The notes under the pieces are model-generated. The model was given only the letters and a program-made list of their open reading frames with translations. It had not been told where the DNA came from and made no database searches. A program made the translations under genes and the position numbers. A stretch of DNA of 64,000 nucleotides from Bugula neritina (lineage: Eukaryota > Bryozoa > Gymnolaemata > Cheilostomatida > Bugulidae). Each line of letters opens with the position of its first letter. Position 1 is the first letter of the stretch. The stretch lies in assembly GCA_964035545.1 (NCBI GenBank), contig OZ037766.1:662501-726500 (forward strand), written 5' to 3'. This document shows positions 1-64,000 of this stretch, in pieces.

Positions 1-672
1 CACCCTCTTTATGCTGTGTACTGCTATAAAACTTTTAGCTATTATCAGCTGGGAAGTCAAGTATGTTTATATTATAAGTAGTGAAACTTGATTTTTTATT
101 TATACTTCTATAATTTTCCCAACTTGTGAATTTGACTAAGGGTATATACTGTGCTGCAGCTTACTGTGATTAGCTCTGGTGTCTTGCCATGTGAAGGAAG
201 TTTCTTCTTGACTTCTGACACGACCAGCTGCTATAATGTATAGTAAAAGACTCAACACTATAATAATACTATAATGTATAGTACGAAGATTTAGCACTAC
301 TATGATACTATGATGTATAGTACGAAGACTTATTGTGATGCGTTAATTATTGGAGTTATCTACCCACTTCAAACTCGCTCATTGCAAGCAATTGCTTCTA
401 ACTATAATATAATTGATCTATTCAACAAATAGGGTCATACTGGAACATAGCAGCAGCCAATTGTTAATAGTTCAACAAATGAATCTGACATTAAATTTAT
501 TATACTTTATATATCATTGCTTCCCCATGCATTGAATGAATTCATTCCGGGTTGCTCGTATAGATTATATAGAATAAAAAGCTGCTCATTTCAAGGTGCT
601 ATTCAATTGACACTGTCCAATGAATGGAAAAATTCATGTGCATAATTCATGGTGACACTGTAGATGAGAATA
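1..672. other. Intergenic, no gene seen
   Basis: AT-rich spacer. Between about 228 and 333 a short motif (ACTATAATGTATAGTA followed by CGAAGA) is repeated about three times imperfectly. No open frame, RNA gene or recognisable element was found in the rest. Confidence 0.5.
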
Positions 673-947
673 ACCCCCTAGACACACTTTGCCGCACCGT
701 AGGCCGTTTTTAATGTGCCCGCGCTGAAGTTCTCAAAGTGCACTATTGGGTACGATCTATGACACCTCATTGGATGTTTATATTTAATGAATTGACAAAA
801 CCGTCTTCCTATCCAATAGGAACTTTTTTAATCAAGCAGTGCTTGATCCTGACGTACCGCAACGCCACACAGGAAGCTCGGACATTTGTAAAAATGGCTG
901 ACATTTTAAGTTACGGCCTACGGTGTGGCAAAGTGTGCCTAGGGGGT
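673..947. mobile_element. MITE-like element with about 34-bp terminal inverted repeats
   Basis: The left end begins ACCCCCTAGACACACTTT and the right end is its reverse complement. The arms pair over about 34 bp with two or three mismatches (both contain the CACTTTGCC and CCGTAGGCCGT blocks). The element is about 275 bp and has no transposase, so it is a non-autonomous inverted-repeat element. I could not find a convincing target-site duplication, and the superfamily is unknown. An open frame starting at 738 crosses the right arm and is not a gene. Confidence 0.75.
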
Positions 948-1090
948 GGGAAGAGGAATAGCACAAGCTATAGTATTGTAAGATTATTTCGACAGACCAA
1001 GACATGGTTGGAACCTAATACCTTAGAGGGTAAAACCTTTTATAAGGTTGAAATAAAATAGAAAATAGAAGCCAATCATTAGCTGACATA

Positions 1091-1872
1091 ATCACCGGCT
1101 TTCCATGTACCGATCTCAGCGAGATCGATCCATGGAAAGATGTCAAAGATCGATCTCAGTCGTTCTGAGCTGGTCGGTCTGTAGAGCTCGAACTCAGATC
1201 GATCTCAGTGAGATCGATCCATGGAAAGACTCCAGATCGATCTGAGAAGTAGAAAAAAACTGTTCGCTAAAATGTTGTCTGCTGATAAAAATGACAACTT
1301 ATTGATAATTACTAAGCAAATTACTTAATAATTACGATAGCCACATTTTCAGATGCCAAAACTTTGACTTTCAGTACTATGATTAAAAAAACTCAATTAT
1401 ATAAAATTATAGTCCATAGAAATTACAAAAAATTGGAGCATTTAAATTGAATTTAAATGACTAGTAAAACTTACTTTCATTAGTTATTTGCTGCGTAATT
1501 TCAAGCTTAACAATCCTGTAAGTTTATGAATAATCTGCAAGATAGCTATTAATTTTATTTAAGCTGTTGAGCTAAAAAATTAAAAGTGATTATCTTAAAT
1601 TGGCTATATTACTTTACACTAAAAGCTTTGTTGCGTATTGTTTACAAGCACCATTAATTTTTAGACGTCAACAATCTTGTTTTTTAACCTCAGCAGCTTT
1701 AATCATCCAGATTTGTGAACAAATTATACTATTAAAGTACTCTTCACTTAAGAGGAGGCAACTCCGTGAGATCGATCTGACACTTCTCATGGAAAAACGA
1801 TCGATCTGAGAGGTATGCTCAGATCGATCTCAGCGAGATCGATCTGAGATCGGTACATGGAAAGCCGGTGAT
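1091..1872. mobile_element. Non-autonomous TIR element with GATCGATC-rich subterminal repeats
   Basis: Both ends carry a perfect 29-bp inverted repeat beginning ATCACCGGCTTTCCATGTAC. It is flanked on each side by the dinucleotide TA, the duplication expected of Tc1/mariner-type insertion, although TA is common in AT-rich DNA. Inside each end lie several copies of AGATCGATCTCAG in both orientations and partial copies of CCATGGAAAGA, in the manner of subterminal transposase-binding repeats. The middle (about 1260-1750) is AT-rich and non-coding. The element is 782 bp and encodes nothing recognisable. Confidence 0.8.
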
Positions 1873-1875
1873 TAT

Positions 1876-2119
1876 ATAGCGTAGTGGGGAGAGTGCTGAC
1901 CTAGTATGGCAAAGGTTAAAGGTCACAGATGATGTCAGCAAGGGAATCTAATAGCCACTGTTCTACAGTGATCCAACTCTTAAGCTATGCACATGGGGAG
2001 AGCCACAGTATCATTCCCTTTGTTTCCATGAATGTGAATTTTAGAAACAAGTGAGCTTTTATAATTGCTAATAATTTATACTCAAACATAGAGGTAAGTT
2101 AGTTTATGACACTGTGAAT
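1876..2119. other. Short spacer, nothing recognised
   Basis: Unique AT-rich DNA between the inverted-repeat element and the 3' end of the ankyrin-repeat frame. No consensus polyadenylation signal for the minus-strand gene was found here. Confidence 0.4.
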
Positions 2120-3266
2120 CTATAGTAAACCATTAGCTGGCTGATGGCAACACAAGAAATGATTGTCACAATATGAATCATACACTAAAATACCTCGAGT
2201 AGTTGATAACTTTACTTCCTGTTGAAAATCCTGCATATAATTGATCATGTCGTTATGTTTAGCCTTCTCAGCAATGTCCTTCATTAGCTCCCCGGCAGTA
2301 GTCTTTATGTCCAGAATGACTAGACATTGCAGAGGTTCCAGCACATTCATCACACTGGACAACAGACCACAGTTACCATGGCGAACCAGCAGATGCATCG
2401 CGTTTTCCCCGTCAGCATTCTTTCTTATTAGAACCTTATGCATACTGTCAGGGTGAAGCGATCTGATGAAGAGCTGCACAATACCCACGTGACCTTGACA
2501 TATAGCCTGATGAACAGCTGTGTTCTGGCTCTTGTCCATGGCAGCTAGCAAGGAGTACCGCTCACTCTCTGGTACACTTTCAACTAGAACCTCAACCACA
2601 TCAATGAGCCCTCGCAAAGTGGCTTTCATTAGGACTGTGTGTCTCTGGTTGTCTTCCAACATCAACAGCTGAAAGAAGTTACGTCTTCTCACTTTGTTAC
2701 AGAATAAATCAAAGGTTGTCGCAGCTGCTGGGTTGCTTTGCGCAAGTACGTGAAACACAGTCATGCCATGGTTGTTGTGTATCTTTAGTAGGTTGTATAA
2801 AGCACTGACTGACACTGTGCTGACTATGCTACTCAGAATATCTGTGTGACCTCCTTTTCCAACAATTTGGTGTAGCATGGTATCACCTTTGTTGTTCTGC
2901 ATCTCTAGCAATCTAAGGAAGTCACTTTTCCACAAGTACGATATCATCAACTCCACTAAATCTGCACTTCCTTTAGCGACTGCCTTGTGTGCTGGAGTTA
3001 CTCTCTCTCTAGACTCTGTTGACAGGAGCTGATAGAATTGAGTAGCAGAAAGGTAGCTACCAATGCATAGCATGTGCTTTACTGAAGCTTTTGAGGCTAT
3101 TTTGTGGGCTATGTTCCAGCACAGAAAGCCTGCTAACTTTTGGAATACTGCTGAGCTTCTCCTCAAACTCCTGCAGTCTCTCTTGAGTTATCATTCTAGA
3201 AAGTTCACTGCACTCCCTGTTGACCTCATCTTCTGTTAGCTGAGGTGAACTAAACAGAATTCCCAT
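2120..3266 (-). pseudogene. Ankyrin-repeat protein, frame broken near N-terminus
   Basis: From 3187 down to 2120 the minus strand is open for about 350 codons. It encodes six to seven degenerate ankyrin units with a period near 40 residues, longer than the usual 33; typical starts are KGDTMLHQIV, QNTAVHQAIC and GENAMHLLV, and units often end LL..(Q/H)NN. A second frame starts with ATG at 3266 (MGILFSSPQLTEDEVNRE) and overlaps to 3057. It looks like a proper N-terminus, rich in acidic residues. Joining the two needs a +1 shift between 3187 and about 3080, and no credible intron fits there. The locus is therefore a recent pseudogene, an assembly error, or a gene starting at an internal ATG near 3073. 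A TTTCACAG acceptor-like site just before 3266 could mark an upstream exon. Ankyrin repeats bind proteins; no specific role can be given. Confidence 0.6.
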
Positions 3267-3269
3267 TTC

Positions 3270-3990
3270 TGTGAAACTCCAAACACTTTCTGATCAGCGG
3301 AGCTATGTAAGCATGTCCAAGTATTACTATACTAAGAGGCAGCAATGCAAGCATCAACTGACAGCAATACAAATACTATATAGTCCAATGTACATATAAA
3401 ACAAGGCAGCTGAGTTTTTTAATAAGAGTCGTTGAATAACTTCAATTGAGCTTTTAATTCATCTCATATTGTGTCATTTGACACCCTATATTTACTCTAT
3501 TAACTTTATTGTATGAAATACAATAGAGATCTTTCAACACTATTTGATGCTTTCATAACCCTCAGAACAAGTCTATAATATTGCTTATACTTCCTTGTCT
3601 TAGTCATCATCAGTTCAGTTCAGCAGTGAAAGTGTTGGGAATTATCACACCAATAACTTGGTGCAAATTGTGAATTAAAATATAACTTTATTATTTACAA
3701 AGCTAACCAATACTTTTTTCAATCACTACAAACTCAATAAGCAAACAATTAATTTCATAATTACAAAAATAATTCCATCAGAAATTGTACAGTGTAATCA
3801 GCACTACCAAATGCAGCCTGAACACAAATGCGAGTAGGAGTTATGCACCCATCATAAAGTTTGTGACTGTTGGCCTAGTTTATTTTTTCAAAAAATGTAT
3901 TGATAGAAAAGTGCTTGGTGAACAGCTCCGTGCCGCTATAAGTGAGTTTCCTTCAAGATTATGATAAGGCAATGTTTTATAGTGTCAAAT
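3270..3990. other. Intergenic, no gene seen
   Basis: AT-rich unique DNA upstream of the ankyrin frame. It could hold the promoter or further 5' exons of that minus-strand gene, but no TATA box or exon can be defended. Confidence 0.4.
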
Positions 3991-3998
3991 ATTTACTA

Positions 3999-4770
3999 TA
4001 TAGGTGTCATACAGCACACTAGCTGCAGTGTCATGCATGTCATGTCATGTGTCATACAGCACTTTAGCTGCAGTGCCATGCATGTCATGTGTCATACAGC
4101 ACTAGCTGCAGTGTCATGCATGTCATATCATGTGTCATACAGCACTAGCTGCAATGTCATGCATGTCATGTCATGTGTCATACAGCACACTAGCCGCAGT
4201 GTCATGCATGTCATGTGTCATACAGCACACTAGCTGCAGTGCCATGCATGTCATGTCATGTGTCATACAGCATTTTAGCTGCAGTGTCATGCATGTCATG
4301 TCTTGTGTCATACAGCACTAGCTGCAGTGCCATGCATGTCATGTCATGTGTCATACAGCACTTAATTTAGCTGCATTGTCATGCATGTCATGCCATGTGT
4401 TATACAGCACTAGCTGCAGTGCCATGCATGTCATGTGTCATACAGCACTTTAGCTGCATTGTCATTCATATCATGTCATGTGTCATACAGCACTAGCTGC
4501 AGTGTCATGCATGTCATGTCATGTGTCATACAGCACTACAGCTGCAGTGTCATGCATGTCTTGTGTCATACAGCACTACAGCTGCAGTGTCATGCATGTC
4601 ATGTCATGTGTCATACAGCACTACAGCTGCAGTGTCATGCATGTCATGTGTCATACAGCACACCAGCTGCAGTGCCATGCATGTCATGGCATGTGTCATA
4701 CAGCACACTAGCTGCAGTGTCATGCATGTCATGTCATGTGTCATACAGCACACTAGCTGCAGTGTCATGA
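3999..4770. repeat. Minisatellite with ATGCATGTCATG core
   Basis: About 18 imperfect copies of a unit of variable length (about 35-52 bp) built from GTGTCATACAGCAC, TAGCTGCAGTGTCATGCA and one or two TGTCATG steps. Unit length varies because the ATGTC step is present once or twice. All reading frames across it are repeats of the same few codons and are not genes. Confidence 0.9.
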
Positions 4771-8094
<3,324 letters not shown>

Positions 8095-8505
8095 CTCTTC
8101 CATAACTTGGAATGCCACCTTCTTCGGCAACATAAAAAAATATTTGTTCATATCATTGTTTAGACAACAACTAGTCAAATGTTAAAATAGAGTAAAATAT
8201 ATTCTTACTTGCTCAAAATTGGGAGCACAAGTTATAAAATAGCGTGTGCTTCCAGGTGCAAAGTTTACATATATAAATATGCCAATACAAACTACTATAT
8301 CACTATACAAAAGTAGTTGAAATTTTGTAATAAGCATGGACTTTCAGTGCTAATGTTATTTCTCAATACTTCTCAAGAATTAGAATTGGGTCAGCTTTAA
8401 GAATTACTATTATCGATCAGTAATAATTGAGAAATATTATTGGTCAGTATTGAGAAATGTTATTGGTCAGTATCAAACAGTTGCAAATTCTTGTATAGAT
8501 GGGGT

Positions 8506-8576
8506 TTATAGGTCAGGTTAAAGGTCAGGTTATAGGTCAGGTTAAAGGTCAGGTTATAGGTCAGGTTAAAGGTCAG
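8506..8576 (+). repeat. 12-bp tandem repeat of AGGTCA half-sites
   Basis: Six copies of AGGTCAGGTTA(T/A), alternating in the last base, giving AGGTCA hexamers on one strand at an exact 12-bp spacing (direct repeat with 6-bp gap). AGGTCA is the classic half-site of nuclear receptors. The array may simply be a minisatellite; no gene lies close by. Confidence 0.8.
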
Positions 8577-8735
8577 GCATCACAAACTCCATGGAATGAG
8601 TGTCTATTAATTATATTAAAACTAAAAATGTTGCTGCATGGTGTTACTGTAAGTTTTAGTTTTTCTGTCAGTTTAAAAAGAAAGTATGCAAAACATCAGC
8701 ATATTTGAAAACAAACTGATAGTTTCTGGTCTAAT

Positions 8736-9326
8736 CTGAGTTTAATAGTCTGAGTAGACTGCTAGCAGGTTATTATAGTCTGAGTATATTGCTAGCAGGT
8801 TATAATAGTCTGAGTATATTGCTAGTAGGTTATGATAGTCTGAGTATATTGCTAGTAGGTTATAATAGTCTGAGTATATTGCTAGTAGGTTATGATAATC
8901 TGAGTATATTGCTAGCAGGTTATTGTAGCCTGAGTATATTGCTAGCAGGTTATTATAGTCTGAGTATATTGCTAGCAGGTTATTATAGTCTGAGTATATT
9001 GCTAGCAGGTTATGATAGTCTGAGTATATTGCTATAGCAGGTTATTGTAGTCTGAGTATATTGCTAGCAGGTTATTATAGTCTGAGTATATTGCTAGCAG
9101 GTTATTATAGTCTGAGTATATTGCTAGCAGGAATTATTGTAGTCTGAGTATATTGCTAGCAGGTTATTGTAGTCTGAGTATATTGCTAGCAGGTTATTAT
9201 AGTCTGAGTATATTGCTAGCAGGTTATTATAGTCTGAGTATATTTCTAATAGGTTATTATAGTCTGAGTATACTGCTAGCAGGTTATTATAGTCTGAGTA
9301 TATTGCTAGTAGGTTATTATAGTTTT
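8736..9326. repeat. 30-bp minisatellite
   Basis: About 19-20 copies of a 30-bp unit containing TATTGCTAGCAGGTTATTA and AGTCTGAG. Because the unit is a multiple of three it stays open in one frame as a 10-residue repeat, which explains the open frames at 8789 and 9153; neither is a gene. Confidence 0.95.
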
Positions 9327-9389
9327 ATTGTTTTATAGTTTCATATGCATAACAAAATTGGGGAATTTTTCATATGTGCAGTATTGAGA

Positions 9390-9395
9390 TTTATT
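9390..9395 (-). terminator. Candidate poly(A) signal of the six-cysteine secreted protein gene
   Basis: AATAAA on the minus strand about 240 nt beyond the stop codon at 9636, a plausible distance for an animal 3' UTR. The 11-bp GTTCAGGT(C/T)AT repeat at 9560-9630 would then lie in the 3' UTR. Confidence 0.45.
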
Positions 9396-9559
9396 TAATG
9401 AATTTTTTGCAAACATAAAAATATATATTAAGTCATGCAGGTTTGGAAGAGCATCGAAGTATATCAAATATTTCATCAATTAAATGTTGTGTTAGTTTAA
9501 AAAGCTATGATTAGTAACAAGCAAGCAATTAAAATCCAAGTCTTATAAGATGAAATATC

Positions 9560-9630
9560 AGGTAATGTTCAGGTAATGTTCAGGTCATGTTCAGGTGTTC
9601 AGGTTATGTTCAGGTCATGTTCAGGTCAAA
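9560..9630. repeat. 11-bp tandem repeat
   Basis: Six to seven copies of ATGTTCAGGTC/A immediately downstream of the stop codon of the secreted-protein gene, so probably transcribed in its 3' UTR. Confidence 0.75.
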
Positions 9631-9635
9631 GGGGA

Positions 9636-12009
9636 TTAATTGAGTATGTAGCAGCTGACTTCACACACTCCGCTGCCTGCGAGACTTGTAGTAGAGTATC
9701 TCCTGTTGATGCCGATGTAGGTCTTCTTGAAGGACGATGTTGGGGTAAACCAGTAGGGGTTCCCCATGTCGTAGTTATGACCTGCTGAGCTATACACTCT
9801 CAGGTTTGAAGTTTTCACCCGATAAGTGATGTAGCTGTAAGCAAAACGGAAAAGTTCTTATCACAACTATCAATCAACTTTTTAGTAAAGCTTTGAAAAA
9901 ATAAGAATTTTATTAAACAAACAACAATTCAACTATAACTTGTTTGAAATAAAAAGATTGAGCAATTTTATTATTAGGACATGTTATTAGAAAGTGTGTA
10001 AGCAGTTGAAAGAAAGTTTAGCCCCCCATGTACCTGTATTGGTTATTGTCTATATGAGTATGAATATTGTTGAAGAACTGGTAGTTGTATCGATATGGCG
10101 ACGAGGTGCTTGTAACAGTCCTTGTGCTGACCCGGGCATCTAATCCGCGTCCATAAATGTAAGGACTGGACGAAGTAGATCCTATAAGCAACAGGTTTGT
10201 ACCAAGAGAACAATACATGTGATATATGCAAGCTGATATTAGCACAATGCTTTCATAAAAAGCTAAAATATATTAATTTAAATTTAAATGCATTTCTCGT
10301 ATTGTGACCAAGCCTTCATCCCTTTTAAACTTTTAAGCAGTTTTTGTATTTTATGATTTTGAACCACACCTATTTCTTTTAGTCGTGAAGTTTTTTATAT
10401 CTGCAAATTGGCATCAATTAAATACTATATCAAACACTGTAATATACTCGTGTCTTTAACTTAACAGAGTTAGCATAGGAATTTGCTATTTTCATAATCC
10501 TTGCGCGAAAACTTTAGGATCATTCTAAATTAACGCTACTTTGCTATACAGTTATTTACCGCTAGATTACATGTGCTCTAATATGTTAACTAACTTAGAT
10601 GTGTTCCTATAAAATAAATAAAAAAATATTTAAAAGCTGGTTACCTAACTTGGTCAAAAGAGACGCACTTCTAGTAACTTACACGTATGTAGAACTGAGG
10701 TAAACTTACCTGAAGCAATGCTGCTCTCTGCCAGACTGTACACGTATCTACTCTGTTCTGGAACGTTCATTCTGAAGGTGCAGCTGAACCCTTTCTTTCC
10801 AGAAGGCACATCAATTATCAATCTAAACAAGCAATTTATTCAACAATGTACCTTTACTTTTGCTATTATAAGTGCACTTGAATATTATTACTATTTCATG
10901 AATTTTTAAATAAGCTGAATTTAATTTTGAGTAAAAAGTTGTAATGGGACTCTTTATTTATAATTCCCCCCCCCCCATGATTATATACCTTCTAAATGCA
11001 ACAAGCTGCTAAAGGTCATGACCTAGCTGCCCTCAGCTGCAAACTAATCAGAGGAATGCAGCTTTATTTGTGGTGCTTACAGCATTCCTATGCTTGTTTC
11101 TTTATACCTAGATTTCATGTTTCTATTTACATTTCATATAATAACAATATAATACGTTAATAACTTATGTAAGATTTCTTACCTGTATCTTTTCTTACAG
11201 TCGGTGTTGGGAGAAGTACTATCTGATCCACCAGAAGAGAAACTGATTGGTCCTCCAGATGTACACCCAGAGGAGGTCCCACTCAGGTAGGTCTTGCAGG
11301 TCTTAGACTGAGCTCTCACCGCAGCTACAACCAACACACACTATACACTTTCCATTGCAAACTCTTAGGGTTTTAATCTTATAGTTTCTGGTTAATCAAT
11401 TATAATTCTATAACATTGTCATAATATTTATAGCTAGAAAGGAAATTTTATAAAAAAAAGTTAAAATCTCATTGACTTTTTCACGGGCCAATTTTTGGTA
11501 TCAAAGTTGTGCTTTCAGTAAATTCTTTAAATTTGATAGATTATTATAATATGACAAATTGTTAAGCAGTTACGAAAGACTGTACAAGTACATGTATAAT
11601 ATATACAAAAGATTATATTTTGATTTGTGAAGTGTATTATATATAAATTATTTTCATAATACTTTATTATATCAAAAATTCTTTAAAAAAAATTAATTAT
11701 ACCTTTTATCATTTCATTTAGTTTAACCATAAAATACAACAACAATATTTATAACTCTTATTTAGAAGATACTTTAAAAATTTAACACTACTGTGCAAAT
11801 TTTTTGAAATTATATTTGTTATTTTTTGCCCAATTTCAAGTTGCTGTATTAAGGTAAAACAATTAGATAAATATTATTGAATAGTTTAATCTTTCCCATA
11901 AAATATTCAAACTTTAGAAATGCCTACAACAGTTGAAGAACGTAATATAGTTAGTTTGCATACCAATAGCAATGAGTAGGAAAGCCAGAGTCTTCACGAT
12001 AGCAGCCAT
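9636..12009 (-). CDS. Secreted six-cysteine protein of unknown family, 5 exons
   Basis: Exons on the minus strand: 12009-11964, 11324-11183, 10822-10710, 10181-10034, 9834-9636. All junctions are GT-AG, phases match (1, 2, 1, 2) and the total is 215 residues. The first exon is a signal peptide (MAAIVKTLAFLLIAIG) that splits at glycine. The mature part is rich in Ser, Thr, Tyr and Gly and has six cysteines: two in exon 2 near TCKTYLSGTSSGC, one at TDCKKRYR, one at FSCTF and two at the C-terminus (GVCEVSC), enough for three disulfides. The stretch from TDCKKRYRLIIDVPSGKKG to VNVPE-like FRMNVPE has the look of a divergent CUB or similar beta-sandwich, but I would not name it. No membrane anchor. 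Probably an extracellular or mucus/defence-type protein; that is inference only. Confidence 0.72.
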
Positions 12010-12088
12010 CTTGTCTTCTGCTTCTTCAGTAGAACAAAACCAGAAGATGTGAGTTGGAGTTTGTAAAGTGAATGCAGCTGCTAATGCT

Positions 12089-12095
12089 TATATAC
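12089..12095 (-). promoter_or_regulatory. TATA box of the six-cysteine secreted protein gene
   Basis: TATATAA on the minus strand, 80 nt upstream of the ATG at 12009. This places transcription start near 12060 and gives a short 5' UTR of about 50 nt. TATA promoters of this kind are typical of strongly or cell-type-specifically expressed secreted proteins. Confidence 0.6.
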
Positions 12096-12394
12096 TAGTC
12101 TAACTTCAAGCCACATTAGTTCTGAGTCATGGCAGTAGAAAGCTGGCACCAAAAATAGACTAATTGTTTTTGGTAAACATGGAACAGCTCGTCTCTGATG
12201 TGATTGGCTGCCTCAACGGCCAATAGCTCTTCGTTAAATTTTATCGGTCCAGGAAGTTGAGAACATGAGTTCAACAAATCTTTTGTACAGTCCATTTACC
12301 ACAATGTAGTTGGAGTTGTATATTGAACAAAAATAGACAACACCCAAAGGACTCTTGGCTTTCTCAACACTCTGTAACAATTATAATAGTCAGT

Positions 12395-12835
12395 GTATAA
12401 ATGCTACAAGATATAGCATAGTAACACATTATATATACCTGCTATACATGCTATAGCACCGTTACACATTATACCTGTTGCATGCTATAGCGCTGTTACA
12501 CATTATACCTGCTACTTGTTATAGCACTGTTACATATTATACCTGCTACATGCTATAGCACTGTTACACATTATACCTGCTACATGCTATAGCACTGTTA
12601 CACATTATACCTGCTACATGCTATAGCACTGTTACACATTATACCTGCTGCATGCTATAGCATAGTCACACATTATACCTGCTACATGCTATAGCGCTGT
12701 TACACATTATACCTGCTATACATGCTATAATACTGTTACACATTATACCTGTTATACATGCTATAACACTGTTACACATTATACCTGCTACATGCTATAG
12801 CACTACATTACACATTATACCTGCTACATGCTATT
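12395..12835. repeat. 34-bp minisatellite
   Basis: About 12-13 copies of a unit containing TATAGCACTGTTACACATTA and TACCTGCTACATGC, with a few units lengthened by an extra ATA. It lies just upstream of the TATA promoter of the secreted-protein gene. Confidence 0.9.
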
Positions 12836-12984
12836 ATCATGACAGAACTATAGTACAAGTCTCTTAGATTCTTTAAATGAGTAACACCTTACTAATATTT
12901 CACCAAATATATTGTATTGACAGAATGTTTATACACATGCTTATTGGCAAGGATAAACTTTATCCAATAACATCTTACAACTAT

Positions 12985-13470
12985 CAACTGCGTAACTATT
13001 AACTGCGTAACTATTAACTGTGTAACTAGCAAGTACATGTGAACTCTAGCAACTGTGTAACTAGCAAGTAAATGTGAACTATAGCAACTGAGTAAGTAGC
13101 AAGTGCATGTGAACTATAGCAACTGTGTAACTAGCAAGTGCATGTGAACTATAGCAACTGTGTAAGTAGCAAGTACATGTGAACTATAGCAACTGAGTAA
13201 GTAGCAAGTAAATGTGAACTATAGCAACTGAGTAAGTAGCAAGTAAATGTGAACTCTAGCAACTGAGTAAGTAGCAAGTAAATGTGAACTATAGCAACTG
13301 AGTAAGTAGCAAGTAAATGTGAACTCTAGCAACTGAGTAAGTAGCAAGTACATGTGAACTATAGCAACTGAGTAAGTAGCAAGTACATGTGAACTATAGC
13401 AACTGAGTAAGTAGCAAGTAAATGTGAACTCTAGCAACTGTGTAACTAGCAAGTACGTGTGAACTCTAGC
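12985..13470. repeat. 35-bp minisatellite
   Basis: About 13 copies of a 35-bp unit built from GTGAACTATAGCAACTG, (A/T)GTAAGTAGCAAGTA and (A/C)AT. It reads as an open frame on the minus strand (13452-13219) only because of its composition. Confidence 0.92.
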
Positions 13471-13479
13471 AACTATCTA

Positions 13480-15150
13480 ACAACTTGCAATGTAATATTT
13501 GGAAAATTTATTTTGTTTTATAAATCATTTTATAATTTAGCTGCACAATTTTTCTAATTGAAGTTCAACCGTAGAGTTATCTTTCCTCTTCAACATTTTT
13601 AGATATTTTCAAAACTTTTTCACTAACTTCGTCTTCTTAAACACACATACCTGTAAGAAATTAAAATATAATTATGTCAGTTTATATACATTTGCCAATA
13701 CTTGTCTTACAATTATGTATCTGTATGTATAACAAGTAAAGTGTATTACGACTATTTGTATATATATATAAAGTTTATTGTGATTACCTGTATATAAAGT
13801 ATAAATTATGTATTCTTGACGCATGAATAATTATATTAAGTTGAACAAAACAAAGTGTATCTTTTTTCGGATTTAAACCAATATATTATAATCACTTATT
13901 ATGTTGCTTCGTTTAGTTTCATATAATTAGTCATGATTCAAACATGCATATCCTATATTTTATATATGCAGATAATTGCAATATACCCTTGGTTAGTGAA
14001 GAGGTTTTGAAAATATCTGAAATGTTGCAAAGGAAAGATAACTCTAAGGTTGATGAGTAATTGGAAAAAAATAATTATTTTGTATTGAGCAGCTAAATAA
14101 AATAATTTATAAAACAAAATAAATTTAAGTTTTTTGATATTTTTTATTTCATATCAGCAACATATGTTATCAAAATTTCACTGGTTGATAGGGAATTGGG
14201 GACTACCATCATCAATGCAGCCATCTTTGGTATATCTTCATGGAGGAGAAGAAAATTCCACATAAAATTACAACATACCATGATATCAGAATTTGGCACT
14301 AGATTGACTTGGTGTCCAAAACTTCAGCAAAGTTCATCTGCGTGGCAGTTATAGCTTGCAAGGTCTAAAACTGTGAGCTGGGCAGCAATGAATGATGCTG
14401 ACGTGAAACACTATAACTGATTCAGCAGACAGCCTTAACTACAATTAGCTATAAGCCATACCAAAGTTGATATACAATTATGAGTTGATGGTAGAAGACA
14501 ACTTCAGTCTATAGCCCTGGCGTTGAAATACTCATAGAAATAGAGTTATAGACACACAGAGTTTATTAAAAAGGCTTATGCTACTTCTTGCAACACATTA
14601 AAGATATAATATTTTCTGTTCCAAAACATTTATCAAAAATGTAGCTTATAAGATTCCAAAAGTCACATCAACAAAAGACCGTATTACTTAATGTTTGTAG
14701 ACCCATGTTATAAGAAGCAATGCTATGAGCAGAATGAGCTACAGAATGTATACACTATTATATTATATTCATTCTGCTATGGTTGTTGTGGGCACCTGCT
14801 AGACCTGATCATTATGTCACTTTGTCAACCTACAAGTTCCACAATAAACTTTGCTCTAAAAGACTTGGCTTCTTGTTATAGGATAGAACTGCAGCTTCAG
14901 GGCGAAATTTTATAACACAGACTCTACTTTCTGCCACCAGGTGGCTCTGGGTTCAACTATGTTTATGAATCATTCCTGAGGAATATATAAGCTCAAGGTA
15001 TATCAGAATCATAAACTAAGTTTTATAAACTCCAAACTCAGTTTACAGGAAAATAATTTGTCACTTTGTATTATTGACAAAGTTGTAAAAGTCTGAATTT
15101 TGATTCTATTTATAAGTCAAGGGGCAATATTTCAAATGCATATAGCCATA
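13480..15150. other. Intergenic, no gene seen
   Basis: AT-rich unique DNA with short A/T microsatellite patches. A matching pair AGAGTTATCTTTCC (about 13573) and GGAAAGATAACTCT (about 14033) are inverted copies with similar flanks (ATTTTCAAAAC / GTTTTGAAAATAT), so about 13565-14050 may be the ends of another non-autonomous inverted-repeat element. No coding exon was found. Confidence 0.45.
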
Positions 15151-15154
15151 GCCA

Positions 15155-15160
15155 TTTATT
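15155..15160 (-). terminator. Candidate poly(A) signal of the macrodomain-PARP gene
   Basis: AATAAA on the minus strand, about 255 nt past the stop codon at 15415. Confidence 0.4.
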
Positions 15161-15414
15161 TTGATTCAGGATGAAATTACATCATGTAATATATTATAAA
15201 AATAAAATATTATTTCAATCAAAAGTTTTATATGGTTTAACAGCTTGACTTTAAAACGATTGCTTTTTTAAAAATATTGCTTACAAAATATAACTGATGA
15301 AATAAGAACTAGTAGTCAAAGTAATAAAATCAAAGTGATAGAATAAGTCAGTTGATAGAGGGAAGCAACTGAGCAAAAAGTAAAGATTACTGCAAACTGA
15401 TTAAACTAGTAAGT

Positions 15415-18400
15415 TTACAGTTTGTACTTTACAATGTATTCTGGGTAAGCTGATGCATCATGGTATACAACGTACTTAGTTGGGCTTGACACATTATCAA
15501 CTACCGAGTCATATTGTTCAGTCTCAGAGCCAGGTTTATAAGGTGCAGTTTTCAGGGATTTATTTCCTTGACAATAATCTCCTGTAACCACTCTAACCAT
15601 TATCATGTGTTTCTCTCCAGCAGCATTCACTGGCGAGTTCCACCCATCAGAGTATTCAGATGTAGTCGAGAAGTAACAGCCAGGACCCAGTAAATTTCCA
15701 CCTACAGTAGTAGTTCACAGACTACTCACTTTCAAATAGAAACCAGTACTCAGTTTATTTAAAAGCTCACGCCAGTTTATAGTCACCATCCCTGTGATAA
15801 AACCCTTAATAGAAAGTCTAAGGACTTATTCAGATGGGGCACAGGAGAAATATGACTGCATGCTCTTTTTTAACATCACCAATGGCCTTTGTCTGGGCTC
15901 GAACCCATGACCTTCTTACTAGGCAAACCCTCTAACCCCTTCAAGCAACAGCTAGCGGCTAATAAATCACTTTTTGCAACTCAAAATGCAGTTTGCATAC
16001 TCGAAGTAGTTGTATGACTAGGTTCTGTAAAATAAAGTCTCCCATTTAAATAAATACAAACTTTCATAACATTGAGGTTTGAGACTAAGGATAATGCAGA
16101 TAATTCTAGAAAAAAATCCTCACCAATTTTTCCTGAAAGCCCCCTGTCAAACTTCCCGTGAGTAATTTTCTGTATATTCTCTTCAGCCGTAGCGTGCCAG
16201 AGGGGAGTTGTCTCCACTTGGTCCTCTCTTCTGCCTAATCTCTGAGCCACAAATGCCCGGCTGCTGTCATACAGGAAATACGACTTAGGATTTTGCACTC
16301 GTCGAACCTGCAAAGACATTATTTAGCTGTTACTTAGCTGTACGTTTTTTAAAAGATTTATTATTAAGATTTCTTGCATATCTTTGTTGTTTCTGCCATT
16401 GATAATTATTATATATAACCAGCATTATATAGTATATTATAGTACAGTATTGTAAAGTATACTATAATATAGAATAAGATATATGTCAACAGAGTAAGAT
16501 ATGTGTCAACAAACTAAGATATGTGTCAGCATACCTAGATATGTGTCAGCTGAAAGTGCTGTACTTACCGCCAAAACAGTGACAGCACCAGCTGGTTTGC
16601 CAATTGTTTTCAAAAAGCTGGAAGAAACATTTTTCCATTCTAATGTATGCCTGGAGATCCCAAACTCCCTGTATATGTTTAATGGCTTCTCCCAGGTTTC
16701 TGGTACACCTGTGAAATGATATTTAATATGTATATGTATAATATGTATATGTATAATATGTATATGTATAATATATATACGTACAATATGTATATGTATA
16801 ATATGTATATGTATAATATGTATATGTATAATGACACTGATAACATTTAGTTCCTAAGTTTAAATTATGATATATACTATATTACATTATAATATATCAT
16901 AATATTGACTACAATTTAGGTAAAATTACATATATTTATAATGCGAAACAATCCATATTTAGTTAAAATAACACCACTCTATCTAATTTAATAATAAAAG
17001 ACTCACTTCTAACAAACTTTCCTTCTCCATCTATTGGCTGTTTAGCATCACTTCCCTTAGTAGTCGGCAAAGCTTTGATCTCCAAGTCCAGTGCTTTCTC
17101 AAAACCCTAATTTTAATTTAGTTTAAAATATATTATATAATGCATATATTATCTCTTAATACATATTTTATGTTGTTATATATATATAATACGTATCAAT
17201 TCAGAGTTAATCTGATTAATATGACTCACCTGTAGAGTCACAGAATCTCTATCATAAACAATCATAATGATTCTCTCAACTGTCGTATCTTCATTATCTT
17301 TAGCAAACTTAGCTGCAGCTCTAACAAAACTCTTGGCAACCACATCGGGAGGGAATCTCAACAGCCCCGTCCCAATAGCAGGGAATGCGATGGATCTCGC
17401 GCTATTGTCTTTGGTCCATAATAAACATTTGCTGATCAGCTTCTCTAAAACCTTTCAAGGAGGAAGACTTACAAATAATTAATAATGAAATTGTCAATTC
17501 AATACATTTTTGCAAAAATATTTGCTTCTTCTGTGTTTAGTCTTATTGAACATAAGTAATATTTTCAAATATGAATTTTACAATTATATCACAAAATCAT
17601 TAATACAAAGTAACATACTAATAAGTTTAACCTATTTATTTTGAATAACTTGAAGTTATTTCATTAATTTAAACCTAAAATCGGAAATAAGAATTTTCAC
17701 ATCATATGATACAAATTTTCATGAGGTAAAAACTATTACAGATGCGTCATGTGATGTATCATGTAATTAAATTTCGGTCTCTAATTATATTACGTTTTTT
17801 TTGTGATATTTGCAAACCAAAATTTACTAAATAATAAGAAAAAAACATAGGGTATTAAGCAAAATTAAAAATAAACTTGATTATTTAGTTGTATTTGTGG
17901 ATATTTTGTTAGTTTTTGGCAAGAAACTATGTAGATGTACATTAGCGGCTAAACTGTGAAAAGATAGCTAAAAATGAAGATTCCGAGTGTGTACTAAATT
18001 ACGTGAAATGACCCATATATGAGCAATTCAAGTGTATACCGCTAAAGTGAAACTTTACTATTGAAACTTAATTCAATTGTAAACAGTATCGTGATGATAT
18101 TTTAAATATAATTAAATTAAATAGAAACTGAAAGAATTATTAACCAAAATTTAAATATAAAATAATATTTCAGGCAAGAAATAAAGTAACACAACACCTT
18201 ATCTGATGACTGAGTATCCCAGGCAGGACAGTTTACATGGAGCACGTCAGCACAGTTCAATCTGTATCCATTAGTCATTACGATATCTCCGAGAGGAAGG
18301 GGTTTGACGGCATCACACTCCTTTTGTAAGCCTGGCCCGGCAGCATTCAACAAGGCAGCAGCAACTTTTCCCCATGACAAAGTCATGTGACTAGCAGTAG

Positions 18401-18873
18401 AGTTTACTATGATGTCCACCTGTAAGTGTGTTTATATATTATAGTAACTTGTGGTGACTTAAAATGATTGACAAACTTTGAAGCAGCTTAAGTAATAAAG
18501 TAAGTCTAACAATTATATACTTGGATGCCTCTTTTCCAAAACAAAGTAATAATATATTACATTTCATAAATTATTCATTTGCTTTCTATATATTTCATAA
18601 ATAACAAAACTTGAGTTTTTATGTATTCAATTATAAATTTCAACAACTACATATTATGTTATTAGTACATTTAAACAATATAAATGTACACACTCTGAAA
18701 GTTACATATTATTAGTATAAGTTAACTGAACAGTATATTATCACTTAAAAACTACTAAGTGCAACCTTAGCTGTAACCAAGTCTCCTTTGTATATCTCCA
18801 GTTTAACTCCATTCTCAAGAGAATAGCCCGTAGAATTCTTCTCTAGATCTTCTAATTTTATATCGTCTTCTTG
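15415..18873 (-). CDS. Macrodomain + PARP catalytic domain protein (PARP14/15-like), 5' end missing
   Basis: Minus-strand exons 18873-18766, 18419-18198, 17451-17230, 17106-17007, 16708-16569, 16307-16124, 15701-15415; frames join cleanly to give 420 residues. Residues ~30-184 form a macrodomain: VDIIVNST (ADP-ribose loop), SWGKVAAALL, then SIAFPAIGTGLLRFP. After a linker comes an ADP-ribosyltransferase fold: TWEKP, VRRVQNPKSYFLY, PLWHAT (catalytic His ~302), GPGCYFSTTSEYS (catalytic Tyr ~335) and TKYVVYHDASAYPEY. The usual third triad position (Glu of PARP1) is Lys here, so poly-chain synthesis is not expected; mono-ADP-ribosylation or loss of activity is. This order is that of the PARP14/15 group, which acts on proteins in cytoplasm and nucleus, often in immune responses. 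The first visible exon starts in phase 0 with no Met, so upstream exons exist but I could not find them before the LINE remnant. Confidence 0.92.
15830..15960 (-). mobile_element. tRNA-derived SINE remnant
   Basis: On the minus strand the segment reads like the tRNA head of a SINE: GGTTAGAGGGTTTGCCTAGT (tRNA D-arm-like), AGAAGGTCATGG, then GGGTTCGAGCCC, a good Pol III B box. It lies in the last intron of the macrodomain-PARP gene. The A box is degenerate and I cannot define the tail or the target duplication, so this is a remnant. Confidence 0.6.
16726..16832. repeat. 15-bp AT minisatellite
   Basis: About seven copies of AATATGTATATGTAT. It lies in a PARP intron immediately upstream (in transcript sense) of the exon starting at 16708. 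Confidence 0.85.
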
Positions 18874-18879
18874 CTAAAA

Positions 18880-20010
18880 CGTAGACACATCAACAAAATA
18901 AATCTTTTTGATCAAATTCAGTTTAATTAATATTACTTTAGTAAATAAACTGGGTAATTCATTTCACCAACTAGTGCTGCTTTTTATGCCAAGGTCAAAT
19001 GTCATCCATGTTGTAACTCATAGGAGAAGCAAACAATTCCCAATTAGTAAAATTTTACTTTTATAAATTTATCTAAAAACCACAAAGTTTCACAAACTAA
19101 CATCTACATCTAACATCTGTATATTGTTACAATATCACTTCTTTTTAATTGCAACCAAATCTAAAAGTTAAAAGGTGTCAAAATATATAAAAGAGAAATG
19201 CAGTAACATCCCAATAGATTGTACTCAGTATAGTATTATGGACTTCAAGCGTTGTTGTCATGAACTGTTAGTGTATAGATTATCTTATCACCTGAACGTC
19301 ATTGCTTATCACATGACGATGTATTCCATGTTAGTTGAGTGACTATCTCAATCTGACATTATGTACTCGCCTAGTAGTTTCAAAAACATTAATGCATGTA
19401 GAATATAACAGGTTTTGATAGAAAGAAGAAGTTTTCCAAATCCGTGAATTGTACAATTCTTTTAGATTCAAGTTGAGGTTACAAGTGAATCAAATGTTTT
19501 AGAGTTCCATTAGTTTACCAAAACACCTTTTCGTGAGTAATACATAGACATGATTTGAAATTAAGTAGATATGAAATGTGGAAAAGTCATACGTCATGTG
19601 ATTGATAATCGACACACAATGATCGCATGGTCTTCCCCAGTAAAGCAAAGAAAATAAGTACTGATTAGTGAAAGATATTCTCATCATTACTTCGGTACTT
19701 TAATGGTCAAAGAGTCTGATAAAAATAGCTTGAATGAGCTACTTCACTTAAAACTGTTTTACTAACAAAGATAGTAACTAACTATTTGAGTATTAGTAAA
19801 TAACGCTGAAACTATGAGTTGTCACTAGTTATTACTAGCTACTCCAGTACTAACTCAAAGTGCTATAATTATTAATAATATAATTCGGAGCATACAAATA
19901 GTATAAAAACAGTTAAACAATACCACAAGGCCGATGTCGTTCGCTTCCGCAGTGTACTCAGTTTGGTAGCAGATGAGCTTGTAGTTATTAATGATGTCCA
20001 CATTATGTGA
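18880..20010. other. Spacer between PARP exons and LINE remnant
   Basis: Expected to hold upstream sequence of the macrodomain-PARP gene on the minus strand. I found no exon with a convincing macrodomain or start codon. Unique AT-rich DNA otherwise. Confidence 0.4.
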
Positions 20011-20014
20011 GTAT

Positions 20015-20937
20015 TATTTTCTAGAAGCCTCCGCCAAGCTATTTCTGATTGTGTGCCTACCTTGGAGCGGGAGATCAAGCTTAATAGACATGAGCCTGCG
20101 TGGTTTACTAATGAAGCTCGGAAACTAGCAACTAAACAAAGAAAACTGTACAACGGGTTCAAGGAGACTGGAAATGACTGATCGACAAGCAGCTGCTTAT
20201 CACCGCAGTGTCTCTAAAAAAGCTTTCAAAAGACTGAAAAAGCAGTATATTGAATCTCGGGTATGTAAGCCACTTCTAGAGGGGAACAGTAAACCCTTTT
20301 ACAAACATTTGAAGGGCTCCACAAAATCGCATAACCCAATTAGGCTTGCTATGCCAGATGGTACTCTCACATCAGACCCAAAAAAGTGTGCTGATATGCT
20401 CAACAGTTTCTTCTACCAGCAATTCACCGCATCTCATCAACTTCCCATGCTCGTCTATGAGGCGAGAATGAAGTGCCTGATGTATCTCTCTCGGGCGTAG
20501 CTCAACAAATCAAAAACTTGAAGTCTGGCAAAGCTCCAGGTCCTGGTGGTTTTGGGAAAGCTGATTTGAGCATAGATATTGGTATAATGGAGAATGTTCA
20601 AACAGATGCTGTGCGTTTTATCTCTAACAGCAAAGGAAGAACTGATATTGGGGAGGAGATGAAAAAGCTGTGTTTGGAGCCGCTTGATCTAAGGAGGAAA
20701 AACTGACGCATCAGCCTTCTCCTAAAAATATTGTCTAAGGAAGAACTACATCCAACTCTGAGTGCTGCCTATGATGATTTTCTAGATCAGCAGACCACAA
20801 GCACTGTACAGACTCGGTCTCAGGTTTCAAGATTTCCGAGATCAGTGAGAGCGAACAGGAATGGGTATCTTTATAGTTTTCTCCCAAGAACAATAAGAGA
20901 TATGAGGATCAGCACTGATCACACACAGACAGGCTAG
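20015..20937 (+). pseudogene. Internally deleted non-LTR retrotransposon (LINE) ORF2 remnant
   Basis: Three pieces in different frames. About 20020-20500 encodes the linker between endonuclease and reverse transcriptase of a CR1/Jockey-type LINE (EPAWFTNEARKLATKQRKLY, then SKKAFKRLKKQY and GNSKPFYKHLKGS). About 20490-20560 is the start of the RT domain (QIKNLKSGKAPGPGG, normally KAPGPDG). The text then jumps directly to the C-terminal region (MENVQTDAVRFISN, LCLEPLDLRRKN, YLYSFLPRTIRDM), so the catalytic palm with its YADD-type motif is absent. Stops and frame changes separate the pieces. The endonuclease is also missing. It cannot move itself. Confidence 0.85.
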
Positions 20938-20939
20938 TT

Positions 20940-22026
20940 AGCCTGTTAAGTTAATCTGCACAAGAATGTTAACACTTTTTAGACTACTGTCCAAGTACTG
21001 ACAACTTATTTTCTATATGCTGCACACCTCTTCTTCCCTCTATAGGGAGCTCCAGTGTGGAAATAACATCGACAGGTATTAATAATAGTAAAAGTCACTA
21101 CTAGCTAATGCTAACTACCAATAGCTACTTAAAGTTACTACTAGCAACTACTTCTACGTTATCATAACTAATAACTATTAGAGCACCGTGGGACACTTCC
21201 GTTACTAAACGAATCAGCTAAGCCTAGGGTAGCTAATAGCTGACAAGGTGTGCCCTCTGGGTTCTGATGTCTTCACAGTGCATGAAGCAGCAAATGAACT
21301 ATTGCTATATCAGATGCATTAAATACCTGGACTCGTCCAGCAGCACCACTAGCAGGCCTTTGAGTTTCATCACGAAAGAGGGTTTCAAAAAGTCTTAGCA
21401 AACTCATCTTTAGACTTTGAATTCAGTCAGCTAAGCCTAGGACAACTGATTGTGGCTAGTTGGCCTGTTACTAGCTGAGTCTTAGTAGTTAGTAGTAGTT
21501 AGCTAGTTGTCTCATGACTAGCTGAGTTTTTAATAGCTGTTAGTTAGCTGTTCCGTTACTAGTTTTAGTAGTTGTTGGCTGCGTATACGAGTACAGACGG
21601 CAGTTTCACTATATCTACCGTTGTAATAAGAATTCTCACGTTTTGGGAATTCCCCTACTCACCAAGGAAGTTTCACGTGATGAGCTCATCATGAGAAGAT
21701 AACTCCAATTGATGCTGTAAATAAATGCGACAACCTTCTGTTATACTGAATAGAGTGTAATTTAATACCCTATGTCCTACGAGCCATATCTTTCAACTGC
21801 TGTCATTGTTTCTACTATTTGTAGTAGTTATATGTACTTCAAATGCAGGAAAGGCCTAAACTATTTTATCTAAAGTGGTGTATAGCTAAAAAACCGTATG
21901 GTTTTGTCACTATAACAGTGTTATATAACACAATATTATATAATATTACTATAATATATCAATTACTATAACATCATAATGAAAATAATAACATATAACT
22001 ATAATATTATTACTTTAATTTACATG
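20940..22026. other. Spacer with short CTAGCTA-type repeats
   Basis: From 21060 to 21600 short degenerate copies of ACTAGCTAAT / TTAGTAGTTAGCTAG occur in both orientations. 21880-22026 is very AT-rich and hosts the LTR element. No gene seen. Confidence 0.45.
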
Positions 22027-22031
22027 ACCGT

Positions 22032-22219
22032 TGTTATGTTTATAGAATTGTATACTAGAGTTATGTCCCCTATTGTAGTTCGTATTTTGAAATTATCATC
22101 GTTTGTGTATGACGTCATTATGGGCAGTCGCCATTACTACTCTATCGGAATATTAATAGCATGTTTAACTGAATTTACTAAATATCAATAAAAGTTATAA
22201 AACTAGATTGAACACAACA
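22032..22219 (+). repeat. 5' LTR, 188 bp
   Basis: Identical by inspection to the copy at 26615-26802. Contains a CRE-like TGACGTCA at about 22108 and an AATAAA near 22188 that can serve as polyadenylation signal in the 3' copy. Confidence 0.97.
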
Positions 22220-22220
22220 T

Positions 22221-22233
22221 CTGGCGACGAGGA
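22221..22233 (+). other. Primer-binding site (tRNA-Ser)
   Basis: CTGGCGACGAGGAT begins two bases after the LTR end; TGGCGACGAGGAT matches the complement of the conserved tRNA-Ser(GCU) 3' end including CCA. It primes minus-strand DNA synthesis. Confidence 0.85.
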
Positions 22234-22251
22234 TTGGTTGTGATACTGAAT

Positions 22252-25200
22252 ATGGCTTCAAATATTGGTTCAGTTGGCGAGTTTGATGTCAGTAAACCCA
22301 AAGATTGGCCTACATGGAAACTGAGATTCAAGGCATGGCTGGCTGTCAACAAGATTGATAATGACGATAAAATTAATGCTCTGTTGGCTGTAGCAGGTGG
22401 TGACTTGGTAGACCTTCTGGTGAGTTTATGTCATCCTGCAGATGTTACTACTAAAGACTTTGATGTATTAATGAAATTGATCGACGATCATTATGGAGCA
22501 GGCAGAAATGAAATTGCTGAAAGCTACATGTTTGACTGCAGATCGCAAAATGACACTGAGTCGGTAGCAGATTATGTGGTAGCTCTAAGAAAGCTATCTG
22601 TGCATTGTAACTTTGGAAGCCAGTGGGAACAAAGAATGCGTAATAGACTTGTGTCTGGTGTTAAGAATGATAAAATAAGAACTAGATTGTTATCTGAGGG
22701 CGCTAAATTAACATGGGAGAGAGCAGTAGAAATTGCAATCACAGCTGATGTACAAAATAATTACACTGACATGAGTAGAGCAGCAAACGTTGGCAATGGT
22801 GGTATGAGCGTACAGAGGATTGGCAATGACCGTAACAGGGGCAATGTCATGACAAGGTCAAGGCCAAATTTCAAGTGTTTTAGGTGTTTGGGCACCAATC
22901 ATCAGTCACATCAATGTAAGTTCAAAGACTCTAATTGCCATCATTGCAATATGAAGGGGCATATTAAAAGAGCTTGTAGGCAATTACAAAAGGTGCAGGG
23001 AGTAGAAGAAGATCGCCAACAGCTGATGCCAACACCACAAAGCCAAAGCAGGGCGCCTAGTGCTAGCGGATATCCTTCCACACTTGATCAATATTACGCT
23101 AACCAGAACAGTAGAGACTCTGAGCAGCTTAACTCTCAATACTTTTCATCAAATCCAAATAATGACTGCCTATCAGTACGATGTGTTTCAGGACCGCACA
23201 ATCAACAGATTACGGTGAATGTTGACATTGAGGGCGTGACAATGGCCATGGAAGTTGATACTGGTTCCTGCATTACGTTAATTACTAGTGCAGACTATGA
23301 TAGATATTTTTCCAGAATACCTTTAAAACCTTGTGGTCTTACATTTAGGAGCGCGTCTGGTGACAGCGTCGCGATTTTGGGAAAATTTGAGGTACGCGCA
23401 CAATATGGCGACCAGGTACATAGGCTATGTTTGCGAGTAGCGCGCGGTCACTCTAGGTTGTTAGGTAGAGATTGGTTAAGTGTGATTCGTTTAAAGTGGG
23501 CTGAAATCGGAGCCCAACTACATGGTAACAAAATGGTCAATGGTATTAATTTTGACAGGATTCGGGCCATTAAGCAATTAAAGCAAAAGCACACTGAAGT
23601 GTTCAAGAAAGAGCTAGGCACCCTGAAAGGTATACATGCAAGGCTCAGGCTGAAAGAAGGGACCATCCCTAAGACCACTAAGCCATATAGAGTCCCATTA
23701 GCGATGAGGACCAAGGTTGAAAGTGAGTATGAGAGGCTAGAATCACTAGGTATCCTTGAAAAGGTAAGTGCATCTGAGTGGTCAACAGGTGTAGTGGCAG
23801 TACCCAAACCTGATGGCTCAGTAAGGATATGTGGTAACTACAAAACCACGGTAAACCCAGCATTAATGCCTGTAGCACCTCCTCAAATAAATGTTGACGG
23901 CATTCTGGCAAACCTGAATGTAGATGGTAAGTCGAAATATTTTACCACACTAGATTTGGCGCAGGCCTACAACCAGATGATTGTCAGTAAGGAATCCAGA
24001 CCACTTTTGGCTCTAGCTACGCACAAGGGTTTGTATGCCTACACCAGATTAGCTTTTGGGATCAGTGTGGCACCAGCCTTGTGGCAAAATGCTATGGAAC
24101 AAGTTCTGATGGGTATTGAGAGAGTACAGGTATACTATGATGACATCTTAATAGCTGGAAGAACAGAGGAGGAGCATGTCAAACTTCTAGATCAGGTAAT
24201 GACTAGATTGGAGGAGTATGGCCTGCGACTGAATGAGCAGAAATGTATGTTCTTTAGAGAGTCAGTAGAGTACCTAGGTATGGTCATTGATCAGAATGGA
24301 ATCGCACCGATCCCCAGTAAGATAGAGAAAGTCATAGGCACTCCAAAGCCTAAAGATGTAACACAATTGAGATCTTATGTGAGTATGCTTAGCTACTACC
24401 GTAGATATCTAAAAAATCTGGCACAAGAAATAGCCCCACTGACCAACATGCTTGCAGGTAAGAAAACACAGCTAGATTGGAGTAAAGAGGCTGAGGAGGC
24501 TTTCGCAAGATCTAAAAGCATGCTAAAGAGCTCCGGACTTCTCATTCACTTTGACCCTAAGCTGAAGACCAGGGTAACCTGTGATGCCTCAAGAGATGGC
24601 ATAGCAGCAATATTGTCCCACATTGGAGAGGACGGGCAAGATCGACCAGTGCAATTTTCTTCAAGAGCTCTAACACCGACGGAGAGACTCTACCCACAAC
24701 TAGAGAGAGAAGCTCTAGCAATTGTTTATGGGTTAGAAAAGTTCTACTACTATATCTATGGGAGACGCTTTACCCTAGTGACTGATAACCAGCCACTAAC
24801 ATGGATTTTCCATCCTAACAAGAGTCTACCTATAATGACAGCGGAGAAGATCCAAAGATGGGCCCTATATGTAAGTCAGTTTGACTATGAAATTGAGTTC
24901 AAGCGAGGCCAAGACAACAATGCTGATTACTTCTCAAGGATGCCGGTGGACCCAGCGCCCGTGGATAATGTAAACATTTCAGAGGTAGGGTATGTGTTTA
25001 GCGTGACTGAAGAGGTGTTGCCAGTCACAGCAGAGGTCATTGCAAAGTACACTTTGAGTGACCCTACATTGCTTGGTGTAATGAAATATTCTAGATTTGG
25101 ATGGCCGAAGCACTTGAAAGGAGATGAGGAATCCCTTAGACCATACTATGCTAGAAGAGATGAGATTGGAGTTGAAAGAGGTTGCATCCTGATGGGGTTG

Positions 25201-26406
25201 CGCCTAGTTATACCTGAGCAACTACGCAAGCAAATTTTGGTGGAGATTCACACAGGTCATCAAGGGATAGTCAAGTCTAAGGCTATCGCAAGAAGCTACG
25301 TATGGTGGCCGGGACTGGATAAGGACATCGAGGAAGTTTGTAAAACATGTGAAGCATGTCAGAGAGACAAACCCAACCCCCCAATAGCAGGAACGCACCC
25401 TTGGATCCCTGCTCAAACACCTTGGGAGAGGATTCATGTAGATTACGCTGGACCAGTGGAAGGACACATGTTTTTGATTGTGGTAGACGCATATGCCAAA
25501 TGGCCAGAAATTCTTATGACATCTACATCGACAACATCGGTGACATGCAACGCGTTAAGGGGGCTGTTTGCGAGACATGGCTTGCCAAATGTTTTGGTAT
25601 CAGACAATGGACCATGTTTCACATCAGCAGACTTTAAGGAGTTCACTCAAAGTTATGGGATAATCCATAAGTTCTCCCCGCCCTATCACCCCGCCACCAA
25701 TGGCCAGGCAGAGCGCTTTGTACGCTCATTTAAGGAAGGTATGAAGAAAGGAAGGGGCGCAATACAAGTAAAACTCGACAAATGGCTACTGGCATATCGA
25801 ACTGCTCCTCATAGTGTGACAGGCATTTCACCAGCTAGCAGATTCCTGGGACGGACACTAAAAACAAGGCTGGATTTGCTGTTTCCTAGTCAAAACGCTG
25901 AAAGGTCTAGATTTACTGAGTTGAAAACTAGGCAGTTTGAGGTAGGTGATTTAGTGTGGGCAAGGGATTATATGTCCTCTGACTTCTGGAGAAAAGGTAA
26001 GGTAGTTGAGGTAACGGGACCGCTAACATACGTAGTACAAGTTCAAGGGAAAGGTGAGTGGAGAAGGCATATTGACCAACTGCGTCTAAGAGTGGAGAGT
26101 CGTGACTCAGTGTTAAACGGTCAAGGCACAGGTATGGGTAGGTGGCCAACACAAAATGTAACACCCTATACCAAGATCTACCCAAATCAGGAAAGTAATA
26201 ATGACCCTGATGAACTCTCGAGTGACCACGCAGGCTCGGCTAGACATCAGCCATTTGCAGAGGGGGGCGATAACACTTTGGGTAATGGAAACGACCCGGT
26301 TGTGCCTCACGCGTCGTCGGCATCGAGCGCAGCACTGTCACCAGACGCGATTCCAGTCCGCCGGTCCTCACGGATCAAGAAAGCACCTGTTAGATTGAAT
26401 TTGTAA
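22252..26406 (+). CDS. Gag-pol polyprotein of the LTR retrotransposon, intact, 1384 aa
   Basis: Single open frame; I start it at the first ATG (22252, MASNIGSVGEF), because the open frame upstream has no ATG. Domains in order: Gag to residue ~200; two CX2CX4HX4C zinc knuckles (~208-245, CFRCLGTNHQSHQC and CHHCNMKGHIKRAC) that bind RNA; aspartic protease with DTG at ~337; reverse transcriptase with YYDDILI at ~627; RNase H starting at TCDAS (~776); integrase with an HHCC zinc finger (H..H near 998-1003, CKTCEACQ near 1028) and a D,D-35-E core (DYAG ~1063, SDNG ~1118, QAERF ~1153). Gag and Pol share one frame with no frameshift or stop between them, as in several Mag-type elements. All catalytic residues I can see are present. 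Confidence 0.97.
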   Translation: MASNIGSVGEFDVSKPKDWPTWKLRFKAWLAVNKIDNDDKINALLAVAGGDLVDLLVSLCHPADVTTKDFDVLMKLIDDHYGAGRNEIAESYMFDCRSQNDTESVADYVVALRKLSVHCNFGSQWEQRMRNRLVSGVKNDKIRTRLLSEGAKLTWERAVEIAITADVQNNYTDMSRAANVGNGGMSVQRIGNDRNRGNVMTRSRPNFKCFRCLGTNHQSHQCKFKDSNCHHCNMKGHIKRACRQLQKVQGVEEDRQQLMPTPQSQSRAPSASGYPSTLDQYYANQNSRDSEQLNSQYFSSNPNNDCLSVRCVSGPHNQQITVNVDIEGVTMAMEVDTGSCITLITSADYDRYFSRIPLKPCGLTFRSASGDSVAILGKFEVRAQYGDQVHRLCLRVARGHSRLLGRDWLSVIRLKWAEIGAQLHGNKMVNGINFDRIRAIKQLKQKHTEVFKKELGTLKGIHARLRLKEGTIPKTTKPYRVPLAMRTKVESEYERLESLGILEKVSASEWSTGVVAVPKPDGSVRICGNYKTTVNPALMPVAPPQINVDGILANLNVDGKSKYFTTLDLAQAYNQMIVSKESRPLLALATHKGLYAYTRLAFGISVAPALWQNAMEQVLMGIERVQVYYDDILIAGRTEEEHVKLLDQVMTRLEEYGLRLNEQKCMFFRESVEYLGMVIDQNGIAPIPSKIEKVIGTPKPKDVTQLRSYVSMLSYYRRYLKNLAQEIAPLTNMLAGKKTQLDWSKEAEEAFARSKSMLKSSGLLIHFDPKLKTRVTCDASRDGIAAILSHIGEDGQDRPVQFSSRALTPTERLYPQLEREALAIVYGLEKFYYYIYGRRFTLVTDNQPLTWIFHPNKSLPIMTAEKIQRWALYVSQFDYEIEFKRGQDNNADYFSRMPVDPAPVDNVNISEVGYVFSVTEEVLPVTAEVIAKYTLSDPTLLGVMKYSRFGWPKHLKGDEESLRPYYARRDEIGVERGCILMGLRLVIPEQLRKQILVEIHTGHQGIVKSKAIARSYVWWPGLDKDIEEVCKTCEACQRDKPNPPIAGTHPWIPAQTPWERIHVDYAGPVEGHMFLIVVDAYAKWPEILMTSTSTTSVTCNALRGLFARHGLPNVLVSDNGPCFTSADFKEFTQSYGIIHKFSPPYHPATNGQAERFVRSFKEGMKKGRGAIQVKLDKWLLAYRTAPHSVTGISPASRFLGRTLKTRLDLLFPSQNAERSRFTELKTRQFEVGDLVWARDYMSSDFWRKGKVVEVTGPLTYVVQVQGKGEWRRHIDQLRLRVESRDSVLNGQGTGMGRWPTQNVTPYTKIYPNQESNNDPDELSSDHAGSARHQPFAEGGDNTLGNGNDPVVPHASSASSAALSPDAIPVRRSSRIKKAPVRLNL

Positions 26407-26600
26407 CTTTTTGTATTATTGTAATTGTGTTTCAATTATAACATTCTTTACCAAGCTTAGTATATCTGTTTTCCATACAGTAGCAGTATCTTTATGTAAT
26501 GGTTTTACAGTACAATGCGACCTAACATTTGTTAATTATAATTACAGCTTTTTATGTTTTGTTTATTTTGCTTTGAATGTCAATGTGGAAGTTCTTCTTT

Positions 26601-26613
26601 AGAAACCGGAGAG
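26601..26613 (+). other. Polypurine tract
   Basis: AGAAACCGGAGAG lies immediately before the 3' LTR at the place where plus-strand priming occurs. The central CC makes it weaker than usual. Confidence 0.5.
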
Positions 26614-26614
26614 T

Positions 26615-26802
26615 TGTTATGTTTATAGAATTGTATACTAGAGTTATGTCCCCTATTGTAGTTCGTATTTTGAAATTATCATCGTTTGTGTATGACGTCA
26701 TTATGGGCAGTCGCCATTACTACTCTATCGGAATATTAATAGCATGTTTAACTGAATTTACTAAATATCAATAAAAGTTATAAAACTAGATTGAACACAA
26801 CA
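26615..26802 (+). repeat. 3' LTR, 188 bp
   Basis: Matches the 5' LTR base for base by inspection. Followed at once by the ACCGT duplication. Confidence 0.97.
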
Positions 26803-26807
26803 ACCGT

Positions 26808-27640
26808 ATTATAATTTTACTACTGTAACGCCATAATAATAACATAATATTACTACAATATATTTCTATAACCTTTGAACTTGAGTTTGCAGCTTGTATT
26901 ATAAAGCCATTAATATTTATAGCTATACAAGACTACTTTGGTGATAATGGCGTTAAATAGTTTATAGCTTGTAGAACAACATTACAATTACTGTGTTTAG
27001 ATTTAAATTATCAAATGAGTTTCACAACAACTATAAGAAAAGATGTTACAACAGTTTACAGGTAAACTCATAAGCTAGTGTTACTGTATATACATCTACA
27101 CTACTAGCTGTCTATGTATTATATGTATATAACAAAATGTTTGGCAAGTTTTCCATTACCAACACTGGAAGGAGCAAAAATATGCGAAGTGAGAAAACTT
27201 TTTGGCAAGTGTGCAGTCTGAATGGATCATGGCAAAATAGCATACAACTCACAGATTAAAAAAATAAATAAATTTGAATCACTACACATAAGTAAAATAT
27301 AAAAAGCAGAGTATAATATATTACTTGAACAGTGTTCACAATGTACTTGCCCATCTACACGCTATTATTATTAAAACTATACGAGGTTTTCTCTACTTTG
27401 TCCTTTGTTATTAATTTTTGACATTGCTAACGTATTTTATTGGAAATATTTGATTTAAAGCATAAAAAATTATTTTTTCATAAAAATATGGCATAAGTGA
27501 GTGAAAGAGCTACAGCCACTCAGCTAACAGAGTACTACTAGCTGTGACCGCAGAGGAAAACTCTTGTTTATTAACTAAGGGATGTGCATGGGTTTATACG
27601 AAGTTGTATTTATAGTATTTTAGCTGTCTTTTAAATATAA
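26808..27640. other. Intergenic, no gene seen
   Basis: AT-rich unique DNA downstream of the retrotransposon. No exon recognised. Confidence 0.45.
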
Positions 27641-28052
27641 TAATAGTTTCTATATATAAAAGTAGATATAGAGTGTGTACTGAGTATATATAGAGTAGGT
27701 ATAGAGTATATAGAGAGTATATAGAGAGCATATCTAGAGTATATATAGAGTAGATATAGAGAGTATATATAGAGTAGATATAGAGTAGATATATAGAGTA
27801 GATATATAGAGTAGATATAGTACAGTGTATGGAGAATATATAGAGGTCTATAGAAGCATGTTGTGACAAAAAGATTAATATTATATGTTCAAGGAATTTC
27901 TACCACAGCAAGTATTAATCGAGTATGATAATAATGTATATTATAATGGCATAACATAATATGTATTATAATAACATGACATAATAATATATATTATTAT
28001 AATGACATAACATAATGTATATTATAATGGCATAACATAATATATTACATAT
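27641..28052. repeat. AT-rich simple repeats (TATAGAGTAGATATAGAG and CATAACATAATATGTATTAT)
   Basis: 27641-27850 is a purine/AT array of GAGTAGATATA steps. 27920-28052 carries four copies of an approximately 30-bp unit with AATGGCATAACATAATAT. Neither encodes a gene. Confidence 0.8.
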
Positions 28053-29110
28053 ATTGTATTCCAGTGATAATGTTCCACTCCCTGTAATTATTGTATGCTG
28101 AAGAGAGTGTTTATCAAATAACACGTTTCAATAACTCAGTGGTATCAGCATGTAATTGCCAGGTTTTAGCTTTGTATTGTCTACACCAACGTGTCATTGT
28201 TTTCTTACACAATACCAAATCATTTCTTGGTTTGTTTACCAAAGTGTACTAATAAACTAGTCCTTAGAATTTATTACTTATTAGTTTTAAAGTTGTTTGA
28301 AATAGAATTAATAAATAATACTTTATAGATGAAGCTGAAAATACAAAGCAGAAAATATTCAAATGAGAAATCCACTTTGCTAAACAAACCAACAATTATT
28401 ACACTTATTAGTGCAAGTTAGGTAATATTATTTTAGTACAAATATGTTATAAGCTACAAGCAGTTACACATCTGATTATAAATGGAACATCTAATTTAAA
28501 AATATATTTGTTAGTTTCAAAAAGAAATATGAAATAGATCCTTAAAACTGCTTAAAGAAATGATATAAATCATTGTTTTTTAATTAATTTATTGTATTCA
28601 ATATTTAGGTGCAATTGAATATTTTTTAAGCACAATTGAATTGTTAATTTGCTTTTTGTTGCAGTATGAGGAATTGCATACTCTCTTCTTTGCAGTCCTT
28701 ACAAGCGCACCCCCCTTTCTCTCTATACACTTATTTTATCTGGCATACCCCCTTTTTCTTTTCTGCACTTCTACATATTCCTGCAATAAATATTTCAATA
28801 ATATTCAAATAAATTGCACATAAAATATATATTGTACCAAAATAAGTAAATATCGTCTAACTGGGAAGGATCCAAGTGGGAAACATCTAAGTGGGAAATT
28901 TAGTCTATCGTCTAACTGGGAAGCGTCTATCTGGGATGACACCACCAAAGTCATATAAGAGCTAAAGTGACACCAACGCAGCATGTAGCTAAACTGACAA
29001 GTGATTCAAGGTGCTTGTTATTTACAAAATCATATTATTATAAATATATAGGTAGGGTTCCTTACCTGGTTAATTGCAGGGTCTAACTAGTGCAGGTAAT
29101 AGTTATCAAA
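28053..29110. other. Spacer upstream of prohormone gene 1
   Basis: AT-rich. At 28857-28935 a short motif, TCTAACTGGGAAG / ATCTAAGTGGGAAA, is repeated four times. A second TATA-like CATATAAGAGC occurs at 28951. No exon seen. Confidence 0.4.
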
Positions 29111-29113
29111 CTG

Positions 29114-29120
29114 TATATAA
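29114..29120 (+). promoter_or_regulatory. TATA box of prohormone gene 1
   Basis: TATATAA followed about 30 nt later by a short non-coding exon that ends at CAATCAG|GTAAGC (29176). The paralogous gene has the same arrangement (TATATAA at 36628, exon end GACAG|GTAAGG at 36745), which supports both calls. Confidence 0.6.
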
Positions 29121-29546
29121 ATGTTACATAACCAGTCCACCAGTAAGTGGAGCTTCAGAGTTCAATAAACAATCAGGTAAGCAACACTGGACGTTTGTTT
29201 TGACTTTTTTCTCATTTCAAGTAACACTTTGTAGAATATATCTCACCATATTTGTTTATAAGTTGTTTAGATATCACAAATAATTAGAAACTTAGTTAAT
29301 GAAATACTCCTGTGCTAATTTGTGTCATGACTTAATGTGCTGGCGTTTTGTTAATAACACTCACTAAACTTCGTATGTAAATGAATTGACTGACAAAACT
29401 TTCAGCTTTGCCTTTAAACTTTTCAATTTCTGCTTTTCACAAAATGCTATAGATAAAAAATGTATTACTCATTCAACTCTAAAAAAGAGATATAAACATA
29501 ATATTTATGTTATTATTGACATGAGTAAGATTACTTGATGTTACAG

Positions 29547-30188
29547 AATGACAGGCACCCTGATCTGTACGCTGCTTTTAGCGCTGCTAGTAGCTCTAGA
29601 AGCACGTCCTGCACCCGCCCTGCAAAATTGTGATCTACACGAACACCGAGATATTGACTCAGAACTGTACGAACTCCAAAGAGCTATTGCAGCCAAGAAT
29701 TCTCGTAAACCTATCAGTGCAGATGCATTGAAGAAGTTACACAGAATGAAACGTGGTGTCTCTCTTGGTAAGTTTTATATGATATGCCAGCAGAGTATGT
29801 AAATGTGTGCATATATGTATATTTTACAACCGTGAGTATAAGTATAAGAATAAATGTATATGTATAATGTAAGTGTAGATACAAGTGTAGTGATACAGTG
29901 AAAGGAGTGTTTAGTTTATAGATGTTGACAGTCAGAATTAGTGCGCTGCTTAATATAATATCATCTTTGTAATCACTGCTTTTAAAAAAGTTCGATGTTT
30001 GGTTGGTTTCAGCTGGTCTTGACAATATTGGAATGGTCGCCTACTACTTGGAGAGAATCAGACAGCGGCACAAAAATGCCCCAAATACTACCCTCCCCCC
30101 TACCCGTCCCCCTCCTGCCCACATTGCTTCTACAGATATGGACTTGCTGTTAGCATTGCTGGACGAGTCGGCACCTTCTCAATCGTAG
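29547..30188 (+). CDS. Secreted prohormone 1, GVSLAGLDN peptide precursor, 131 aa
   Basis: Coding exons 29548-29767 and 30013-30188; phase 1 GT-AG intron. A non-coding exon ends at 29176 and the coding exon opens with A|ATG. The precursor has a signal peptide (MTGTLICTLLLALLVALEA|RPAPA), a propeptide with one Cys, and a KR site at HRMKR. The product begins GVSLAGLDNIGMVAYYLERI and continues RQRHK, a Pro/Thr linker (PPTRPPPAHI) and an acidic/Leu end (DMDLLLALLDE). No Gly-basic amidation signal. The intron splits the peptide after GVSL. I do not recognise the family. The start V-S..L..N(I)G......(L)ER(I) recalls parathyroid-hormone peptides; the spacing S...(L)E.IR.R recalls egg-laying-hormone/CRF peptides. 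Both families act on class B1 GPCRs, but neither match is proof. Close paralogue 8 kb downstream on the same strand. Confidence 0.8.
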
Positions 30189-31304
30189 GATGTACCGGAG
30201 CATGCCCTCCTCCGCTTGATAGTGAGTCTTTTCACTTCTCAGTAAAAGTAATGCTTTAAGGGTCCAGCTGACTAAAACGATGCGTAACTGTTTTATATAA
30301 TATTTCGACTTTTTGTGTGAAAATACAATTTTGAGTAAATAACCTGCCATATTAAACTTTAAACGAAAGGTTTACAAATGCTCAGCCATTAAAACATTTA
30401 ACTTGACTTAGTTATATACTGAAATATTATCAAACATTATACTAATACCAGCTGCTTAGTCATATCTAAAGAAACTTATAAATAATTTTTAGTTTATTTT
30501 AAAAGAGGCCTATTAATATTTAAAATAAGTAGAACAACGTTTTCTATTATTTATGTAAATAATATATGGAACAATGTTATTAATGATTTAATTTATTTTG
30601 TAGACTACCAAACACGAAGCAAATATAATCTTTCGATTATACTTACAGAAGTTTCCAACTTACCAGCTTTATTTCTCTCTCTAAATCTCTTGGTATATAA
30701 CTAAATGGTTTATTATTTACTTGTATCACTTGTGTTGTGACTCATGCCAGTGTTTACTGCCAACTAATGCTAATAAATACAGTATATACAGTTTAATAAA
30801 AAGTTTAAGTATATATTTATGCACTTACTTTTTTATATTGACACAGTTGCAAGGTTTGGAATAAGTTTAAACGTACTGCCAGATAAGACAAGGTTTAACT
30901 ATACAGTTTACTTTATCATAGAGAGTTGTTATTACGTAACATGTGGCAGCAGCTTTCAATGCAGATCATATCAATAAATATACAAATGGGAGTTGCTTCC
31001 CCAAACAAAGAGTTACTAGGTTTATAAATACAGAGTTATCTTCCCATCAGTTATCAAAGAATATTAGTTTTCTATTTGCCGTACATTTAGCAGGGTATCA
31101 TGGTATACAACTTTTTCATTCTCATCACTTCTCTGTCACTTTAAGTTTTATTATTAACTGATAAGTAGAAACTCGCACAAGTAAGTATTGCAGGAAACAG
31201 AAACTTTAAAAATAACATAATGTTGAAAAATATTGATACAAAATTATCATAGAAAATACTCTTTCCCCATCTTATTTTTAAACTCAATTATTTTTTAAAC
31301 AATA
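30189..31304. other. 3' UTR and spacer
   Basis: A GTGAGT donor-like site lies 33 nt after the stop codon (30221), so a 3' UTR intron is possible. An AATAAA occurs near 30770. No other gene recognised. Confidence 0.4.
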
Positions 31305-31545
31305 CAGTATAGCCTCTGCTTCAACTGTACAGCATAGCCTGTGTTTCAACTATACAGCACAGCCTGTGCTTCAACTGTACAGTATAGCCTCTGCTTCAAC
31401 TGTACAGCATAGCCTGTGTTTTAACTCTACAGCATAGCCTGTGCTTCAACTATACAGCATAGCCTGTGCTTCAACTATACAGCATAGCCTGTGCTTCAAC
31501 TGTACAGCATAGCCTGTGCTTCAACTGTACAGCATAGCCTGGACT
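31305..31545. repeat. 25-bp minisatellite
   Basis: Nine to ten copies of a 25-bp unit, TGTACAGCATAGCCTGTG followed by CTTCAAC, between the two prohormone genes. Confidence 0.95.
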
Positions 31546-34500
31546 TTTTTTCAATCATGAACTGTGTTATAGAAAGGGGATATATTTGCTGGCTACATTC
31601 CAAATGATGTAGTTTGTACAAAGACAGTTAATCACTCTTTGAACAAACTGGACATGGTTAGACCAGTATAATAGTGAGAGATTCTGTTAGTCTGTTGATA
31701 CTCTAGCTGTGCACAGCTACAAGTGCTAATTATTAATGTTTGCTGTTGCTGTTTGTTATTGTTGATTATAGTGTGAAATACGCTGCTTTATTTAGCCCTA
31801 ATATACATATAATAATAATAATAACAATATCTGTGACAATAATTATATAGCTAAAGTTTGTAATGAGTTGACAAGTAACAAAATTAGATCAAAATGATGT
31901 GAGAACATTCAAACTGATAAAGTGTTCAAAACACCCTCATAGCTCAACTATGTGTGGTCTTAAAATCTATTTTTAGTTGTTGGGCAGTGCTGAGGGTTGT
32001 GTAGTAATTTGATATCACCGTTGTCACCTCCCAGCTAGCAAAATCATTTGAAGTTTAGATTAGCCCAAATCTATAGGCATCAAAGTTCTGTGGAATAGAT
32101 TTTCCCACTGCACGCTTGCCATGTGAGTGAAACTTGCTGGTCATAATATGAATTTGAAGCTGTGAGGGTGTGTGGTTGATATGACGTATACAACAGACGT
32201 TCACATATCTTGTAGTTTATATATTTAGGATTTTATTTATTTATAACAGTGGGATGTTCATAACAATGCAGATGAATATTAAACTTGAAGTACTCTTACT
32301 GTAACATGATACGGGTGGGTGGGAAGTTGAGTCATGTCATCGCGGTAGAGTAGAACATAAAGTTACAGCTGTTACTGCTATAAGACTTACACTTCAAAGT
32401 GTAGGTGGTATGGGTTTGTATTATGAGCCATTGTCATGTATTGTCACATGCATTGTATATGTATATATATATATATATAATTTATGTTGGAGCTATTAGG
32501 GGCGTTATATGAGAGAGGGACAACTCTGTTATTTCTCTATGAATAAACAATGATTTATCATATGTTTATGACTAAATTCAAATTGGCCAACAAAAATATT
32601 TAAATTACTAATTACTTTTGTTTTTTAATAAAATTAGAGATAAATTACAAATCTGCATGAAACACATAAGTTAAAGCAATCAGTGAGTCAATTTGTTTAG
32701 CTGCTACACAAAAACTGAAAAATTATGTCATACATGTTTGTTTGCATGAGTATAAATTGTATAGCAAAACCTTAAAATGTTCTTTTAGAGACCACACCAC
32801 TACATGTATATACTGACTTGTGCCTTTTACAGAGTGCTGTTTAAACTATATATAAAGCAGGTTTGCATCACTTAAATATCATGTTTTCCAGAATGCAATT
32901 GTTGGGTGCTGAAGTACTATTGTGAGATGTTATACAAAATACTTTAATATTATAAACTATATCTTACCATAACTAAAGTTTGTTGAAAGGTAAATAGAAG
33001 ATTATGAAATACGAAAAAGCTGCATAATATGAATTATGTTACAGAAATATACAGTACAATGAAAGGTCCTCAACAGTCTGAAAATATGCAATGTGCCTGT
33101 ACACCACATGCATGTGTAGCATCTCAGCATTGATAAACTTCAAAAAGAGTGGATTCAATGGGGGCATAAGATATGTATTAAAAACTTGAAATTTAATTTC
33201 AAACCATAGCCTATGTAGCTGAAATTGAAATTATGTTTTAAGTATATATAAGCATATTTAATAATCAGCCGTAGAAAGCTCAGGGGTTAAACTTTGATGG
33301 CAGGCTTTTAAGAAAAGTTGTAATTTATAAGCACAAAAATATTTCTCCACCACTGAATAGAATTATTATTTGATATAGATAATAATTTGCAAAAATAATC
33401 ACGCATACAAAACACAGCTCTATTTCTAATATATTGCAAAACCATTGCTATTGCAACACTCACTTGACTGCCATATTTCCTGAAAAAACCATTTTGCTGA
33501 CCTTAAAATTTTGCTAAACATTTGAAAAGTTGTGCACTTGACTTGAAGTGATTCATTGCAAAACAAAACAACAATTTTATTGTGTATTTCATATAAAAAT
33601 CCCTCAATATGTTTCAATACATTCTCACATGTGAAGCAGGGTTTTCTATTTTATATGATTCATAAGAATTGTATAAACAATACTTTGACATCAACAGCAT
33701 TCATTATTAAATATTATGTATAATATTATAATATAATAATAAAGTATAAATAATATATTTATTGCAATCATAGGTCTAAAAAAAAGTTAAAAAGCTCAAA
33801 TAAATGTGAAACATATTTATATATTTCATATTATTTGCAGTGTACCATCTCAAAGAAAGCATAATTTATAAATATTTTTTACAACAGTCATGTTTGTTGG
33901 AGGATATATTGACATCATGCATTGGCGGCTGATTTAGTATAGTGATAAATTGAACATTTCTGATGGCCATAAAAATAAAATATTGTTCCTAAAAACTCAT
34001 GCTTACAATCTATTATTCAATTAATATTAATAATAATGTTTGTACAAGTTATTGGCATACTGACTCATAAACATGATCATGAAGACCGAATGCAGGTCAC
34101 TTGCACAGTTTTCCAGTGAACTTAAACTGTACATAAATCACACCATTTCGCATCAACTTTGGCAGCTATACTATAATATTGCTAGAGAAAATTGGCAACT
34201 CTCCAATTCCACTTAACATACTTTTCAATACTCCTACAAGTATCCATAATTTCAGAATTAGCAAAAGATATAGATTAGATGTTATTTTCTTTACATTTAA
34301 AGTAATTGGCAACACCACAATACAATAGTTCATCAATTCAAACATATCTGTAGAGTATACTTCATATATTCACTTTGCTTATATCAGTAACTCATCCTAG
34401 CTATATGAGTTGAATTTATTCAATATGATCTCACTTAAACTAGAAATGACTCAACACTATACATTTCAATATTAGTCATTGAGTTCACGAGGCGTGTCTT

Positions 34501-36620
34501 GTGAATAAACTTCATATCTCTTTCATGTTCATTAGCGTAACGTGAAACGTAATTTGTTAATAGGAAGGAAATTGGCATTAACCTCAAAATGCTCATTAGT
34601 CATTTTCAGTATTACATACGAGCCAGTGTTAATCAGAAATTTTTAATAGTGAAAAAATATTTTTTTTTATCTCATCCATTATTTCCTTATATATTGAGAT
34701 TCCGAAACTACACATCTCTGTACTGACATATTTTGGTTGTGACAATTTTATTTTAAAATATTTTAGTGCTGCATGAGTCTAACTTGCAGTTTTATTTTGA
34801 AATATTGTATTAAAAATATTTTAAAATAAAAGCTTTATGCAGACTCTAATAATAAAGGTAGAGTTTGGAGTATTTAAAATGCAGACATTAAGTAAAGAAA
34901 TGTAATAAATGGAGTCGGTGTGTTCCTTTACCTAGCCTGTGCTAAATGCACATTAAGCCAGCAGAATAATACTATACTTTTCTTTTTATTTACTGACTTT
35001 TATTAAAAAGAACCAATATAAGTCAATTTTTGTTTTTAGTAAACACAACATTTCAGTTGTCTTAATTAATTAATTAAACACTTAGTTCCGTCATGTCTTT
35101 GTATAATCATATGGTTGTGGCACAAATAGAATGTGGTTCTATATTTGATGGATTATAATATTTCTGCAGATAAAGGATGTAAATAATATTAGATATGTTG
35201 CAATGTCATATTTTATGGTTATGAATGTATATTTTGAATTGCTCTATGCATGAGCTGCATATGTGTGTATAATTAGTTCCATAAGGTTTTACTTGATGTC
35301 CCTTCATAAGCAATTCAAGATATGTGTATTCTCCACAATTGCAGCTTGTTCAAGGTACATTGAAGGTTATTGGGAAATCTGTTTACTACAGCCAGCACTA
35401 TAAAAGCTCAACATTTTGTAATTCATTCCCCCCTCCCCCACCTTCACCCCCTCCCCCACCTTTACCTCTCCCTCCTCTTTCAACCTCTCCCCCACCTTCT
35501 CCTGACCTTTGCCCCCCACCTCCATTTCACTAATAAAGTATGCTTTAGAAATCTCTGTACTCTTATATATTTTAAGTTTTATATTTTTTAAAAAAGAGCA
35601 CTGGTAAATTGTTTTCTGTTGCTAATGTATATATAATACTTGTAAAACTGGCATTTGAATTTCTTTTTACTGTATTTTTGCTTCGTATAGAGTCATTTTA
35701 AAGTAAATTAAAAGTATTCATCTTGTTAGGAGAAGCAAAATAAATTTTCTGCAATATAAGAAAGCACTCATACAAATATGGAAAGCTTCATATCGTATGT
35801 AAGTTTAGTGCGAAATGAATTATAGCATTTCTCATTAAAGAACAATTATCAGTTGAAATATTATAGAGAGTATTGAAATAATTTATAAAGCCTTGGTTGG
35901 TTTTCTATAGCCAGGAGTTAATGTGGGGAGCAACAATTAGGAATGCTACTTCAAATTAAGCTTTACAATAAAATAAAAGCCTCAGAGCAATGCAATAAGT
36001 ACAAGCCTGCAGCGCTACGTAGTAAAATGGGAGCTGAATACAGTGGATAACTTAAAGTGAGCATGTATTGGCACATGCATGTCTTTCTATGAAAATGTTT
36101 GATTTGCCCTAACTAAAGATTAATATTATATTTAGTTCAATGCTATTAACTATGTGGAAGCGGAGCTAGACTTAATAATGGACATATTTTCAGGTTAACT
36201 AGTTTTAGCAATCTGGAAATAAAAAACTTGACATCTCCAAACTTACTCTAATACAGTATAGCCTACTTGTATATAATTTTTGTGGATATTATCATTGTGA
36301 AAATGTTATAGGCTGGAGTTTTAATTTATGTTTTAATTAATAAAGATTTGTCCAGCTGATAGTGATGAGTTGTAAATTCTATTTTTAGAATATTATCATA
36401 TCATAACAGAAAGAATAACAGATGAAGTGTGTGGCCTGTGTAGTGTGGAACACATGTTCTATTGTGAATGGAAAATTATCCAGTATAATATGTTATTATT
36501 AATCTAATAACCTAATGCAGTAGCACTATACAATGCTATGTGCAGTGACAGGTTATGCAAGGTGCTTGCTACTAGCATCTGCTGTGAAGCTCCACCTATA
36601 AACATGTCAAAACACGAGTT
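31546..36620. other. 5 kb spacer between the prohormone genes
   Basis: AT-rich unique DNA with no exon that I can support. A C/T-rich tract at 35421-35525 (CCCCCTCCCCCACC-type) is a polypyrimidine run that keeps two short frames open. A (TA) patch lies at 32458-32478. No tRNA or other RNA gene recognised. Confidence 0.45.
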
Positions 36621-36627
36621 GCTGAGA

Positions 36628-36634
36628 TATATAA
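36628..36634 (+). promoter_or_regulatory. TATA box of prohormone gene 2
   Basis: TATATAA about 115 nt before the non-coding exon end at 36745 (GACAG|GTAAGG). Transcription start is expected near 36660. Confidence 0.6.
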
Positions 36635-37420
36635 GGACTGCTTCTGTATCCACCTTTCATTCCAACAGCTACTGCTGCCCCTAGCTGTCAACTCACAACA
36701 TTTAAGGCTATAAATTCCAACGGAAAGTTTATTGCATTCAGACAGGTAAGGGCTGACAGCTGACGTTAGCTTCTTTTAACTTTTCTTATAAAAAAAATTC
36801 AGATAACAAATATTTTGCTTTGGAATGTGTGGCACAGTTTTGGTGTATAATAATGCGTTTAATTATTGTTACAGGCATTATTTATAAAACTTTTATTTAA
36901 AAGCTATCTATAAATTCCATGCAATTATATATTACTTGTATTGTACCTGTTGATATTAATTAGTTAGATCTCTGCTGCTGTAATAATTATCCAGTATGAA
37001 ATAACAATGGCTCGGGGTGGTTTAATTATCATAATGTATATATATAGTATTATATAGTATATAGTACATTAGTTTTACTATCAACTCTCAGAGTACACGG
37101 TATAGAGTATATTAGTTCTACTATCGGCTGGAATATAGTAAGATATCCGCTGGAGTTATGCTGGTGTATTTCTCATCAATCCAGAATCTTGTTTGTCTGT
37201 GAGCTTTGTATATAAAGTAAAGGGAAATGTTATGTCTTCACCAGCAGTTTAACATAACAAATAGTTGTTAGATAATGGTTATGCTATTTAGGGCTAAATT
37301 AAGTTAGTTTCTTTGCAAGGGGCATATTTTATAGCGAAGGTTAACCAACTTAAGGTTCACAAATTTTTTAGTAATAATAAAATTTCTGCTGCTTTGTTTT
37401 AGCCTTGGTTCTTGTTTTAG

Positions 37421-38274
37421 AATGAGGGTGGAACTGTTTCAAGCCTGCCTGGCATTACTGATGTTCATATCACTAGAGGCTAAACCTCTCCGAAGATTAT
37501 CTACACAATCCGAGGGGGTTGGAACACCTCCCATAGTACAATTGTTTCATAGACTGAGAGTTAGAGAGGAGTTAAGTTTGCGGAGCAGAGTTGATGCGCC
37601 CTCTACCAGAAGTATAATGAGAGACTCAGCTAGAGTAAAGAGAGGAGTTAGTTTAAGTAAGTTTAACTCTGATTGTTACTCAAAACTCACAATGCAGTCA
37701 GTAAAGCTACACAATGGTGTGACCCAGTCACTGCTAAGACTTGCCATCAGGAAATTATGCTATACAATCCAGTGTTTACTCTTGTAGTAGCTATTGCCAA
37801 TTGTTAGTATTTTTCCTCAATTATTATTTTTTGGCTGGCTTTAAGCCTACTTGAAGGTTTATTGTCAAAATTGCTAATATTTTGATCACCAAACTATAAT
37901 GTTTAGTAGTATGTGAATTTATACTAAATAATAGTTGTTTGTATTTGTAGCCAGATTCCAAGTAGCAGTTCCATGTCCAAATAAATTATTAAATATTATA
38001 ACTTAACATAACAACATATTTACAAGTTGAATAGCACATTCAGTTTATATAACACATGAAAGTCAGTTTTTTATTGAGGCAAAATTTTATTTCAAACGGA
38101 ATTTTGCTTTCAGTGGGTCTTGACAATGTAGACTCCGCTACATCAGCCTTAGAGCAGATCCGAAACAGGCATCGTCACGGGCACGGGGCCACTCCAGCCA
38201 CCCGACCTCCCCCAGCTGTCATCTCTGAGTCTGAGCTAGATCTGCTGCTACATCTGCTGGAGAGCAAGAAGTAA
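37421..38274 (+). CDS. Secreted prohormone 2, GVSLMGLDN peptide precursor, 131 aa
   Basis: Coding exons 37422-37656 and 38114-38274. The phase 1 intron is at the same codon as in prohormone 1, and the coding exon again opens with A|ATG. The length is also exactly 131 residues. Signal peptide MRVELFQACLALLMFISLEA|KPL, sharing LEA(R/K)P with its paralogue at the predicted cleavage point; a longer basic propeptide; KR site at ARVKR; then GVSLMGLDNVDSATSALEQI, RNRHRHGHG, TRPPPAVI and a C-terminal ELDLLLHLLESKK. Residues conserved between the paralogues are KRGVSL-GLDN, LE-IR-RH, TRPPPA-I and DLLL-LL, whereas signal and propeptide are largely diverged. This is the pattern of a processed hormone under constraint. 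Retention of the intron would instead give a protein of another sequence ending at 37787, which I regard as unspliced reading. Family not recognised; class B1 GPCR ligand is a hypothesis. Confidence 0.8.
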
Positions 38275-40914
38275 CCTCCCCATTGATCTCTAAGGTGAGA
38301 TAGTCTATATATTATATGTACTCTCTCATTGCACTTCATTGATCTCTAAGACTTTCTAAAGATTGAAATTATATGGTAGAAGTTTTATAGCAGCTAAAAG
38401 AAATAGCTTTATGTAGCAAAAACAGCTTTTAATGAATTTTATAACAAAACCTAAAAATTAGAACAGCTCAAATAAATAGTCAATACATAAAAATTTGGTT
38501 TTTCTTTTTAATATAATATTTAAAACAAAAAGCTATAACCTAGGTAACAGTTTCTCCCTGAAGGTTCTTTTTCTATTTTCAGTAAACTTTCATATTATAT
38601 CTGTTATTTTAAAAATATTTCATTGAATCTCAAACGCCATTACTCTCAAAGTCAATATAAGTAGCGATGAAAAGATTACAAGAAACTCAGTTACAGAGTT
38701 AACTTCTAGCTATGAGTCAACACCCTGTTGAGTCTGAGATAGGGTTAATTTGATGAGGCATTTACTCCATACAATAGAGTTAGCTGAACCGTAAAGACTT
38801 AATCCATTCTTTCCTAAGAAAAGAAGGAAGTACCAAATTTCTAATATCCTTCTACCCGTCTCTTAGATTTCCCGATAAGACCCCAAACTCAATCAGCATC
38901 ATAGTAGCTTCCACATGTCAACAACAACTCAGGGCAGACCCAAAGCACGTAAACTATCCTAGTAATTGCGTTGTTCTTGGCAAGCAGCTGGTCTAGGCTT
39001 AAATAATTTAGAGTAATAAAATGTGCATATTGTAAGGCAGGGTGTACCTTGCACTCCTCATTTCTCTGCTCATTGTTTATTCCCAACTTTATAAACAGCC
39101 TGCAAATGATGTAAGAAAACATTCCTAAATTCCTCTCCTCACCCAGCCTCTAATTTTGTTAACAAAACTCAGCTTTACTGATTTTGTCCAGGATAAAAAA
39201 TTTGCCCTTTAGATTCTTAGTATTTTATGACATATGTAAGATTAATTACGCCCAATATTTGTTTAAAATCATTCTTTTTGTTTACATTCCTTGGAAATTA
39301 CATAACATTGTCTTCTTCAAATTGCAGTCACGTCCATCCTGTTAGTTTATTGTCATTAACAGCTTTGATATCAGTTACATAATCACCTCCAGTACAGAAC
39401 AATTAATAATCACTTAATCAAACACTGTTTGACCTTGAGGCAAAGGTCATGTCTCAACAGTTTTACTCAGTTTATTAACTTGAGTAAATTTAAGCTACAA
39501 ATTAGCACACTAAGTTTATGAGCAAACTATCTTCATAGTCTTATTGGCTAGAGTTTGTTTTTCGGTATCATTTTTGCTTTTGAGTCATTTAAAAATTGAT
39601 ATGTTTTTCTATAATAGTTTTTAAATCAACAAATTAATTTAAAAGTATGAATAATGCAGGGTAACGCCCTGAAGATGTTAGACTTATTATTTGACACAAG
39701 TTCTTGACCTTTCTTGACCTTTTGCTGTTGATAGTCAGCTAGCTAATTACTGAGTGTAATTAAATAATTGTTCCAATGAACTGGTAAACAATAACAGTCA
39801 TCTGTCTCCATGAACTACCAGCTGCTCTGTATAGCTTAGTTTTAATATCTTTGAAGATGACTGAAAAATATCCAATAAAAATCATAAAATAAATTAAAGT
39901 TTTGTTAATTTAAAATCAACAGCACAAGATTTTGAGTCAAAGAGAGGAAATTTATACAGTACTACAAATAAATTGATAGTAATTCTGAAAACAGGCCTAT
40001 ATACAAAATTAGCATTTTATCCAGATGGAGTGTCTGTGCATGTGTGTATATCTTTACTTGTACTACATTAATCTATTACCATAATATAATATAATACAAT
40101 AATATATATGTTATTTTTCTTTGTAGAAGCTAAGCTGTGATATAAACTAGAATGCTCAAAGTGAAACCCCCTCCCAAACAGAGTTCCCATTTCTGTCCAT
40201 CCTAATAATTATGTATAACATGTATATATCAACTTGTAACAACACATGTACATATTTATATTTATATACTTTATTAAATGTCATGTTTTTACTATTATAA
40301 TATATTTTATTTTCTTTAAATAATGTGCATAGTTTGTAAAAATTTATATAATTCATTAAAAGTAATTATGAGAATTAAAAAAAAATTTATATATCCTGGT
40401 AATCTTTTACAAAAGTTCATAAATTTGTGTTATTTATTTAATTATATACCCATGGTTATTTATTTGTGAAACTTTATTTCAGTTTTCTCTTTAGTTTTCA
40501 CAACTAGAATTTGTATCTGTTGTTATCTTCTCCCATCGAATTCTATTAATATAAATACAATGCAGCTATCTGTGCTTTATTTAGCTCTGATATCTACAGA
40601 TTATCAATTCATAAATAGAGTTTATTTTTGATTAAAGTACACGCCTGAAAACTACGTATATAACTCACGTCATCATTATCAGAAGTAAGAAATTAATCTT
40701 TCAAATTTAACTGAAGAAATGCTGCAAATTATTGTAATGTTTAATTCTCTAATAAGAATTTCTGCTTTTAAATATTATATATAAATATAAAGTAAGAAAA
40801 TTTACATATAAAGATTACAAGGGGATGTATAGGATATAATATTATGCCCTGAGCATCACTTGCAGTATTAGTTACTACTATTCTTCATGTGAGAGCTCAT
40901 TGTATATATCTACT
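38275..40914. other. Spacer, no gene seen
   Basis: A GTGAGA donor-like site occurs 21 nt after the stop of prohormone 2 (38295), echoing prohormone 1. The remainder is AT-rich with no supportable exon. Confidence 0.4.
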
Positions 40915-40927
40915 ATAATATATAAGT

Positions 40928-41128
40928 GCTATACATTGTGTGTAGTGTCTCACATAGACTGTGAGACACTATACATTGTGTGTAGTGTCTCACATAGACT
41001 GTGAGACACTACACACAATGTGTAGTGTCTCACAGTCTATGTGAGACACTATACACAATGTGTAGTGTCTCACAGTCTATGTGAGACACTACACATTGTG
41101 TGTAGTGTCTCACATAGACTGTGAGATT
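40928..41128. repeat. Array of alternating palindromes (cruciform-forming)
   Basis: Five hairpin units with a period near 40 bp. Each has perfect 12-bp arms TAGTGTCTCACA / TGTGAGACACTA around a 5-nt loop that is TAGAC in units 1, 2 and 5 and the reverse complement GTCTA in units 3 and 4. The linkers (TACATTGTGTG or CACACAATGTG) also switch orientation. This is an array of inverted copies rather than a head-to-tail satellite. Confidence 0.92.
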
Positions 41129-41499
41129 ACTGTTTCATTACAATGTTGTTTTGTCTAACACGCAGTAAATATAAAGTCACAAAGTTCATGCACAATCTAC
41201 TTAGAAAGAATGCATTGTCAGTGAGAGAGGCTATAGTACTATTGTATTCTGTTAGCTCATTGAAACTCAGAAATCCTGAAGCTTAGATCTTTCAACATAG
41301 AATTATAAGCTGCAAATAAATTGAAAATAAAGAACTTTACGTTTTATGATTGTATTTGCATTATAAATTAAAGTTTATTGTTTATTGTTTGTTATGTCAA
41401 CGGTGTCAATTGTTGAATAGCTATTGATTGTTGGAGCAAATAATTAATAAACATATATTTGACAAGACAAAAGTTGAAAATGTATTAAACTGAGCCTTT

Positions 41500-42640
41500 C
41501 AGAGTTTTTTATGGCTATATTACAGGTATATTAAAAAGTTCTATATTACAGTTATATTATTACTACATTACAGGTATATTATAACTATATTACAGTTATA
41601 TTACAGTCTAGTTATGGTTATAAGCATATATATTACAATCTTTCTCCTAAAAGAACACGAAGCTCTAGAAGTTGAAATTAGAATAGGAATGCAATTTTGT
41701 TTTAATACCTGCAAACTCGAACTACAGGTAATAGAGAAATAATATTTTATCTGCTGCATAGTGGAGTTGTCTTCTTACTAAATATTTGAGCAGATAACTC
41801 TCATTTCTCGTCTGCATATTATATTATAATATTATTATCTTTGTTCAAAAAACAAATTATTCTGTGCTATATTGTATATATCATACTATATTATATTATA
41901 TTGCATTTTATTATTATGTATTATTTATCATATATTATACTATATTATATTATTATGTATTATTTATTATATTTAATTATCTTATATACTACATGATATT
42001 GTGTTATGTTACAACATATGATATTTCATTTAAATATTTCGTTAATAGGTATTTATTATTATATTATGCTATACCATATTTTATTATGTCAAATTAAATT
42101 AAATTTTATTACATCAATTATATTATGCTATATTTAATTTTATAATAATAATATAATGTTTTATGTAATATTGTATTTTGCTGTATTGTAGTGTGTTATA
42201 TTATATTGTATTATATTATAGTATATTATGCCATATTTTATCATATTATGCTATGTTATGCTACATTACCTTATGTTATATTATAATATATAATATACTA
42301 GGTATTATACTCACTGTTGCACACTATTAGTAAGCTATTCCAGCAAGCTATTCTTATTCTTTTCTACGGCTATTATCTTTAGCTTTTTGCTACAATAAAG
42401 CGCAAGGAATGCATTGTTACTCACAACTACTGCTGCATAAACCTGTGTATTTATGAAGCTCTAAAAGCATTTACACATATGCACACTTTAATATTTACTA
42501 TGGTATATTATATTCTGTTATATTATCTGATAGTTTATTATATTACTTCGTATTATAATATCTTGTATGTATGTCATACTATATTATAATATTATGCTAG
42601 TTATACTATGTTATAATATGCAGAATTATGCAGATTATCA
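41500..42640. repeat. AT-rich low-complexity region
   Basis: ATTACAGTTATATTA steps at 41520-41625, then TATATTATATTATGCTA-type low complexity at 41850-42300 and 42490-42620. No gene. Confidence 0.7.
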
Positions 42641-43113
42641 GGGTTGTCTCCCCCTAAGTGTTATCTGTATCAATGTTCAAACCATTTGGTCCATCTGATA
42701 AGATTTCCCCACCTCTTATCTTCTGCAGTTAGTGTTATATATAGTATTGCATTATTGTAAAGCAATCAATCGTATTACATCACTCAATTAAATCATCATA
42801 TATATTGCTCAAGTATATGATATATGTGTGTGTTGTTTTGCAATTTACAATAACAATGACATAAACTTACTCAACTAAATCTAAACGCTAACACAACAAG
42901 TCGACACTTTCGGCTGCTATCATTGCCAGCTCTTATCTACTGTAGCCCTTGTTGCTCAGTACAATTTGACAAGTTCAAAGTTCAGGGTCGAAGTCATACA
43001 GGGAGCAGTGTAACAGTTGAGTAAGTAGTGTAGCTGGTTGTACGTTAGACTCCATTGTTCACACGATGTCGTACCTAATTCAGCACGTCATGTCATAACT
43101 GAAAGAGTACAGA
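42641..43113. other. Presumed 5' region of the GLTP-family gene
   Basis: Unique DNA directly before the first exon at 43114. No TATA box identified. Confidence 0.35.
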
Positions 43114-46100
43114 ATGGCTACACCACGAAGTGTTGGTGTGAAAGCTTCCTTAGCTCTAATGCTGCTAGTCACCATCACTCTAGTCGCTCACACGGTCAAT
43201 CATCATTCTGTCACGTGAGTTAAACTTTCTATCGACTTCAAGTTTGCTCTGATAACTAAATTTAAGTTTGTAGTTACGAATCAGAGTTATTGGCTTCTTT
43301 ACAAATCTGTACTCTGTCAGTGTCACCCCTAACTAAATGCTGCTTTTAGCGTTTCCGTAGTTCATCCTGAGTGATGTGGGGGTTAGAGAAGTGGTAGTTT
43401 CTTATTTAGGGCGTTGAGGGAGACCGGAGATAGGGGGGTGTCTTGTGACCCTCAAACTGCTGCTGTTCTAAAGTTCTGCTGTTCTGTTAATCTGGCATAC
43501 ACTTTGTCTATTATGGCAAGTACATTCTAGCTGGCTGTACATGCCACACCTTAGCAAGTGAGATTAGTTTGCTGATTTGGTTAGTTGGTTCTTTCGAGTA
43601 CCGCCTAAAATTCAGCTGCATGCAAGTTACGTTTGTACTCCACACACAGGCATCATCTTATTCACTTCTCTTGACATGTTAGCTGCTCTATTCAAAGGAA
43701 GTAGTGAAGTCGTTGAGAAGTTTGTGTCCTAGAACTGTGTAAGGGGTGTGTACATCTCTATATTGGTATTTGAGCTTGAGCTACTAGCAAGTTCATGTCT
43801 GCTAACCATTGAAACAGAATACATCTGCTAGAGCAATGAATATGATTAACACTGTATTTACCAAAGAGCAACTGTATTTACCAAAGAGCAACTGTACTTG
43901 GCAAAGAGCAACTGTACTTGGCAATGAGTAACTGTACTTGGCAATGATCAGCTGTACTTGGCAACTTACTCAGGTCAAAATTCTGGTCCAGTGGAAGCTG
44001 CAAATTGGCAGTTGGCCAAGTCAAGCTGCCAATTTGCTGTTATACCTTAGCTGTGTTCTTCATTTATCCGGTTTAATAAAGTTAGAGCAAGTTTTACCCC
44101 CCCCCCTTCTCTGTGCTCTCATAGCAGCTGGAATTTTGTGCCGCTCTGTTATCAGCCACTGCATTGTGGTATAAGTTCTATTTAGCTACAGGAGTTGTGC
44201 TCTCATAAATCATATCTGCTCCAAATATTTACATTCAAACGAAATGCCAAAGTTTTTTATTTACTGTGAGTTGTATCTGGCAGGTGATTTTAGAGTGGAG
44301 TTGTTTTGGTATACTACTGTTAGCTTGTAGCCCTGTTACTATATATATAGTACCACTCTTAGCTTGTATCCTGTGACTATATAATACCACTCTTAGCTTG
44401 TATCCTGTGACTATATAATACCACTCTTAGCTTGTATCCTGTGACTATATAATACCACTCTTAGCTTGTATCCTGTGACTATATAATACCACTCTTAGCT
44501 TGTAGCCCTGTTACTATATAATACTACTCTTAGCTTGTAGCTCTATATGACTATATAATACCACCCTTAGCTTGTAGTCCTGTGACTATATAATACCACT
44601 CTTAGCTTGTAGCCCTATGACTATATAGTGCTACTCTTAGCTTGTATTACTATATAGTGCTACTCTTAGCTTGTATTACTATATAGTACCACTCTTAGCT
44701 TGTATTACTATATAGTACCACTCCTATAAGCTTGTATTACTATATAGTACTACTGCTAGCACGGAATCCTGTGATATTGACAGTGTAATAGTTGACTAGA
44801 AGAGTATAAGTTGGTCATAGTACACACATAGCTGCAGCACATCATAATATCCAGCCTACAAAACCAGACCTAGCAGTAGTATTATAAGGCTTGCTGCTGC
44901 CTTTCAGAAATGTGGCTGTCTTATCTGTCAGCATTTCACTATCTGGAGATCAACAGCTGACAGAGTTCAAAGCTGTCATTCTGTACTTAAACTAACAGTT
45001 GATATGGTTTCTCATTTATAGCGGAGTGATAGATAGGAACCACACTAAACACCACCCTCGTGTTAGACAGCATGGCAGTGTAGAAACTCAGGCTCAACTG
45101 TAAGTTTATTATCTCTAGGCTTCTCAAAGTATGTCTGTCTGTCTTTCTGTCAGTCTGTCTGTGTGTCTACCACACAGCTCTTATTCATGACCTACCAGTG
45201 CCACCATCTTATTTCTGGTAAACTGCAATAAGATATATAAACTTTGTCAATAAACTTAAAACCTTTATATTTGGTAGTAAATGAGTATAAAATATAGACC
45301 ACTGTCTCTAAATATAACTGAGAGAACTCACGTAGTAAGATATAAGCATGAATAAGCCGATATAAGCATGAATAAGCCGATATAAGCATTACCAAGTTAA
45401 GTATTAAAACCAACACGTCTCTCTAAAACATAGTTTCTACATAATGCTAATTCTCTGACTTGCAGAGCAAATGGAGAAACTCCCAACCAGGAAACAAAGG
45501 AGGAAAAAAATGTATGTGACTCAAAAGATATGGATAACTTCTTCACTACAATTCCATACAGGTAAGGATATTCCATACAGGTAAGGATGTTTCATACAGG
45601 TAAGGATATTCCATACAGGTAGGGATATTCCATACAGGTAAGAATATTCCATACAGGTAGGGATATTCCATACAGGTAAGAATATTCCATACAGGTAGGG
45701 ATATTCCATACAGGTAGGGATATTCCATACAGGTAGGGATATTCCATACAGGTAGGGATATTCCATACAGGTAAGAATATTCCATACAGGTAGGGATATT
45801 CCATACAGGTAGGGATATTCCATACAGGTAGGGATATTCCATACAGGTAGGGATATTCCATACAGGTAGGGATATTCCATACAGGTAAGGATATATCCTC
45901 ACAGTCCCTAACTGAAATAACATACGAGGGTAGCTTCAAACATGCACAATGTTTAATATGCTGACAAATACCATACCATGCCATGCCATGCAAGTATATG
46001 TAAAAGTTTGACTGATTGATTTATTACATATTGCACAGACATGTTGTGAAATTCAATGTAAATACTGTTTATAAAAAGTAGGCATGAACAGAATTGAAAA

Positions 46101-49100
46101 AAAAGTCAGAACTCTGTTAGATTATTTAAAATAAAAGATCATTCAAAGTATTTACAAGATGGAGTAAAATGCTAGCTCTGTTTCTAAGCTGAGAAAATGT
46201 ACAATGTCAAGCCAAAGAGATGCAGCGAATTCAACTGCTAATACAGAGATTTACCTGCATGCAATAGCTACTTAAGTATAGGTGGCACTATCTATACTGG
46301 TAGCACGACTTTGGGACTGCAGTTAATAGTTAATCATAAAGGCAGCAGAAATACTCTATAATGATGATGTCATCAGGGAGCTTCACTGAGTGAAATTAGT
46401 TTGAATTTTGTATGCACTATGGCCAGATATTGTTTTGTTTAAGGAGAGAATCTTACTATATAAGTGTTTTGCTGTAAAACAGTGAATCAAGAAATGATGA
46501 ATACATCTTTATATTACAGCTCAAGGTTTAGCTTACATTAAGTTGTGTTGAACTGCATTATTACTCAAAAATAAGCAAAAAATTGTTTTCAAACTAAAGC
46601 CATGGAATTATTTTAGTTCCGAAATCTCTATTATGGACCAGCAAAGATACAATCATCTGACTAGAATGTTGCAACTGAATTCAGCTCACCTCAGTTTGCT
46701 AAGTTTGCTGAATTACAAGACGTTTTTACCATGCACTTGTATGTACTATAGACCATAACTTACCGTGTGTTAGCTTATCTATGAGAAGTAATGGAGTACT
46801 TGTTTTGTAGTTTTGTTTCCATGGCAACTCATCTAGATCAACCAATCCAGACAGAGCAATTTCTCAACTGCTGTAGAGAACTGTCTGAAATGTTTGGTAA
46901 GTAAAGGAAACAGATGGTTCCCACCAAAGCATATTTTTAAGTCTTTCAAGTCAAGAAGTTGAGTCAGTTTCTGAAAATAGCTGAAACAATAGTATAATAA
47001 CGAGTTATGTGTAGGTCTTTGTTTTTAGTCAGTTGTATTTTCTTGGACTAAAGCTGTCAACTATAAAATTATGTTGCGCTGTCATTCAGAAAGGGAGCTA
47101 AGGGAATGTGGAGTAGATTGACACAATTTTGTGTGTTTTATAAGCAAAACTCATGAGAAAATCTAATGAATATGCCTACAAATTACCTCTATGTGGTTTT
47201 ACAAAATTTATAAAACATTAAAAAATTATAGCTATCGGAAAGCATATATGACATTTTCAAAACTCATTTTATGTTTTGCATGGTTAGAAGTCTAATACCT
47301 CAACCCTATCGACCCTCTAGGCCCTAGTGGTTACCTAGTACCTTCCCCATATGTTACATCTCTAGGCTACTTGAAATTAGGGCTTTGTCCAATACCTTGC
47401 TTATTATAGGAGAATATATATACTTGGCAAAAACAACTGCGATTTACTACTAGCAACTGGCAACTAATACTAGCAACTCTCAACTGTTACTATAGCAACT
47501 ATTAGTGGCAACTAGCAACTATTATTAGCAACTAGCAACTATTATTAGCAACTAGCAACTATTATCAGCAACTGGCAACTATTATTAGCAGCTAGCAACT
47601 ATTATTAGCAACTAGCAACTATTATTAGCAACTAGCAACTATTATCAGCAACTGGCAACTATTATCAGCAACTGGCAACTATTATTAGCCAACCACTGGG
47701 AGCAAGCAGGTTGCAGAGATTTTACTAAAATAACAAAACTTCAGGATGATTTTATCTCAATTGTATCTGCTAGGCTGGAATTGATGTATGTTATTTAATT
47801 TAATTTGGGACTTAGAATTAATATTTCAGATTAACTTCTGCCTCTATTGTTATTTTGAAGTTTCACCAACTATAAATAAAACAACAGACTAAAAATAATT
47901 TTTGATCAAAATGAATACATCTACAATCAGTTTACAGGCTCAAATATGTTAGATTTTAGTTTATGTAAGTTATTTGTTTTGAAACTGGAAAAATAAACAA
48001 CATCATCTATTATTACATAATGTACATCTCTAAAGTAATAGATTTTGAGTAATCTCCGTGGGTGAGTCACCACCTGTTGCTGCCGCTGCCTGTGACCCTT
48101 TTTACCTTGACCTTCAAGTTTGGACTGTCCACTCTGGAGATTAGATTAGAGTGACAATCTTTAGACCATGAACTCTGGCTACCCTTTTCATTGATACATT
48201 AGGCTTGTATTCTACGTGGTGTATATTGTCAGAGTATGTCATGTAGAGAAGTCAGGGTGGCGGTGCAAACAGCTTAATTCTACTTTAGAATACTGTTAAT
48301 ATTTTTTTCATGGCGAAATTTGTTTTACCTGGCATTTCGGTGCTACTTTTAGTCTAATAATTTGTATGTTTGACAAACAATAAGACAGTCTAGAGGGTGC
48401 TTGCGGTCTAAGTAGTAAATGTAGTTAAGGGGGAACAATTCCTAGTAGATGTTGTAAAAATTCACAATATTTTGCAGTTAGGAACCATTGTTTCCTGTTA
48501 CATAGTTTTGTATAATATTTTATTGTATTTCTAGTTTATAGGTTTGTTTGTGACGCAACTTTTAACAATGGAATCAGTATTAAACAGAGCAGTTGTTATT
48601 TCAGCAACAATGGAATTGGTGCATTCTTAAGGCTGTCTGTCATTTGATTTGAAACTCATACAGTGTATAGTCTGCTAAGTTGACAGTTTCTCTCGCCTCT
48701 CTTGTAGATAAACTCAGTGCATCAGCATTCAGTCCCATCAAATCAGGATTCAACACAAACATACAGGTCAGTCTGTTACACAGCGTATGATTGGTCAATA
48801 GTTGTTAGCTAGCACTTTTATACAGCATTTGATTGGATGAATCACTAGCTTACACTGTTTAATTGTATATAATTTATAGTCAGTGTGAGCTTTAAAGTAA
48901 TTTAACTGCTACATTGCGTGTGATTGGTTAGTGCACATTGTCACACTGCGTGTAATTGGTTGAAACAGTAAAGCTAGTCTTTGACTTTTACAGCTGATTA
49001 ATGATAAGTATTTGACCGATAAGAAACGATTCTCCACACTGGAAGCCATCTTGAAAGAGGAAAAGGGGCGGAACTATCACACCTCTAAAGGCTCCGCCTC

Positions 49101-50239
49101 CACTGAGCTACTCTGGCTCACCAGGTAATCAACTTTAACACTAGAAGTTGAATCAACAGTTTGAGAGTCTCAACATGGCCGTTGTTATGTCATTCATACG
49201 TTTGAATTATCATTTAGTTGTATTTTAGCACATTTTCATAGTTTTAAACTTGTCTCCTCTAAAGACGTGTTGATCAGTTAACTGATTGATTTGTCCGACA
49301 ACCTAATGTGACTTTTAAAGAGTTTCAATATAAGAGTTACTCTGTGAACTTCTACTGAACTCAACTGTTGTGTGAGTATTTAGATCAGATGTAACACTTG
49401 CATGTCAGGCATCTGTATTATACCTTCACACATTATTGTATTATCTTATGTATACAGTAGTTATACCTTGTAATATATACTATAATATAATAAGTATACA
49501 GTAGTTATACCTTGTAATATATACTATAATATAATAAGTATACAGTATTTATACCTTGTAATATACGCTATAATATAATAAGTATACAGTATTTATACCT
49601 TGTAATATATACTATAATATAATTTACACACTTCCTGCAGGAGTCTGATATTTGTCAGCGAGCTGTTTGACAACATTGAAGATAAGCCAACCTTCTACGC
49701 TGCCATGACGGCAGCATACGAAGCTTCTGTCAAACAGTACCACAACTTCCTGGTGCGCTCTATCTTTTCTGTGAGTATTTTATTATACCTGTCCTCCGAC
49801 ATAATTGTAGAAATAGTTGAAGTTGTCCCTCTTGATAATTTTATCAAGTTCATTCCAATGCAATATGTGGTCTTGGCAAGTCATCTACAAACTTCAGTAC
49901 CATTTATAAATTGACAGAAGTTTGTACTGTGAAAGATTTTCTCATAAAGCATATTAAGATGGAAAAAAAGAAACCTAATGCTTTGCATCATAAAATTCCT
50001 ATAATTTATGTCATGAAGTTTTGGTGTTTTAGGTAGTAGGAAAAGCTGCACCAAGCAAAGAAGTTGCTCTTGAAGGGTTTACAATAAACAAGGGAGATAC
50101 AGGTAAACCCGGCTATACAGGTTGCCTGTATGACAGTATGTACACCTACAATGACGCTTTGTCTGACGTGTGTTCCAATATCGAGGACATGTTTCAGAGA
50201 GAGGCTGCCATTATCATAATGCATCGGCCGCCTTCGTAA
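43114..50239 (+). CDS. Glycolipid transfer protein family member with N-terminal membrane segment (GLTPD2-like), 295 aa
   Basis: Exons 43114-43214, 45022-45099, 45466-45561, 46811-46896, 48708-48766, 48994-49124, 49641-49770, 50033-50239; all GT-AG, frames continuous. Residues ~10-27 (KASLALMLLVTITLVAH) are a signal peptide or anchor; residues 28-90 are a polar, low-conservation linker. The GLTP fold follows: FSPIKSGFNTNIQLI, FSTLEAILKEEK, TELLWLTRSLIFV, AAYEASVKQYHNFLVR and GKAAPSK. This family carries single lipids (glycolipids or ceramide-1-phosphate) between membranes. By alignment with human GLTP, Asn52, Trp96 and His140 are kept (N138, W181, H218 here), but Asp48 and Lys55 are Gly134 and Leu141. 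So the sugar-binding centre is altered and the ligand may differ. The leader suggests a secretory-pathway or extracellular lipid binder, as in GLTPD2. Exon 1 and 2 assignments rest on splice sites and frame only. Confidence 0.9.
43858..43965. repeat. 21-bp tandem repeat
   Basis: About five copies of AACTGTACTTGGCAAAGAGC in intron 1 of the GLTP-family gene. Confidence 0.8.
44310..44760. repeat. ~33-bp minisatellite
   Basis: About 14 copies of a unit containing ACTATATAATACCACTCTTA and GCTTGTATCCTGTG, shortened to about 25 bp in the last copies. Lies in intron 1 of the GLTP-family gene. Confidence 0.9.
45551..45893 (+). repeat. 19-bp minisatellite made of 5' splice sites
   Basis: Eighteen copies of ATTCCATACAGGTAAGGAT (variants GTAGGG and GTAAGA). 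The first copy is the end of exon 3 and its donor (CATACAG|GTAAGG), so the array duplicates both the last exonic bases and the splice donor. Every unit therefore holds a usable-looking donor. Confidence 0.95.
47440..47692. repeat. 20-bp minisatellite
   Basis: About 12 copies of ATTATTAGCAACTAGCAACT in intron 4 of the GLTP-family gene. Confidence 0.9.
49440..49624. repeat. ~46-bp tandem repeat next to a 3' splice site
   Basis: Four copies of a unit containing AAGTATACAGTAGTTATACC and TTGTAATATATACTATAATA, ending about 16 nt before the acceptor of exon 7 (CTGCAG at 49640). It probably includes the branch-point region. Confidence 0.85.
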
Positions 50240-51160
50240 ACTTTATTTTAGTTTATAATTAAGATATGCTAGGTTCATTGCAATACTGAAGTACACACTC
50301 TGCAGTAATTTTTATGGGGGGGTAACTCCAATGTATTCATGCTATTCATGTTAAAGGTTAGATCAAAACAGAACAAAGGTTCCTTTTGACTGAATTAATA
50401 ATAGTTCAAATATATTTCAAACAGTATTAAATTAGCTGACTTAGTAGACTGTAGATGGTAGGATTTATTCTGATTGTAGCTACTTAGTGTTATAACTCTA
50501 CTTTACTGCTGAAGTATTCTATTAATATCACATATCTAGTCTACTAAAAGGTGCTAATGAGTCATATCATAGTAGCTGTAATGGGAGGATAACTCTAAAA
50601 CACTGCTGATGGTATCGAATGCATAATATTAATTACCTTTATTACTTTACTAGTATAATTCTACATAAACTGACTAGTTACAGTGTTAAGAAGTGAAATA
50701 TAATCTAAATTAACACAATCATGGTGTCATACTTCTACAATGTATGTTGTGTCAGCCATTAAAATATGAATGAGAAATAAAATGAAATCTATAGACTGCA
50801 TCACAAAACAAGTGTATAAGCAAACAACTTAGAAGCAATCCTTATTTTAATATTAAAAATCACGGTTGATGTTTTGTATCATATTTTGAGTAACTTTCTG
50901 TTTGTAATATGTATTTATACCACAATTATTAATATTATGTTGTGCTTTTTATTGTTTTTATATTTTCTTGTTCAAAGCAACTATCAATGCAATTTTGAGT
51001 TTCTTTGTTGAATTTACTTTGCCGTGTTTATAAATATATTTAGCATTTATATTTCAGTCTTAATAAATAAGTCAATACAAATGAGATGTCAATTTGATTA
51101 TAATAACTTATACTCCATTCAGCTGTGTTCATCATAATATGGACCACTTTAGTTAATTAG
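50240..51160. other. 3' UTR and spacer between convergent genes
   Basis: Downstream of the GLTP-family stop. An AATAAA near 50775 is the first plausible polyadenylation signal. No other gene. Confidence 0.4.
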
Positions 51161-51164
51161 ATGT

Positions 51165-51545
51165 CACCAGCTAGACTGTGTGACCAGCTAGACTGTGTGA
51201 CCAGCTAGACTGTGTGACCAGCTAGACTGTGTGACCAGCTAGTCTGTGTGACCAGCTAGACTGTGTGACCAGCTAGTCTGCGTGACCAGCTAGACTGTGT
51301 GACCAGCTAGACTGTGTGACCAGCTAGTCTGTGTGACCAGCTAGACTGTGTGACCAGCTAGTCTGCGTGACCAGCTAGTCTGCGTGACCAGCTAGTCTGT
51401 GTGACCAGCTAGACTGTGTGATCAGCTAGTCTGCGTGACCAGCTAGTCTGCGTGACCAGCTAGTCTGTGTGACCAGCTAGACTGTGTGACCAGCTAGTCT
51501 GCGTGACCAGCTAGTCTGCGTGACCAGCTAGACTGTGTGACCAGA
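51165..51545. repeat. 17-bp minisatellite
   Basis: About 22 copies of GACCAGCTAGACTGTGT (variants GTCTGTG and GTCTGCG), lying between the 3' ends of the convergent GLTP-family and TPGS1 genes. Confidence 0.95.
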
Positions 51546-51771
51546 AAACACAATTCAACTCATCCATTGCAGTTACTTTTTGTTTTAACAAATAAAAAAA
51601 GCTAAACTACACATTGACGAATTCCTGAAATTAAAAATATATGGTTCATGTCGTATAGAATAAAACAGAAAAATTATATATCAAAAACACAGCAATTGAT
51701 AAAAACACTACAACCCTGAGTTTTGTAGGTAAAATTAAATTTCCCATGTAGCAGTACAGACATAATAAGGA

Positions 51772-51803
51772 GACAACTCTCGGTTGGTGGGAGTTGTCTG
51801 CCC
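51772..51803. repeat. Short inverted repeat GGAGACAACTC / GAGTTGTCT
   Basis: Arms AGACAACTC and GAGTTGTCT around about 11 nt. It resembles the GGAGA(T/C)AACTC ends of short dispersed elements reported from mollusc genomes, and related motifs occur at about 14036 and 50585. Possibly a solo remnant. Confidence 0.4.
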
Positions 51804-52007
51804 AGAATAGGGAAATAAGCAGCTGCTAAATGAGGAGTAATTCTGGCCGCATGGCTACAGGAAATGACATCACGGCCAATAAAATGCTTAACAACAGCTC
51901 TGGCATGTAAGACTACAACATGGCTATCTGCTTATGATAAAAAATAGTACAAAAATAATATATATAAATTACAGCTGCCGGACTAACATACAGGAAGTTA
52001 ACTATCA

Positions 52008-54412
52008 TCACATAGCAGTGCTGTCTAACTTCTCTACTACGCTGAGAAATGCGCTGGCTGCCGTCTCCATAAACTGGTCGTGGTTCAGCGTTGTCTTGTT
52101 TCCAGCAGCAGACGCTGACGCCTGCAACACGTGATGTAACTAGAAGGGGTGCTTCTATTTGATTAAGGAGAATTGCAAGCACCGCCGATAAGTAATTCAA
52201 GTCAAATAATTTGGTATCGCAGTGAATAAATTGACAGATTCTATTGATCATGTCTGCACGTCTACAGTATCTGTGGATACCTAATATTTTCATCAACATT
52301 TCCTCACACAAGTTTTAACAATTGAATGGAAAAATCAAATTTTCAGAAATTGACCAAAATTTAAATCAGTTTGCAGGAATATTACCTTGGACAAAGCAGC
52401 AGATAGACCTTCAGGAGAAAGGTTGACGCAGGCTTGCAGCTCCCTATAATAGAGAGTAACATCTGTGTATAGCTGTGACATAATGTACGGCTATGACATA
52501 ATGTATAGCTATGACATAACATATAGCCATGACATAATGTACAGCTGTGACACAACGTGACAAAATGTACTATCATAGGTTTGTATATAAAAACTTTTTG
52601 TTTATAGAGTGACAATCATAAAAACCTGGCAAGAGAGTTATATGATATGTATCTCCAATACACAGTATGATTATATTACTCCACAATTCATTACAATCAT
52701 ATCATATATCATCAAGAACAAACACAATAATATTATATTATGATATAGTATCACTACGTTATTGTAGTATTATATTATTTCTCTCACCCTTCACTTCTTT
52801 GCTGTTTCAGGAGAGAAAAAGAAGATCTCAGTTGACTTATGACTATTTCTGAGTAGGTTTTATCAACCTGTCCATTTGACCCTACATCCAGGAGTTCATA
52901 TAGTTGATTAGACAACTCCAAGTAGTCTGGGAAAAACAATCAATATGATAATATGTAATAACATTCCTACTACCACTACCACTACTACTTAGTATTACTA
53001 CTAGTAGTAGTACTACTAGTAGTAATACTAATAGTACTACTATTTACTATTACTACTACTAGTAGTATTATTACTAGCCTACTACTAGTAGTACTAAGTA
53101 ATTAGCAGTACTAGTAGTAGTACTGCTATTACTAACACAACTTTTACTATCACTGCTACCACCAATACAACTATTCTATTAGTATACACTAGTTATAATT
53201 TGTCCAGTCCGTACCTCTATATAATACGATTGAAGAAACTGCATAATAAAACACTTCATATGTCACAGCTTCATGCTGACGTCTGCACAACTTGTGTTTA
53301 AACTTGGCAGCAGCAGAAGATGGAGTATCTCTGAATAAAAGACATATACATGTGGTAACCTAACAGTAAGACATATACATGTGGTAACCTAACAGTAGGA
53401 CATATACATGTGTGACATGTTTATGTGATATTTGTTTGTATCACATGTAGACACACATCCTTCTTAAATTATTACAAAAATCGAGAGCTTTTAGTAAACT
53501 TACTTTAATAAAAGAGTCAGTAACTCATCAAAGAGCATTCCATTTATTCCTGTCAATTGTTTGGTGACTACAAAATATAAAACACATGTTTCCTGCAAAA
53601 GTCAAAACATCAACTTGAACAGGTGTAATCTAATCTTAAACAAACTATTCCAAGCGTCATATTCTAATGAAGTGGTTTCAACAATTGACCAATTAAAAAC
53701 ATTTAGAAAATTAAATTTTTGAAAAACTTATTCAACAATATTATTATGAGCTCGAGACAAGAAAGCTGAACCTATAAGCTGTAATGCTGACTTTCACCTT
53801 TGACAACAAGATGCCAGACCGAAAAACTAGATACAACAGAGTATCGCTGATGAATAGCTGATGATTCTTACGTTTAGTTTGGTTGAGAATGTCGAATGCA
53901 GTAGCAACGTTTTGTTTAAAGGCAGGGCGGGAGTGGTGAGACAGCATGATGACTTGGTAAGACTTCTCTAATCGATTACTTTGCTCATAGCTCGACTGGA
54001 AGCTAAACAGATAATATAAATGCTTTAACCATATCAACTCTGTTTAACACAACTCTTACTATTGTTAGAAGACTCTCATTGAATTGTTAAACCATGACAT
54101 AAGAAACTATGAGGAAACAATGAATATAAAAAGAAAACCTTCATCGTAATAGATGACTCACTAGTCAGCCATGAACTTGAGGGGATCAGCAGGACGATTA
54201 GCTGTGAGCTGAGTTACTAAATCACTCATAGTTTCCTTAACACGGTTCTTTTCTGTTACACAATAAAATATCAACAATTATCGACACTTCTGGACACAGT
54301 ATCAAGTAAGCTTATTATATCAAAACTAAACTTAAGACTAACCTAAGAAACTTTTGTCAATTTCCAGTTTAGCTTCTTCCCCAAGCTTTTTTGACTTTTC
54401 ATTCATTGCCAT
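52008..54412 (-). CDS. TPGS1: Tubulin polyglutamylase complex subunit 1
   Basis: Minus-strand exons 54412-54343, 54252-54162, 54002-53872, 53567-53504, 53330-53215, 52926-52788, 52443-52386, 52121-52008; GT-AG borders, continuous frame, 260 residues, similar to the vertebrate length (about 290). Recognised by the PADPLKFMADYF segment followed by LEKSYQVIMLSHHSRPAF and KQNVATAFDIL, which match the family's EPI-FLAHYFE...LAHHSQ-AF-NNV--AYE region. Further matches are LCRRQHEAVTYEVFYYAV and the C-terminal LNHDQFMETAASAFLSVVEK. TPGS1 is a non-catalytic subunit that, with TPGS2, LRRC49, NICN1 and the ligase TTLL1, directs glutamate-chain addition to tubulin on axonemes and neuronal microtubules. 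The first ~20 residues are charged; the N-terminus resembles an RII/DPY-30-like dimerisation region. Divergent to NCBP3 with 2.1 kb between starts. Confidence 0.93.
52445..52562. repeat. 18-bp tandem repeat
   Basis: About six copies of TAGCTATGACATAATGTA in TPGS1 intron 6, directly upstream (in transcript sense) of exon 7. Confidence 0.8.
52965..53130. repeat. ACT/AGT trinucleotide repeat, self-complementary
   Basis: Mixed runs of ACT and AGT triplets (CTACTAGTAGTAGTACTA) in TPGS1 intron 5. The two triplets are reverse complements, so the tract can fold back on itself. Confidence 0.85.
53338..53412. repeat. ~28-bp repeat, 2.5 copies
   Basis: GACATATACATGTGGTAACC followed by TAACAGTA, in TPGS1 intron 4. 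Confidence 0.75.
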
Positions 54413-54836
54413 TGTGATAAATTATTCTAAAAAGTATTGCACTACAGGGTAAAAACATTGCAAATATAACATTAAAGTCGTTGATTGATAAACTACATAC
54501 TTTGGGTATTAGATTTGGTAAATATAGTATCCGCAATAGCATGAAGTTAAGAGCACAACTGAGTCTGTCTCAAGTAAAAAGTTAAATATAATTATAATAT
54601 TAACCAATTTCACTTTGTTGTTAAAAATAAATATCCGTAGCACTATAACTATAAGTATAACTATAAGATTAAGTATATGATAATCATAATATTAAAAAAG
54701 TAAAATTTATATTATAAATTATCTTAGTATTATAAAAGTAAAGTATATTCATTCTAATTATTTGAATAAGTCCCTAACCCGTTTGAAAACCCTTTTAGAT
54801 CAGGGGTTTCTCACAGGAACAGTGACTTTCACATTA

Positions 54837-54925
54837 TGATTATGATTATCTTTACTTTTACTTTTACTAAAACTAAAAGTAAAAGTAAAAGTAAAACTTT
54901 TAGTTTTAGTTTTACTCCATACTTG
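54837..54925. repeat. Inverted repeat of TTTTAC / GTAAAA
   Basis: CTTTTACTTTTACTAAAAC is followed by its reverse complement AAAGTAAAAGTAAAAG and then by TTTTAGTTTTAGTTTTAC, forming a nearly perfect hairpin with a very short loop. Confidence 0.8.
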
Positions 54926-55724
54926 GAAAGAAAATGAATTGTTATTTAGCTATGCGTAGAAGGTTTTGAAAATTAAACTGATAATAAAGAAACTTACAAC
55001 TTTGATGAAAAAAATTAACGCATTATTGTTAATGTGGTTCTTCTGTCATAGAAATTGCAATTGTCATGGTGATAGCAAGTGAGGATATTTTAGTTTCATT
55101 TCAAGGTGCCATATTGACCGGATGTTTAAGTTAGAAACGTTCCTAGACAACAACAGAGTGAGAATTCAAAAGTTTAAATAAATAAGGAATTTTTAAAACA
55201 AAAAAAAAATCATTACAATTTAATACAACTTTGTTTCATTTTTAATTATAAACATAGCAAATAACAACTAACTATCTTTCTGGTATTTTAAAGAATACTG
55301 TTGCCTAATGACAGCTCAACTATGATCTCTAATCCCAATTACAACGCTTTTTATATGTGGGAGGAATGCGCAGAATTAATAGTTTATTGTGCTTGATGAA
55401 AAGAACTAATTATCAACTTCAAGGTTGTACTTATTGTAATAAAGTACTAGTAGTTACTACGTCTACTGCTACTGGTAACTCTACGACTGCTGTGCTAGCC
55501 AGAAAAATTTACCTAATGGCTAATAGTATTTATTAAGAGTATTGTTTTCAGTTTTATTACTAACGCTGTTGAATTTCTGTAATAATATTAATTCACGACA
55601 TGAATTAATTGAATTATTCATATTCATTGATATTGATATTCATATTGATATTGATATTGTAAATGTTTGATTAAATGTAATACTAAGTCTAATAGTAATA
55701 CTAATTGTAATTGTTACCCATCGG

Positions 55725-55865
55725 CCAGCACTCATCAGTCATCACAGTCGCTCATCAGTCATCAGGTTTGGGGTAATACTAATACTAATACTAATACTAA
55801 TAGTAATAGTAAATTACTATTAGTATTAGTATTAGTATTACCCCCAACCCTGAGGCTGATGACCA
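55725..55865. repeat. Foldback element with AATACT arms
   Basis: The left arm reads CATCAGGTTTGGGGTAATAC and continues as (TAATAC)n. The right arm is its complement, (GTATTA)n, then CCCCCAACCCTGAGG and CTGATG. The arms are about 60 bp each and meet at AGTAATAGTAAATTACTATT, so there is almost no loop. The outer unique parts match imperfectly, which argues for a true inverted duplication rather than chance. Confidence 0.8.
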
Positions 55866-56560
55866 AGAGTAAGTAATACTTATTGTTATACTTATACTAA
55901 TTGATTGTTAAATAACAATGGCTACTTTACCGATGTAGTATAGTATGAGTATCACATTCACTGTTAAGAACAAAGCGGGTTCACCACTGTCAAAATTGCC
56001 CCTAGCCCCGGTAGTTGGACCCTAGAAGTGAGATTTAGATTGCATAACATGAACATGTATTTAATTTTATTCCTTGTGAGAACAAAAGTAATTGTAATTG
56101 TAATACTAATTAATTACATTGCCATGTAATTGTAATTATAATTGATTGCATTGCTTTTTGAATTAATTATAATAATATTGTGACTGACAAATTTTTTTGT
56201 AATTGTAATTGATTACATTTACATGTAATTGACCCCAACCCTGTAATACCCATATGCCATGCGGTATTATAATTTAATTAATTTTATTACACAAAGTCAA
56301 GCTATTGGTATTACTATTAATAAATAATGGTAATGCTAATAGTTTGACTTTAGGTCATAGTCTAACTTTTGCCATACTTACTCAATCATTGTGATTGCTC
56401 ATGTTGTTATTTGATGTTTGCATTGGTATGGCTATTAAATTTTTAGTGCTATTCTTCTCAAATATCTATAACTACACAAGAGACTTGAATCAAAGTCTTA
56501 CGCTGTTGTTTTCATATTTCGTTTTCTAAAACAGAACTTTCATTTTGCTAGCTGCACACA

Positions 56561-59500
56561 ATGGATGTGGACGTATCAACGGAACTGGCCCTGTCTACCG
56601 ACGAAGAAGTAGAAGAAGAGTTAGCTACGTCGAGGCTGTCTGAGAAGAAAATAGAGAATTTAAAGATCTCTATAGACAATGAGTTTGACGCTGAAGCTGG
56701 CGTGACCTTCGTCAAACTTGAACCTGAAACTCGGTCACCCCAGAGTGAGGATAATGCAGTTCACATTGTCAAACCTTTTCTACAAAAGTCAAGGTCAAAG
56801 AACAATAGCTACTTTACCAAGGTAGTCACATGTATACAGTATAATAGTCACGTGTATACAGTATAATAGTCACGTGTATACAGTATAATAGTCACGTGTA
56901 TACAGTATAATAGTCACGTATATACAGTATAATAGTCACGTGTATACAGTATAATAGTCACATGTATACAGTATAGTAGTCACATGTATACAGTATAATA
57001 GTCACATGTATACAGTATAGTAGTCACATGTATACAGTATAATAGTCACATGTATACAGTATAGTAGTCACGTGTATACAGTATAATAGTCACATGTATA
57101 CAGTATAATAGTCACATGTATACAGTATAATAGTCACGTGTATACAGTATAATAGTCACATGTATACAGTATAATAGTCACATGTATACAGTATAATAGT
57201 CACATGTATACAGTATAATATTCACATGTATACAGTATAGTAGTCACATGTATACAGTATAATAGTCACATGTATACAGTATAATAGTCACATGTATACA
57301 GTATAATAGTCACGTGTATACAGTATAATAGTCACATGTATACAGTATAATAGTCACATGCTGTATTTAATATTGAAGGATCAAGTCAAAGTATACAGTA
57401 ACTCGATGGCGGGGAACTTTGAAGTTGGTATCGACATGTCCAGTGAAGTAATTATTTATCATATTACTTTATATTAAATATATTTTACTATGTGTTATAT
57501 TGCTATTTTACTATGTGTTATATTGCTATTTTACTATGTGTTATATTGCTATTTTACTATGTGTTATATTGCTATTTTACTATGTGTTATATTGCTATTT
57601 TACTATGTGTTATACTGCTATTTTACTATGTGTTATATTGCTAGTTCTGCTGTCACACATTTCAAAATGCTGTCGTTTATCTCAGGAATCCAAATCCAAA
57701 CGGGAGGAACGGGCCAAGAGGTTTGGGATGGAGAACATGGAGGTGGTAACTCCCCAGTATGATGTTGAATCTCTCTACCAGAGGTGTGTGTGCCTGTATA
57801 TTCACCTGTATATTCACCTGTGTGTTCACCTGTAGACTGAGAGTGTAGAGAGTATAGACTGAGAGTGTAGACTGAGAGACTAGAGAATATAGACTGAGAG
57901 ACTAGAGAATATAGACTGAGAGACTAGAGTGTAGACTGAGGTACTAGAGTGTAGACTGAGAGACAGAGGGTAGACTGAGAGACTAGAGTATAGACTGAGA
58001 CACTAGATATTCTCATATAGAACTACTCTCCCCTTAGCCTAGGTATCACACCAGCTGATCTCAAGCGCAGCGGGCTGATGGAGGTGCGTACCAACACGAT
58101 TCTGCTGAGAGGAGTGAATGAGATGAGTACAGACGACATATTCAACTACTTTGCTAAATATCCTCCGACTAGTCTACAGTGGATAGACGACTCCCTCTGT
58201 AAGATTTAAATTATATCTCTACTTCTCTATCTCATCTTAATAAAGTTGTTTTACTTTATTTAATTTCCTCCAAATTTCTAGATAGAAGATTGTGAAGATA
58301 ATTTGTTAGGATTGATATTACCTTGACTCGTTCACACGTCAGCTTCCAGCGTTTCATATATCAGTTTATTCAAAGAGTGTGCCTCTCTCATTGGTTTGCT
58401 ATTTAGCACTGTTTATGCCAGAGGCTAAGAAGAAACTTTTCTCATCAGGTTTTCAACTAAATTTCCCTTTTACTGGCACAGCAATGACCTCTAATGACCT
58501 CTAACCTTTCAGGTAACCTCATATATGCAAACGCCCACGACTGTAACCGAGCTCTATTCAACATGAGTTATCCAATCACGACGAAGGTCTCAGCACAAAC
58601 AGGAAGTGGGGTTAGTAAAGAGACATCTACTGGTGCTGACAACTCCATCAACTCACTAGACAGTAATTTAGACATCAATGCTGACAAACAGACAGACTCA
58701 CATCAGGTTAGTATCTGTTTCCTGGATGGACAGGAAGGACTTCCTCTTCTTTGTGGTCAAGAGGCAGGAATGTGCGGAACCCCGACTTACTGTTTATAGC
58801 GAAGCTGGGATTCAGCTTAAGATGAATGTGTCTCAGTCATGTGTGATGATTCAATTTGAACTTCCCAAATACTTGGCAAAGTATTGCATAAGTTGAACTC
58901 CTTTACATTGGATAAACTGAGACACTGAGCTGGCCCAAGGAGATATTGTTAATGGGAAGAATGGTTGCACGCTATTGCCGGGTATAAATCAATTTTTTAG
59001 AACACCATGAAATGTAAGGACATAAACAGTATATTGCTCTGCTGCCCAGTACCGCAGTGAATAAACCTGCAGCATCTATTGCCTAGGCATATTTCCTTGT
59101 GCTCATCTTGTGAATGTAAAGTAACTTATGATTGTAGACCAGCGAAGGTAACACAACTCCCAACACGTGTCCTTCAGGAGCAGCTGAGGTGTATATAGAT
59201 GAAAGTGAGGTTCCCCCAGGCAAATGGAGGGTGGGGACTAGTGCAAAAAATGTGAAGTGCAGACTATTTATGAGACTAGCTACCAAGGGTAAACACTTTC
59301 TTGTATTGGACAGACTTCAGTCCTAATTTGAAATCAGCTTTTGTGTGGCCAGAGTTATTTCTTAGCTTGACTTTGTCTACATGGTACACTTGATTTCAGC
59401 CAGTGTGTAGAATAAACCTATTCTGATTTTCATCACATGTTTTGGGAAATTGTTTCATCAGTAAATATTTTAAGATTGCGCATGTTTTAGTGCAACCATT

Positions 59501-61705
59501 TTGAGTAGGCTAAGTATTAAGTAAGTGTAAAGTTGTTAATCAACAAGTATAGAGTAAGTAAACAGATATGTAGAGAAGGTGTAGTGTAAGTGAAAGTTAC
59601 ATTCATTTTAACTTACTCATCACATTCTGGTTGGATTTTTTTCCGGTGCCTTCATTTTTCTAGTTGAAATATTCTGTGAAATGCCTGTTGCATTGTTTAC
59701 TAAATTTTGCAAATATTTTATATTTTAAATAATGACTGTTGAAACTAAAACAACATTTTGATAGAAATAGTGTAACAGATTTTAATGAGTCACATCACTT
59801 TTGTTTTTAGTTGTTATTTTGAGATTGTCAGTCACTCTGGCGTTCAGTGCTGGATGTATTCAGTGTGAGTCACTGTTCCTCGTCAAATGGGAAGACAACT
59901 CAGTGTATGAAATAGAATAGAGAGTTTGTTATATAGACATGATATCCTCATACAGGTGATGTGAAGAAGAAGGGTGCCGAGAGAAGCAGCCAGTATTACA
60001 GGAGGTACGGAAACCCCAACTATGGCGGGATGCAGGGCCTCATCTCCATGTCTAAGTACGACATTGCATCATCATAGCTTCGTATATAATATATGTAATA
60101 AGTAATGTATATGATATATAATAAGTAATATATATAATATATTTATCTAATTATGGACTGTTTTATGTTTCTCCTGAAGAAAGCAGAGATTCTGGAAACA
60201 ACAGAACAGGAAGTTAGAGAAAGAGGCAAAGGAAGTTGTGGCTGGGAGCAGGTCAAAGGTCACATACGAAGAAGGAGATGTAGTCGGTGATATCTATACT
60301 GAGAATGAGGCTGATGCTAGGTCAAGGCTGACGGAGAATGGCAGCAGAGAAAGAGACAGCATACAGGGGAGACGTAAGCGAGGCTGGCAGCTGACAGGTA
60401 AAATACCGAATAGAGATTCAGTTATACACTCGGTGTGAATATTTACTCTTCTCTCTATAAACCATGAAAATGTTTTACTAAGGAATTGGCAAGTTATGTA
60501 GCCAATCAGATAAAAGTGTTAAGCTGTCCACCCAATTAGATGAGAGTATTGAACTGTCTAACCAATCAGATGAGATTATTGAAGTGTCTTTTTTCTCACA
60601 GCGGATACAGAAGACATCGCAGAGTATTTGGATCAGCCGGTTCCCGGAAAGAAGTCAAAACCGACAAAGAAAATGGCTGCTGACGAGGAGGAAGAGAGGC
60701 GGAGTCTGTTGAGGTGACAGTGTAGAATAGAGCTATGTATTCTGTAGACTAGAGGTATAGAGTGTGTATACTAGAGCTATAGATTGTGTAGACTAGAGGT
60801 ATAGACAGTGTAGACTAGAGGTATAAACAGTGTAGACTAGATTGTGTAGACTAGAGGTATAGACAGTGTAGACTAGAGCTATAGATTCTGTATAGACAGC
60901 GTAGACTAGAGCTATAGATTCTGTATAGACAGCGTAGACTAGAGCTATAGACAGTGTAGACTAGGGGTATAGACTAGAGGTATAGACAGTGTAGACTATA
61001 GATTGTGTAGACTAGAGGTATAGACAGTGTAGGCTAGAGCTATAGATTCTGTATAGACAGTATAGACTACAGGTATAGACAGTTTAGACTAGAGCTATAG
61101 ATTCTGTATAGACAGCGTAGACTAGAGCTATAGATTCTGTATAGACAGCGTAGACTAGAGCTATAGACAGTGTAGACTAGGGGTATAGACTAGAGGTATA
61201 GACAGTGTAGACTATAGATTGTGTAGACTAGAGGTATAGACAGCGTAGACTAGAGCTATAGATTCTGTATAGACAGCGTAGACTAGAGCTATAGACAGTG
61301 TAGACTAGGGGTATAGACTAGAGGTATAGACAGTGTAGACTATAGATTGTGTAGACTAGAGGTATAGACAGTGTAGGCTAGAGCTATAGATTCTGTATAG
61401 ACAGTATAGACTACAGGTATAGACAGTTTAGACTAGAGCTATAGATTCTGTATAGACAGTATAGACTAGAGCTATAGATGGTTTACTGCTTGCTGTGTTT
61501 CCACTCTCACACTTCTTATTCTACTGACAGGTTGAAAGCAGAGGCTGTGTTCTCAGCAATGGACGTGCGGAGTAATATTCAACAGAAACGAGAGGCAAGA
61601 AGACGGGAACTGTCTGTTGAAATGAATCAGCCAATCATAAAACATGAAAAAGTAAACCCGGACTTGCGAAATAGGTTGAGTAGGAGAAACGACTGGTATA
61701 GCTGA
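56561..61705 (+). CDS. NCBP3: Nuclear cap-binding protein subunit 3
   Basis: Ten exons: 56561-56821, 57379-57447, 57686-57783, 58038-58198, 58513-58706, 59138-59288, 59956-60055, 60180-60397, 60602-60713, 61531-61705; GT-AG, continuous frame, 512 residues (human about 620). Diagnostic segments: AGNFEVGIDMSSE; KREERAKRFGM; the RRM-like core LLRGVNEMSTDDIFNYFAKY with the cap-binding WIDD motif (WLDD in vertebrates) in SLQWIDDSLCNL; CRLFMRLATKGDVKKKGAER followed by YYRRYGNPNYGGM. The C-terminus is charged and basic (NIQQKREARRREL, LRNRLSRR) as in the family, but lacks the long acidic Glu tract of vertebrates. NCBP3 binds capped mRNA with NCBP1 and links it to export (TREX, EJC) factors in the nucleus. 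Unusually, introns 1, 2, 3 and 9 are filled with four different minisatellites. The N-terminal acidic exon ends exactly at a repeat array. Confidence 0.95.
56822..57358. repeat. 22-bp minisatellite starting at the NCBP3 exon 1 donor
   Basis: About 24 copies of TAGTCAC(A/G)TGTATACAG plus TATAA. The first unit overlaps the donor AAG|GTAGTC. Units with the G variant contain CACGTG, the E-box palindrome. The array occupies nearly all of intron 1. Confidence 0.95.
57484..57645. repeat. 23-bp minisatellite
   Basis: Seven copies of a 23-bp unit, TTTTACTATGTGTTATATTG plus CTA, filling most of NCBP3 intron 2. It reads open in two frames but is not coding. Confidence 0.92.
57784..58020. repeat. Tandem repeats filling NCBP3 intron 3
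   Basis: Three copies of CTGTATATTCACCTGTGTGT-like steps next to the donor, then about eight copies of ACTGAGAGACTAGAG(AATATAG). Confidence 0.85.
60722..61480. repeat. Compound minisatellite filling NCBP3 intron 9
   Basis: About 750 bp built from AGACTAGAGCTATAGA, TTCTGTATAGACAGCG and TAGACTAGAGGTATAGACAG blocks, in higher-order units of roughly 115 and 180 bp that recur (for example around 60900-61080, 61100-61200 and 61270-61440). It starts within 15 nt of the donor and stops about 50 nt before the acceptor. Confidence 0.92.
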
Positions 61706-61858
61706 CCAATCAGATCAAACATTACATCCAGATCACATGCAATACTTTATTTCACACTAGTAGAAGAATCACAACACTGATGATATTTTACATTGTAGAT
61801 TTGCTATATTTAAATAATATTTTATTATACAAATGAGGAAATTTTGTATTCCAGTATT

Positions 61859-61864
61859 TTTATT
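61859..61864 (-). terminator. Candidate poly(A) signal of DNAJC1
   Basis: Minus-strand AATAAA about 475 nt beyond the DNAJC1 stop; a second copy lies at 61821-61826. Confidence 0.45.
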
Positions 61865-61974
61865 ATAAAAATAATTACAAAATCAATTCTGTATCATATC
61901 ATTACAATAAGAATGTGATAATATCCCGGCTTGTAGCACCAATCAATATATTAGCTGTTATAACTCTGCTAATA

Positions 61975-62132
61975 GCAAACACTGTCTGGCAGAGTGTTAT
62001 GGGAAACACTGTCTGGCAGAGTGTTAGGGGAAACACTGTCTGGCAGAGTGTTAGGGGAAACACTGTCTGGCAGAGTGTTAGGGGAAACACTGTCTGGCAG
62101 AGTGTTAGGGGAAACACTGTCTGGCAGAGTGC
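61975..62132. repeat. 27-bp hairpin-forming minisatellite
   Basis: About six copies of AAACACTGTCTGGCAGAG followed by TGTTAGGGG. Each unit contains AACACT...AGTGTT arms around GTCTGGCAG, so each can fold as a small hairpin in RNA or single-stranded DNA. Its likely position is the DNAJC1 3' UTR. Confidence 0.9.
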
Positions 62133-62336
62133 TAGACTGTGGAGGAAACAAGACAACTGAACAAAACAAGCAGCGTCTTTGTTACCTACTAGTACATGTG
62201 TACTTTGCAGTACTTCTACTAGTGTAGTATGTAGACACACGGAGTTGAGTATTCTTTATAGAAAGGTTTGAGGAATGTAGAGTTGTCTTCTATCGTCTCA
62301 GTGGTAATCTAGTAACCGCGCAGGTCTTTGTTTCGC

Positions 62337-63921
62337 TTAGGAATTTGTGTTTAATAACTTCCGCTGTTTGATGACAGTGGCCAAATGTTTATATCTGGCA
62401 ATACACTCTGCCTACAAGTTAGATTTATTATTATATTATATATAATATTGTAATATATAATATAATTACATTACTATGTGATAGCATAACATACAACACA
62501 GACAGCACCACTGAAACACTTGGGGGTCGGAAAAGGGAGGAACGATTAGTTAAACATGAACATAGCCTAAGCACCAACTTGCCTTGGTTTTGTTGGGGAC
62601 TAGATTAGCTATCTCCTCCCACCGATCATCAGCAGTCTTTGGCACTGAGGCTAGAGCATTCTCTAGACATTTCTGCTGAACCTGAGTCCAGTCTGAGACC
62701 GGCTGAGACGGCGCAGAGTTACTAGCCTCAGGATCTTCAACTCGGTACGAGATTCCACCCTGGGGCTTGTAGCCGGCCCCCTTGTTTTTTATTTCTACAG
62801 TAAAGAGCTTGTGTAATTGGACTACAGACATGATTAGAAGGATATTTTACAGATGTGTCAACCTGATGACACCTGTCAATATATGTCAACAACCTGTCGG
62901 TATGTGTCAACACAAGTGATATTTACCTGGCAAAGCTGTCGCTGAGCTGCTGGCAGGTTTCTGCTGCAGTTGATTAGCCCGAGAGATCTGACTAGCCCTG
63001 GAATGAGCCTCTGCAGGTAAACAGTTGAGTTGTTGTGCTATCTTCTCCCACCTCATCTGAGTACCTACAGGGAACTTCTGCATGGCCCGGGCCAGCTTAG
63101 AGTAGTCTGCGTCTGTCCAATGAGTCTGTAAGGAACGAGTAGCTTATGTGTAAGGAGAGACAACTTCAACATATCAACACTGGCCATACAAACGAGTACT
63201 AATATCTACAGGAAAATGACATACAAATAGTAAGCAGCTTTTACTATGTCAGCAGTTGATTCATCATAACGAGATATTGTCACCTTGACCCACAGTTTAG
63301 TAATTAATAGAACAAAGTTCACTATTCCACGGCTGGCTGAGTATTACTCAACAGTTGAGAGACCTTTTTAGCCTGAGCAGTTGGTTTCTTAGCCTCAGGT
63401 GGTGAGACAGCAGGAAGGGGGGTGTCTTGGTACACCACAGGTTTGATGTAGGTGGCCATCTCTGGGGCAGACATGTTGGAGAATACGTCGTCACATCTCA
63501 CCTTCTTCTTCGACTCTTGATTGGTTTCTGCATACAGGAAGTCTGTTGAGGTGAGACAACTCCAAGTGCAAAGTGAAGTCATCAATATTATTATTAGAGA
63601 CGTCAAACTGTTGACTGATACTACGTAGAATACAGACAGACACAAGTGCGACATGAGAAAGTAAAGTGATTGTAATTTACCATCTTCAGACTCCGCCTCC
63701 CCTACTGGAGGTTTCACTCTCTGATGTAGGGCGGATAGACACCACCCTATGTTACTAGGCAAGTCAATGACTGTGCGTACAGTGAAGGTGACTAGACGGC
63801 ACACTAGCAGGTGTGAGAGGCGGGGCTTAGTCACACTTTCTAGCTCCTTCGCCATCGCTTCCTCTAAACTCTCATTATACTCCTGGTGATTCCTTCTTTT
63901 CGTGTCCTTTTTCATCCTTCT
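62337..63921 (-). CDS. DNAJC1: DnaJ homolog subfamily C member 1, C-terminal part (two SANT domains)
   Basis: Minus-strand exons 63921-63681, 63527-63364, 63125-62927, 62794-62583, 62411-62337; frames agree across all junctions, giving 296 visible residues. The gene runs off the right edge, so signal peptide, J domain and lumenal part are not seen. The first visible exon has a basic, Glu-rich stretch (KKDTKRRNHQEYNESLEE) and a hydrophobic segment (LLVCRLVTFTVRTVI). SANT1: THWTDADYSKLARAMQKFPV then RWEKIAQQL. SANT2: DWTQVQQKCLENALASVPK, RWEEIANLVPNKTK, AECIARYKHLA; this matches the family's WTQNQQK...DRWDKIA...CIARYK. DNAJC1 is an ER/nuclear-envelope membrane co-chaperone of BiP whose cytosolic SANT domains contact ribosomes and serpins. 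The last intron uses a GC donor (AAG|GCAAGT). Convergent with NCBP3. Confidence 0.92.
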
Positions 63922-64000
63922 CTGAAATACTTCCTCCTACAACACAGGACCTGTGGTAGAGTACCTGTGGTCTAGTAGTAGAGTAGATCTAGTAGTAGAG
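63922..64000. other. DNAJC1 intron at the window edge
   Basis: Begins with the acceptor TATTTCAG of the 63921 exon on the minus strand, then TAGTAGAG-type simple sequence up to the edge. Confidence 0.5.

Follow-up and report, generated by a model that had tools for sequence, protein, structure and literature searches.

A tandem pair of candidate prohormone genes in the bryozoan Bugula neritina

What do two genes of one layout, lying in tandem in the genome of the bryozoan Bugula neritina, encode? They are in a window of 64,000 nucleotides (the whole stretch of DNA analysed; contig OZ037766.1, positions 662,501 to 726,500, forward strand). A first-pass annotation had read them as prohormone genes outside any named family. 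We re-derived both gene models, and they supported the prohormone-like layout. The features are given by position in the window and strand, with a slash at each splice point; the signal peptides are predicted, and P0001 and P0002 are relatives introduced below.

29114..29120, + strand: TATATAA, candidate TATA box of gene 1; a frequent string here, weak by itself
29145..29176, + strand: putative non-coding first exon of gene 1, proposed from sequence; start approximate, donor CAG/GTAAGC
29547..29767, + strand: gene 1 coding exon, with A/ATG (ATG 29548), signal peptide, propeptide, RMKR, GVSL and the first base of codon 5
29743..29754, + strand: gene 1 R-M-K-R furin-type cleavage site, from sequence; counterpart in P0002 is RIKR
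30013..30188, + strand: gene 1 last coding exon, with the remaining peptide (GLDN...LERIRQRH...TRPPPAHI...DLLLALL) and stop
36628..36634, + strand: TATATAA, candidate TATA box of gene 2; a frequent string here, weak by itself
36660..36745, + strand: putative non-coding first exon of gene 2, proposed from sequence; start approximate, donor CAG/GTAAGG
37421..37656, + strand: gene 2 coding exon, with A/ATG (ATG 37422), signal peptide, propeptide, RVKR, GVSL and the first base of codon 5
37632..37643, + strand: gene 2 R-V-K-R furin-type cleavage site, from sequence; counterpart in P0001 is RVKR
38114..38274, + strand: gene 2 last coding exon, with the remaining peptide (GLDN...LEQIRNRH...TRPPPAVI...DLLLHLL) and stop

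Much of the shared architecture described earlier was recovered. Both genes are on the same strand, both open with A/ATG directly after a splice acceptor, and both have a phase-1 intron at the same codon, splitting codon 5 after KR (GVSL/A in gene 1 and GVSL/M in gene 2). Shifting the gene 2 donor by one base either way loses the frame. The motifs that had been quoted were found in both sequences. Each precursor does have 131 codons plus a stop, as claimed, but the equality looks coincidental: gene 1 has a leader of 69 and a mature part of 62 residues, whereas gene 2 has 74 and 57. The proposed TATATAA promoter is present as a string at 29114 and 36628, but 28800-38600 has 11 copies of it on the + strand, which makes it weak evidence by itself. 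The first exons, read from donor and acceptor only, are putatively non-coding; their donor, CAG/GTAAG, is 56 (gene 1) and 111 (gene 2) bases past the end of TATATAA.

Relatives were sought among approximately 5.8 billion public proteins at E 10, in a search that reaches only sequences sharing short exact words. Gene 1 had a single match at that threshold, P0002, and gene 2 likewise a single one, P0001. P0001 is identical to the gene 2 second exon at 67 of 78 residues (86%) and P0002 to that of gene 1 at 60 of 73 (82%), with no indel in either. Therefore, both are very probably genuine coding genes. The relatives are open frames that span the second exon plus a few residues beyond the window's donor, and they cover exon 2 only; those extra residues, SKF and CKF, are compatible with a GTAAGT donor. 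As both keep the frame, another organism also uses the second exons as coding sequence, and P0001 and P0002 are presumably orthologous to gene 2 and gene 1. Beside the ATG, the tail of the gene 2 intron is alike in P0001 at 9 of 34 ungapped positions, five of which directly precede the ATG. The heads of intron 2 are fairly alike (7 of 11 positions between gene 1 and P0002, 4 of 5 between gene 2 and P0001), so the source species may simply be close to the window's species. For gene 1, the 7/11 figure also means that the divergence of the intron cannot be told apart cleanly from that of the exon. A profile search with the peptide alignment gave 24 candidates, none of them at E 10, and so no relative.

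The claim that the genes are tandem paralogues held. Downstream of Lys-Arg, their mature parts share 29 of 57 aligned residues, with gaps in 5 of 62 alignment columns, and the alignment score of 137 is beyond all 2000 shuffles (best, 49). The propeptides have diverged between the paralogues, as had been noted; their alignment is at chance level (1551/2000 shuffles reach its score). Nei-Gojobori counting over the 57 mature codons gave pN 0.39 and pS 0.78 (saturated), and the difference pN-pS was below zero in 2000/2000 bootstraps. Codon positions 1, 2, and 3 of the mature part are identical at 29, 39, and 19 of 57, the third being lowest. Replacement changes are thus rarer than silent ones, and the neutrality test that the annotation had proposed for the paralogues came out as not neutral. 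These counts support purifying selection, between the paralogues, on the predicted released peptide.

At the DNA level, the similarity of introns and 3' flanks was not above that of shuffles. The paralogue score was reached by 224 of 300 shuffles for intron 1, 262 for intron 2, and 102 for the 3' flank. The counts were 173 for exon 2, 2 for exon 3, 0 for the promoter region, and 10 for the 1.8 kb further upstream. The duplication is therefore an old one, in which similarity has been retained only by the peptide and a portion of the promoter. We also searched the genome (216 Mb, 295 contigs) with both proteins. Beyond itself, each found only the last exon of the other gene (E 7.1e-7 and 1.0e-7). 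Neither found a further copy in the 216 Mb, by a word-sharing search that distant copies could escape. A local peptide profile run over all six window frames picked up the two last exons; whatever followed, from E 1.8, was noise.

A repeat search and a local alignment both located the conserved part of the promoter.

28995..29020, + strand: shared upstream block, gene 1 copy (TGACAAGTGATTCAAGGTGCTTGTTA)
36546..36571, + strand: shared upstream block, gene 2 copy (TGACAGGTTATGCAAGGTGCTTGCTA)

The two copies are identical at 22 of 26 bases, a score reached by 0/300 shuffles, and the window holds 2 matches against 0 expected by chance. The block sits 94 (gene 1) and 57 (gene 2) positions before TATATAA, and its core, CAAG-GTG-CTTG, is an interrupted palindrome. 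Because the block survived while the introns lost all similarity, it suggests a shared control element. The first-pass annotation did not include this 26-base block. Across the genome there are 9 occurrences of its 14-base core, CAAGGTGCTTGYTA, two of them in the promoters of genes 1 and 2. A reversed-pattern control occurs 0 times, but the CG in this control may by itself make it scarce. Allowing up to 2 mismatches, a 17-base version had 208 sites and its control 70, with the same reservation about CG. At the other 7 CAAGGTGCTTGYTA sites, inspection by eye of open frames of at least 70 residues over approximately 6.5 kb downstream revealed no obvious hormone precursor. We do not claim a regulon of further hormone genes marked by the block, as the other sites gave no clear set.

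The predicted cleavage site, R-x-K-R, is present in all four precursors (R-M-K-R in gene 1, R-V-K-R in gene 2 and P0001, and R-I-K-R in P0002) and is the only basic site common to them. The furin consensus is Arg-x-Lys/Arg-Arg. KR is present as the annotation had said, but what the four share is this furin-type site and not KR alone. It is followed by GVSL in gene 1, gene 2, and P0001 and by GVSI in P0002. An upstream RR of gene 2 is missing from P0001, and an RK of gene 1 is missing from P0002. The KK of gene 1 is kept in P0002 and has no counterpart in gene 2; the gene 1 propeptide might be cut further there. Near the N terminus, both proteins have a hydrophobic core (best 10-residue mean hydropathies, 3.1 and 2.8) as in a candidate signal peptide, and LEA/RP and LEA/KP (slash, proposed cleavage) are kept in the relatives. 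Cysteine, a Gly-basic amidation signal, and internal dibasic sites are all absent from the predicted released parts, although that of gene 2 has KK at its end. Each precursor is therefore expected to yield one long peptide. Absence of amidation is unusual for short neuropeptides. Structure models of the last exon of each gene, resting on two sequences, have two helices (best pLDDT, 76 and 71).

Taken from sequence, the pair are most likely genes for secreted precursors of peptide hormones. We consider it probable that they are a secreted prohormone pair, so far found only in bryozoans, that releases a cysteine-free, nonamidated helix-hinge-helix peptide. The signal peptide would be removed after LEA, and a furin-like enzyme or a prohormone convertase would then cut after R-x-K-R in the secretory pathway. 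The C-terminal part of 62 or 57 residues, starting GVSL, would be released whole. It probably consists of two helices joined by a proline-rich hinge and would signal from outside the cell through a surface receptor. Because both genes carry the common upstream block, they are probably under shared control through it. We infer each of these steps, transcription and signaling included. The kind of gene, a secreted peptide precursor, is known; the family seems new. More tentatively, the pair could represent a lineage-specific bryozoan hormone system, that is, an orphan, furin-processed peptide with two coregulated tandem copies, its own receptor, and no equivalent among the neuropeptide sets described from other animals.

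The annotation knew of no named family for these peptides, and no profile, solved structure, or searched paper matched them. Pfam at E 10 listed only sub-threshold S1FA and Abi_C, and NCBIfam listed none. PDB sequences gave two chance matches with the gene 2 peptide and none with a two-gene profile. The literal peptide strings are in no paper of the openly licensed literature; a description elsewhere is possible.

The pair might instead be a divergent member of a known family of class-B-receptor peptides, of the ELH/DH44/CRF or the iPTH/QSGamide type, that has drifted beyond recognition. We think this unlikely, although it is the strongest of the alternatives. Exons for the hormone-binding domain of class-B receptors are present in the genome (4 HRM matches above cut-off). 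Peptides of the DH44/ELH/CRF type are single long helical peptides behind a basic cleavage site, as is predicted here, and EQIRNRH of gene 2 resembles EQIRERQ of Aplysia ELH (5/2000 shuffles). Gene 2 against human CRH gave 92/2000, though through its C-terminal LDLLLHLL. However, twelve such comparisons were made, and the minimum for gene 1 was 105/2000 (ELH). EQIRER is not known to be conserved even across gastropod ELH peptides, which counts against this reading, and a proline hinge with a second helix is not known from DH44/ELH/CRF-type peptides. A C-terminal amidation signal is typical of CRF/DH44; our precursors have none, ending in ...SQS (gene 1) and ...SKK (gene 2) before the stop. The profiles for CRF/DH44 (PF00473, with 4 query forms), egg-laying hormone (PF02323), and parathyroid hormone (PF01279) were all unlisted at E 10, where HMMER filters drop most weak matches. 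Searching the genome with PF02323 found nothing, and control genomes gave none either.

Vertebrate PTH and PTHrP have a non-coding first exon, a basic site, and a nonamidated long peptide beginning near SVS. The pair has a predicted layout similar to these features but no profile match to a peptide-hormone family, and its alignments to PTH 1-34 are at chance level (184 and 274 of 2000 shuffles). According to PMC7224569, insect PTH (iPTH) precursors (also PXXXamide or QSGamide) have a signal peptide, KR, and one mature peptide, which is the order predicted for our pair. The same source gives their C-terminal GXX amidation and cleavage signal as strictly conserved and followed by a C-terminal extension, whereas our precursors have no GXX amidation site and end with the peptide.

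Slightly less likely again is that the genes encode a secreted protein of a structural, cuticle, or matrix kind, or a precursor that acts through its propeptide. Earlier, only the part after KR had been described as conserved. That is so between the paralogues, which argues against this reading. The statement fails between each gene and its relative, where the propeptides are identical at 45/54 (83%) and 40/50 (80%) positions, and this, with the gene 1 KK kept in P0002, speaks for it. By eye, the proteins have no repetitive stretch typical of matrix proteins.

A still less probable reading is a secreted host-defense pair, from which furin would free a membrane-active, helical antimicrobial peptide. 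Tandem duplication, a furin-type site, and predicted helices would suit it, but the released parts are near neutral and not cationic (5 K/R against 6 D/E and 6 against 7, net -1 in both). Furthermore, the amphipathicity of the predicted helices was not above that of shuffles (839 to 1732 of 5000 reach their hydrophobic moments), and only two copies were found in the genome, with no expanded family. Chance open frames or decaying duplicates, for which one could cite the commonness of TATATAA here, the modest DNA similarity of the last exons, and the lack of any between the second exons, are scarcely credible given the protein-level match, the codon pattern, and the frame kept in relatives of both second exons, and P0001 and P0002 contradict them.

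If the pair is indeed a secreted prohormone pair, it adds to a field in which little is known, bryozoan peptide signaling. We found one dedicated precursor survey, that of Wong et al. 2016 (PMC4990251), which reports eleven Bugula neritina precursors. Because that transcriptome was mined for known hormone types, a family without known relatives was unlikely to be found. Its Table 2 has six insulin-like, two pedal/orcokinin- or FDSIG-like, one vasopressin-like, and one NPF-like precursor and one GPB5. These are secreted and from the same bryozoan order as our pair, and by eye none in that table resembles it. No such peptide is mentioned in the portions used here of PMC4990251 and of a nemertean-brachiopod-phoronid survey (PMC8557429). 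Two paralogues, relatives of their second exons, and a shared block together give a concrete peptide to synthesize and apply, for example, to larval settlement and metamorphosis. The pair may also illustrate how a single phylum comes by new hormone families. The genome that the window comes from fits a cheilostome bryozoan close to Bugula: identity to the Bugula neritina sequences in Table 2 of PMC4990251 is 80-91% for its vasopressin-neurophysin exons and 89-91% for those of glycoprotein hormone beta-5.

The putative prohormone genes of the window may not be the only hormone genes that occur in pairs. Two sets of vasopressin-neurophysin exons were found in tandem on a contig of the genome (C5:7278081-7288553; loci L024-L027), with 80-91% identity to the B. 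neritina sequence printed in PMC4990251 Table 2. From these matches, the vasopressin-type gene also looks to have undergone tandem duplication. Two of the matches contain in-frame TAGs (one and two, respectively), which may be intron edges. On contig C3 (C3:265622-272439; loci L028-L030), ~6 kb separate the GPB5 exons from another exon that resembles glycoprotein hormone beta-5 (41% identity). This is possibly a third tandem hormone pair in the genome.

The core of the block shared upstream of the two prohormone genes, CAAGGTGCTTGYTA, occurs 9 times in the 216-Mb genome. Downstream of one further copy (locus L065), there are frames that resemble intermediate-filament exons, as judged by eye.

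The window also contains the following features:

2120-3187, minus strand: ankyrin-repeat exon (PF12796, E 7.7e-21)
15981-16322, minus strand: frame resembling a PARP catalytic domain by eye
18117-18431, minus strand: Macro domain exon (PF01661, E 3.1e-12)
22207-26406, plus strand: uninterrupted open frame of 1399 residues, upstream of gene 1
31244-31591: tandem array with a period of 25 bases, between genes 1 and 2

The PARP-like frame lies near the Macro domain exon, and a Pfam search of this frame returned no match at E 0.01. Perhaps 15981-18431 is a single macro-PARP gene. The 1399-residue frame looks like a Ty3/gypsy-type retroelement polyprotein, with its motifs judged by eye alone.
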